Positions 1-35,243 of a DNA stretch of 35,243 bases are shown here, one piece after another. The stretch spans positions 1-35,243 of the IMG/VR virus record IMGVR_UViG_3300049825_000239; one strand, 5' to 3'. Source of the stretch: a virus. The first letter of the stretch is position 1. Each line of letters opens with the position of its first letter. Both the position numbers and the translations under genes were made by a program. The notes under the pieces are model-generated. The model was given only the letters and a program-made list of their open reading frames with translations, did no database searches and had not been told where the DNA came from.

Positions 1-253
1 TAAGCATGGCGTCGGCCCATATATAACGAGCTTTTGTAATGCACAACAAATAGCCTTTTCCTAGTGAATAGTTTTCCACTGATATACCTATCCATCTGGC
101 AGCAGCACCAATGTCGCCTGGGATAATATTGTCTATTTCTCTGGCAGGTGCGTGAATAGCCATATAGTCGCGCAAACTCATGCCAAGAAGGGTTATGCCG
201 GTACCTGTTTCCGTAACAGGAAATGCTGGCCCGCCATCGTCTCGCTCGCTCAT
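1..253 (-). CDS. Phage protein of the 'LRDYxA' type, C-terminus cut by window edge
   Basis: The frame starts with ATG at 253 (MSERDDGGPAFPVTE) and stays open to base 1, so the C-terminus is missing. Visible features are a GGPAFP start, a GMSLRDYMAIHAP segment and a later KARYIWADAMLA segment. This pattern resembles small phage proteins of unknown function that carry 'GMTLRDYFAAKA' and a C-terminal 'AYAIADAML' helix; that match is from memory. The ATG shares one base with the upstream stop (TAATG), so translation is probably coupled to that gene. Function is unknown and no catalytic motif is visible. Confidence 0.7.
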   Translation of the reverse strand, partial: MSERDDGGPAFPVTETGTGITLLGMSLRDYMAIHAPAREIDNIIPGDIGAAARWIGISVENYSLGKGYLLCITKARYIWADAML

Positions 254-600
254 TACAGCTTCATCCTGAACTCAAGTTCTGCGCGCGCTTCCGCTGCCTC
301 GACCTTTTCGCGCAGCGCATCGCCGTCGCGGTTTTCGGCTGCGATAATCAGGTGCGTTGCGAGGCGCTCAGAGTGAAGTGACCCATAACATAATTTTTCT
401 GCGCGACATTTATCGGAAAATTCAACGGTGCAAATATTACGAATGTTATTAAGCGCCTGCGGATTCTCCGCAAAATATCCACCAAGCAAGTCGCCCAGAT
501 CAGCATCACTCATGTCCTGAATGTGCTGCGCCGTTAGTGCTGGCGGTATTTTCACCGGCTTGGCATAGCGAAAATCGGCTGTATCTTGTTCATTTTTCAT
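253..600 (-). CDS. Hypothetical phage protein, 115 aa
   Basis: The ATG at 600 is preceded by GAGG at good spacing. The protein is hydrophilic, begins MKNEQDTADF, has an acidic stretch around residues 30-48 (SDADLGDLLGGYF) and ends in an Ala/Glu-rich helix (REKVEAAEARAELEFRMKL) that looks like a coiled coil. There is no signal peptide or membrane segment. It is the middle gene of a leftward operon (1100, 600, 253), with a 23-nt gap upstream and a one-base overlap downstream. I do not recognise the family; early accessory function is inferred from position only. Confidence 0.7.
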   Translation of the reverse strand: MKNEQDTADFRYAKPVKIPPALTAQHIQDMSDADLGDLLGGYFAENPQALNNIRNICTVEFSDKCRAEKLCYGSLHSERLATHLIIAAENRDGDALREKVEAAEARAELEFRMKL

Positions 601-623
601 GGTCGCCTCGTCGTTGTCGATGA

Positions 624-1100
624 CTAGGCCGCAAGCGCGGCCAGTTTTTCCGCGCGGCGGATAGCGGCCTCTGGCAATTGATTTGCTGCCGGTAGAGCGG
701 CGTCCATAAATTCGATGTAAGCCTGTTTAATCTGATCTCTGAATTTTTCAGAATCAGCAGCCCAGCGGCCAGCAGCAGCAGCAATCACACTACACTTATT
801 AGCCAAGTCAGCTGCAAGCCATGCGCGGCGTGACATCTCGTTGATATCGTTTGTTGTTGACCCCATAGCGCGTTCGATGTAGGGCATCATCAGTTCGCGC
901 TCGTCGTCTTTCAGAAAATCATTGAATCGAACGGCGATTGGCCTGATGGTCAGGCAAACGCAAGGCGACCGGTCGGTGATCTGCGGTTCACCGTTTAGAT
1001 ATGCGATCACGTTCATAAAACAGCCTTGACCAGTAGTTCCGGTGTCAGCGTGAGCGCCACTCAGCAATTTGATCGGCTTGATGATTTCTAGTAGTGACAT
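624..1100 (-). CDS. Conserved phage/actinobacterial-type protein with 'MNVIAYLNGEP' motif, 158 aa
   Basis: The ATG at 1100 follows AAGGAG and a well-placed sigma70-like promoter at 1133-1161, so it is the first gene of the leftward operon. Residues about 25-50 (GCFMNVIAYLNGEPQITDR, then a Cys pair in SPCVCLTIRP) resemble a widespread uncharacterised protein with 'CLMEAVAYVAGEPHSDHP' near its N-terminus, often found next to Ala-rich repeat proteins; this is recalled, not searched. The rest is helical (DERELMMPYIERAMG, SRRAWLAADLANK). There is no known enzyme motif. Annotated as a conserved phage protein of unknown function. Confidence 0.72.
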   Translation of the reverse strand: MSLLEIIKPIKLLSGAHADTGTTGQGCFMNVIAYLNGEPQITDRSPCVCLTIRPIAVRFNDFLKDDERELMMPYIERAMGSTTNDINEMSRRAWLAADLANKCSVIAAAAGRWAADSEKFRDQIKQAYIEFMDAALPAANQLPEAAIRRAEKLAALAA

Positions 1101-1132
1101 GTCTATATCTCCTTTTCGTTGTCGATGGGTGA

Positions 1133-1161
1133 AGATTACGCCGCCGTTTGTCGCTTGTCAA
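1133..1161 (-). promoter_or_regulatory. Predicted sigma70 promoter for the leftward operon at 1100
   Basis: On the minus strand TTGACA (1156-1161) is followed after 17 nt by TAATCT (1133-1138), about 30 nt before the ATG at 1100. The -35 is perfect and the -10 close. It lies between the stop of the HTH gene (1170) and the next gene, so the operon can be transcribed separately from the HTH gene. Confidence 0.6.
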
Positions 1162-1169
1162 GCGTCAAA

Positions 1170-1343
1170 TCAAAGTATTTTAGATTCCCTATGAAAAATC
1201 CAAGGCGAATTCTTGTTGCTGCCGACTTGGAATGGCTCTGGCTTGACCATGCCTACCTCCGCTTTGTTAAGTAGGGTCTGTTTGCTGACTCTTAGCTTGA
1301 TTGCCATTTCCTGTGCAGACAGGTACTCTTTCTTTTCTTTCAT
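1170..1343 (-). CDS. Small helix-turn-helix (excisionase/MerR-like) DNA-binding protein, 57 aa
   Basis: Start ATG at 1343 has AGGAA six bases upstream; stop is TGA at 1170-1172. The protein begins MKEKKEYLSAQEMAIKLRVS and continues KQTLLNKAEVGMVKPEP, the pattern of a HTH_17/excisionase-type winged HTH ('ls..ea...lgvs..tl...'). The C-terminal part (GSNKNSPWIFHRES) would be the wing. It is divergent from the gene at 1442 and shares an intergenic region in which the two promoters overlap, so it may repress one of them or act as a recombination directionality factor. No integrase is visible to support the latter role. Confidence 0.7.
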   Translation of the reverse strand: MKEKKEYLSAQEMAIKLRVSKQTLLNKAEVGMVKPEPFQVGSNKNSPWIFHRESKIL

Positions 1344-1363
1344 GTTATTCCTTTATTGGATGC

Positions 1364-1393
1364 TTGACACACATCAAGATAGCATGCTTTAAT
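1364..1393 (+). promoter_or_regulatory. Predicted rightward early promoter
   Basis: TTGACA (1364-1369), an 18-nt spacer and TTTAAT (1388-1393) lie about 50 nt upstream of the ATG at 1442. It overlaps base for base with a leftward promoter at 1376-1405. The shared spacer is centred on AGCATGCT (1381-1388), an 8-bp palindrome that could be an operator. Confidence 0.6.
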
Positions 1394-1405
1394 TGTTGCG
1401 GTCAA
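1376..1405 (-). promoter_or_regulatory. Predicted leftward promoter for the HTH gene at 1343
   Basis: On the minus strand TTGACC (1400-1405), an 18-nt spacer and TATCTT (1376-1381) precede the ATG at 1343. Its -10 box lies inside the spacer of the rightward promoter and vice versa, so polymerase could not occupy both at once. Confidence 0.55.
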
Positions 1406-1441
1406 TAGCAATGTGCAGAGTTTGGCGAAACGGATGATCAT

Positions 1442-1837
1442 ATGGAAACCAAAATTTACAGCGGGAAAATAGAGGAGCGCGATCACTTTGAGGCGCCTGA
1501 TATAGTGTTTTTGTCCGGCATGGCTGAACCGCTGGCTTGCGAACTAGGATGGATGAACGGGAAGCAAGTTTGCGTGAGCTACTGGATCACCGATAAGCAA
1601 GTAACAAAACCCGAAGCGCGCGAGGCTTTCATGCTGCGACTGATGGGCGCGGCGGACGTGGATTTTTTCAGCCATTACAGCGAGATCACAGGATATCTTT
1701 GGACTGACGAAGATTTGTGCGTAGGAGGCCATGATTTAATTGGCGAATTCAAAGAAAACATTGGGAAATGGCTGATTTTGGAAGTTGAAGACGTGACGCC
1801 AAGCGCCGAAGCAACGCGGCAAAACGAAGGGGAATAG
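1442..1837 (+). CDS. Phage early protein of unknown function, 131 aa
   Basis: First gene of the rightward early operon, ATG at 1442. It starts METKIYSGKIEERDHFEAPD and later reads WITDKQVTKPEAREAFML, SHYSEITGYLWTDEDLCVG and GGHDLIGEF. This combination resembles a conserved hypothetical protein I recall from phages of proteobacteria ('YSEYTGYLWTDEELNVGGHDL'). The composition is acidic and soluble; there is no signal peptide or catalytic signature. The stop is followed after two bases by the next ATG. No function assigned. Confidence 0.75.
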   Translation: METKIYSGKIEERDHFEAPDIVFLSGMAEPLACELGWMNGKQVCVSYWITDKQVTKPEAREAFMLRLMGAADVDFFSHYSEITGYLWTDEDLCVGGHDLIGEFKENIGKWLILEVEDVTPSAEATRQNEGE

Positions 1838-1839
1838 TT

Positions 1840-2004
1840 ATGGAGCAAGACGCAAACCAAGCGCCGAAGCGCGACAGAAAAACAGATAATCCAGGCGGCT
1901 GCGAGTGCAATGAATGCGGCGCAATCTTCATAGGGGGAGAGGAGCACTCTCTTTGCGCGGTGTGCGTGGAGTTGTTTGACAAATACGGCAAGAAGAAATC
2001 ATGA
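1840..2004 (+). CDS. Small zinc-ribbon-like protein, 54 aa
   Basis: ATG at 1840, two bases after the previous stop; the TGA overlaps the next ATG as ATGA. The sequence has CECNECG (residues 21-27) and CAVC (39-42), four or five cysteines arranged CxxC...CxxC, suggesting one zinc ribbon. Small zinc ribbons in phage early regions often bind nucleic acid or host polymerase, but nothing here fixes a target. Confidence 0.62.
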   Translation: MEQDANQAPKRDRKTDNPGGCECNECGAIFIGGEEHSLCAVCVELFDKYGKKKS

Positions 2005-2231
2005 CTAGAGCAGAACGCATAGTAAAAATGTTGCATGAACTTCGATACGAAATTGAAGTGGGAATGATGCAAGGCGACATTGAAGAATCGATGAGATTTA
2101 CTTTTATAGTGCCTATCAGCAAGTCGATGCCTGAAGGCGTTGTTGTGTGTAGGTTTGAAACGAGGCCCATGCATAAGCAAAACGCTTTCGGCATTGGTTT
2201 AGAAGAGCCTCGGTTGCGTATAGTAAAGTGA
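2001..2231 (+). CDS. Hypothetical early protein, 76 aa
   Basis: The ATG at 2001 overlaps the upstream stop as ATGA, implying coupled translation. The protein begins MTRAERIVKMLHELRYEIEV, a charged helix, followed by a beta-rich half (RFTFIVPIS, GVVVCRFETRP). I do not recognise it. Its TGA (2229-2231) is followed at once by CGCCCAACG, which matches the antisense core of the attC sites at 4548-5603, so it may be a relic cassette gene. Confidence 0.6.
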   Translation: MTRAERIVKMLHELRYEIEVGMMQGDIEESMRFTFIVPISKSMPEGVVVCRFETRPMHKQNAFGIGLEEPRLRIVK

Positions 2232-2232
2232 C

Positions 2233-2251
2233 GCCCAACGTTTAATCTGCC
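2233..2251 (-). other. Possible fossil half attC site
   Basis: GCCCAAC (2233-2239), then a 6-nt spacer GTTTAA, then TCTGCC. Read on the plus strand this equals the reverse complement of the R'-spacer-L' half of the attC sites farther right (GCCTAAC, GTTTGA, ATTCAGC). The 13-mer GTGACGCCCAACG at 2228-2240 is identical to the reverse complement of the junction at 5596-5608. No partner half was found within 150 bp, so it would be a broken site. Confidence 0.35.
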
Positions 2252-2256
2252 ACTAA

Positions 2257-2418
2257 GTGAAACAAAAAACACCTCCAGCCGAAACCTACTACGAAGTAAC
2301 CGCCGCGCAGATGGTTCTATTCGTTGATGGCAAGCAGGTGATCTTTGCGGAGCCTGAGCCGGAGCAGAAATACACCGGGCTTGAGAAGATAGCGAAAAAT
2401 AGGAAAGCGAAGAAATGA
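2257..2418 (+). CDS. Small hypothetical protein with GTG start, 53 aa
   Basis: The frame starts with GTG at 2257 and ends TGA at 2416-2418, overlapping the next ATG (2415) by four bases. The translation begins MKQKTPPAETYYEVTAAQMV, continues LFVDGKQVIFAEPEPEQKY and ends in a basic tail (KIAKNRKAKK). It fills an otherwise empty 180-bp gap in a tightly packed operon and has a natural-looking beta pattern. The Shine-Dalgarno is weak, so start and reality are moderately uncertain. No function. Confidence 0.45.
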   Translation: MKQKTPPAETYYEVTAAQMVLFVDGKQVIFAEPEPEQKYTGLEKIAKNRKAKK

Positions 2419-2648
2419 GGCGAGCCGCGCGAACCGAAGGGTTAAGTTTTGCTAACCGCCTCTCAATGGCGATGGAGATACTCGGCGTATCTAGCAAGGA
2501 AATGTCAAACCGGACAGGGCTATCACAAAGCAATATAAGTCATATAACGTGTGGCAGGAGAGAGCCATCACTAGCTAACTTGTCGTTGATTATTCAGGCG
2601 CTAGATTGTGATTCCTACTGGTTAATAACAGGAATAAAAAGAACATGA
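2415..2648 (+). CDS. Cro/CI-family (XRE) helix-turn-helix regulator, 77 aa
   Basis: ATG at 2415 (ATGA overlap with the gene upstream). Residues about 11-75 form an XRE domain: FANRLSMAMEILGVSSKEMS, NRTGLSQSNISHITCGRREP and SLANLSLIIQALDCDSYWLI, with the recognition helix in LSQSNISHITCGRREPS. There is no peptidase or dimerisation tail, so it resembles Cro more than CI. Its position inside the early operon suggests it regulates early promoters, perhaps the overlapping pair near 1385. It starts with MRRAAR, as does the next gene. Confidence 0.85.
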   Translation: MRRAARTEGLSFANRLSMAMEILGVSSKEMSNRTGLSQSNISHITCGRREPSLANLSLIIQALDCDSYWLITGIKRT

Positions 2649-2935
2649 GACGCGCGGCTAGAGTAGATGCAAACCATTCAGGGATCATCAACGCCTTCCG
2701 CAAATACGGCTGTAGCGTGCTTGATACATCGCAGCTAGGCGGCGGTGCACCTGACATCATCGTAGGCCGCTGGATGCGCTGTGTGTGCGTCGAGATTAAG
2801 GATGGCGAGAAAGTCCCTAGTGCGCGCAAGCTGACGCCGTTGGAGATCAAATTCAAGCGTGAATGGAAGGGCGCATACGCTCTAGTCGAAAATTTGGATG
2901 ACGTGCATTACACCGTGAAGCATTTTTTATCGTGA
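2645..2935 (+). CDS. PD-(D/E)XK nuclease, VRR-NUC-like, 96 aa
   Basis: ATG at 2645 overlaps the stop of the regulator. The core motif is visible: an N-terminal helix (NHSGIINAFRKYGCSV), then LGGGAPDIIVG with the metal-binding Asp, then CVCVEIKDG giving ExK, then PSARKLTPLEIKFKREW. This order (helix, GxPD, ExK, L-T-P-E-x-x-F) is typical of small stand-alone phage VRR-NUC-type nucleases thought to cut branched DNA. A role in recombination or replication intermediate processing is inferred; substrate is unknown. Length is normal for the single-domain form. Confidence 0.8.
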   Translation: MRRAARVDANHSGIINAFRKYGCSVLDTSQLGGGAPDIIVGRWMRCVCVEIKDGEKVPSARKLTPLEIKFKREWKGAYALVENLDDVHYTVKHFLS

Positions 2936-2942
2936 GGCGAAT

Positions 2943-3164
2943 ATGAAAAGATGGGCGGCACTATGGCGGCAAAAGAATAAGCTCGACGGTGAGCATGAGC
3001 ACATTATTTGCGAAGGCGGAATGCCGATGCTATTCCACAGCAGGCGTGAGGCGAGGGAATGGATTTTAGTGCGTTATGGATACTTGGTAAACCGGCCAGA
3101 CCTTCGCTCCGAGCCACACGGGTGGAAAATGCCTATACCTGTGATTGTGAGGATTGCGAGATGA
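2943..3164 (+). CDS. Conserved phage protein, 73 aa
   Basis: ATG at 2943, seven bases after the previous stop, preceded by GAGGCG. The sequence MKRWAALWRQKNKLDGEHEH...PMLFHSRREAREWILVRYGYL...RPDLRSEPHGWKMPIPVIVRI resembles a common small phage protein with 'LFRTRKEARAFIKERYGYI..RPDLRAEPHGWRMPKAV', known only as hypothetical. Basic and Trp/Arg-rich, so nucleic-acid contact is possible. Stop overlaps the next ATG. Confidence 0.75.
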   Translation: MKRWAALWRQKNKLDGEHEHIICEGGMPMLFHSRREAREWILVRYGYLVNRPDLRSEPHGWKMPIPVIVRIAR

Positions 3165-3370
3165 AAACATACCAAGAGCGCTGCGAACAAGCGCGCCATA
3201 CAACGGCTGGCGACAATTGGCGGCATATTAAGACTGGCAAGACGGTGATAGTCATGGGTCGTATCGGGGCTTACGGAATTATCTTGCTGCATCAATCAGG
3301 GAAGCGCACTACAAAGCGAGATCATTACCTTGCCAGTGATTATGAACTGCTTAACGCAAACAAGTATTAA
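3161..3370 (+). CDS. Hypothetical early protein, 69 aa
   Basis: The ATG at 3161 overlaps the TGA of the gene upstream (ATGA); a longer in-frame start at 3059 would lie wholly inside that gene and is rejected. The protein begins MKTYQERCEQARHTTAGDNW and has a beta-strand centre (TGKTVIVMGRIGAYGIILLH) followed by a basic segment (GKRTTKRDHYLASDYELL). It looks like a small SH3-like or OB-like barrel, but this is a guess. Confidence 0.6.
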   Translation: MKTYQERCEQARHTTAGDNWRHIKTGKTVIVMGRIGAYGIILLHQSGKRTTKRDHYLASDYELLNANKY

Positions 3371-3377
3371 GGTATTC

Positions 3378-3443
3378 ATGCGCAAAGTAAACCTACTAAA
3401 AATTGACCGCCCGCGCAAAAAGGCGATATCGACAAGGAACTAG
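3378..3443 (+). CDS. Possible 21-aa basic peptide
   Basis: ATG at 3378 with TAAGG upstream reads MRKVNLLKIDRPRKKAIST before TAG at 3441-3443. It fills the gap between two genes in the operon and is strongly basic. It could be a real microprotein or a leader for the next gene, whose start lies five bases downstream. Support is only position and ribosome site. Confidence 0.25.
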   Translation: MRKVNLLKIDRPRKKAISTRN

Positions 3444-3447
3444 AAAA

Positions 3448-3903
3448 ATGAGCGAGCAACAAAAGCAGGTATCAATATTTGATCTTCCAAAGCGCACGAT
3501 TTACCGCCTGACAAATCGAGAGAAGGAAATATTCAAAATACCGGAAAACTATCAAAGCATGACGCCAGAAAAACAGTCTGTAGTCGATGCCGCAGAAAGA
3601 AAGCGGGAATATAACCGTCAATATTCTGTCGTGTCTTACTCAAAAAAACGCAAGAGATCGGTACAAAAGCGACAGGCGATGATAGTTAAGTTTATTGCGA
3701 CTCGGCCTAGAGAAATTGTCGAAAGCATTGATGTATGCGACTACATAACAGAGCGCATAGCGTGCAAGGTAGAGTCGATAGCAAGCGATCTGAAATGGCT
3801 CACAGTCAAAGGCCATCTTAAGCGCAAGGACGGGCCGCTAAAATGGTCTAAAGCACAGTATCAAATTGGCGATGTGCCTTTTAACGATGGGAGTGAGTCA
3901 TGA
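3448..3903 (+). CDS. Hypothetical protein with winged-helix-like C-terminal half, 151 aa
   Basis: I place the start at ATG 3448 (AAGGAAC seven bases upstream); an in-frame TTG at 3403 lacks a ribosome site. The N-terminal third (MSEQQKQVSIFDLPKRTIYR) is basic. The middle has KKRKRSVQKRQAMIVKFIAT and the end reads ITERIACKVESIASDLKWLT then VKGHLKRKDGPLKWSKAQYQ, a helix-helix-wing pattern like a winged helix. DNA binding is inferred from this pattern and the high Lys/Arg content. The stop overlaps the next ATG. Confidence 0.65.
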   Translation: MSEQQKQVSIFDLPKRTIYRLTNREKEIFKIPENYQSMTPEKQSVVDAAERKREYNRQYSVVSYSKKRKRSVQKRQAMIVKFIATRPREIVESIDVCDYITERIACKVESIASDLKWLTVKGHLKRKDGPLKWSKAQYQIGDVPFNDGSES

Positions 3904-3989
3904 GCGATCCATTCATTGTAATCGGCCTTTCCTTCGCCGCCGCATGCTGGATAGGATGCATTATTCATTATCTTTTTTTCAGGAAATAA
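3900..3989 (+). CDS. 29-aa single-pass membrane microprotein
   Basis: ATG at 3900 overlaps the preceding TGA, and TAA is at 3987-3989, two bases before the next start. The translation MSDPFIVIGLSFAAACWIGC IIHYLFFRK is one hydrophobic helix with a positive C-terminus, so it would insert with the N-terminus out. Coupled start, good length of transmembrane helix and exact fit between two genes make it credible. It could affect host membrane or superinfection; that is speculation. Confidence 0.55.
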   Translation: MSDPFIVIGLSFAAACWIGCIIHYLFFRK

Positions 3990-3991
3990 TC

Positions 3992-4276
3992 ATGAGCGAT
4001 ACACCGAAGCCGCCAGAGCAAATACTTTTTGAGGCGATGGGGAATGGCGATTGGGAAACCGAGGCTGAGGAAGTGCAGGGGTATTACCGCAGCTATGTGG
4101 CAGCTATTCGCCCGCAGATCGAAGCTGGGGCGCGAGCGGTGGCGATTGAGGATGCCGTTTCAGCCTGTAAGGCTGAGTTTTTGATAGAGCCGAACAAAAA
4201 TGACGATGGCGATTTATCCTATGACTTGGCCGTTAGCCACTGCATAGAGGCAATAAAAACCATTGCCCATAACTAG
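3992..4276 (+). CDS. Hypothetical acidic protein, 94 aa
   Basis: The start is ATG 3992, with AGGA ten bases upstream in the end of the previous gene; an upstream in-frame start at 3866 overlaps two genes and is rejected. The protein is acidic and helical: MSDTPKPPEQILFEAMGNGD, then AIRPQIEAGARAVAIEDAV and LSYDLAVSHCIEAIKTIAH. Last gene of the plus-strand early operon; its TAG overlaps the stop of the convergent HTH gene. Function unknown. Confidence 0.65.
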   Translation: MSDTPKPPEQILFEAMGNGDWETEAEEVQGYYRSYVAAIRPQIEAGARAVAIEDAVSACKAEFLIEPNKNDDGDLSYDLAVSHCIEAIKTIAHN

Positions 4277-4422
4277 GCTTTCCTCTCCTTCGCCTTACGC
4301 TCAAGCGCGCGCTTGACTGTACTCCTTGATACGCCAGCCTTGCGCGCTGCTTCGGCCTGGGTGCTGCCTTTTTCGTAGAGGCGTATAGCTCTGTCTGTGG
4401 CGGCTGATTGTCTTGGTGGCAT
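4273..4422 (-). CDS. Minimal helix-turn-helix protein (resolvase-type HTH only), 49 aa
   Basis: ATG at 4422, TAG at 4273-4275. The sequence MPPRQSAATDRAIRLYEKGS, TQAEAARKAGVSRSTVKRAL, ERKAKERKA carries a clean HTH like the C-terminal domain of resolvases/invertases and the Hin HTH ('T..eAA...GVSrsTV.R'), followed by a basic tail. There is no serine-recombinase catalytic domain. It is the last leftward gene below the cassette island, separated from it by 130 bp containing a 9-bp inverted repeat. It may be a regulator or a relic of a recombinase; the sequence does not decide. Confidence 0.6.
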   Translation of the reverse strand: MPPRQSAATDRAIRLYEKGSTQAEAARKAGVSRSTVKRALERKAKERKA

Positions 4423-4500
4423 GACGTGTTTGTTTTTTCGATTAGGACGTACTAAAAATACAAAGTTCGTTGATTTTGTTGAATATTTTCTTGATGCGCT

Positions 4501-4535
4501 GCGATACTGTCCGGATTTTATTAGGTCAGTATCGC
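4501..4535. repeat. Perfect 9-bp inverted repeat at left edge of the cassette island
   Basis: GCGATACTG (4501-4509) and CAGTATCGC (4527-4535) are exact reverse complements with a 17-nt loop, 13 bp to the left of the boundary core GTTAGGC. There is no T-run in either direction, so it is a poor intrinsic terminator. Possible recombinase-binding arms, operator, or Rho-type terminator hairpin at the end of the leftward operon. Confidence 0.55.
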
Positions 4536-4547
4536 CCTCTATTTCAC

Positions 4548-4554
4548 GTTAGGC
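4548..4554 (+). other. Boundary core site (attI-like or attC half-site)
   Basis: GTTAGGC fits the integron core GTTRRRY and is preceded by TTTCAC, comparable to TCAAAC and TCAATC before the core of the complete sites. No matching left half is present upstream, so this is the left limit of the array: an attI-type site, a secondary integration site or a truncated attC. The neighbourhood CAGTATCGCCCT loosely recalls class 1 attI, but I cannot align it here. Confidence 0.5.
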
Positions 4555-4555
4555 G

Positions 4556-4753
4556 TCAGAGGCCCGCGTTGTGCTTTTCCTCGGTTGTCATCTCGCGCAC
4601 GCGCAGGGCCTGCCCGCTGTGCACGTACTCGAACGCATCACTTTCCAGCGTGTTCAGCGTCTGCGTGTGTTGCACTGTCCCGTCGCTGCGCAGCGTCTCG
4701 ACCACCACAGGCATATGCAGTTGAACAATCGCGATCTTCACTTTCGTTGTCAT
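4556..4753 (-). CDS. Cassette 1: hypothetical phage-type protein, 65 aa
   Basis: ATG at 4753, TGA at 4556-4558, so the gene stops two bases before the boundary core GTTAGGC. The protein MTTKVKIAIVQLHMPVVVET continues with LESDAFEYVHSGQALRVREM, an even beta-strand pattern with the motif YVHSGQ; I recall similar small phage proteins with 'EYVHSGQ.l.IRE' but no function. It fills the cassette except for about 40 bp upstream of the start. Plus-strand frames through the same DNA give low-complexity Arg/Ala sequence and are not believable. Confidence 0.65.
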   Translation of the reverse strand: MTTKVKIAIVQLHMPVVVETLRSDGTVQHTQTLNTLESDAFEYVHSGQALRVREMTTEEKHNAGL

Positions 4754-4791
4754 GGCTTGCTTTCAAAGTTGTGGCGCCTTCACGGGTAGAC

Positions 4792-4847
4792 GCCTAACCC
4801 TTCATTGCAGCGGACGGCTGCGCCGCCGCTGAATTCAAACGTTAGGC
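4792..4847 (+). other. attC site B (56 bp)
   Basis: Inverted cores GCCTAAC (4792-4798) and GTTAGGC (4841-4847). Left arm: 5-nt spacer CCTTC, then ATT-G-CAGCGG-A-CGGC; right arm reverse complement: 6-nt spacer GTTTGA, then ATT-CAGCGG-CGGC. The arms pair perfectly apart from two extra bases on the left, G4807 and A4814, which match the extrahelical bases of functional attC sites. Loop is TGC. The asymmetry fixes the orientation as left to right on the plus strand. The minus-strand gene at 4842-5180 ends inside it (GCC-TAA). Confidence 0.88.
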
Positions 4848-5180
4848 GCTCACGTCTTCGCCAGCATTCAAGCGCCGGCAAAGCTCTGTGGCAATGGCAA
4901 TCTGCTGATCCCACACAAAGCCGCAGATCGGCCAATGGCACGGGCCGCCGTTGTGGCTCACCAGTAGTTTGTCTTCGCCGAACCAGCCCCACGATCGCTG
5001 TCCGTGCTTGTTGCTGGCGCGGACAACGGAAATCTCCCAAGATCGGCTGCATCGCTCACCAAAGGCTTGCACTTTCCAGGCGTGAAGCTCAAACGTAGCG
5101 CAAGCGTCATCACGCTTCGCCACCGCCGCGCCTAACCCATCGCTCGAAAGGACCGCCAACGGCTGGTCAGGCTGTGCCAT
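4842..5180 (-). CDS. Cassette 2: hypothetical protein, 112 aa
   Basis: I choose ATG 5180 (AAGGAG seven bases upstream) over ATG 5186, which is one base from the ribosome site. Both starts, the ribosome site and the first 16 residues (MAQPDQPLAVLSSDGLGA) lie inside attC site C. The stop TAA lies in the core of attC site B. The body, FELHAWKVQAFGERCSRSWE, ISVVRASN, HNGGPCHWPICGFVWDQQIA and a helical end ELCRRLNAGEDVSA, suggests a small alpha/beta protein; no family recognised. The N-terminus may have been extended by fusion of the attC into the frame. Confidence 0.65.
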   Translation of the reverse strand: MAQPDQPLAVLSSDGLGAAVAKRDDACATFELHAWKVQAFGERCSRSWEISVVRASNKHGQRSWGWFGEDKLLVSHNGGPCHWPICGFVWDQQIAIATELCRRLNAGEDVSA

Positions 5181-5230
5181 CTTCATACTCCTTCTCGGCC
5201 GTTGTCGGCCTCTCAGCTCAAACGTTAGGC
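5130..5230 (+). other. attC site C (101 bp)
   Basis: Cores GCCTAAC (5130-5136) and GTTAGGC (5224-5230). Left arm: spacer CCATC, GCT-C-GAAAGG-A-CCGCCAACGGC; right arm reverse complement: spacer GTTTGA, GCT-GAGAGG-CCGACAACGGC. Extra bases C5145 and A5152 occupy the same positions as in sites B and D, and pairing extends beyond 20 bp with few mismatches. It is longer than its neighbours but within the known attC range. On the opposite strand it carries the Shine-Dalgarno and start of the 5180 gene. Confidence 0.85.
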
Positions 5231-5233
5231 GTC

Positions 5234-5509
5234 TTAGAATGTCGTGGGTTGGGCAATGCCACGAATAACTGCCATGAATCCCTTCTGTAAATCCGTCGCG
5301 CCAATGCTAATCCAGCGTTGGTCAACAACAGGCCCGCTTTCGACAACCGTTCCCGCGTGCGCGCCACCAACGCTATTTGTCAGCGATTGCAGTTTTTTTA
5401 TATAAGCACCGCACGCCTCTGCAAGCGCCTTCCCTTCATTCATTAACGCTACCTCTGCCTCGCTCAGTTGACGATACCCCGTGATCTTCGGTTGTGTAAA
5501 CGTTTCCAT
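5234..5509 (-). CDS. acb2: Cassette 3: Acb2/Tad1-hairpin-domain protein (anti-CBASS cyclic-nucleotide sponge), 91 aa
   Basis: ATG at 5509 follows AAAGGA at good spacing; TAA at 5234-5236 is three bases before the core of attC site C. The protein has the pattern I know from the Acb2 family: an N-terminal YRQLSEAEVALMNEGKALAE helix, a second helix segment GAYIKKLQSL, then VDQRWISIGATDLQKGFMAV and IRGIAQPTTF at the extreme C-terminus. Acb2 proteins form hexamers that bind the cyclic di- and trinucleotide signals of CBASS and so block abortive infection. Here it is the centre gene of the cassette island. Sequence-based; binding specificity cannot be read. Confidence 0.85.
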   Translation of the reverse strand: METFTQPKITGYRQLSEAEVALMNEGKALAEACGAYIKKLQSLTNSVGGAHAGTVVESGPVVDQRWISIGATDLQKGFMAVIRGIAQPTTF

Positions 5510-5547
5510 GCTAGTTCCTTTAATCTGGCTGCATTCGTGGGTATGCC

Positions 5548-5603
5548 GCCTAACCCTTCATTCCAGCCGACGCCTTCGGCGCGGCTGAATTCAATCGTTG
5601 GGC
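5548..5603 (+). other. attC site D (56 bp)
   Basis: Cores GCCTAAC (5548-5554) and GTTGGGC (5597-5603). Left arm: spacer CCTTC, ATT-C-CAGCCG-A-CGCC; right arm reverse complement: spacer GATTGA, ATT-CAGCCG-CGCC; loop TTC. Extra bases C5563 and A5570. Compared with site B the stem changes CAGCGG/CGGC to CAGCCG/CGCC with matching changes in the other arm, so pairing is conserved while sequence is not. The last codons of the minus-strand gene at 5591-5830 run through its right core. Confidence 0.88.
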
Positions 5604-5830
5604 GTCACTTTTGCGTTTGCTTTATCAGCATCAATCAACAACAAGGTTTGTTGCCTTTCCTTCATAACATGAACCTCTTTGATAAGTTCATCCAAAGTTT
5701 TCAGCCCGTTTTTACACAACTCTTGTGTTCTGGTTAACAGATACATGGAGACCCTTGCCGCAGCGTGAGGGTCTAATTCCATCAGACAATCAATGCACGT
5801 TTTTATTGCCTCAGTCTCTTTGTCGATCAT
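5591..5830 (-). CDS. Cassette 4: helical hypothetical protein, 79 aa
   Basis: Start ATG 5830 overlaps the TGA of the gene upstream (ATGA) and follows GGGGGAAAG; a longer frame from 5944 would lie in that gene and is rejected. The protein MIDKETEAIKTCIDCLMELD, PHAAARVSMYLLTRTQELC, TLDELIKEVHVMKERQQTLL is all helical. I recall phage proteins with 'LDPHAR.RVL.YL..R', of unknown function. The last residues (VTPND) and TGA are encoded by the core and spacer of attC site D, so the C-terminus was set by the recombination site. Confidence 0.65.
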   Translation of the reverse strand: MIDKETEAIKTCIDCLMELDPHAAARVSMYLLTRTQELCKNGLKTLDELIKEVHVMKERQQTLLLIDADKANAKVTPND

Positions 5831-6174
5831 CTTTCCCCCGTGTCGCCCAACTCTGCGCCCAAGCCGGAGGCGGCAAAAGCGCCGCGCCTTTCGCCTTGAA
5901 CGTTGTGCGTCAATGTCTCGCGTATCAGTTCGGCCAGAGAACACATGCCAACGCTCGTGGCATCTGGCGTAATCGGTCTCATCATGGGTTGCGATTTTAC
6001 GTTTCCATTTTCCAGGCCGCCCAACACGACCTCAAGCATGTCTCGTAGCATTTCGTTCTCGTGCAGCGCGTCAGAAAATTGGCAGGCGCACAAGTCTCCG
6101 CCAAGCCATTTATCTTTAGCTCCAACTGCCGGATGGTTTCCATCGGCAAATTCAAATACCGCCGTGTATCGCAT
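5827..6174 (-). CDS. First gene of the island operon: hypothetical protein reading through an attC, 115 aa
   Basis: The best start is ATG 6174 (GGGGAG six bases upstream); TTG 6180 is also in frame. It begins MRYTAVFEFADGNHPAVGAK and contains a helix (SDALHENEMLRDMLEVVLGG) and CSLAELIRETLTHNVQ. Residues about 89-110 (GERRGAFAASGLGAELGD) are encoded by the degenerate attC at 5845-5908, so the Gly/Ala-rich tail looks like translated recombination site. A promoter at 6231-6259 lies upstream. The stop is coupled to the next gene by ATGA. Function unknown. Confidence 0.65.
   Translation of the reverse strand: MRYTAVFEFADGNHPAVGAKDKWLGGDLCACQFSDALHENEMLRDMLEVVLGGLENGNVKSQPMMRPITPDATSVGMCSLAELIRETLTHNVQGERRGAFAASGLGAELGDTGER
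5845..5908 (+). other. Degenerate attC site E (64 bp)
   Basis: Cores GCCCAAC (5845-5851) and GTTGTGC (5902-5908; one mismatch to GTTRRRY). The left arm begins with a 5-nt spacer TCTGC then GCC-C-AAGCCG; the right arm reverse complement has a 6-nt spacer GTTCAA then GGC-GAAAGG, so arm pairing is poor. A central GC-rich hairpin (GGCGGC, AAAA loop) remains. Position and orientation agree with the other sites, but it is probably no longer functional. It is wholly inside a minus-strand coding region. Confidence 0.5.
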
Positions 6175-6230
6175 GCTCAACTCCCCTCTGCTTTGCCGCC
6201 CTAATCGGCGCTTGCATCAATCAGGAACAT

Positions 6231-6259
6231 AATATAACATGCGATGTAGCATAATGCAA
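6231..6259 (-). promoter_or_regulatory. Predicted leftward promoter driving the cassette island
   Basis: On the minus strand TTGCAT (6254-6259), 17-nt spacer, TATATT (6231-6236), 57 nt upstream of the ATG at 6174. It reads into all five genes of the island against the attC direction. No equally good promoter was found to the left of the island reading rightward into it. Confidence 0.55.
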
Positions 6260-6274
6260 CAGGGGAACAGAAGT

Positions 6275-6388
6275 TAGCGCCAAATTTTTAGTTGCGCTAG
6301 AATAGCGAATCGTCGGCGGCCACCGACGTGCAACAAACGGGAAGGAGGCGACCAAAGCGCCTCCGACCCAACCAACTTTGGGGGTTAA
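6275..6388 (+). promoter_or_regulatory. Structured leader of the replication operon
   Basis: An inverted repeat TAGCGC/GCGCTA (6275-6280, 6294-6299) overlaps a -10-like TAGAAT (6298-6303) with only a weak -35. The leader then holds three consecutive hairpins: CGTCGG/CCGACG (6311-6328), GGAGGCG/CGCCTCC (6344-6364, perfect 7-bp stem) and CCCAA/TTGGG (6367-6382). The last one includes the GGGGG ribosome site of the ATG at 6389. This suggests operator control plus structure-dependent translation. Confidence 0.4.
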
Positions 6389-7132
6389 ATGAGCTTTGCT
6401 TACCTAACGCTTTACACTGGCGATTATCTGCGCGATACGCGCCACCTTACGCCACTAAAGCACGGCGTTTATTTACTCCTGCTGATGTACTGTTGGGACT
6501 CGCGCGGCCCTGCTCCGATTGACGAGCAGGAATGCGCAGGCATAGCCAATTGCCGCAGTGCAGACGAAATTGATGCGCTGCGCTATGTGTTGGGTAAGTA
6601 TTTTGTGCGCATGGATGACGGCTTCTATAACCCAAGGATGCAGCGCGAAGTAGAGCGAGCAAACGTAATCAGCGGGCAGCGTTCAGAGGCCGGTAGACGT
6701 GGTTATGAAGCAAAGGCCAAGCAATTGCCTAACAAACGCTTGACAAGTGCCTCTAACCCCACCACCACCATTACCACCAACACCAACACTACCACCAGCA
6801 CTACCACCAACACCGATAAGGTCAAAAACAATACGCGCTCTGCGAGCGCTTGTATTCGTCCAGAAAACGTGCCGGAACAGGTATGGGACGACTTCATGGC
6901 AATCAGGAAGGCCAAGAAAAGCCCTTTAACGGCCACTGGACTGCGCGGGATAGAGCGTGAGGCTACCAAGGCTCACCTAAGCCTTGCCGATGCGCTGGCG
7001 GTGGCTTGTGAACGCGGCTGGCAGGGTTTTAAAGCGGATTGGGTGGCAGATTCAAAAATATCAGTTAAAAGCGCGAGTGACGAATTTCAAAGAAGGGTTT
7101 TAGAACAACAGGAAAAGGATATAACTCCATGA
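6389..7132 (+). CDS. DUF1376 (YdaU-like) replication-associated protein, 247 aa
   Basis: ATG at 6389 after GGGGGTTAA. Residues 1-90 match DUF1376/YdaU as I know it: YLTLYTGDYLRDTRHLTPLK, HGVYLLLLMYCWDSRGPAP, then an acidic KYFVRMDDGFYNPRMQREVE and a basic ERANVISGQRSEAGRRG. A Thr/Asn-rich linker (residues 124-142), encoded by an ACC-rich triplet tract, leads to a C-terminal domain (PEQVWDDFMAIRKAKKSPLT, GWQGFKADWVADSK) like the replisome-organiser C-terminus found in lambda O-type fusions. Such proteins are usually replication initiators, and the next gene is a loader-type candidate overlapping by four bases (ATGA). Origin binding is inferred. Confidence 0.8.
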   Translation: MSFAYLTLYTGDYLRDTRHLTPLKHGVYLLLLMYCWDSRGPAPIDEQECAGIANCRSADEIDALRYVLGKYFVRMDDGFYNPRMQREVERANVISGQRSEAGRRGYEAKAKQLPNKRLTSASNPTTTITTNTNTTTSTTTNTDKVKNNTRSASACIRPENVPEQVWDDFMAIRKAKKSPLTATGLRGIEREATKAHLSLADALAVACERGWQGFKADWVADSKISVKSASDEFQRRVLEQQEKDITP

Positions 7133-7737
7133 ATACTAACGAATTATCGGATTTTACAAAACTTTTCAATACAACAGCCGATTACTACGGCAAAGAAAAA
7201 AGCGCAGATGCCATGATGATTTACTGGCAAGCAATGAAACCGTATGACTTTGATATTGTTAGAGAAATTTTCAATCGGCACATTCAATCCAGTAAGTTTA
7301 TGCCAATGGTTAACGAGCTTCTCGATACCTTGCGCTCTATGGATGGAAGGCCAGAACCCGAGGCGGCTTGGTCTGTGCTTTCTGCGTGCCTTAATGATGA
7401 AGGTAAAACAGTGGTATGGACTGAAGAAATGGCACAATCTTTCGGTGTTGCACTCGGTTTGCAAAACGATAGGGTGGCGGCGCGTATGGCATTCCTTGAA
7501 AGTTATAAATCACTGGTATCTGAATCTCGCAGAAATGGGGTTTCGGTGAAATGGACGCCTAGCCTTGGTCATAATTTATCAGGTCGAGAAGGCCCGCTTT
7601 TGGATGCCGTGAAAAAGGGAAGATTGACGCGCCAGCATGTTGTTGAATTGTTGCCTTACAACGATATTCCAAACGACGATGTTATTAAATTACTGGATTT
7701 AGATAAGCGAGTTTCAGTAAAAAAGGTTGCTTGGTAA
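7129..7737 (+). CDS. Putative replication protein (helicase-loader-like), 202 aa
   Basis: ATG at 7129 overlaps the DUF1376 stop. The N-terminal 75 residues (LSDFTKLFNTTADYYGKEKS, MMIYWQAMKPYDFDIVREIF, NRHIQSSKFMPMVNELLDTL) show the pattern 'YYGK..S.....YW.al..ydFe.v..a...H......FmP...el' found in small phage replication/loader-type domains. The second part (PEAAWSVLSACLNDEGKTVVW, GVALGLQNDRVAARMAFLES) is a family associated with the same domain in betaproteobacterial phages. The likely role is loading the host DnaB helicase onto the origin bound by the upstream protein; this is inferred from family and position. The exact domain name is uncertain. Confidence 0.6.
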   Translation: MNTNELSDFTKLFNTTADYYGKEKSADAMMIYWQAMKPYDFDIVREIFNRHIQSSKFMPMVNELLDTLRSMDGRPEPEAAWSVLSACLNDEGKTVVWTEEMAQSFGVALGLQNDRVAARMAFLESYKSLVSESRRNGVSVKWTPSLGHNLSGREGPLLDAVKKGRLTRQHVVELLPYNDIPNDDVIKLLDLDKRVSVKKVAW

Positions 7738-7799
7738 TGGACAAATACCACGAACAGATCGGGCTTGCTGCCCGCCAATACAGCGAAAGGGGCGAGTAA
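7737..7799 (+). CDS. 20-aa coupled peptide, possibly a truncated gene
   Basis: The ATG at 7737 shares its A with the preceding TAA (TAATG). The peptide reads MDKYHEQIGLAARQYSERGE and ends TAA at 7797-7799. A coupled start and a natural amphipathic sequence are in favour; the very small size just before a strand switch suggests the 5' remnant of a longer replication-operon gene cut when the convergent Ala-repeat operon arrived. No family assigned. Confidence 0.35.
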   Translation: MDKYHEQIGLAARQYSERGE

Positions 7800-7815
7800 G
7801 CGCGTAGAAACGCAC

Positions 7816-7855
7816 GGAAGCCGGGAAAGGTATCTACCCATCAACCCGTGCTTCC
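7816..7855. terminator. Hairpin between convergent operons, possible bidirectional terminator
   Basis: GGAAGCCGGG (7816-7825) pairs with CCCGTGCTTCC (7845-7855) with one bulged base, in the gap between the plus-strand stop at 7799 and the minus-strand stop at 7875. There is no clear T-run on either side, so termination is inferred from position and stem strength only. Confidence 0.35.
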
Positions 7856-7874
7856 GATGCGCCAAAACGCTTTA

Positions 7875-8567
7875 TCAGGTTTCTAGTGCATCGATTAGAG
7901 AATCGATGATTTTAGTTCTTGCCGCAGCCCTAGCAGCCCACGCAGCATACGCAGCACCCGCAGCCCACGCAGCATACACAGCATCCGCAGCACCCGCAGC
8001 ATCCGCGGCCCACGCAGCACCCGCAGCACCCGCAGCACCCGCAGCACTCGCAGTACTCGCAGCACTCGCAGCACTCGCAGTCATCGCAGCACTCACAGCA
8101 CTCGCATCCCTAGCAGCCCACGCAGCCATCGCAGCCTGTCTAATCTCCGCATAGCTTGGCTTTTTGCCGACGCGCTCAATCGCAGCAAGCACCACGCGTC
8201 GGCATTCTATCCGCCATAGTTCATTGCCTTCGCCTACTGAATTAAGCGCAATTGGTAGTATCGCGGTCATGCGCACCTTGGCGTATACATCGTCAAAATA
8301 CACCCCTTTTTCGTCTGCTTTTTTTACCGCCAGCGCAAAACGCCGACCATCCACAATCGCGGTTTCGATATCTGGTGCTGAATCAAACAGCCAGACGCCG
8401 ATTTCTGCCAGCCACTGCGGCCAGCCTGCGGAAGCGCATTTTTTGATACTTGTTTCTCCCGCGAGAGACGAAATCAGGCACGCATCAGTTTTGAGATTTC
8501 CCCAATTGTGCTGCACCAGCATGCCTTTTGCTGCGAATTGCTCGAATTGTTCTAGGTTGATGTTCAT
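7875..8567 (-). CDS. Phage protein with C-terminal Ala-rich repeat domain, 230 aa
   Basis: Start ATG 8567 (MNINLEQFEQFAAKGMLVQH) with AAGGAA upstream; a longer frame from 8609 has no ribosome site. Residues 1-150 form a normal domain: GMLVQHNWGNLKTDACLISS, LAGETSIKKCASAGWPQWLA, EIGVWLFD, then GNELWRIECRRVVLAAIERV. Residues 155-215 are a run of AAx or AAxAx units (x mostly Gly, Asp, Trp, Ser, Thr, Tyr) that should fold as one long helix or helical repeats, followed by RTKIIDSLIDALET. Such Ala/Trp repeat tails are common in phage proteins of unknown function. It is the last gene of the minus operon and sits after a second repeat protein. Confidence 0.7.
   Translation of the reverse strand: MNINLEQFEQFAAKGMLVQHNWGNLKTDACLISSLAGETSIKKCASAGWPQWLAEIGVWLFDSAPDIETAIVDGRRFALAVKKADEKGVYFDDVYAKVRMTAILPIALNSVGEGNELWRIECRRVVLAAIERVGKKPSYAEIRQAAMAAWAARDASAVSAAMTASAASAASTASAAGAAGAAGAAWAADAAGAADAVYAAWAAGAAYAAWAARAAARTKIIDSLIDALET
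7915..8140 (-). repeat. 9-bp minisatellite coding Ala-rich repeats (array 1)
   Basis: The plus strand shows repeats of GCAGCACCC / GCAGCACTC / GCAGCATCC in 9-bp steps, with GCAGCCCAC variants; on the coding strand this is GCT-GCG or GCT-GCA plus a variable third codon. Phase is kept throughout, so copy number changes would alter length but not frame. Confidence 0.75.
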
Positions 8568-8587
8568 TTTTGCGGTTCCTTGGTTTG

Positions 8588-9271
8588 TTACAAAAAATCG
8601 GAAAAACACTCTCGGACTAGGGCGTTAAATTCATTTCGTGCGGCGGCCCGTGCGGCGGCCCCTGCGGCCCATGCGGCGTCCCGTGCGGACCATGCGGCGG
8701 CCCCTGCGGCCCGTGCGGCGGCCCCTGCGGCCCGTGCGGCGTCCCCTGCGGCCCATGCGGCCCCTGCGGCCCCTGCGGCCCGTGCGGCGTCCCGTGCGGC
8801 CCATGCGGCGTCCCGTGCGGCCCCTGCGGCGGCCCATGCGGCCCATGCGGCACATGCGGCCCCTGCGCCTCCTGCGGCCCATGCGGCGTCCCGTATCAAT
8901 TCATCGCCAGTCATCAAATAATCAAAAACAACTGCATCCGTATCATTCGGGTAAAATTCGATCACAGAAATAGCCTGCATGCGTGCGTAGTATCGCAACA
9001 TTTCGGTTGCATCCATGCGCGCGATGATGGTTCGTTCAGAGCAAACAATTTGATCTCCACCGTCGATAATTTTCCCTCCGCACTCGACCAAGCAAAGGGT
9101 TTCTCCCAGTGCGTATTGCAGTGCGTCGAATGGGTCTACGCTGGCGTGATATCCACTTTTGCAGAGTTTGATTTCACCATCGTATTTCAGCGTTACGCCG
9201 TCCTTTGGGATGGGCGAGCCGTCACGTAGGATTTTGCCTACGAAGTGCCATGCTTTGATTGTTTTGGTCAT
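8588..9271 (-). CDS. DUF7666-like protein with Ala-rich repeat tail, 227 aa
   Basis: ATG at 9271 (GGAG nine bases upstream). The N-terminal 125 residues read [88 protein letters not shown], with end motif [17 protein letters not shown]. This fits a phage domain I know as DUF7666 (tentative), whose members usually carry the same type of [12 protein letters not shown] tail. The tail spans residues 128-208. It closes with a short capping helix ([14 protein letters not shown]). The catalytic role of the N-terminal domain is unknown. Confidence 0.75.
8632..8895 (-). repeat. 9-bp minisatellite coding Ala-rich repeats (array 2)
   Basis: Plus-strand units GCGGCCCAT, GCGGCCCGT, GCGGCCCCT and GCGGCGTCC repeat in 9-bp phase for about 260 bp. 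Coding-strand codons are GCC-GCA plus a variable codon, different from the GCT-GCG usage of array 1, so the two arrays grew independently. The periodicity leaves several other frames open by accident. Confidence 0.8.
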
Positions 9272-9286
9272 TTTCGGGGCTCCAAG

Positions 9287-9364
9287 TTAAAGTTTATCCA
9301 GCCACCGCGCGAGCGCGTCGAGGCGCGCGGCGCTGTAGAGTCTGTAGGTTAGTTCGGCGAGCAT
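9287..9364 (-). CDS. 25-aa amphipathic peptide
   Basis: ATG at 9364 lies three bases after the stop of the DUF2786 gene, and TAA is at 9287-9289. The peptide MLAELTYRLYSAARLDALAR WLDKL is one amphipathic helix with no frame break. It fills most of the gap to the gene starting at 9271. Position in the operon and natural sequence favour a real microprotein; the ribosome site is weak. Confidence 0.4.
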   Translation of the reverse strand: MLAELTYRLYSAARLDALARWLDKL

Positions 9365-9367
9365 AGG

Positions 9368-10129
9368 TTAATTAAGCGCGCGTTGCGCTGTGTTTCCGAT
9401 AGGGCGACCAGCGGGAATATTGATACGCTGGCCTGCTTCAAGTCCTGCGATACCTGCGCCGCTATCACCCGCGCTGCGCGCCCGTTTGTAGCTTACGCGT
9501 TGCGAGCCGAAAAGTTTAGCAATCTGATTGTGTTTACGGTCCACGACTACAAGCGCGCGGCTATTGCTTTCGCGTTGCGCCGCTTGATACATTGCTTGTC
9601 TTTCGGCATGCAAAGCAAAGAGGCGTTTGTATAATTCGCGCGCTGCGCCTGTTTTGAATGCCGTCGCGTCTGATTTAGTAGTCCATCCGCTTGCTTTTTG
9701 TTCGCGGTTTATGGAATTAATCAGCACGCCCAAAATCCACCGCGCGAGCAATACGTCATTGCGTTCGCCACGGAAAATCAGCGTTTTACCGTTTGCCGTT
9801 GTTGTCAAGATCACGATTGAGTCGGTGAATTTTGCTACGCCAAGCGCGAGGGTTCCAACATGACCCGGCATTGTCCGATGCGTTACGCCTTGCTCCGGCG
9901 CTCTGCCGTCCGGCATGCACTGCGCCTCACCAAAAGACATTTCACCGGCATCAAGTGATGCTATATCACATTCTGCTTCGGCAATGCCAAATTCCGCCAT
10001 GATTTTATTGGCGTGGCGCATGGCGGTTTCTTCTTCGTTTACGTTGCCGCGCCCATCACGCGCCATTGCCAAAAGTTTGCGAACTTTTTCGAGCATGCGT
10101 TGGCGGCGTTCATTCTGTGCGTTGTCCAT
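9368..10129 (-). CDS. DUF2786 / DUF7168 domain protein, 253 aa
   Basis: The start is ATG 10129 (AAGGA upstream, in the end of the previous gene); a longer open frame to 10363 overlaps the ArdC-like gene and is rejected. Residues 10-50 are a typical DUF2786 helix pair: RRQRMLEKVRKLLAMARDGR, EEETAMRHANKIMAEFGIAE. The second half (VGTLALGVAKFTDSIVILTT, ANGKTLIFRGERNDVLLARW, YKRLFALHAERQAMYQAAQR, ALVVVDRKHNQIAKLFGSQR) is the DUF7168-type region usually paired with it. Common in phages and plasmids; biochemical role unknown. The Arg/Lys content of the second half is compatible with nucleic-acid binding. Confidence 0.75.
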   Translation of the reverse strand: MDNAQNERRQRMLEKVRKLLAMARDGRGNVNEEETAMRHANKIMAEFGIAEAECDIASLDAGEMSFGEAQCMPDGRAPEQGVTHRTMPGHVGTLALGVAKFTDSIVILTTTANGKTLIFRGERNDVLLARWILGVLINSINREQKASGWTTKSDATAFKTGAARELYKRLFALHAERQAMYQAAQRESNSRALVVVDRKHNQIAKLFGSQRVSYKRARSAGDSGAGIAGLEAGQRINIPAGRPIGNTAQRALN

Positions 10130-10133
10130 GGTA

Positions 10134-10589
10134 TTATCCTTTTGCTGTTTCGGTAAATTCGTCGGAATAGTAAGTATCAAAATCGGAGGCTTCGGCGGTT
10201 CCCGTGTTGGCGCATGGGGCCGCTTTTTGTTGTTCCTGCAATACGCCTTCGCGCAGTGCGTATTGCCACAGCGCATCGCTGTATCCTTCGCGCGGCTCTG
10301 TTTGTGACACATGAAAAACCGTAGTGCTGCGCGGCTTACGGCCAATGGGTTGCGCCTCGCCACTTCTGTCTTTCTTGGTCATTGGCACCCATGTAATGCA
10401 CGAAACGCCATGCTCGCCTTTCTTTACTTGCCTTCCCAGTGCTTGCCATGCGGCATAGGTAAAGACATTTTCGCGCGGTCGCACGTCGCTGATGCCTTTT
10501 TCTGCGAACCCTGAGAATATGTTGGCGTAGTTGCTCATGCTTGCGCTTTGACGCGCACGTGATAGTGCTTCGGTTTGGGTTATGCTCAT
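10134..10589 (-). CDS. ArdC-like N-terminal ssDNA-binding domain protein, 151 aa
   Basis: Start ATG 10589 (AAGGAG ten bases upstream). The region NVFTYAAWQALGRQVKKGEH, GVSCITWVPMTKK, GRKPRSTTVFHVSQTEP is the core of the ArdC N-terminal domain ('N..ty.aw.q.gr.VrKGEkg..i....f...T'), which binds ssDNA and in ArdC accompanies an antirestriction metallopeptidase. Here there is no HEXXH domain; the C-terminus is short and acidic (FDTYYSDEFTETAKG). It could protect incoming phage ssDNA or be a regulatory ssDNA-binding protein. Anti-restriction activity is a family inference only. Confidence 0.75.
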   Translation of the reverse strand: MSITQTEALSRARQSASMSNYANIFSGFAEKGISDVRPRENVFTYAAWQALGRQVKKGEHGVSCITWVPMTKKDRSGEAQPIGRKPRSTTVFHVSQTEPREGYSDALWQYALREGVLQEQQKAAPCANTGTAEASDFDTYYSDEFTETAKG

Positions 10590-10656
10590 CTTCGCTGCTC
10601 CTTGGTTGTTAGTGCATCCACTCGCGGCCACGGTATGGCCGCTGATTGAGGCGCTA

Positions 10657-10881
10657 TTAGTTAATTACTGCCCCTTGCCCGCGCGGAGCGCGCGATGCTT
10701 CTATTGCCCGATTAGTTCGGCGGAAGGAAATGCCGTCACTTGCGGTAAATCCGTCCGATACCATCGGCGGAGGAGATTCAATAAAAGATTCTGCTTCTTG
10801 CTGTGTCTCGAATATGACTGGCCGACCCCAATGGTCGTAAACTTGCTTTCCGTGCTGCGTTATTGCGTATCGTGCTTTCAT
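10657..10881 (-). CDS. Hypothetical first gene of the leftward operon, 74 aa
   Basis: ATG at 10881 follows AGGAGAC. The N-terminal half (MKARYAITQHGKQVYDHWGR, PVIFETQQEAESFIES) looks like a small beta-beta-alpha domain of the kind that reads 'V.D..G.pv.F.T..eAe.fi'. The C-terminus is basic and disordered (FRRTNRAIEASRAPRGQGAV). The gene is divergent from the HTH gene at 11017, with paired 15-bp inverted elements between them. Unknown function. Confidence 0.65.
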   Translation of the reverse strand: MKARYAITQHGKQVYDHWGRPVIFETQQEAESFIESPPPMVSDGFTASDGISFRRTNRAIEASRAPRGQGAVIN

Positions 10882-10932
10882 TTTCGTCTCCTGTTGATTA
10901 ATTTGTTACGACGATTGCAGTTTCTCAAATAA

Positions 10933-10995
10933 CTATACACGTGTCAAGCGATATATCACAATTATTTTAAAATAAATTAGTTGACGAATGTATAG
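10933..10995. promoter_or_regulatory. Divergent promoter region with inverted operator pair
   Basis: CTATACACGTGTCAA (10933-10947) and TTGACGAATGTATAG (10981-10995) are inverted copies matching at 12 of 15 positions. Each contains a -10-like TATAG for outward transcription: leftward TTGTGA-18-TATAGT and rightward TTAAAA-18-TATAGC. A protein binding both copies would cover both start regions. The HTH protein at 11017 is the obvious candidate. Confidence 0.45.
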
Positions 10996-11016
10996 CTACC
11001 GTGATAGGCTAGGGAT

Positions 11017-11193
11017 ATGAAAATAATGACCGTACCTCAAGCTGCAAAAAAGCTAGGCGTTTCAAGGGCTTACGTTGACCAATTGATACGCGCTGGCAGG
11101 ATGGAGTGCGAGTATATGGGGCGTATCCGGGTGATTAAATCGCTGCGGATTTTGCCCGCAAGTAGGTCAGTTGGGAGGCCAAAAAATGATTGA
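11017..11193 (+). CDS. Excisionase-family helix-turn-helix protein, 58 aa
   Basis: ATG at 11017 has AGGGA only one base away, so the in-frame ATG at 11026 (ten bases from it) may be the real start. The sequence MTVPQAAKKLGVSRAYVDQL followed by IRAGRMECEYMGRIRVIKSL is a textbook HTH_17/excisionase domain (helix, turn 'GVSR.YV', helix, 'i..G.i....g..r.i'). It has a short basic tail (RSVGRPKND). A local transcriptional regulator is most likely, acting on the inverted elements upstream. Confidence 0.75.
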   Translation: MKIMTVPQAAKKLGVSRAYVDQLIRAGRMECEYMGRIRVIKSLRILPASRSVGRPKND

Positions 11194-11225
11194 TTATAGG
11201 ATTTGAAATCAACAATAGGAATCAC

Positions 11226-11474
11226 ATGAGAGTGCATACATACGACGTGCCTACCGCAGTAATCAAGGCGGGCAAAAAAGCAATGTGCGGCACGTTTGTA
11301 TCGGCAGATGTGCTGCGCGCATGTATAGCTGCTGGGGCGCCGGAAAGCGTGCAGTGGGGAGCGCAGCACTGGCAGTCGGGTTATGTAGCATTCCGCATCG
11401 CAGATAGACTGCTGCGCGCCGCTAAACGCGACGGCAAGATCGTTTTTAACCGTGGCAAATGGCATTGCCTGTAA
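11226..11474 (+). CDS. Hypothetical protein, 82 aa
   Basis: I take ATG 11226 (AGGAA five bases upstream) and not the earlier in-frame TTG at 11190. The sequence MRVHTYDVPTAVIKAGKKAM, CGTFVSADVLRACIAAGAPE, FRIADRLLRAAKRDGKIVFN ends in NRGKWHCL, which looks like a small winged-helix or SAM-like DNA-binding fold ('r..kr.G.i....g.W'). Unknown family. Confidence 0.6.
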   Translation: MRVHTYDVPTAVIKAGKKAMCGTFVSADVLRACIAAGAPESVQWGAQHWQSGYVAFRIADRLLRAAKRDGKIVFNRGKWHCL

Positions 11475-11665
11475 AAATGGAAATCACAACACGCAACCAA
11501 GCGGCAACGCTACGGCAAACGCGGTACTACACCGGCGAGGCTTGCGCACGCGGGCATGTGGCGCAACGACTGGTGAGTAATGGATGCTGCGTCATGTGCC
11601 ATCGCATAAACACGATCAAGGGCATCACGGCGCAACGTGCGCGGTTGCGGGCGCTGCGTGCTTAA
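11459..11665 (+). CDS. Small Cys/His zinc-binding protein, 68 aa
   Basis: The frame opens at ATG 11459 inside the previous gene; the second in-frame ATG 11477 lies two bases after that gene's stop and may be the true start. The motif RYYTGEACARGHVAQRLVSN then GCCVMCHRI gives C-x2-GH...C-x2-C, the zinc-binding head recalled from phage HNH-type and 'TGKPCKRGHVaeR..snG.CveC' proteins. There is no nuclease motif after it, so it is a stand-alone finger. Basic C-terminus suggests nucleic-acid binding. Confidence 0.65.
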   Translation: MALPVKMEITTRNQAATLRQTRYYTGEACARGHVAQRLVSNGCCVMCHRINTIKGITAQRARLRALRA

Positions 11666-11917
11666 TCTAGGTAGCTGCTACCTACATTTGCCACGCGGCG
11701 CCGGATGGTGCTAAATTAGCGCCAGTTCGCACAAAATAGGTATCAAGGCACGCCCGCTGCTTACACCCAGCGACGCGAAGCACGGCGGAAAACTCTCATA
11801 GAGCACCAGCCGCGAGCAAACAAAAATCCCGCGTAAGGGGGGTAGGGGGGATTACGTTTAAACTAGACATTCGCCCTTTAGGGCGCGTGCCGGAACGGTC
11901 AAACAGGCGAGGCAAAC
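11666..11917. other. Noncoding gap with two strong palindromes
   Basis: No believable gene. TAGGTAGC-T-GCTACCTA (11668-11684) is a perfect 8-bp palindrome just after the stop at 11665, and CGCCCTTTAGGGCG (11872-11885) is a perfect palindrome about 35 bp before the next start. Between them lies a G-rich stretch (GGGGGGTAGGGGGG near 11846-11860). The first may end the small operon; the second may be an operator of the late region. No clear sigma70 promoter was found. Confidence 0.4.
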
Positions 11918-12040
11918 ATGAGCGATGAATTTGTGAAGTTAATTTGTGAGTTTGCATTCCTCCTCATCAAGGAATCTAAACCAATTGATGAAAATTTTTC
12001 AAAGATCGTCGATCGGGAGTTCTGGAATCTGCTCGCATGA
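11918..12040 (+). CDS. Small hypothetical protein, 40 aa
   Basis: ATG at 11918 follows GGCGAGG at seven bases; TGA at 12038-12040. The protein MSDEFVKLICEFAFLLIKES then KPIDENFSKIVDREFWNLLA is a helical, mildly hydrophobic, natural-looking sequence. It lies just before the terminase genes. No function known; the ribosome site and composition are the support. Confidence 0.5.
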   Translation: MSDEFVKLICEFAFLLIKESKPIDENFSKIVDREFWNLLA

Positions 12041-12049
12041 ATCCCGCTC

Positions 12050-12131
12050 CAAAACTTTACATAACGTGGTAAATTGATCCACGCATGGACAATAACCGCA
12101 CAAAGTCCTTGCAAAACTTCACATAACGTGG
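12050..12131 (+). repeat. 20-bp direct repeat upstream of terminase small subunit
   Basis: Copies at 12050-12069 and 12112-12131 differ at one base: CAAAACTT(T/C)ACATAACGTGG. They lie 62 bp apart, about six helical turns. A partial third copy (ACTTTACATAA) is at 12654-12664, just after the terminase small gene. Candidates are terminase-binding (pac/cos) sites or sites for a late regulator. Confidence 0.6.
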
Positions 12132-12144
12132 CAGCGTGCGAGAC

Positions 12145-12600
12145 ATGGCAAACGAAGGCGCACTCGCAAATCTAAATGACTCCGACGCAATCGATCGCCT
12201 TTCTAATGGCACGATGCTTAAGCAGATTGCGGCCGAATACGGCGTCAGTAAGGTTGCTGTGTACAAGCGGCTACGCAAACACCCGGATTACAAAGACGCG
12301 ATTGCTGCACAAGCACATGCGTTTGTTGAGCAGGCTATGATCGAGGTCAATGAGTGTGATGTTGATACGGTTAACATCGCACGTGCGCGGGTTGACGCAG
12401 CGTTTAAGTACGCCAAGGCGCACAATCCAGATTACGCAGACAAACACCAAGTAAATCACGAAGTTAGCGTAACCGGCAGGGTTGAACTGGGATTCGCAAA
12501 CGATCTACTTTCACAGGTGCGCACGTTCGAAAATGAGGCGGAAAGTGTTGCGGAAACACCAATGTTGCAGTGCGATAGCGAAGATAATGAGCAATGTTAG
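12145..12600 (+). CDS. Terminase small subunit, 151 aa
   Basis: The ATG at 12145 is preferred; GTG 12136 is in frame. The N-terminal HTH is clear: DRLSNGTMLKQIAAEYGVSK then VAVYKRLRKHPDYKDAIAAQ, like DNA-recognition domains of phage small terminases. The centre IARARVDAAFKYAKAHNPDY, ADKHQVNHEVSVTGRVELGF is the typical terminase small-subunit oligomerisation region. The acidic C-terminus may contact the large subunit. It lies upstream of the large subunit, separated by two small genes. It should recognise the packaging start site, for which the flanking 20-bp repeats are candidates. Confidence 0.82.
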   Translation: MANEGALANLNDSDAIDRLSNGTMLKQIAAEYGVSKVAVYKRLRKHPDYKDAIAAQAHAFVEQAMIEVNECDVDTVNIARARVDAAFKYAKAHNPDYADKHQVNHEVSVTGRVELGFANDLLSQVRTFENEAESVAETPMLQCDSEDNEQC

Positions 12601-12813
12601 TGTACGCTCGCACGTAAGTAGTTGATTAATAACGTATGGTGCAGTGCATGGTCACTTTACATAATGCACATTATGCGAACACTACTAGCAGTGTGGGATT
12701 AAGTGAGTGATTGCTATCAGTAAGCGCTCTGGTGATACTCGATGCCATACTAGGCAGGGGGCATGCCACAGAGGGGGGGGAGGGCTTGGAGTGGATGGGG
12801 AGGCTCAACAAAC
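12601..12813. other. Intergenic region with palindrome and homopolymer
   Basis: No gene is supported. It holds the partial third repeat ACTTTACATAA (12654-12664) overlapping a near-palindrome CATAATG-CA-CATTATG (12659-12674), and a run of eight G (12773-12780). These may belong to a packaging site or regulator site next to the terminase. Confidence 0.35.
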
Positions 12814-13023
12814 ATGAATCCGAATTCAGCGCAAAAAAAATTTTCCACGAGGTCAATTCGTCGCGCTCAAGAGAAGATAGAGCGCGCTGAGTCATTGGCG
12901 AGGCACAAGGCGCTTAAAGGCAAGATTGCTGTGGAGGTTCCTGATGATCTTGCTGCCGTGTTGCCGGTAGGAACTGAGTTCACTGTAGGACGTTTTAAGG
13001 CCATTTTTAAGGTAGTTGAATAA
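12814..13023 (+). CDS. Hypothetical protein in terminase region, 69 aa
   Basis: The start ATG 12814 lies eleven bases after GGAGG; an earlier frame from 12763 crosses the G run. The protein is basic at the N-terminus (QKKFSTRSIRRAQEKIERAE) and ends as a small beta domain (GKIAVEVPDDLAAVLPVGTE, FTVGRFKAIFKVVE). An A8 run lies inside codons 7-9, which could slip. The next ATG follows directly after the stop. Unknown function. Confidence 0.55.
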   Translation: MNPNSAQKKFSTRSIRRAQEKIERAESLARHKALKGKIAVEVPDDLAAVLPVGTEFTVGRFKAIFKVVE

Positions 13024-13197
13024 ATGAATCTACCTGTTATTACCACAGCCACTGTGCGAAGTACTGGCGATTTTAGTTGGGACATAGAGGTTCGCCTAAG
13101 TGACGGTCAGAAATATGCGCTGGTCAGCGTGAATGATGATGCGTCAGACATTGCGCAAAAGATTGCCGACATGATTGTAGGAATGGAAGTTAAATAA
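13024..13197 (+). CDS. Hypothetical protein, 57 aa
   Basis: ATG at 13024 follows the preceding TAA without a gap and the TAA at 13195-13197 is adjacent to the TTG start of the terminase. The sequence MNLPVITTATVRSTGDFSWD, IEVRLSDGQKYALVSVNDDA, SDIAQKIADMIVGMEVK is a beta sheet plus one helix. I do not recognise it; conservation would be the test. Confidence 0.55.
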   Translation: MNLPVITTATVRSTGDFSWDIEVRLSDGQKYALVSVNDDASDIAQKIADMIVGMEVK

Positions 13198-14736
13198 TTG
13201 CTAGACGCCTCCACAAACGCAGGCTTACACGCGCTGGACATGAGGCAGGCGATCATGTTCTGGGATCGTCTTGAGGGTGAGGCCGGGAAGCGTGGGATAG
13301 CGATTGCAGAGATACGTAGAGCGCTGGTATTGCAGGATTTGTTTTACTTGCTGGTGCGGGTATGCGGCCGCAAGGACATGCTTCACGATTGGATATACGC
13401 GCGCTGTAGAGAGGTTGAGGCCGAACCTGATGGCTGCATTGATTTGTGGTCGCGCGAGCACTACAAGAGCACGATCGTGACGTTTGGGCTGACGATGCAG
13501 AAGATTTTGAAGAATCCCAACGTGACTATCGGGATTTTCAGTCATACGCGGCCTATTGCGAAAAAGTTTTTACGGCAGATCAAGCAGGAATTCGAGTCGA
13601 ATACGGTTTTGCACGAGCTTTTCCCGGATATTTTATGGGGGTTTGATACAAAGCAGAGTCCGAAGTGGTCAGAGGATGACGGGATTATTGTCAAGCGCAA
13701 GTCGAATCCGAAAGAAGCTACGGTTGAGGCATGGGGCTTGGTAGACGGGCAGCCTACGGGCGCTCACTTTGATGAATTGCTGTACGACGACATTGTGGTT
13801 CGGGAATCGGTTACTACGCCGGAGATGATTGAAAAGACCATGACCGCGTTGGAGACTAGCTATAACCTTGGTGCCGTAGAGGGCGTTCGCCGATTTGCTG
13901 GGACGCGCTGGCATTTTAATGATGCTTACGCAACGCTGTTAAAGCGCGGGACTGCCAAGTTACGCTTTCATCCTGGCCGAGAAGGCGGGGTTGAAGAAGG
14001 GAAGTCAGTTTTTTGGCCGGACAGGATTCATGTTCAGAAGCGGCGCGACATGGGGCCGTATACATACGCTGCACAGATTTTGCTGAACCCTAAAGCAGAT
14101 GCGATGCAGGGTTTCAAGCGGGAATGGATCAGGCATTACAAGGGTGTTTTGCGTGCGGATGGTATGACCAAGTATATTTTGGTTGACGCTGCCAGTTCTC
14201 GCAAGAAAGGCAGCGATTACACGTCGATGATGGTTGTGGGTCTTGGTCAGGACAAGAATTACTACATTATTGACATGATTCGAGATCGATTGAATCTGAC
14301 GCAGCGTGCTGACCGGCTGTTTGCCTGGCACCGGAAATATCACCCGATGCAGGTTCGATATGAGCGCTACGGCATGATGGCGGATATTGAGCACATTGAG
14401 AACCGGCAGAATACCGAGGTGTATCATTTCCCGATTCTTGAGGTTGCTGGGCGCACGGGTAAGGTAGATCGCATCCGACGGTTGCTGCCGTTGTATGAGC
14501 AGTCCCGGATTTGGATGCCGGAATCGCTGCATGTGACGGATTGGGAGAAAAATGTCAGGGACTTGGTTCAGGACTACATTGAGGATGAGTACGTAGCTTT
14601 CCCTAATGGAACTCACGATGATATGATGGACTGCCTAGCCCGCATTGCGGAACCTGATTTGCCGCTGGCCTGGCCCAAACAGGAGGGTTCGGACATGGAT
14701 TTTGAGAAGTCTGAGGCGTTGGGGATGGCGGCATAG
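13198..14736 (+). CDS. Terminase large subunit (ATPase and nuclease), 512 aa
   Basis: Start TTG 13198 directly follows the previous stop and has GGAATGGAAG upstream; ATG 13240 is an alternative. The ATPase P-loop is the variant SREHYKST (85-92); Walker B is LLYDD (194-198); GTRWHFND (235-242) is the coupling-type motif. The RNase H-like nuclease has D330 in YILVDAASS, E389 in VRYERYG and the Asp cluster in GTHDDMMD (474-478). The protein packages DNA into proheads through the portal. Length is normal. The P-loop lacks the usual Gly but this REHYKST form is, as I recall, normal for a terminase branch. Confidence 0.93.
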   Translation: MLDASTNAGLHALDMRQAIMFWDRLEGEAGKRGIAIAEIRRALVLQDLFYLLVRVCGRKDMLHDWIYARCREVEAEPDGCIDLWSREHYKSTIVTFGLTMQKILKNPNVTIGIFSHTRPIAKKFLRQIKQEFESNTVLHELFPDILWGFDTKQSPKWSEDDGIIVKRKSNPKEATVEAWGLVDGQPTGAHFDELLYDDIVVRESVTTPEMIEKTMTALETSYNLGAVEGVRRFAGTRWHFNDAYATLLKRGTAKLRFHPGREGGVEEGKSVFWPDRIHVQKRRDMGPYTYAAQILLNPKADAMQGFKREWIRHYKGVLRADGMTKYILVDAASSRKKGSDYTSMMVVGLGQDKNYYIIDMIRDRLNLTQRADRLFAWHRKYHPMQVRYERYGMMADIEHIENRQNTEVYHFPILEVAGRTGKVDRIRRLLPLYEQSRIWMPESLHVTDWEKNVRDLVQDYIEDEYVAFPNGTHDDMMDCLARIAEPDLPLAWPKQEGSDMDFEKSEALGMAA

Positions 14737-17043
14737 ATGGCCCGCTCCGTAACCGATTCAAAAAACGAGTTTCAGGACTCAATTGATGCGTTTTCTGAGC
14801 AGAGAACGCAGGTTGAGGAAGATATTCGATTTTCCGACCCTAGCGAGCCGGATCAGTGGGATACGGTCATGCGTTTGGCGCGTGAAAACGACCCTGGCGG
14901 CGTGCGTCTGTGCCTTGTGCATGACCAAACATCGCAGTATGTGGCGAATGTGGCTGGTCAGATCGAAAAATCGCCTCCTGCGCTGCATGCCGTCCCTGTT
15001 GGCGGGCAGGCCGATAAAAAAGTAGCGGAATTGATTGATGGGCGCTTTCGTCACATCGAGCATGTGAGCGCCGCACAGCAACATATTGCTACTGCGTTGA
15101 CTAGCGCAGCCCGCCTTGGTGTTGGGTACCTCACGGCTTATCCTACGAAGGTAAACGAGCGCATGCGGTACATGGAACCGCGTATCGGTAGCGTTTCGGA
15201 CGCGCTAAACGTTGTTTTTGACCCGTGGAGCGTCGAACTTGATGGCCGGGATGCCCGCGTAGCGTGGGAATTGATTCCCATGAATCCCAAGGTATTCAAG
15301 CAAAATTACCCCGGAAAAGCGGCAACCGACTTCAACAGCACGCAAACTAACCTGCAAGACGATACCAGAACCTCAATTATCATTGCGCGCGAGTGGGTGA
15401 AGAATGTAACGATGTCCAAAGGCGTCTGCTATGGCGATGATATTTACGCTACCGAGGATGAGTACGACGAAGCGTGCAGGGCGGCCGGGCAAGCATTGCC
15501 GATAAAGCATAAATTCAAGATGGAGAAGTGCGAAGTCACTTGCCGGTATTTGTCTGGTGATGATGAGCTTGAATCATCTACTTACGATGCTGATCACATC
15601 GGTATTGTGCCGATTTATGGCTACGTTGGATTCAAAGACGGGAGGATTCAGTATTGTGGAATCCCACGTCGCGCACGTGCGCCGCAGCAGTCTTACAACT
15701 ACCATATTTCCGAGTTACAAGCGTACATGACCAGCGCACCGCGTGCGCCGTGGGTTGTGCCGATACGCGCGCTACAGTCCAAGGGATTAAAAGGGTTATG
15801 GGACAAGGCGAATAAGGAGCAGCGCGCTTATCTACCCTACGACGACCTGGATCAAAACGGCAATCCTGTTGCTGCGCCTACGCGCGCTCAGGTCAGCGTC
15901 TCGTTACAAAACCACGAGGACGGCGCAAATCGAGCTTTGCGTGATTTGCAAGCAAGTATCGGCATGTATCAGGCGAACATTGGCGCGAAATCAAATGTTG
16001 TGAGTGGCGTTGCCTACAACGCTCAAAAAGAGCAAGGAGAGGCGTCTACAGCGCATTTTCCTTCTCATTTGGCGGCAAGCCTTGGTCATTTGGGCAACAT
16101 TGTGATGCAGATGGATATACGCTTGCACGACACAAAACGTGAATCTCCTGTTATCCACTACGATCAATCTCCTGGAACCGTGACGGTTGATCCGAAAGCG
16201 CCTTCACCGTACGCGAAAGCAGATGGTGTGGTAACTATCAATCCGACCACCGGCACTTACTCTGTTCGCGTTGTGGTTGGGGCGAGTTACGCTACACAAC
16301 GGGAGCAGACGAATCGATCGCTGGATGAAATCATGCGTAGCAACAAAGAACTTGCGCCAATTATCGCGCCGGAGTGGGCGCGCACGCTGAATATCCCCGG
16401 TTCTGAACGACTGGCTGGCGCACTGTTGGCAATGGCTCCGCCAGCGGTAAAAGCGGCTATGGCACCAGAGGGGGCTGATGGCGCACCGGATTCCGCTGCG
16501 CTGACCGCTGAAAACGCGCAATTGCAGGAAGGAATGAAAGAGGCCATCCAGCACGCGCAAGAGGCGCAGGACTTGGCGGATAAATTGGTTGCCGATCTTG
16601 CAGAGGCAAAGCGTGATGCCAAGGTTAAGGAACACATGGCAAATGTTGCTTCCTATGAGGCCACTACAAATAGGCTAAAAGTTCTTGGTGGCAACGAGGA
16701 GCAATTGAAATCCATTGCCGCTTCCACAGTTGCCGAGGCAATGGCGCAGCCAGACCCAGACGAGGATGAAGAATCCGGCGCATTAGTGGAAGGGCGGCAA
16801 GAAGCAATGCGGCCTGATGAAAATCCTTCGGCACCAGCACCTACTGAGCCAGCAGCGCCTATGCCGCCGTCTCCTGAAATGCAGGCGCTTTTGCAAGGGC
16901 AAGAGAAGTTATCAGCGGCTATCGAGCAATTGGTAAAGATATCAATGATGCCTCGCAAGCGGACGGCAGTTCGAGATAAGAAAACTGGCATGCTTCAAGA
17001 CGTTATTGAAACGCTGGATCACGGCGTGGAGACATTGCAGTAA
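14737..17043 (+). CDS. P22-like portal protein, 768 aa
   Basis: ATG at 14737 follows the terminase stop directly. The N-terminal part (QVEEDIRFSDPSEPDQWDTV, RLCLVHDQTSQYVANVAGQI, FRHIEHVSAAQQHIATALTS, AARLGVGYLTAYPTKV, FDPWSVELDGRDARVAWEL) matches the P22 gp1 type of portal. Residues about 590-660 form a long coiled coil (LQEGMKEAIQHAQEAQDLAD), the equivalent of the P22 barrel, followed by a Pro/Ala-rich acidic linker and a C-terminal helix. It forms the dodecameric ring for packaging and tail attachment. Position after terminase and P22-type coat downstream support this. Confidence 0.9.
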   Translation: MARSVTDSKNEFQDSIDAFSEQRTQVEEDIRFSDPSEPDQWDTVMRLARENDPGGVRLCLVHDQTSQYVANVAGQIEKSPPALHAVPVGGQADKKVAELIDGRFRHIEHVSAAQQHIATALTSAARLGVGYLTAYPTKVNERMRYMEPRIGSVSDALNVVFDPWSVELDGRDARVAWELIPMNPKVFKQNYPGKAATDFNSTQTNLQDDTRTSIIIAREWVKNVTMSKGVCYGDDIYATEDEYDEACRAAGQALPIKHKFKMEKCEVTCRYLSGDDELESSTYDADHIGIVPIYGYVGFKDGRIQYCGIPRRARAPQQSYNYHISELQAYMTSAPRAPWVVPIRALQSKGLKGLWDKANKEQRAYLPYDDLDQNGNPVAAPTRAQVSVSLQNHEDGANRALRDLQASIGMYQANIGAKSNVVSGVAYNAQKEQGEASTAHFPSHLAASLGHLGNIVMQMDIRLHDTKRESPVIHYDQSPGTVTVDPKAPSPYAKADGVVTINPTTGTYSVRVVVGASYATQREQTNRSLDEIMRSNKELAPIIAPEWARTLNIPGSERLAGALLAMAPPAVKAAMAPEGADGAPDSAALTAENAQLQEGMKEAIQHAQEAQDLADKLVADLAEAKRDAKVKEHMANVASYEATTNRLKVLGGNEEQLKSIAASTVAEAMAQPDPDEDEESGALVEGRQEAMRPDENPSAPAPTEPAAPMPPSPEMQALLQGQEKLSAAIEQLVKISMMPRKRTAVRDKKTGMLQDVIETLDHGVETLQ

Positions 17044-17074
17044 GGCTTAAATAAACATAATGGAGCAAATCTAA

Positions 17075-17641
17075 ATGGCATTAACCACATTGCAATTATC
17101 CGCGCTTAAAGCCGCCATCCTTGCTGACGGTACATTAAGCGCATACCCAAACACCATAGACGGTAATCTTGACATGGCGAGCCAGAAACTCAATGTCACG
17201 GCATCGCCGTCGTTTAAGGTGTGGAGCACGCGCGTTCCTGTAAGCGATATTTTTGACGCTATTACGTGGTCGAATTACACGCCTGCCGATGCAGCGGACG
17301 CTAGTGTTACATTTAGTAACCGGCTGATGGTTATTAATGTCAAACAGATGAACTTGCAAAATATGGTCATTGGTCGCGACTTTGTAAACGCGTCGAAGTC
17401 AAATATCCGCGCTGGATTGCGAGACGCGGTAATACAGTTGCCGTCTGGCGCATCTGGTGCTGCTGTGAGCGCTGGCGGCGCATCCGGCGTAACGGTGCTT
17501 ACTGCGTGTCTGCGCGACGCATTGTTAATCGAAAAAATACTGACTGCCGGATCGCAAACAACCGGCACTGTCGCTGCTGATGTAATGGGCTTTGAGGGCC
17601 AGATCAGCGGGGCTGACGTAGCTGCCGCAAGGAATTCATAA
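17075..17641 (+). CDS. Phage structural-region protein, 188 aa
   Basis: ATG at 17075, GGAG nine bases upstream. The sequence LTTLQLSALKAAILADGTLS, FKVWSTRVPVSDIFDAITWS, RDFVNASKSNIRAGLRDAVI, LLIEKILTAGSQTTGTVAAD resembles a common phage virion-region protein ('l.aaql..lka.i.ad......f.vW...v....i.daidw') of unknown role. First of eight genes between portal and scaffold not found in P22. Stop shares a base with the next ATG. Confidence 0.65.
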   Translation: MALTTLQLSALKAAILADGTLSAYPNTIDGNLDMASQKLNVTASPSFKVWSTRVPVSDIFDAITWSNYTPADAADASVTFSNRLMVINVKQMNLQNMVIGRDFVNASKSNIRAGLRDAVIQLPSGASGAAVSAGGASGVTVLTACLRDALLIEKILTAGSQTTGTVAADVMGFEGQISGADVAAARNS

Positions 17642-18138
17642 TGGGCGCAATCACCACAATCTATCGTGCTTCATCGACGATTACTATCTCGCCGGAGAAC
17701 GTTGCAACATCGTCCTCGTTTACATCCGGCGTTGAAAGTAATGTCTATGACAATACATCGAACAAAGATCAGGATGTTCTGATATCCGGCAAGTGGACTG
17801 CCGGAACAAGCCCTACGGCGGGTAACGTGCTTGTTTATGTCGTGGCGGCGATGGACGATTCTCCTACTTGGCCTGATGTTTTTGATGGCACGTCAAGCGC
17901 TGAGTCGATTACGAGTGCTAACGTCGGCGCTGGATTTATGAAACAGGCAGCCAATATGCCGACAGATGCGACAAGCAACCAATCGTATTTTTGCACATTT
18001 AGCGTCGGGCAGTTGTTTGGCGGGCTGCTACCCGCAAAGTTTGTAATATTCGTAACGCATAACACGGCGGTGAATAGCAATTCGACTGCCGGGAATCATG
18101 CGTGGAAAGCCTCTGGCGTTTCCTACAACGTGGCATAG
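17641..18138 (+). CDS. Beta-rich virion-type protein, 165 aa
   Basis: ATG overlaps the previous TAA by one base. The protein is rich in Ser/Thr/Gly/Asn with alternating beta strands (TTIYRASSTITISPENVATS, DQDVLISGKWTAGTSPTAGN, VLVYVVAAMDDSPTWPD, FVIFVTHNTAVNSN). It looks like a jelly-roll decoration or fibre component. No specific family recognised. Confidence 0.6.
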   Translation: MGAITTIYRASSTITISPENVATSSSFTSGVESNVYDNTSNKDQDVLISGKWTAGTSPTAGNVLVYVVAAMDDSPTWPDVFDGTSSAESITSANVGAGFMKQAANMPTDATSNQSYFCTFSVGQLFGGLLPAKFVIFVTHNTAVNSNSTAGNHAWKASGVSYNVA

Positions 18139-18140
18139 TT

Positions 18141-19022
18141 ATGCTTGGATCATCCCCCATCTGGACGATAAAACCGCCTGCCGGTACGCCGCTTGATCGA
18201 AAAGACCCGATCAATGCGGGGCTAGTGCGGTCATATTTGTTTAATGAAAAAGGAGGTCTATCTACAAGGGATTTGGCTATTGATGACGCGATAACCGCGA
18301 CACGCATTAATGCTGATACGGCATATGGCGTCAGCAAAATTGGGCCTGTTTTTTATTCTGGAGCTGATGGCTCTGCTGTAAGGGGTTTAAGTTCCGCTGC
18401 TGGATTAGGCATCACAAGCAGTAGCGTGACAGTGTCTTTTTACGGCATGATTGGAAGCCCCAATGGGTTCCTGTCTACCATAGTTAATTTGGCCTCGTCA
18501 GGCGCTTTATTTTCTAGCCGTGCGGTTAACGGAGACACTGGATTTACGTTGGGCGTTCAAGCTACCGGGCCATTTTTCATAGCGGACGGGCCTGGCTTGG
18601 CGCTTGGCACAACGGGGTCGATTTCGCTATCGGTTTTAACACCCTACTCGATTGTTGGCGTTTATACACGAGATACCACCGACGCTACGTACGGTGGCGC
18701 ATGGAATGTTTATGTCAATGGCGTTAAGGACGCAAACTCAAATAATTACCTTTTGGCCGGTAGTTTCTCTGGCACATTTAGCGCAGGCCGATCCTTTGTA
18801 GGATCGGCGTTTAGCGCATCGAATCAAACGTCAGACAGCATTATTGCGCGCGCAACAGTTTGGAACCGAGCGTTAAGCCGATCTGAAATACTTCGTCTCT
18901 ACAAAGAACCATTTGCAGGATGTTATTCGGCGCAGTCTATGATGTTTGGTATTTCTGCTGGTGGTGCGCCAACTCAGTCCTTTGTCCCAATGAAAAGAAT
19001 GATAGGAATGGTGCAAATATGA
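18141..19022 (+). CDS. LamG / concanavalin-like lectin domain protein, 293 aa
   Basis: The start is ATG 18141, two bases after the previous stop; a longer frame from 18102 is rejected. Features of a LamG jelly roll are visible: GLVRSYLFNEKGGLSTRDLA, SVTVSFYGMIGSPNGFLSTI, GVYTRDTTDATYGGAWNVYV, NGVKDANSNNYLLAGSFSG, and the diagnostic ending SIIARATVWNRALSRSEILR LYKEPFAG ('ig.vrvynRALs..Ei..LY'). Such domains bind carbohydrates and occur in phage adhesins and head decorations. Its place next to the portal suggests a head decoration or accessory adhesin. Confidence 0.75.
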   Translation: MLGSSPIWTIKPPAGTPLDRKDPINAGLVRSYLFNEKGGLSTRDLAIDDAITATRINADTAYGVSKIGPVFYSGADGSAVRGLSSAAGLGITSSSVTVSFYGMIGSPNGFLSTIVNLASSGALFSSRAVNGDTGFTLGVQATGPFFIADGPGLALGTTGSISLSVLTPYSIVGVYTRDTTDATYGGAWNVYVNGVKDANSNNYLLAGSFSGTFSAGRSFVGSAFSASNQTSDSIIARATVWNRALSRSEILRLYKEPFAGCYSAQSMMFGISAGGAPTQSFVPMKRMIGMVQI

Positions 19023-19309
19023 CGGCACTGCAATACATGATTCGTCCGCCCGTGCAATCGCACATTACGGAAAGCTATGTTTCTTCGCCTCCGGCGCTTG
19101 CTCTAACGGACGAATGTGGCGACGTTTGGGTGCTAGGGTTTAACAATGCGCCTCACGGGAAAGTGCCGGGCGGTGAGTTCGCGTTCGATGTTTTGCGCAA
19201 CGGCATGCCGGTTGGAGAGTATGCCAGTCGAATTGAGAGGCGCATGGGGCGTATTCGGATTTTTACGCAATCAGGTTGGAAACGGTGGACAGGAAGTCAA
19301 TTTATCTAA
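19019..19309 (+). CDS. Virion-region protein, 96 aa
   Basis: ATG at 19019 overlaps the TGA of the LamG gene; the longer frame from 18920 is rejected. The sequence MTALQYMIRPPVQSHITESY, LTDECGDVWVLGFNNAPHGK, FAFDVLRNGMPVGEYASRIE, IRIFTQSGWKRWTG is beta-rich and compact. Tight coupling to the LamG protein suggests a partner or anchoring subunit. No family recognised. Confidence 0.6.
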   Translation: MTALQYMIRPPVQSHITESYVSSPPALALTDECGDVWVLGFNNAPHGKVPGGEFAFDVLRNGMPVGEYASRIERRMGRIRIFTQSGWKRWTGSQFI

Positions 19310-19323
19310 AGGAGTGTTAAAAA

Positions 19324-19812
19324 ATGTCAATGCAATATAGTGTTGTTGGTGATGGAGTAACTCCCACGGCAGGAGCGTGCACTCTGTCTTTTGTAAATCC
19401 CGGTGCTAGTCGATCACTGGCGTTTTTGCGGGCATGGGCTGGTCAAGCCGTAAACGCCACGTCTGCGCAGCAGCGCATTCAGTTGAGTACGCAGGTTACA
19501 GCGTTTCCCACGCTCACCGCTTTTACGCCTCGACCGCACACAATTTCCGATCCTGCATCGGTTATTACTGGAGGCACGGCTGGCGCGGCGGGAACTGCCG
19601 GCATTAACGCTACGGCGGAGGGCGCTGGAGCAAAAACGGTGATTTATCCAGATAGCTTTAACGTGCTGAATGGATGGCTTTGGGTGCCGACGCCGAAGGA
19701 TGTAATTGTTCTGAATGCGTCCGCTGCATCCGGCATGGGTCTACATGTCCCCGTTGCCGTAACGCCTGCTGGCGCGTGGTCTTGGGGTCTCACGTTTGAA
19801 CAACTAGGCTAA
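19324..19812 (+). CDS. Virion-region protein, 162 aa
   Basis: ATG at 19324 after AAGGAG. The protein MSMQYSVVGDGVTPTAGACT continues with LRAWAGQAVNATSAQQRIQL, a Gly/Ala-rich centre (ITGGTAGAAGTAGINATAEG) and PDSFNVLNGWLWVPTPKDVI, VTPAGAWSWGLTFEQLG. Together with the next two genes it forms a group of Gly/Ala/Thr-rich beta proteins whose ends have the form 'PAtGtWsw...'. Probably a capsid decoration or head fibre subunit; unproven. Confidence 0.6.
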   Translation: MSMQYSVVGDGVTPTAGACTLSFVNPGASRSLAFLRAWAGQAVNATSAQQRIQLSTQVTAFPTLTAFTPRPHTISDPASVITGGTAGAAGTAGINATAEGAGAKTVIYPDSFNVLNGWLWVPTPKDVIVLNASAASGMGLHVPVAVTPAGAWSWGLTFEQLG

Positions 19813-19818
19813 AAGCCG

Positions 19819-20217
19819 GTGCCTACAGGTACCGCGCTGTTGGATTTTGGAGTCTTCCCCGGATCGTCACACGCAAGCGTGGCGGTTACGGGGCAGACTG
19901 CAATTCTTTCTGGATCGCTGGTAGAGGCGTGGATTTTCCCTGCGGCTACCGCCGATCACACAGCAGATGAACATTTAGTTGAAACGCTCAAGGTAATGGC
20001 ATACGACATAACGCCGGGAGCAGGATTTGTTATCCACGGCCTAAACACAAGCGAGCTTTTTGAGCCGCCGCCGGTGCTGGGATTGCTTGGTCGCTCCGCA
20101 AGCGGGTTAGCAAACGGGAGGGGCAGACAGGACAATCAAGTGCAATCTGATGCCCTAGGTGGAGGAGAGGGAACTACTATTTATGGCAAATGGAATATAG
20201 CGTGGGTCTGGACATAA
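19819..20217 (+). CDS. Virion-region protein with GTG start, 132 aa
   Basis: GTG at 19819 six bases after the previous stop. It begins MPTGTALLDFGVFPGSSHAS, VAVTGQTAILSGSLVEAWIF, PAATADHTADEHLVETLKVM and ends GTTIYGKWNIAWVWT. I recall phage head proteins with 'lleFG..PGs..A.vaVtGQ..I...S..EAw' and 'D.h......v.a.di..G.GF.I......g...G...v.wvw', usually named only as structural. Likely virion component. Confidence 0.68.
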   Translation: MPTGTALLDFGVFPGSSHASVAVTGQTAILSGSLVEAWIFPAATADHTADEHLVETLKVMAYDITPGAGFVIHGLNTSELFEPPPVLGLLGRSASGLANGRGRQDNQVQSDALGGGEGTTIYGKWNIAWVWT

Positions 20218-20226
20218 GGAAACGAC

Positions 20227-20898
20227 ATGGCTTTGCAGATACAGGGTTTTAGTGGGGTTGTAGGCGAGGTTGATGGAACAACTTTTAGATCGTCTCGCGC
20301 TACGCTTCGTCCTATAGATTACGGTGCGCTTGGGCATTATCGCGTTGGCGCATTTACGGGGATATTGCCGGCAGCGCTTGGTGCGAACAGTGAGATATTT
20401 CAATTCCGATGGGCAGATGCTACGCGTATTTGTGTAATCACTCAGATTGAGGTGTCTGCGGCTGTCTCCACTACATTCTTTGCCGCTGGCGTGCCAATAC
20501 AGATTGATGCTATTAAATCGACTGGATGGACTGTACAGGGCACTGGCGGAACTGGTATAGCGCTTGGCTCCGGTAACAAGCTGCGTACCAGCATGGGGGC
20601 ATCTCTCACCGCATCTGGTGATATACGTATCGCCACGACAGCTGCATTGGGAGCAGGAACAAAAACGTTTGAGAGTAATTCGCTGTCGGCTATTATTGGA
20701 ACTGGCCCGATTACTGCCAGCTTGAACGGGCAGATTTTCATTAAAGAGCCGCTAATAAACGCCGACATTGAATCCGGCGAGCATCCTATAGTTTTGGTGC
20801 AAAATGAAGGCATATCTGTTCGGTCTGTTGCCGTGCCAGCAACCGGAACATGGACTGCTGCCATAGTCGTAAAGTGGGCTGAATTAACAGCATTCTGA
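20227..20898 (+). CDS. Conserved phage virion protein, 223 aa
   Basis: ATG at 20227 with AAGGAAACG upstream. The sequence MALQIQGFSGVVGEVDGTTF, ARTLRPIDYG-type segment ATLRPIDYGALGHYRV, ILPAALGANSEIFQFRWADA, TRICVITQIEVSAAVSTTFF, EHPIVLVQNEGISVRSVAVP, ATGTWTAAIVVKWAELTAF resembles a widespread phage protein ('LaanaEIFQFRW.datr...v..v.lsa.vst.fa.G'), seen in structural modules of phages with P22-like or siphovirus heads. Function unproven; capsid decoration or head-fibre role is likely. Confidence 0.72.
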   Translation: MALQIQGFSGVVGEVDGTTFRSSRATLRPIDYGALGHYRVGAFTGILPAALGANSEIFQFRWADATRICVITQIEVSAAVSTTFFAAGVPIQIDAIKSTGWTVQGTGGTGIALGSGNKLRTSMGASLTASGDIRIATTAALGAGTKTFESNSLSAIIGTGPITASLNGQIFIKEPLINADIESGEHPIVLVQNEGISVRSVAVPATGTWTAAIVVKWAELTAF

Positions 20899-20899
20899 T

Positions 20900-22447
20900 A
20901 TGTCGCTGCTACTAGCTGGTTCGTCGCCACCGAACAGCACGCAGCCGCCGTTTTCAAGATCGTGGCTTCCGTCTGTCGTTGCATCATGGGCAGTTGTGCT
21001 TGCGCCTATATGGGTAAGCGGCTTGATTGCATCTGGCGCGGCAACGGAGAAAACGCCGTTTATCAGGACTTGGGTTGCGCCAGTCGTAAGTGCTTGGGAG
21101 CCGCCTGCTGAGACGATGCAGGTGCGGCGCTTTGTGCCGCAAGCAGTCGTTTCTTCACAAGAGAAAGTCCCGTATGAGCGGATACAAAATCCGCCGTGGG
21201 ACGCAGAGCAAAATCCGCCGCAAAGAAAACTTGGGCAGATAGTATCGGTTGACTCGCCGCCTGGGCTTGTGCGCCCGTGGTTGCCCTTAGTGGGCGTGCA
21301 TTGGGCGCAAGAAGAATCGACTCCTCGCAGCGTAGCCCACTTTATCCCCACAGCGCAAGTATCGGACAGCCCGCCGCCGAAAATGCTTGCGCCTGAGGCG
21401 GTAAGGCAGGCATGGGAGCCACCAGAGGTTACAAGGCAGGCGCTTCGATTCGCGCCGCAAGAGGTAGTCGTTGCCACGGAAAGAGTGGCATTCCGCCGCG
21501 TGCAGACTACCGAAGGATGGGACGTTTCCTTAGTCCAGATATGGGTAAAAGGACTTTCAACGTCAGAAGCCGAGGTATTCAAGACGCCATTTTCGCGCGC
21601 TTGGATAGCGCCGGTTATTGGCGCATGGCAACCGCCAGATGAACTAAGGCAAGCGCAGCGATTCATCCCGCAAGAGCAGGTGGCTGCGCCAGAAAAGATT
21701 CCATTCCAGCGCGCTCAAAACCCATTTGGTGATGAGCCGACTCCACACCAACAGCGAAGACTTGGGCAAATAGTCTCTGTAGACGCGCCGCCTCTATCTG
21801 TCCGGCCTTGGGTAAACACTGTTCTATCGTGGGCAATCCCGGACTGGTATGCACAATCACGCCAGCCTAAGCCGCAAGAATTTGTTGCTACTGATGCTCC
21901 GCCAGTAACTTCTCGCCCTTGGCTAATGTGGGTGACGGATCAATGGTCGCCAGCGCCCTACCCGCCACAGGGGTGGCGCTTTGTAGTGCAGGGTACTGCG
22001 GCGGCGGTAAATAACCCGCCGTTTGGAATTAGACCGTGGTTGCTGGCCGCTTCTTTGGCGTGGGAGCCTGCGCCTCCAGAGCCAAGGCAAGCGATTCGTG
22101 TGGTTACGGAAAGTGGTGTATCGCCACCAGTCCAGCCAGATGCAGGCGGCGGCTGGTGGCCGGACGATGTTCTTGATTCGCTTTTGCGCAAGAAGCGCAA
22201 GCGTTACCTAGACGAACTGCGCGCGGCGCAGCAAGAGCAAATCGAAGTATTGGCGCTTGAATATGCCATAGAAAAAGCGAAAACCGTTGCTCCTGCCAGA
22301 ACGGTAACGCTGGAGAACTTAGTGCAGGCACCTACATTTGAAAAAATGTCGGCTGCACGAAGGCTTGATCTTGAACAAAAAATTCAGGAAATACAGCGTA
22401 GGAATCGTCTTTTGCAAGAGGACGATGAGTTTTTCATGATGTTTTAA
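20900..22447 (+). CDS. Trp/Pro-rich repeat structural protein with C-terminal coiled coil, 515 aa
   Basis: ATG at 20900 one base after the previous stop. The first 410 residues are imperfect repeats of 'PF.R.W...V..AW.PP.E..Qa.RF.PQe.v'. One module of about 83 aa occurs twice, at residues 53-135 and 230-311; both contain RRFVPQ or QRFIPQ, then RKLGQIVSVD or RRLGQIVSVD, then VRPW. Shorter copies lie at about 166-200 and 330-395. The C-terminus (residues 427-515) is a charged helix (KKRKRYLDELRAAQQEQIEV) ending EDDEFFMMF. Precedes the scaffold. Likely a virion fibre or internal scaffold-associated protein; no known family name. Confidence 0.6.
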   Translation: MSLLLAGSSPPNSTQPPFSRSWLPSVVASWAVVLAPIWVSGLIASGAATEKTPFIRTWVAPVVSAWEPPAETMQVRRFVPQAVVSSQEKVPYERIQNPPWDAEQNPPQRKLGQIVSVDSPPGLVRPWLPLVGVHWAQEESTPRSVAHFIPTAQVSDSPPPKMLAPEAVRQAWEPPEVTRQALRFAPQEVVVATERVAFRRVQTTEGWDVSLVQIWVKGLSTSEAEVFKTPFSRAWIAPVIGAWQPPDELRQAQRFIPQEQVAAPEKIPFQRAQNPFGDEPTPHQQRRLGQIVSVDAPPLSVRPWVNTVLSWAIPDWYAQSRQPKPQEFVATDAPPVTSRPWLMWVTDQWSPAPYPPQGWRFVVQGTAAAVNNPPFGIRPWLLAASLAWEPAPPEPRQAIRVVTESGVSPPVQPDAGGGWWPDDVLDSLLRKKRKRYLDELRAAQQEQIEVLALEYAIEKAKTVAPARTVTLENLVQAPTFEKMSAARRLDLEQKIQEIQRRNRLLQEDDEFFMMF

Positions 22448-22467
22448 TTAACCAAACGGAGAATCAC

Positions 22468-23304
22468 ATGAGCATTGCCAATGAAGAAGCGGTGGCGAGC
22501 CAAACGGAAGAACAGCAGTCGAGCGCCATCGACCAAAAGCCAGCGGAGCCGGATGCATTGCAGGAGGATGCCGAGGTAGAGGCTAAAACAGGTGACGATG
22601 AGATAAAGCCGGACGCCGAGGCAAAGCCTACGGAAACCACGGAGGAGCGAGAGCGCATCCGACTTGAGCGTGCGCTTGAGCGCAACAAGCGAGAGAAACG
22701 GGAAGCCAGGGCAGAATTACACCGATTGCGCGAAGAAAACGCCCGCTTGACAAAGCCGATAGCGCCAGTTAATAATGAAGGTGCAGACGATAGCGAGCCG
22801 CTATCGCTCTCCAGAGCACAGTTGGATGCATTGATCGACCAGAGGGCAAACGAGATTGCCCCGACGATTGCGCAGCAACGAGCTACGGAGCAGCAGATAC
22901 ACGAGGCTGCAATCGCCGTGCGTGAGGCACTTGGTGAAGATGACTTCGAGGATTTGACCTCGGACATCGGCAATGTCTTTCCGGCCAACAAGCAACTAGC
23001 TTTGCTACAGGCGGAAAAGCCAGCCGAACTCATCCGCTATTTGGCTGACCCCGAAAACTCCAAAGAAGCACGTCAGTTGTCAGGCATGCCCGATTTTCAA
23101 TTTGGCATTGCCGTTGCGAGGCTGCAAGACAAAATTGCCGCTAAACCGGCAAAGCCCGAAGCCTCAAAAGCGCCTGAGCCATTGAGCAATATTCGCCAAT
23201 CGGCCCCAGCCAATGACCCAGCGCCAAAAGACAGCGACTCTATGGAGACATGGATCAAAAAAGAAAACGCACGTTTGAATAAACTCAGAGGATTACCCGC
23301 CTAA
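22468..23304 (+). CDS. Scaffolding protein, 278 aa
   Basis: ATG at 22468 (CGGAG upstream). The protein is acidic, Glu/Ala-rich and has a central coiled coil (EERERIRLERALERNKREKR, EARAELHRLREENARLTK), a helical middle (EAAIAVREALGEDDFEDLTS) and a C-terminal segment (DSMETWIKKENARLNKLRGL) like the coat-binding end of P22-type scaffolds. Placement between portal and coat matches P22 gene 8. No protease is seen nearby, as expected for P22-type recycled scaffold. Confidence 0.82.
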   Translation: MSIANEEAVASQTEEQQSSAIDQKPAEPDALQEDAEVEAKTGDDEIKPDAEAKPTETTEERERIRLERALERNKREKREARAELHRLREENARLTKPIAPVNNEGADDSEPLSLSRAQLDALIDQRANEIAPTIAQQRATEQQIHEAAIAVREALGEDDFEDLTSDIGNVFPANKQLALLQAEKPAELIRYLADPENSKEARQLSGMPDFQFGIAVARLQDKIAAKPAKPEASKAPEPLSNIRQSAPANDPAPKDSDSMETWIKKENARLNKLRGLPA

Positions 23305-23314
23305 CAAAAAGCAT

Positions 23315-23343
23315 GGGTAGTCCTCGCTCATAAAGGACTACCC
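23315..23343 (+). promoter_or_regulatory. Hairpin covering the coat-gene ribosome site
   Basis: GGGTAGTCC (23315-23323) and GGACTACCC (23335-23343) form a perfect 9-bp stem with an 11-nt loop. The Shine-Dalgarno AAAGGA (23332-23337) is half in the 3' arm, and the coat ATG begins three bases after the stem. No T-run follows, so it is more likely a translational control or mRNA-processing element than a terminator. Confidence 0.55.
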
Positions 23344-23346
23344 AAA

Positions 23347-24549
23347 ATGGCAAACGCAATACTTACCCCGACAGCAGTAACTCGCAAAGCACTTCAAGTT
23401 TTACATCAAAGACTGAACTTCATTGGTCGGCTCAATCGCCAGTACGACGATAGCTACGCCAAAGAAGGCGCAAAAATCGGTGACACGCTGAAAATTCGCC
23501 TTCCGAATGAATACACGGTTCGCACCGGTATCAACATGTCAACGCAAGATGTGGTTGAGCAATCTGTGTCGCTCACGATGGCAACGGTTAAGGGCATCGA
23601 TCTCAACTTTACCTCGCAAGAGCTTTTGTTGAGCATTGATGACTTTTCTGAGCGGATTATTGAGCCTGCCATGTCTAGTTTAGCGGCAAATATCGAAGGC
23701 GATGCGCTGAACATGTACAAGGACGTATACAACTTGTACGATGGTGATGCGGCGGCATTTGGTTTCACCAGCACGGCAAATGGTCGTCAGATTCTTACTG
23801 ACAATCTGGCCCCAACCAGCCAGCGAACTTTGACGCTGAATACCTCGCATAGCACCAAGTTCCAGATTGATACCAAAGGACTTTTTCACAGCGCAGAGGC
23901 GATTTCTGAGCAATACCGTGAGGGCAAAGTAGGCATTACCGCAGGGTTCGACGGTATTTACGAAAACACCCTGCTGCAACAGCACACTACTGGCACTGCT
24001 GCAAAAGCCACCACCTACACAGTGAACGGCGCGGTAACTGCCAATGGTACGGCGGTGGTAGTGGTTGCGACTGGTGCCACCACGTTTAACCAAGGCGATG
24101 TTTTCACAGTGGCTGGCTGCTTCCGCGTTCACCCGGAAACCAAAGTTTCCACGGGCGCGCTACAGCAATTCGTTGTGACAGCAAACTATGCTGGCGGCGC
24201 GGGTAATCTGTCATTCTCTCCTCCCATCTACACCACTACGGGCCGTCAAAACGTAACGGCTGGCGGCATGCCAAACGGGGCCGCTTTAACCAAAGTGGGC
24301 GCTGGCGCGAATGAAACGCTGGTGCAATCAATTGGCTTCCACAAAAACGCCTTTGCATTCGTCACGGCGGATTTGCCGTTGCCGAATGGCCGTGATTGGG
24401 CGCGGCGCGAAACGATGGATGGGATTACGGTATCGTTGATTCGTGATTTCACCATTGCAGATCGTAGCTTCCCGTGCCGCCTTGACGTTCTGTATGGGTA
24501 TAAAGCCATTCGCCCGCAATTGGCTGTTCGCATCCACAACGACGGCTAA
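23347..24549 (+). CDS. Major capsid protein, P22 coat-like, 400 aa
   Basis: ATG at 23347. The N-terminus MANAILTPTAVTRKALQVLH, QRLNFIGRLNRQYDDSYAKE, GAKIGDTLKIRLPNEYTVRT and SQELLLSIDDFSERIIEPAM is the signature of the P22 gp5 coat family. A Gly/Thr-rich insertion near residues 215-320 corresponds to the I-domain region, and the C-terminus has NGRDWARRETMDGITVSLIR, RSFPCRLDVLYGYKAIRPQL. HK97-fold shell protein. Length is close to the P22 protein (430 aa). Confidence 0.93.
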   Translation: MANAILTPTAVTRKALQVLHQRLNFIGRLNRQYDDSYAKEGAKIGDTLKIRLPNEYTVRTGINMSTQDVVEQSVSLTMATVKGIDLNFTSQELLLSIDDFSERIIEPAMSSLAANIEGDALNMYKDVYNLYDGDAAAFGFTSTANGRQILTDNLAPTSQRTLTLNTSHSTKFQIDTKGLFHSAEAISEQYREGKVGITAGFDGIYENTLLQQHTTGTAAKATTYTVNGAVTANGTAVVVVATGATTFNQGDVFTVAGCFRVHPETKVSTGALQQFVVTANYAGGAGNLSFSPPIYTTTGRQNVTAGGMPNGAALTKVGAGANETLVQSIGFHKNAFAFVTADLPLPNGRDWARRETMDGITVSLIRDFTIADRSFPCRLDVLYGYKAIRPQLAVRIHNDG

Positions 24550-24562
24550 TTTTGCTGCAACT

Positions 24563-24591
24563 CCCGGCTGGCTTCGGCTGGCCGGGTTTTT
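24563..24591 (+). terminator. Intrinsic terminator after the coat gene
   Basis: CCCGGC (24563-24568) pairs with GCCGGG (24581-24586), with a partly paired inner region around TTCG, followed by TTTTT. It lies 14 bp after the coat stop and would lower expression of the downstream neck genes relative to coat. Confidence 0.7.
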
Positions 24592-24607
24592 AACCAAGGA
24601 GATGCAG

Positions 24608-24781
24608 ATGCAGAAGTACCCTATGTGCGTTTACAAAGACGGCAATGCCGTTGCGATCCCAGCGGATTACAAAGTGGTTTCCGATGAAAGCGAGCAGGAC
24701 GCAGCGCGGCTTGATGGCTACTTTGCTCATGACGAACCAGCGCCTAAAAAGACCGCCACTTTAACCAAACCGGTAAAGTAA
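24608..24781 (+). CDS. Small protein after coat, 57 aa
   Basis: The AAGGAG at 24596-24601 gives six-base spacing to ATG 24608, preferred over ATG 24602; the longer frame from 24443 overlaps the coat gene. The sequence MQKYPMCVYKDGNAVAIPAD, YKVVSDESEQDAARLDGYFA ends in a Pro/Lys/Thr tail. This resembles small phage proteins between coat and gp4-like proteins. Unknown role. Confidence 0.65.
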   Translation: MQKYPMCVYKDGNAVAIPADYKVVSDESEQDAARLDGYFAHDEPAPKKTATLTKPVK

Positions 24782-25450
24782 TTGAAAGCCACCGCACCCA
24801 TCAAAGATGCCTACGGGCGTTGCAACCGGCTAAGTCCGGGTGAGACGCTTTACGCTGACGACTTGGCGCGCGGGCTAGATGAACTGAATATCATTGTAGA
24901 CGAATTGAGCGTAAAAACCCGGTTCCTCTATAAAGCAGTATTCACCAGCGCTGCTCAAACCGGGAATATCACTTTAGCAGCCGGTTCGTGGGCTGCGCTA
25001 CCGTCTGGCATCGAGATTTTTAACGCATATTGTGATAATGCGCCACTTGATTACGTGACGCCGGAACGGTTTGCAACTATCCGGCTTCCGGCAACGAATG
25101 GCATCCCTCGCTTGTGGACTTATGATGGGTTTAGTGGGGTTTCTTTGTGCCCTCAGCCAACAGGACAAACAATCAAGCTGGAGACGCGCTCAGGCGTAAC
25201 ATCTTTCGCTGATTTGACCACGGAATACGTTGTTCCGCCTGGGTATCAGGCTTATCTTGGCGCGCGGCTTGCAATAAAGCTGCACCCGGTTATTGCAAAA
25301 CTGAGTGAGCTAGATGTTCGTAGGCTAGAGCGTGAAGAACGCCGTGCTGAGACGGCAATTCAAGAGGTTGTTCCAGCCATCATCGATGCGACCAACTACA
25401 CATCGTCTGGCGTGCGGCAAACAATAAGTGACCCCTATGGCTGGCTCTAA
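24782..25450 (+). CDS. Head completion/adaptor protein, P22 gp4-like, 222 aa
   Basis: TTG start at 24782 immediately after the previous stop. The protein starts MKATAPIKDAYGRCNRLSPG, ETLYADDLARGLDELNIIVD and contains LPATNGIPRLWTYDGFSGVS, EYVVPPGYQAYLGARLAIKL, VRRLEREERRAETAIQEVVP. This is the pattern of gp4-type neck proteins that cap the portal after packaging, and it sits between coat and a gp10-like gene as in P22. P22 gp4 also has muramidase activity, which cannot be judged here. Confidence 0.65.
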   Translation: MKATAPIKDAYGRCNRLSPGETLYADDLARGLDELNIIVDELSVKTRFLYKAVFTSAAQTGNITLAAGSWAALPSGIEIFNAYCDNAPLDYVTPERFATIRLPATNGIPRLWTYDGFSGVSLCPQPTGQTIKLETRSGVTSFADLTTEYVVPPGYQAYLGARLAIKLHPVIAKLSELDVRRLEREERRAETAIQEVVPAIIDATNYTSSGVRQTISDPYGWL

Positions 25451-26816
25451 CGTAGTCAATGCCGTTGGCCCTACATATCACCTTTCTGACGTGAAGGCGG
25501 CTGCGCAGTCTGCCATTAACTGTTACCCGCGACGGCTGGACGGCCAGAAATGGATTCTTGATAACACAGAGGGCACGGTTGATATCGCCTCATTCTCTGA
25601 ATGCCGTGGGTCAAAGTACGTTGATGGGCGATGGTTTGTTGTCGCTGGCAGCACGCTTTACGAGATGCAAACAGACGGGACAAGCGTTTCACATGGAACA
25701 CTTGTCACCGCGTCAGGCCCCGTGTCGATGGCCGAGAGTAACGATTTCCTTGCTATTGTAGACGGAGAAAATCTTTATAAATTTAATCTTTCAAATTCAA
25801 CGTTTGCGCACGATGAGTCGGAGGGGTGGCGCGGTTCTAAGCGTGTCGATGAGGTAGACGGATATTTTGTTTTTGCTGACCCCGGAACAGATCAATTTTA
25901 CATTGTATCGAGCGCGCTCACGGGCGTATTTGACCCACTTGATTTTTCATCGGCTGACGCTACGCCGGGGAAAATACTGGCGCACATTGTCTCTAATCAC
26001 CAATTATTCATTTACAAGACCAAAAGCCGTGAAATTTGGGTGGACAGTGGCGGCGCTGATTTCCCATTCACGAGGTATAACAGCTTTCCTAGCGAGGTAG
26101 GATGTGTTGGCCCGCATGCAGTGGTGAGCGCGGCTGGAACTGTCTATCTTGTCGGCGCTACAGAGCGCGGTACAGCGATTGTCTACGAGGATTCAGGCAC
26201 TCGTCCAACTCCCATAAGCAATAGCGCCATTGAGCAGATTTTGCGCACATGTACTGATTTGTCGAAAATTGAAATGATGGCATACCAGCCGGAGGGCGCT
26301 GAGTTCATCGTAATTCGTGGGCCTGGTATGAAAACGTGTCCAGTATATGACGCAAAATCAAAACTGTGGCATGAGCGTGCGGAGTGGGTAAGCGGTGATT
26401 GGGATTCTTTAGACTGGAGTTTTGTCACTGCCGTAGGGAAAGAGCATTATGGCGGCGATATTAATGGCAAAGTGTTTCGGCTTGATAAAAATGTGAATCA
26501 ATATAGCGGCAGGCAATTGGTTAGAGAACGGACGTGGCCGCACTTGGTGTCCCCAATGCTGGAGCCTACGTCATACCGTGGCCTTGAGATATCAGCCAAA
26601 ACCGGAGCCACAACACCTGGAGTCATTACTCTACAGATCAGCAACGATGGGGGGAATAACTTTGGCCCGCCGTTGCTGCGTAGCCTTGGGGCGGCTGGGC
26701 GATTTATGGAGCGAATCCGCTGGCTTGGGCTTGGTTCTGCGATCAATCGCGTATTTCGTATACGTTGTTCCGACAACGTGCCTTTTGCCATTTACTCAGC
26801 ATCGGTGGACGCATGA
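25437..26816 (+). CDS. Packaged DNA stabilisation / tail accessory protein, P22 gp10-like, 459 aa
   Basis: I use ATG 25437 (MAGSNVVNAVGPTYHLSDVK); GTG 25428 is also in frame. Motifs of the gp10 family: AAAQSAINCYPRRLDGQKWI, DGRWFVVAGSTLYEMQTDGT, DNDF-type SNDFLAIVDGENLYKF, GYFVFADPGTDQFYIVSSAL, GVFDPLDFSSADATPGKILA, NHQLFIYKTKSREIWVDSGG. These describe a seven-bladed beta-propeller-like plug that closes the head-tail channel. Overlaps the gp4-like gene by 14 bases and the next gene by four. Confidence 0.85.
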   Translation: MAGSNVVNAVGPTYHLSDVKAAAQSAINCYPRRLDGQKWILDNTEGTVDIASFSECRGSKYVDGRWFVVAGSTLYEMQTDGTSVSHGTLVTASGPVSMAESNDFLAIVDGENLYKFNLSNSTFAHDESEGWRGSKRVDEVDGYFVFADPGTDQFYIVSSALTGVFDPLDFSSADATPGKILAHIVSNHQLFIYKTKSREIWVDSGGADFPFTRYNSFPSEVGCVGPHAVVSAAGTVYLVGATERGTAIVYEDSGTRPTPISNSAIEQILRTCTDLSKIEMMAYQPEGAEFIVIRGPGMKTCPVYDAKSKLWHERAEWVSGDWDSLDWSFVTAVGKEHYGGDINGKVFRLDKNVNQYSGRQLVRERTWPHLVSPMLEPTSYRGLEISAKTGATTPGVITLQISNDGGNNFGPPLLRSLGAAGRFMERIRWLGLGSAINRVFRIRCSDNVPFAIYSASVDA

Positions 26817-27169
26817 GCATAGTTACATTACCTCGCGCCGGCGTTACGCCTATAGGCTACTTAGATGCAAGCACCGGGAAAGTATTTCTTGACCCAGATT
26901 GGGCGCGAGGATTTGACCAGCTTGTGCGAAGAACTGGCGGCGTTACGGCAACAGCAACAACAATGGATTTGAGCGTTTCGGCATTTGAGGGCGGGAGAAT
27001 ACCAGAGCAGCAAGCGCAATTGCAGGCGTTGGAGCAAGCGCGTTTGCAAGAGCCTCGTTTCGTAGAGACTCCATTAGCTAACGATGTGCCAAGCACCGCA
27101 GAGCTACAGGCCCGCGTTGATGCTCTTGAAACGGCTATTCGGGCATTGCAACAAGGAGCACAAGCATGA
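26813..27169 (+). CDS. Neck-region coiled-coil protein, 118 aa
   Basis: ATG 26813 overlaps the gp10-like stop (ATGA). It reads MSIVTLPRAGVTPIGYLDAS, TGKVFLDPDWARGFDQLVRR and then a Gln/Glu-rich coiled coil (EQQAQLQALEQARLQEPRF, AELQARVDALETAIRALQQG). At this place P22 has gene 26, the trimeric tail needle, also a coiled coil; this protein is only half that length, so a needle role is possible but not established. Confidence 0.55.
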   Translation: MSIVTLPRAGVTPIGYLDASTGKVFLDPDWARGFDQLVRRTGGVTATATTMDLSVSAFEGGRIPEQQAQLQALEQARLQEPRFVETPLANDVPSTAELQARVDALETAIRALQQGAQA

Positions 27170-27504
27170 GCGTAAACAGCAGGGTAATCATACCGGCAAA
27201 GAATGCGGAAAGTGCGCAAACGACGCAGTACACATCGTCTGTGGGGATGTACACGTTAATCGACAAGTTTACTGCTACCAACTACACGGCCGGCGCTGTT
27301 ACGTTGTCGATTAACTTGGTGACAGCGGCAGACACGGCTGGCAATCAAAACTTGATTGTTAAAACAAAATCACTAGCGGCCGGTGAGACTTATACTTTCC
27401 CGGAGATTGTCGGTCACGTGTTAGGCCCGAGCGACTTTATCAGCACGATTGCCAGCGCCGCCACTTCTATCAATATTCGCGCGACCGGGCGGCAAATAAC
27501 ATGA
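27166..27504 (+). CDS. Beta-sandwich structural-type protein, 112 aa
   Basis: ATG overlaps the previous stop. The sequence SVNSRVIIPAKNAESAQTTQ, MYTLIDKFTATNYTAGAVTL, SINLVTAADTAGNQNLIVKT, LAAGETYTFPEIVGHVLGPS has the strand pattern and phrase of small phage beta-sandwich proteins ('ytv.......iidkftatN.t...v.l.v.iv..g....n.i...k.i..get..lpelvg..l..G'). Unknown role; probably in the virion neck or tail. Confidence 0.65.
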   Translation: MSVNSRVIIPAKNAESAQTTQYTSSVGMYTLIDKFTATNYTAGAVTLSINLVTAADTAGNQNLIVKTKSLAAGETYTFPEIVGHVLGPSDFISTIASAATSINIRATGRQIT

Positions 27505-27770
27505 TGACCAGCACGCATCACGTCTTAGCTGTGCTGAAAATTAAAATCAGCGCGGGCGAGGATTTGGAGCAGCATGTTCATGAGTATGACCATGATTCAT
27601 GGTTGCCGTACGGCATTGTTACTCTCACAGCAAACGGCGTTTCAGAAGTCCACGAAGGCCCAAAAATGTTGAAAATTCCGGCTGGCGTGAAGCACAATTT
27701 GTTCGCTAACAGCGATTGCGAATGGTGGTGCATGCACGAGATAGACGAAAAAGGTAATGTGGTGCTATGA
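27501..27770 (+). CDS. Small cupin-domain protein, 89 aa
   Basis: Start ATG 27501 or 27504, both overlapping the previous stop region. The metal motif HVHEYDHD (H25, H27, E28) and the second cupin motif IPAGVKHNLFA (P60, G62, H65, N66) are present, with intermotif spacing near 30. Single-domain cupin, alone too small for most enzymes but enough for a metal site. It is the first of three overlapping genes with a 2OG-oxygenase-like protein and a glycosyltransferase. Sugar or metabolite modification is inferred. Confidence 0.7.
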   Translation: MMTSTHHVLAVLKIKISAGEDLEQHVHEYDHDSWLPYGIVTLTANGVSEVHEGPKMLKIPAGVKHNLFANSDCEWWCMHEIDEKGNVVL

Positions 27771-28291
27771 AAATCCGCAAGCTATTTGACGGCGTGAACG
27801 TGCAGCCTATGCTATGGGCTTTGCAGGCTAATCCGCAGTTGTGGAATGCCGATAATGAGCGGACATTGGATAGTGCATCACCACATCGAGAGGTTGATGA
27901 TATCTGGGTGCGCTATATGGCAAAGCCGATTCACAACCAAGCGCACGAATCGATATGGTATCCGGCTGCTGACTTGCTGCCGGTGCGAGAATTGGCTTTT
28001 GCTTTGATGGCCGACGTTCGCGGGGAACGGTTGGGCGGGATTTTGATTACACGTATCAAAGCCGGAATGCAGTGTTACCCGCACGATGACCGTGGTGGAT
28101 GGCATGCAGAATATTACCGCAAGTTTGCCGTGCAGATACAGAGCGCTCCTGGACAGGCGTTTTGTTTCGAGGGCGAAAGCCTTGAGCCGAAGCCCGGTGA
28201 TGTCTACGAGTTCGACAACCAGTATACGCATTGGGTAACAAACCCAACATTGCATGACCGCATAACCATGATTGTGTGCATCAAAACATGA
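27767..28291 (+). CDS. 2OG-Fe(II) oxygenase, Asp/Asn beta-hydroxylase-like, 174 aa
   Basis: ATG overlaps the cupin stop (ATGA). The iron-binding triad is visible: H106-x-D108 in CYPHDDRGG and H155 in NQYTHWVTNP, with R165 (LHDRITMIV) as the 2-oxoglutarate anchor; this is the layout of the double-stranded beta-helix of aspartyl/asparaginyl beta-hydroxylase-type enzymes. The strand AVQIQSAPGQAFCFEGESLE and PKPGDVYEFDN fit between. It probably hydroxylates a protein residue or a small molecule; partner unknown. The next gene overlaps its stop. Confidence 0.8.
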   Translation: MKIRKLFDGVNVQPMLWALQANPQLWNADNERTLDSASPHREVDDIWVRYMAKPIHNQAHESIWYPAADLLPVRELAFALMADVRGERLGGILITRIKAGMQCYPHDDRGGWHAEYYRKFAVQIQSAPGQAFCFEGESLEPKPGDVYEFDNQYTHWVTNPTLHDRITMIVCIKT

Positions 28292-29040
28292 TACGAGTAA
28301 TCGGAGACGGCGTAATACCGGAGGTGCGCGCATTTGATCGCGTTCGGGAGGCGCTTGAGTTTGACGAGGATGTGTATCTTGCTGCGATGTGGTGCAAGCT
28401 AACGGGCGAAACTATCCCGGATGGTGCGGCTATTTACAACATGGAGCCGCTATACGATGGGTGCAGGTCATTTAGCCTTGGTTATCTGGACACGCTAAAG
28501 CGTTGCCGTGTTATAGATTATGACCGGCGCAACGTCGAGTATCTGGCTACTTTTGGCGTCGATGCCTTCCATATGCCTTACGGGTTCCATGAATCGCTTT
28601 TCCGCTGGAAGCGCCAAAATACAGCTATCGATATTTTGCTGGTTGGAAGCGTGAACGGGCGCCGACAGCGGATTGTAAATGAGCTTCGCAAGCGTTTTGA
28701 TATCGTATGGGCGACCGGCGCATATGGCAAGGCGCTTGATTCATTAGTGGGGATGGCAAAAGTGTGCCTGAATATCCACTACGTAGAAAATCATCCACTA
28801 GAAGTGGCGCGCCTTAATTACCTGATTGCCAATGGCTGCACAGTGGTAAGTGAACCGGGATGGGATGACGAAGTGAATAATGATTACTCGAATGGCGTTT
28901 ACATTACCGAGAATATAGGAGATGCCTGCGAATACGCGTTAGAGAATCCAATGAACGGAACTGAATTGGCGCGTACTATGTGGATGAATTGCAAGGCAGC
29001 GAATAACTGGTTGAAGGAGAAAACATTATGCCTTGGGTAG
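28288..29040 (+). CDS. Glycosyltransferase (GT-B, family 1-like), 250 aa
   Basis: ATG 28288 overlaps the hydroxylase stop; an in-frame ATG 28276 is unlikely. The N-terminal half (GAAIYNMEPLYD, GYLDTLKRCRVIDYDRRNVE, YLATFGVDAFHMPYGFHESL) and the C-terminal domain (IDILLVGSVNGRRQRIVNEL, GMAKVCLNIHYVENHPLEVA, RLNYLIANGCTVVSEP, NGVYI) show the GT-B pattern with the donor-site E-x-x-R and late Glu region. No signal peptide. It overlaps the start of the ejection-protein gene (29028). Target could be a virion protein, DNA base or host glycan. Confidence 0.78.
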   Translation: MIRVIGDGVIPEVRAFDRVREALEFDEDVYLAAMWCKLTGETIPDGAAIYNMEPLYDGCRSFSLGYLDTLKRCRVIDYDRRNVEYLATFGVDAFHMPYGFHESLFRWKRQNTAIDILLVGSVNGRRQRIVNELRKRFDIVWATGAYGKALDSLVGMAKVCLNIHYVENHPLEVARLNYLIANGCTVVSEPGWDDEVNNDYSNGVYITENIGDACEYALENPMNGTELARTMWMNCKAANNWLKEKTLCLG

Positions 29041-29750
29041 CGGCAGTGGGTGCGGTGATTGGGGCTGGGGCGACCATATATTCCTCCGACCAACAATCCA
29101 GCGCAGCGAGTGACGCGGCTGCCACACAAGCGGCTGGAAACAGCGCCGCAATTGCTGAGCAGCGTCGCCAGTTCGACACAACGCAGGCAAACTATAAGCC
29201 GTGGCTTGATTCCGCTATGCGGTTCTTGCCTCAATACGAGGCAGAATTTAATAAACAGCCGTCCGCGCAAGACGTGATGAACCAGCCGGGCTATCAGTTT
29301 GGGCTGAGTGAAGGGCAGAAGGCCGTTGACCGCAGGGTGTCTGCGGCAGGCGGGCGCGTGTCTGGTGCCGCAATCAAGGCGGCAAACCGATTCGCCACGG
29401 ACTACGCAACATCTGGCTATCAAGCTGAATTCAACCGCAGCGAGCAGCGCAAAAACAGGCTTGCTCAATTGGGGGGGTTTGCGCCTATCACAGCGGCAGC
29501 GAACGCAGGGCAGTCGTCTACAAATGCAATCAGTGGCCTGCTGAGTAGCGGGGCTGACAATGCTGCATCGGCGCAATTGGCGCGCGGTAACATCTACGGC
29601 AACGCGGCTAATCAGATCGGCGCGTATGCACAGCGTGGGTTTGGTGGAAGTGGTGGTAGCAATAGCGGCGGAAGTTCTTACCAAAACATAGCGCAGTCTG
29701 GGTCGCAAGGGTACATAGACCCAATTAACTACGGTAGCAATTATGGCTGA
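29028..29750 (+). CDS. DNA transfer / ejection protein, P22 gp7-like, 240 aa
   Basis: ATG 29028. The N-terminus MPWVAAVGAVIGAGATIYSS is a hydrophobic Gly/Ala segment, followed by AASDAAATQAAGNSAAIAEQ, RRQFDTTQANYKPWLDSAMR and QDVMNQPGYQFGLSEGQKAV, the standard pattern of gp7-type ejection proteins. The C-terminus is Gly/Ser/Asn-rich. It is expelled with DNA into the host envelope. Placed first of the ejection genes, as in P22. Confidence 0.8.
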   Translation: MPWVAAVGAVIGAGATIYSSDQQSSAASDAAATQAAGNSAAIAEQRRQFDTTQANYKPWLDSAMRFLPQYEAEFNKQPSAQDVMNQPGYQFGLSEGQKAVDRRVSAAGGRVSGAAIKAANRFATDYATSGYQAEFNRSEQRKNRLAQLGGFAPITAAANAGQSSTNAISGLLSSGADNAASAQLARGNIYGNAANQIGAYAQRGFGGSGGSNSGGSSYQNIAQSGSQGYIDPINYGSNYG

Positions 29751-31572
29751 GAACATATTCTCGCAATACCTGAAGCCGCCTAAGTCCATAGAGGATTACG
29801 GCGCGCAGCTTGACGCGACGCAGGCTAATCAGTTGCAAATAGCCGACTTGCGACGTAAGGGAGTGCAGGCCGACCAAGCGATTCAGGAACAGAACGCTTT
29901 CAAGGCTGCGCTGGCTGGCGGGCTTGACCCCAATACCGCCGAAGGATTGCAGCGCGGATTAGGTATCGCGCCTGCGGCCACTTTGGATACGCGCAAGAAG
30001 TTGGCCGAGGCAGAGAAGCTGTCGCAAGAAACAAAGACTTCAAAATCTCACGGTGGACTGTACGACGCGCAGGCAGTAAAAGCAAAATATGAAAACGAAA
30101 TAGCAAAGCGGCAGCAATTTGCGGAAACAATTTCCGGCTTTGCAAACAACCCGGCTACCAAACCGGAAGATATTGTTAAGTTAATCAACAGCAGGATTGA
30201 GTCTGGGGAAGTTGACCGCCAACACGGCTTAATGACTGCCGCACAGATGGACACTTCATCCCCAGAGGCATTCCGTAAATGGTTGGGCACGGTATCACTT
30301 ACGGCGCAGCAAAAAGTAGATGAGGCGAGAAAAGCCGCAGAGTTACATTTTTCCATTGTGAATGACCGAGTTATTGGGGTCGATAAGCGCACGGGAGAGA
30401 AGAAATCTGAAACTATTGTTCCTCCGACAGCCTTAGACCAAGCGCGCACCAATGAAATAACACCAATGACTGCGCCGCCAGGTCAGCAACCTCCTGCATT
30501 GCAGTCGTCCCCAGCGTTTGAGGCTGCTTTAAAGTCTGAGGGCGTGACTGGTCAATTGGCTGATATTGCGCGCAGCATATACGCGCAAGAATCTGCCAGC
30601 GGTGCAAACACAAAAACATCAAACGCTGGCGCTGTTGGTGGCATGCAAATTATCCCTTCAACTTTTAAAGGTGTCGCAGATCAAGGGTGGGATATAAACA
30701 ATCCTGAGCATAATATTCGAGCCGGTATACGCTATCTCAAAAAATTGGAGCCACTTGCCAATGGAAGACCTGAGTTAATCGCGGCGGGGTATTATGGTGG
30801 CGAGGGCGCAATACCTCTTGCGGCACAAGGAAAGGCATTGCGCGACCCTATTAATCCGAATGCCCCGGATACTATCCAGTACGGGACGCAAGTTGTATCA
30901 AGACTACAACCTACTGGCGATAACAATGTGCAGGTAACATTGCCGCCGGGTGTTCCTAACACGCCGAAAAATATCAAAGAGTTTGCCCTTGCTCAACAAA
31001 GATCGAGGATAGGCAATCCGCGCCCTATTCAAGTCACTGATGCAGCCGGAAATGTGACGTTGTTTGACATGACTGGTAATGAGATAAAGAAATTAGGGGC
31101 GGTTGGCAAACCATCTGCTACTTACGAGAAAACGCAAAACGCCAAAGCAAAATTATCAAGAGAAATAGACGCCGCAATATCTGAACTTGAGAAAGCAACG
31201 GCAGATGGTGGGTTAATAGATAAATCAACGGGATCAGGAGCGGGTGCGCTTGTAGACCTTGCTGCTGGGTTTGTAGGAAAGGCAACGCCGGGTGCAATTG
31301 CCGTTGGGCAAATGAAGCCGATTTATGATTTAGTGTTAAAAATGGTTCCAAGATTTGAGGGGCCACAATCCAATAAGGACACAAAATCGTATGAAGCTGC
31401 ATCAGGAGATTTAGCTAACCCAGCCATTCCAAACGTTCAGAAAAAAGCTGCTGCCAAAGAGATATTGCGCTTGATGAAAGCGCGTAAAGGACAGTTTGTT
31501 GACAAGTCAGTTGAAGGAACTGAGGCAGACAAACGTTTATCCGAGCCTCCGCCGCCGCCTGGGTTCAAATAA
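29743..31572 (+). CDS. Ejection protein with SLT lytic transglycosylase domain, 609 aa
   Basis: ATG overlaps the gp7-like stop. The N-terminal 230 residues are helical (coiled coil LRRKGVQADQAIQEQNAFKA). Residues about 268-365 are an SLT domain: catalytic E283 in IYAQESASG, GAVGGMQIIPSTF (296-308), NIRAGIRYLKKL, AAGYYGG (347-353). The rest is a helical region with a Gly-rich middle. Such internal virion proteins are injected and open peptidoglycan during DNA entry. Position corresponds to P22 gene 20/16. Confidence 0.85.
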   Translation: MAENIFSQYLKPPKSIEDYGAQLDATQANQLQIADLRRKGVQADQAIQEQNAFKAALAGGLDPNTAEGLQRGLGIAPAATLDTRKKLAEAEKLSQETKTSKSHGGLYDAQAVKAKYENEIAKRQQFAETISGFANNPATKPEDIVKLINSRIESGEVDRQHGLMTAAQMDTSSPEAFRKWLGTVSLTAQQKVDEARKAAELHFSIVNDRVIGVDKRTGEKKSETIVPPTALDQARTNEITPMTAPPGQQPPALQSSPAFEAALKSEGVTGQLADIARSIYAQESASGANTKTSNAGAVGGMQIIPSTFKGVADQGWDINNPEHNIRAGIRYLKKLEPLANGRPELIAAGYYGGEGAIPLAAQGKALRDPINPNAPDTIQYGTQVVSRLQPTGDNNVQVTLPPGVPNTPKNIKEFALAQQRSRIGNPRPIQVTDAAGNVTLFDMTGNEIKKLGAVGKPSATYEKTQNAKAKLSREIDAAISELEKATADGGLIDKSTGSGAGALVDLAAGFVGKATPGAIAVGQMKPIYDLVLKMVPRFEGPQSNKDTKSYEAASGDLANPAIPNVQKKAAAKEILRLMKARKGQFVDKSVEGTEADKRLSEPPPPPGFK

Positions 31573-33365
31573 TGCCGCGCACCACATTTAACGAGGCAAC
31601 CGGGGAAACTGCTGTGCTTGATGGCGGACAATGGAAAATCGCGTCCCGTGTTGCCGCCTCTAAAGATGGCCGAAAAGCGTACCTTATTGGTGATCGCTGG
31701 TTGACAGATGACGCACCAGAACCAATGCCGTCATTCGAGGATGCGAAAAGCGGCGTTAATACTGGTCGTACTGGCTTGCTTCCCGCTATTGCAACGCCTG
31801 CTGACTTAGCCGCTCACTATGGTTCGGCACTAATAGCAAAACCAGTGTCAGATATTGCTGGCATGACTGGCGCTGCCATTGATTATTTGCGCGGAGAAAG
31901 CACCAACCGTCCTGCGGGGTTTCAGGAGGACGTGAGGAAAAGACTCACGTATGCGCCACGAGGTCAGTTGTCAGAAGATATAGCAGCATCACCGTACAAC
32001 CCTATTAACATGATTGGCAACGTTCTTACTGCTGGCGGCCGTGGCGCGGCAAGCCTAGTCCCCGGCGACTCGCTATCCAGCGAGGTTGCAAGAAACGCTA
32101 TACGTGAAGCCGTGCCGCAGGTGGCGGGGATTTACGGGCCGCAGGCAATCGCTGCCGGCAGCAGGGCGCTGCCAAATGTTCGCATTCCGAACATTCTTCA
32201 ATCTGCTGAAACACGCGCCGGTCGATTGCTGACCGACTTAGCGGATAACGCTGGCGCAGGAAAATCTCCCGCCGTGATTGCTGCTTTGGAGAACGCGAAG
32301 CCTTCGGTTCCGGGTGAGCAAATGACCGCTGGATTAGCGGCAGTCGATGCTATGAGTCCTGAGTTTGCTGCGATGCAGGGCATAGTAAATAGGCGGGCGC
32401 CGGGTAAATACGGCACTGGTGGCATTCAATCCGGCAATGAGGCTGCTAGGGTGGCCGCGCTAAAAAGCGTGCAGCCAGAGATTGTATTTGAAAAGTCTGC
32501 GCGAGCGGCGCTATCTGACCCACTATATAAAAAAGCTCGTGCCGCTGGAGACGTTGTTGACACGCAGCCAATTATCCAAAGCATAGACTCAATAATTGAC
32601 CGTAACGTGGCAAACCCTGCGCTTGTTAGAGCGTTAGCCGAGGTGCGAATAGGGCTGGAAAAAGCGGGTAGCAATGCGGAGCGCGTAGCATCCGCCATAG
32701 ACGGCATTAAGACGCTAAAAGCAAACAAAGATAATGCCTTTATTCGTGGACACTTGGATGACATTCAGAAGGCGCTTGAAAATGCTGTACCTGGGTATTC
32801 AGAGGCGCAGCAGACATTTGCGCGCGCCTCTCAGCCTGTAAATCAAAGCAACGTTATTCAGGCGCTTTTAAACAAACTAGAAAAACCAGTTACCGGGCAA
32901 AATCTCAATGCCTTTACAGATGTGCTTGGTAAAGGTGAAGGAGCTATGCTTAAGCGGTCTACTGGATTTCCGCGATATCAAGACGGAGACCTTCCGAAAA
33001 TCCTTAATCCTGACCAGTTAAAGGCAGTAAACGGCGTAGATTCTAGTGTGCAGCGCAACGCAATTTTTGACCGTTTGGCATCCGACGGGCAAAGCGCTGC
33101 GACACGCATCATCGGCATGGAAACGCCAAAAGTGCCGCCGACCGGGATATTGAATCCTAAGCTAACAATGACGCGCAGCATCGTAAACCGATTTATTGGG
33201 AAAATTGACAACGGCACGATTGACTACTTAGTTAAAAACATGGACAACCCAGCGAAGATAGCGGAGGCAATGCGGGGCGCTCCGCTTGTCCAGCGCAAGC
33301 ACATGAGCGACTTTGTGAAGCAATACGGTGCGTTTGTAGGCTACAACACTCAAGGGGATGAATAA
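31572..33365 (+). CDS. Large internal/ejection-type protein, 597 aa
   Basis: ATG shares a base with the preceding stop. The N-terminus has an unusual small domain (TTFNEATGETAVLDGGQWKI), then a Pro/Gly-rich linker and an Ala-rich helical body (SSEVARNAIREAVPQVAGIY, ARAALSDPLYKKARAAGDVV, IQKALENAVPGYSEAQQTFA). Size, position (third ejection gene before the tailspike) and helical composition suggest an equivalent of P22 gp16. No catalytic motif seen. Confidence 0.6.
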   Translation: MPRTTFNEATGETAVLDGGQWKIASRVAASKDGRKAYLIGDRWLTDDAPEPMPSFEDAKSGVNTGRTGLLPAIATPADLAAHYGSALIAKPVSDIAGMTGAAIDYLRGESTNRPAGFQEDVRKRLTYAPRGQLSEDIAASPYNPINMIGNVLTAGGRGAASLVPGDSLSSEVARNAIREAVPQVAGIYGPQAIAAGSRALPNVRIPNILQSAETRAGRLLTDLADNAGAGKSPAVIAALENAKPSVPGEQMTAGLAAVDAMSPEFAAMQGIVNRRAPGKYGTGGIQSGNEAARVAALKSVQPEIVFEKSARAALSDPLYKKARAAGDVVDTQPIIQSIDSIIDRNVANPALVRALAEVRIGLEKAGSNAERVASAIDGIKTLKANKDNAFIRGHLDDIQKALENAVPGYSEAQQTFARASQPVNQSNVIQALLNKLEKPVTGQNLNAFTDVLGKGEGAMLKRSTGFPRYQDGDLPKILNPDQLKAVNGVDSSVQRNAIFDRLASDGQSAATRIIGMETPKVPPTGILNPKLTMTRSIVNRFIGKIDNGTIDYLVKNMDNPAKIAEAMRGAPLVQRKHMSDFVKQYGAFVGYNTQGDE

Positions 33366-35195
33366 ATGCCAACCGTATCACAATCTGGATATTTTAATCT
33401 TCAAGAGTTTACAAATCTTGGCGCGCTCATGGCTGGCGGCAGGATTTACACCACTGCGGCTGGAACAACGACATTCAAGGTTACATACACGGACGCCGCT
33501 GGCGTTGTGCCGCACACGTACACGCCGGATGGGACAGGGCTGCCAGATGGGCAATATATTGCGCTGGACGCTCGCGGAGAGATTCCAGCGCCTCTTTTCC
33601 TTGCATCAGGCCAGTATGACATATCACTTAAGACCTCTTTGGGAGCTACGGTATGGACTCGACGAGCCTATAATATAGGCGATATGCTTGAAGATGTATC
33701 TTTCACGCCGCCTGGCACGGGGTCAGTTTCGGTAAAGCTCGCCTACGCGATGCGTTACCGCCCCACGGCGTTAGACAAAATGACTACTGCGCAGCGTGAC
33801 GACGTGCTTTCTGGCACGGGGGCGATTGATGTTACGACTCCAATTATTGCTGCGAGAACGGAAAACAAAAAACTTATATTCCCCTATGGGAAATACAAAC
33901 TTAGCGGGGCCGATCCGCTTGCCATTTCCGCCAATAGTCATTGGGATATGGACGGCTGTGAGTTTGTGCATTCTACCGGGACGCAAAGCACTATCAAGGC
34001 GGACAATGTTGATGATTGGGGCATATACGGGGCGTTTCAGATTACCGGGCCGGGTGGCACATCCGGGATAGCCAACGCGGTTTTTGTAAAAGCTGGAAAC
34101 CGCTGGCGAATTGAAAACCCAACATTCCGCAACATTCAAGGAACTGGCCTTTATATCGAAGGCGGCACCCCTAGCGGGACGCTGCGAGGCGATCAGGGTC
34201 ATGTGCTTAATCTAATAGCCAGAGATTGCTATATCGGTTCTGAGGTTGAAGTTGGCGCGGGCGCGGAATACTGCCATCTGGTAAACCCGAACATCGGTGG
34301 ATGTTTGGTCGCGCTGCGAATTAAGGGCGGCAATGTGGTGGTGCTTGGCGGCAACATCGTTGATAACGTTGATGGTGTGTGGCTAACGGCAGGAAGCAAT
34401 CATGGGCACGGAACATTTGTCGGCACGAACATAAACCATAACACGCAATACAACATCCGCTCGCATGACACCACTAACGGTCATAGCTTCGGTGACTGTC
34501 ACATCTACTCAAACGGCGCGGGCGCTGGCGCAATTTACCTGCAAAACAGCAAGGGCGTGATATTTGATGGCGGTCACATGGATTGCTGGATTTACAACGA
34601 CAGTGGCGTGCTGAGTAGCTATAACTATGCCATGAACATGTATTGCCCCGGTGGCTATGGGGCGGTCAATCTGACGGATACAGGGGCCGGTAAAAACCAG
34701 TTTATTTTCCGAAACTGCACAGGGCCAGGGGCATTCGCCAGCGGTATCAGCATCAATGACCCGGCAGACGTATACGTTCACGCGCGGCGTGTGGCGGCGT
34801 CCACACAGGCGCTAACGTCTGGCGTTGGGACTACGCTAATTTTCCCTAGTGTGCAGATCAACGGCGACAGGCGGCTGGCATATGACTCCGGCACGGGCAT
34901 ATTTACCGTCCCGGCGAACATGTCGGGACAGTACCGGATACATGGGAACCTGGTATTTGGAGGCACAGCGCTAAACCTAAACGCCAGTTATGCCGAGGTG
35001 GCAATCAGCAGCGAGGCACCGCGATTGGCGACCTTATCCGCTTTTAGTACCACAATAATAAGCGCGGATTTTGATACTACTTCTTATCTTAACGCTGGCG
35101 ACACCGTGCGCGTGAATGGCTCTATTACAGGCACCAGCCCGACGTTCGGGCAATCGACGTATCTTTCTACATTGACAATAGAGCGCGTCGGGTAA
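33366..35195 (+). CDS. Tailspike with beta-helix and C-terminal C1q/TNF-like domain, 609 aa
   Basis: ATG 33366 directly follows the previous stop. The N-terminal 120 residues (FTNLGALMAGGRIYTTAAGT, TFKVTYTDAAGVV, IALDARGEIPAPLFLASGQY) are the head-binding domain of podovirus tail fibres ('G.l.aGG.i.ty.AGT.t...ty'). Residues 150-450 are Gly/Asn/Asp-rich short strands (YGKYKLSGADPLAISANSHW, NPTFRNIQGTGLYIEG, VLGGNIVDNVDGVWLTAGSN), a right-handed beta-helix of pectate-lyase type, likely binding or cutting host polysaccharide. The end (SGVGTTLIFPSV, GIFTVPANMSGQYRIHGNLV) is a C1q-like trimerisation domain. Confidence 0.85.
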   Translation: MPTVSQSGYFNLQEFTNLGALMAGGRIYTTAAGTTTFKVTYTDAAGVVPHTYTPDGTGLPDGQYIALDARGEIPAPLFLASGQYDISLKTSLGATVWTRRAYNIGDMLEDVSFTPPGTGSVSVKLAYAMRYRPTALDKMTTAQRDDVLSGTGAIDVTTPIIAARTENKKLIFPYGKYKLSGADPLAISANSHWDMDGCEFVHSTGTQSTIKADNVDDWGIYGAFQITGPGGTSGIANAVFVKAGNRWRIENPTFRNIQGTGLYIEGGTPSGTLRGDQGHVLNLIARDCYIGSEVEVGAGAEYCHLVNPNIGGCLVALRIKGGNVVVLGGNIVDNVDGVWLTAGSNHGHGTFVGTNINHNTQYNIRSHDTTNGHSFGDCHIYSNGAGAGAIYLQNSKGVIFDGGHMDCWIYNDSGVLSSYNYAMNMYCPGGYGAVNLTDTGAGKNQFIFRNCTGPGAFASGISINDPADVYVHARRVAASTQALTSGVGTTLIFPSVQINGDRRLAYDSGTGIFTVPANMSGQYRIHGNLVFGGTALNLNASYAEVAISSEAPRLATLSAFSTTIISADFDTTSYLNAGDTVRVNGSITGTSPTFGQSTYLSTLTIERVG

Positions 35196-35243
35196 CAATT
35201 AATTTTCTTGGCGGGGATGTAAATTTTTGATGAACCAAGGGGG
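35196..35243 (+). other. Right edge after tailspike
   Basis: No T-rich hairpin is seen. An ATG at 35230 opens a frame to the window end (MNQG...), with GGGG 15 bases upstream; this could be the start of the next gene, for example a lysis or fibre-chaperone gene, but only five codons are visible. Confidence 0.2.

Follow-up and report, generated by a model that had tools for sequence, protein, structure and literature searches.

An integrase-less attC cassette array with reversed genes in the early region of a P22-like phage

Phages change their accessory and anti-defence genes quickly, and this is mostly ascribed to illegitimate or homologous recombination. The window analysed here, a linear virus record of 35,243 bp (IMGVR_UViG_3300049825_000239) that may be a fragment, raises the question of whether a site-specific system can do the same. 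Between rightward early genes that end at 4276 and replication genes that start at 6389 lies a block of approximately 1.7 kb holding five minus-strand open frames with inverted repeats between them, and the original prediction, made from the letters alone, was that these repeats are the attC sites of an integron cassette array. Is this a real array, and if so how could it work in a phage? We consider it probable that the block is a genuine integrase-less cassette array (CALIN) in the early region of a P22-like phage, with reversed genes, an integron integrase (IntI) supplied in trans and a cargo of accessory and anti-defence genes.

The P22-like nature of the phage was confirmed by a profile search of the window, which detected a P22-like portal (PF16510, E 7e-95) and coat protein (PF11651, E 6e-37); a terminase and a DUF1376/primosomal gene are also encoded. 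The host is likely to be betaproteobacterial (Burkholderiales/Rhodocyclales). No near-identical relatives of the window were found among 50,697 phage records, and a terminase search returned distant phages only, with less than 30% identity among the matches listed. Temperate-type regulator genes are present at 624-1100 (minus) and 2415-2648 (plus), yet a tyrosine integrase is absent from the record, which may be incomplete.

The attC sites and the missing integrase

The following sites were located in the window.

4792-4847, plus strand: attC site B; R'' = GCCTAAC, R' = GTTAGGC; extrahelical G and A; model R1 64.8 bits, E 4.6e-16; detector score 16
5130-5230, plus strand: attC site C; long loop; model R1 50.5 bits, E 4.8e-12
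5548-5603, plus strand: attC site D; R'' = GCCTAAC, R' = GTTGGGC; model R1 69.1 bits, E 3e-17
5845-5908, plus strand: decayed attC-like site; cores GCCCAAC/GTTGTGC present, inner stems poor; model R1 14.8 bits, E 0.053
4548-4554, plus strand: lone core GTTAGGC with no partner half, at the far end of the array beside the stop codon of the last cassette gene (read from the sequence)

Sites B, C and D share 7-bp cores (GCCTAAC/GTTRGGC), 5- and 6-nt spacers, a 3-bp pair, an extrahelical G or C, a 6-bp stem (with one mismatch at site C) and an extrahelical A. The cores are complementary in the form RYYYAAC/GTTRRRY, with 7/7 pairs at B, 7/7 at C and 6/7 at D, and the extrahelical bases are placed identically at all three, on one arm of the imperfect stem. 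Full attC architecture with identically placed extra bases had been claimed for these three sites and an attC covariance model proposed as the check. We ran it with our own model R1 (not that of IntegronFinder), built from 40 attC sites from other contigs (37 phage, 3 class 1) with the window sequence excluded, and all three sites gave significant matches on the plus strand. On the minus strand the short sites lost about 50 bits (B 15.9 bits, D 17 bits). Site C was matched in the default model search and missed in an unfiltered search, probably owing to a window limit. Class 1 attCs scored 40-63 bits with this phage-built model, three of the five having been among its 40 sequences. The extrahelical A and the T of the 3-bp pair never vary across the 40 aligned sites, and the site detector had demanded neither letter; it did demand pairing, and covariation pair counts are therefore partly built in by selection. 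A search of Rfam returned no matching family.

It had also been argued that chance could not produce such an arrangement, and the shuffles agree: when the entire 35-kb window was dinucleotide-shuffled 60 times (2.1 Mb), 2 sites reached a detector score of at least 13, compared with 3 within 0.8 kb of the real window. The fourth site had been described as decayed, which fits its marginal score, and the decay may have left part of the array unable to move. Immediately after the array on its downstream side, and in the same direction, is a small open frame of about 49 aa with a helix-turn-helix look (4273-4422, minus; AARKAGVSRSTVKRAL), and just past the last core there is an inverted repeat (4501-4535; GCGATACTGTCCGGATTTTATTAGGTCAGTATCGC) that could be an operator, a terminator or the remnant of a site.

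Neither TIGR02249 nor PF00589 was found in the window record, and hence no integron integrase or tyrosine recombinase, as expected of an array without integrase; since the record may be incomplete, this absence is not proof. With three attC sites within 0.8 kb and no integron integrase, the window has the composition of a CALIN and, in lacking intI, not that of a complete integron. The assignment of the locus as an integron cassette array (CALIN) in a P22-like phage is thus supported.

Cassette genes, their direction and their cargo

The five open frames of the block are as follows.

4556-4753, minus strand: cassette gene, 65 aa; open frame; stop adjoins the core 4548-4554, start 38 nt from R'' of attC B
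4842-5180, minus strand: cassette gene, about 112-114 aa; start codon within attC C, stop TAA within the R' core of attC B; codon LLR +8.2 vs -1.4 on the opposite strand
5234-5509, minus strand: Acb2-family cassette gene, 91 aa, predicted cyclic-nucleotide sponge (anti-CBASS); PF24729 E 1.5e-14; phmmer to PDB p26 8h2j/8ixz E 5e-11
5591-5830, minus strand: cassette gene, 79 aa; open frame; ATG after purine-rich GGGGGAAAG, stop within attC D
5827-6174, minus strand: the array's first open frame in transcription order; crosses the decayed site; weak PHROG matches only

A sigma-70-like promoter candidate near 6230 (minus) failed the promoter scan.

By their extrahelical bases the attCs of the window point rightward on the plus strand, whereas all cassette genes run leftward on the minus strand, the reverse of the canonical arrangement in which gene and attC share one direction. 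The original prediction did not note this reversal, the lone core at 4548-4554 or the Acb2-type gene. Since the palindromic core has a TAA on each strand, open frames by themselves leave gene direction ambiguous, and direction was scored by the codon likelihood of the open frame beside each attC in attC-bearing IMG/VR contigs. In related phage contigs of this collection, which are predictions and often fragments, 188 sites were gene-reversed, 4 were canonical and 130 were undecided (188/192 decidable sites inverted). The class 1 integron in phage P1 (MH445380) was canonical at 4/4 sites by the same codon-likelihood score, as were 10/10 decidable sites of bacterial chromosomal integrons from the same GTDB class. 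One Burkholderiales MAG (G051) holds both kinds, a canonical array (L294) and a reversed one (L295), the latter adjoining a phage integrase. All attCs point the same way in 46/49 contigs.

Genes of the reversed kind end directly against R', in many cases with the core's TAA as their stop codon, and they begin close to R'' or within the loop of the attC. Long attCs carry a Shine-Dalgarno (SD) motif and start codon in the loop in 84/217 cases on the gene strand and in 0/217 on the other. Site C is among the 84: the 4842-5180 gene has AAGGAG at 5193-5188, 7 nt ahead of its ATG at 5180, inside the site C loop (minus).

The product of the 5234-5509 gene contains an Acb2/Tad1 hairpin domain (54.4 bits against a curated cut-off of 27), from which an anti-CBASS function can be predicted; Acb2 sequesters CBASS cyclic di- and trinucleotides (PMC12043709). 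The 4842-5180 gene has a single phage homologue (62% identity), which lies without a nearby attC, and no viral relatives were found for the 79-aa and 65-aa genes. In a wider set of 142 cassette proteins, 4 of them from the window, matches included NinB (4), DNA methyltransferases (3), an RNA ligase, an HNH endonuclease and a Mom-like protein, and most had no Pfam match. Some acb2 relatives also sit in attC arrays; those in bacterial assemblies belong to Azonexaceae, Burkholderiales, Aromatoleum, Pseudomonas and others, and attCs were detected near two of these loci (Azonexaceae, L148; Aromatoleum, L151). One viral contig of 42 kb (IMGVR_UViG_3300021440_000055; L010, L017) has two acb2 genes toward opposite ends. 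In the window, near the array, the 3059-3370 frame (plus) has a weak Lar-like restriction alleviation match (phrog_6795, E 0.003) and is possibly a second anti-defence gene.

Cassette movement in related phages

An insertion was found among phages L074 and L073 on the one hand and L070 on the other, whose backbones are 97-98% identical. L074 and L073 have an empty site, GAATACGCCTAAC/TGCAA, while in L070 a 527-bp unit of attC plus gene lies exactly between those halves, ending CTGCCTAAC/TGCAA, so that the insertion is exact at GCCTAA/C. At the same place L069 carries a different cassette, in lieu of two genes between two cores. The arrangement of the lone core of the window (4548-4554) matches the empty insertion site of L074. 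These phages belong to a group of DUF1376 backbone relatives of the window (L067-L074, about 50% identical) that have their cassettes at other positions than the window does, and they therefore show insertion and not an empty version of the window locus. No empty or rearranged version of the window's own locus was found among the 50,697 phage records or through relatives of its cassette genes.

Exchange of whole cassettes is also evident. An acb2 cassette with a second ORF is common to L022, L019, L021 and L005 (99.9/97.5/88% identity) with differing left-hand neighbours. In all four the homology starts at the R' core of its attC, and it stops at the next R' core in L022/L021 and L022/L005, the L019 contig ending there. 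The R' core is the established position of the IntI cut in integrons. Across array contigs, 65/633 homology breakpoints fell within 12 bp of the R' cut and 18 at the mirrored R'', with approximately 7 expected for each, in a count that takes relatives as independent and includes contigs present as more than one locus. The original prediction had named perfect conservation of the block, with no presence/absence variation at the G/TT cut points, as the outcome that would speak against it; in the relatives, presence and absence vary exactly at G/TT. Its proposal that phages trade genes through host integrons stands in part: exchange between phages is observed, whereas exchange with host integrons we infer. 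The window belongs to a widespread pool of gene-reversed phage cassettes, a pool that points to phages trading accessory genes with the help of integron machinery.

In some relatives, lone-core units move although they lack a full attC, perhaps by a different process. A repeated leader, CTAACTAGGAAT(C/T)(G/A)AATC, stands ahead of different genes in L070 (2494-2757) and in L073 and L074 (near 200-350 and 900), where there are also units of this sort, moving between single GCCTAAC cores.

Could the array nevertheless be a relic, a piece of a bacterial integron captured once and now decaying, whose attC sites are no longer used? The absence of intI from the record, the decayed fourth site and the two cassettes for which no relatives were found would all fit. 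Since the integrons of bacteria of the same class are canonical and those of the phages inverted, the array is not a fresh piece of a host array, and B, C and D retain intact cores and extrahelical bases; related phages have gained and exchanged cassettes recently. We therefore regard a relic as unlikely. Less likely again is that the attCs are mere stretches of homology through which homologous recombination shuffles genes without an integron integrase. Adjacent attCs are indeed similar in sequence, phages recombine readily and several cassette genes are themselves recombination genes (NinB); however, breakpoints favour R' over R'' although both are in one repeat, the unit in L070 entered at a 7-bp core, too short for homologous recombination, and some of these phages possess intI.

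That many loops carry an SD and start codon, and so lie in the translation initiation region, raises the further thought that the attC-like hairpins belong mainly to the RNA of a phage operon, as terminators or in translational control. We consider this very improbable, since terminators would not be expected to have a pair of extrahelical bases, spacers of unequal length (5/6) and invariant AAC/GTT cores or to show insertion precisely at the core, class 1 attCs (three of them in the model) score equally well with R1 and no Rfam family matches.

Source of the integrase and comparison with known systems

If the block is a working cassette array, an integrase must reach it. Full-length intI was present in 4 of approximately 95 array-related viral records searched (TIGR02249, E about 1e-130); one of the intI surveys had no positive control at its strict threshold. 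The integrases of these four records, which represent related temperate phages, and of one Burkholderiales contig form one clade near IntI1 in a 41-row tree (support 85/79; 84% of bootstrap trees), a grouping of moderate support and few members. At L279-L282, L289, L291-L293 and L295, integron integrases of this one clade lie at the end of a cassette operon, adjoining a phage integrase where the contig extends far enough. The phage tyrosine integrase is the next gene in order at L289, L291 and L295, and in L293 the gene order is mirrored. L289/L290 are plainly phage, with terminase, major head protein and tape measure genes. Chromosomal intI is common in the host class (69/185 genomes). Since intI occurs both in host-class chromosomes and in related phages, the enzyme could come from the host or from another phage, and supply in trans is the likely mechanism. 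One attC half-site was sought in 369 host-class genomes and not found, where only a few would be expected at the density of viral contigs.

We propose that each attC would act as a folded single strand recognized by the integron integrase, the reactive strand being, from the extrahelical bases, the minus strand, on which the genes too have their coding (sense) sequence. A cassette would then comprise one attC and one gene reversed relative to the usual, with its start beside or inside its own attC and its stop against the next R' core, whose TAA can serve as the stop codon. Excision and insertion at G/TT would move the gene with its own translation start, and a cassette entering behind the stop codon of the previous gene would create a rearrangeable operon. 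The integrase would come in trans from a host chromosomal integron or a related phage with its own intI, and the array would carry accessory genes of phages, among them anti-defence genes, in this case that for Acb2. Sites B, C and D are presumably active and the operon presumably expressed. A broader reading, to which we give about an even chance, is that phages have an integron lineage of their own, with gene-inverted cassettes, starts inside attC and a phage IntI clade beside the phage integrase in the left early operon, through which anti-defence and accessory genes are exchanged between phages, those without intI, like this one, using it in trans.

If the proposed array is real and working, a site-specific cassette system would be a precise route for the exchange of phage accessory genes, and finding cassettes by their attCs could lead to new anti-defence genes. 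Reversed genes with start codons inside attC also raise the questions of which strand must be single-stranded and how free the direction of the gene is.

Arrays of attC and integrons in phages have been published (Qi et al. 2023, PMC9892861), multi-cassette phage CALINs among them, one of these in the P22-like phage MW202573. The original prediction that a multi-cassette array in a P22-like phage is unusual was right about the array and overstated its rarity. Like the window, the phage CALINs described there are attC arrays without integrase, with methyltransferases in their cargo as among the cassettes of the window's relatives, and IntI1 recombined 5/6 tested attCs from three virulent phages. 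Three complete integrons and an In0 are described with host-type or class 1 integrases. The parts of that study covered here say nothing of gene inversion, of start codons within attC, of anti-CBASS cargo or of an intI clade in phages. Our searches of the open-access literature yielded no description of cassettes that are reversed and start inside attC, of such an intI clade or of anti-CBASS genes carried as cassettes, which is weak evidence of novelty. Cassette genes opposite to attC, an SD and start codon in the attC loop, an Acb2-family cassette and a phage intI clade beside the phage integrase may therefore be new. Known Acb2 genes have been described as ordinary phage genes, whereas the Acb2-family gene of the window is an integron cassette.

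Class 1 and sedentary chromosomal integrons share the attC architecture of the window, but in them the gene precedes its attC in the same direction, whereas here it is reversed. In the reverse integron of Treponema (PMC3607928, PMC4909258), as in the phage integrons described here, intI runs in the same direction as the cassette genes. What is turned around differs: the Treponema intI faces attI and the array, whereas the intI of the phage integrons faces away from the array, its ordinary orientation, and there the cassette genes are the reversed element. When we scanned two of the published phage CALINs, the genes of TJE1 were canonical, unlike those of the window, while in MW202573 the attCs appear opposite to the genes, as they are here.
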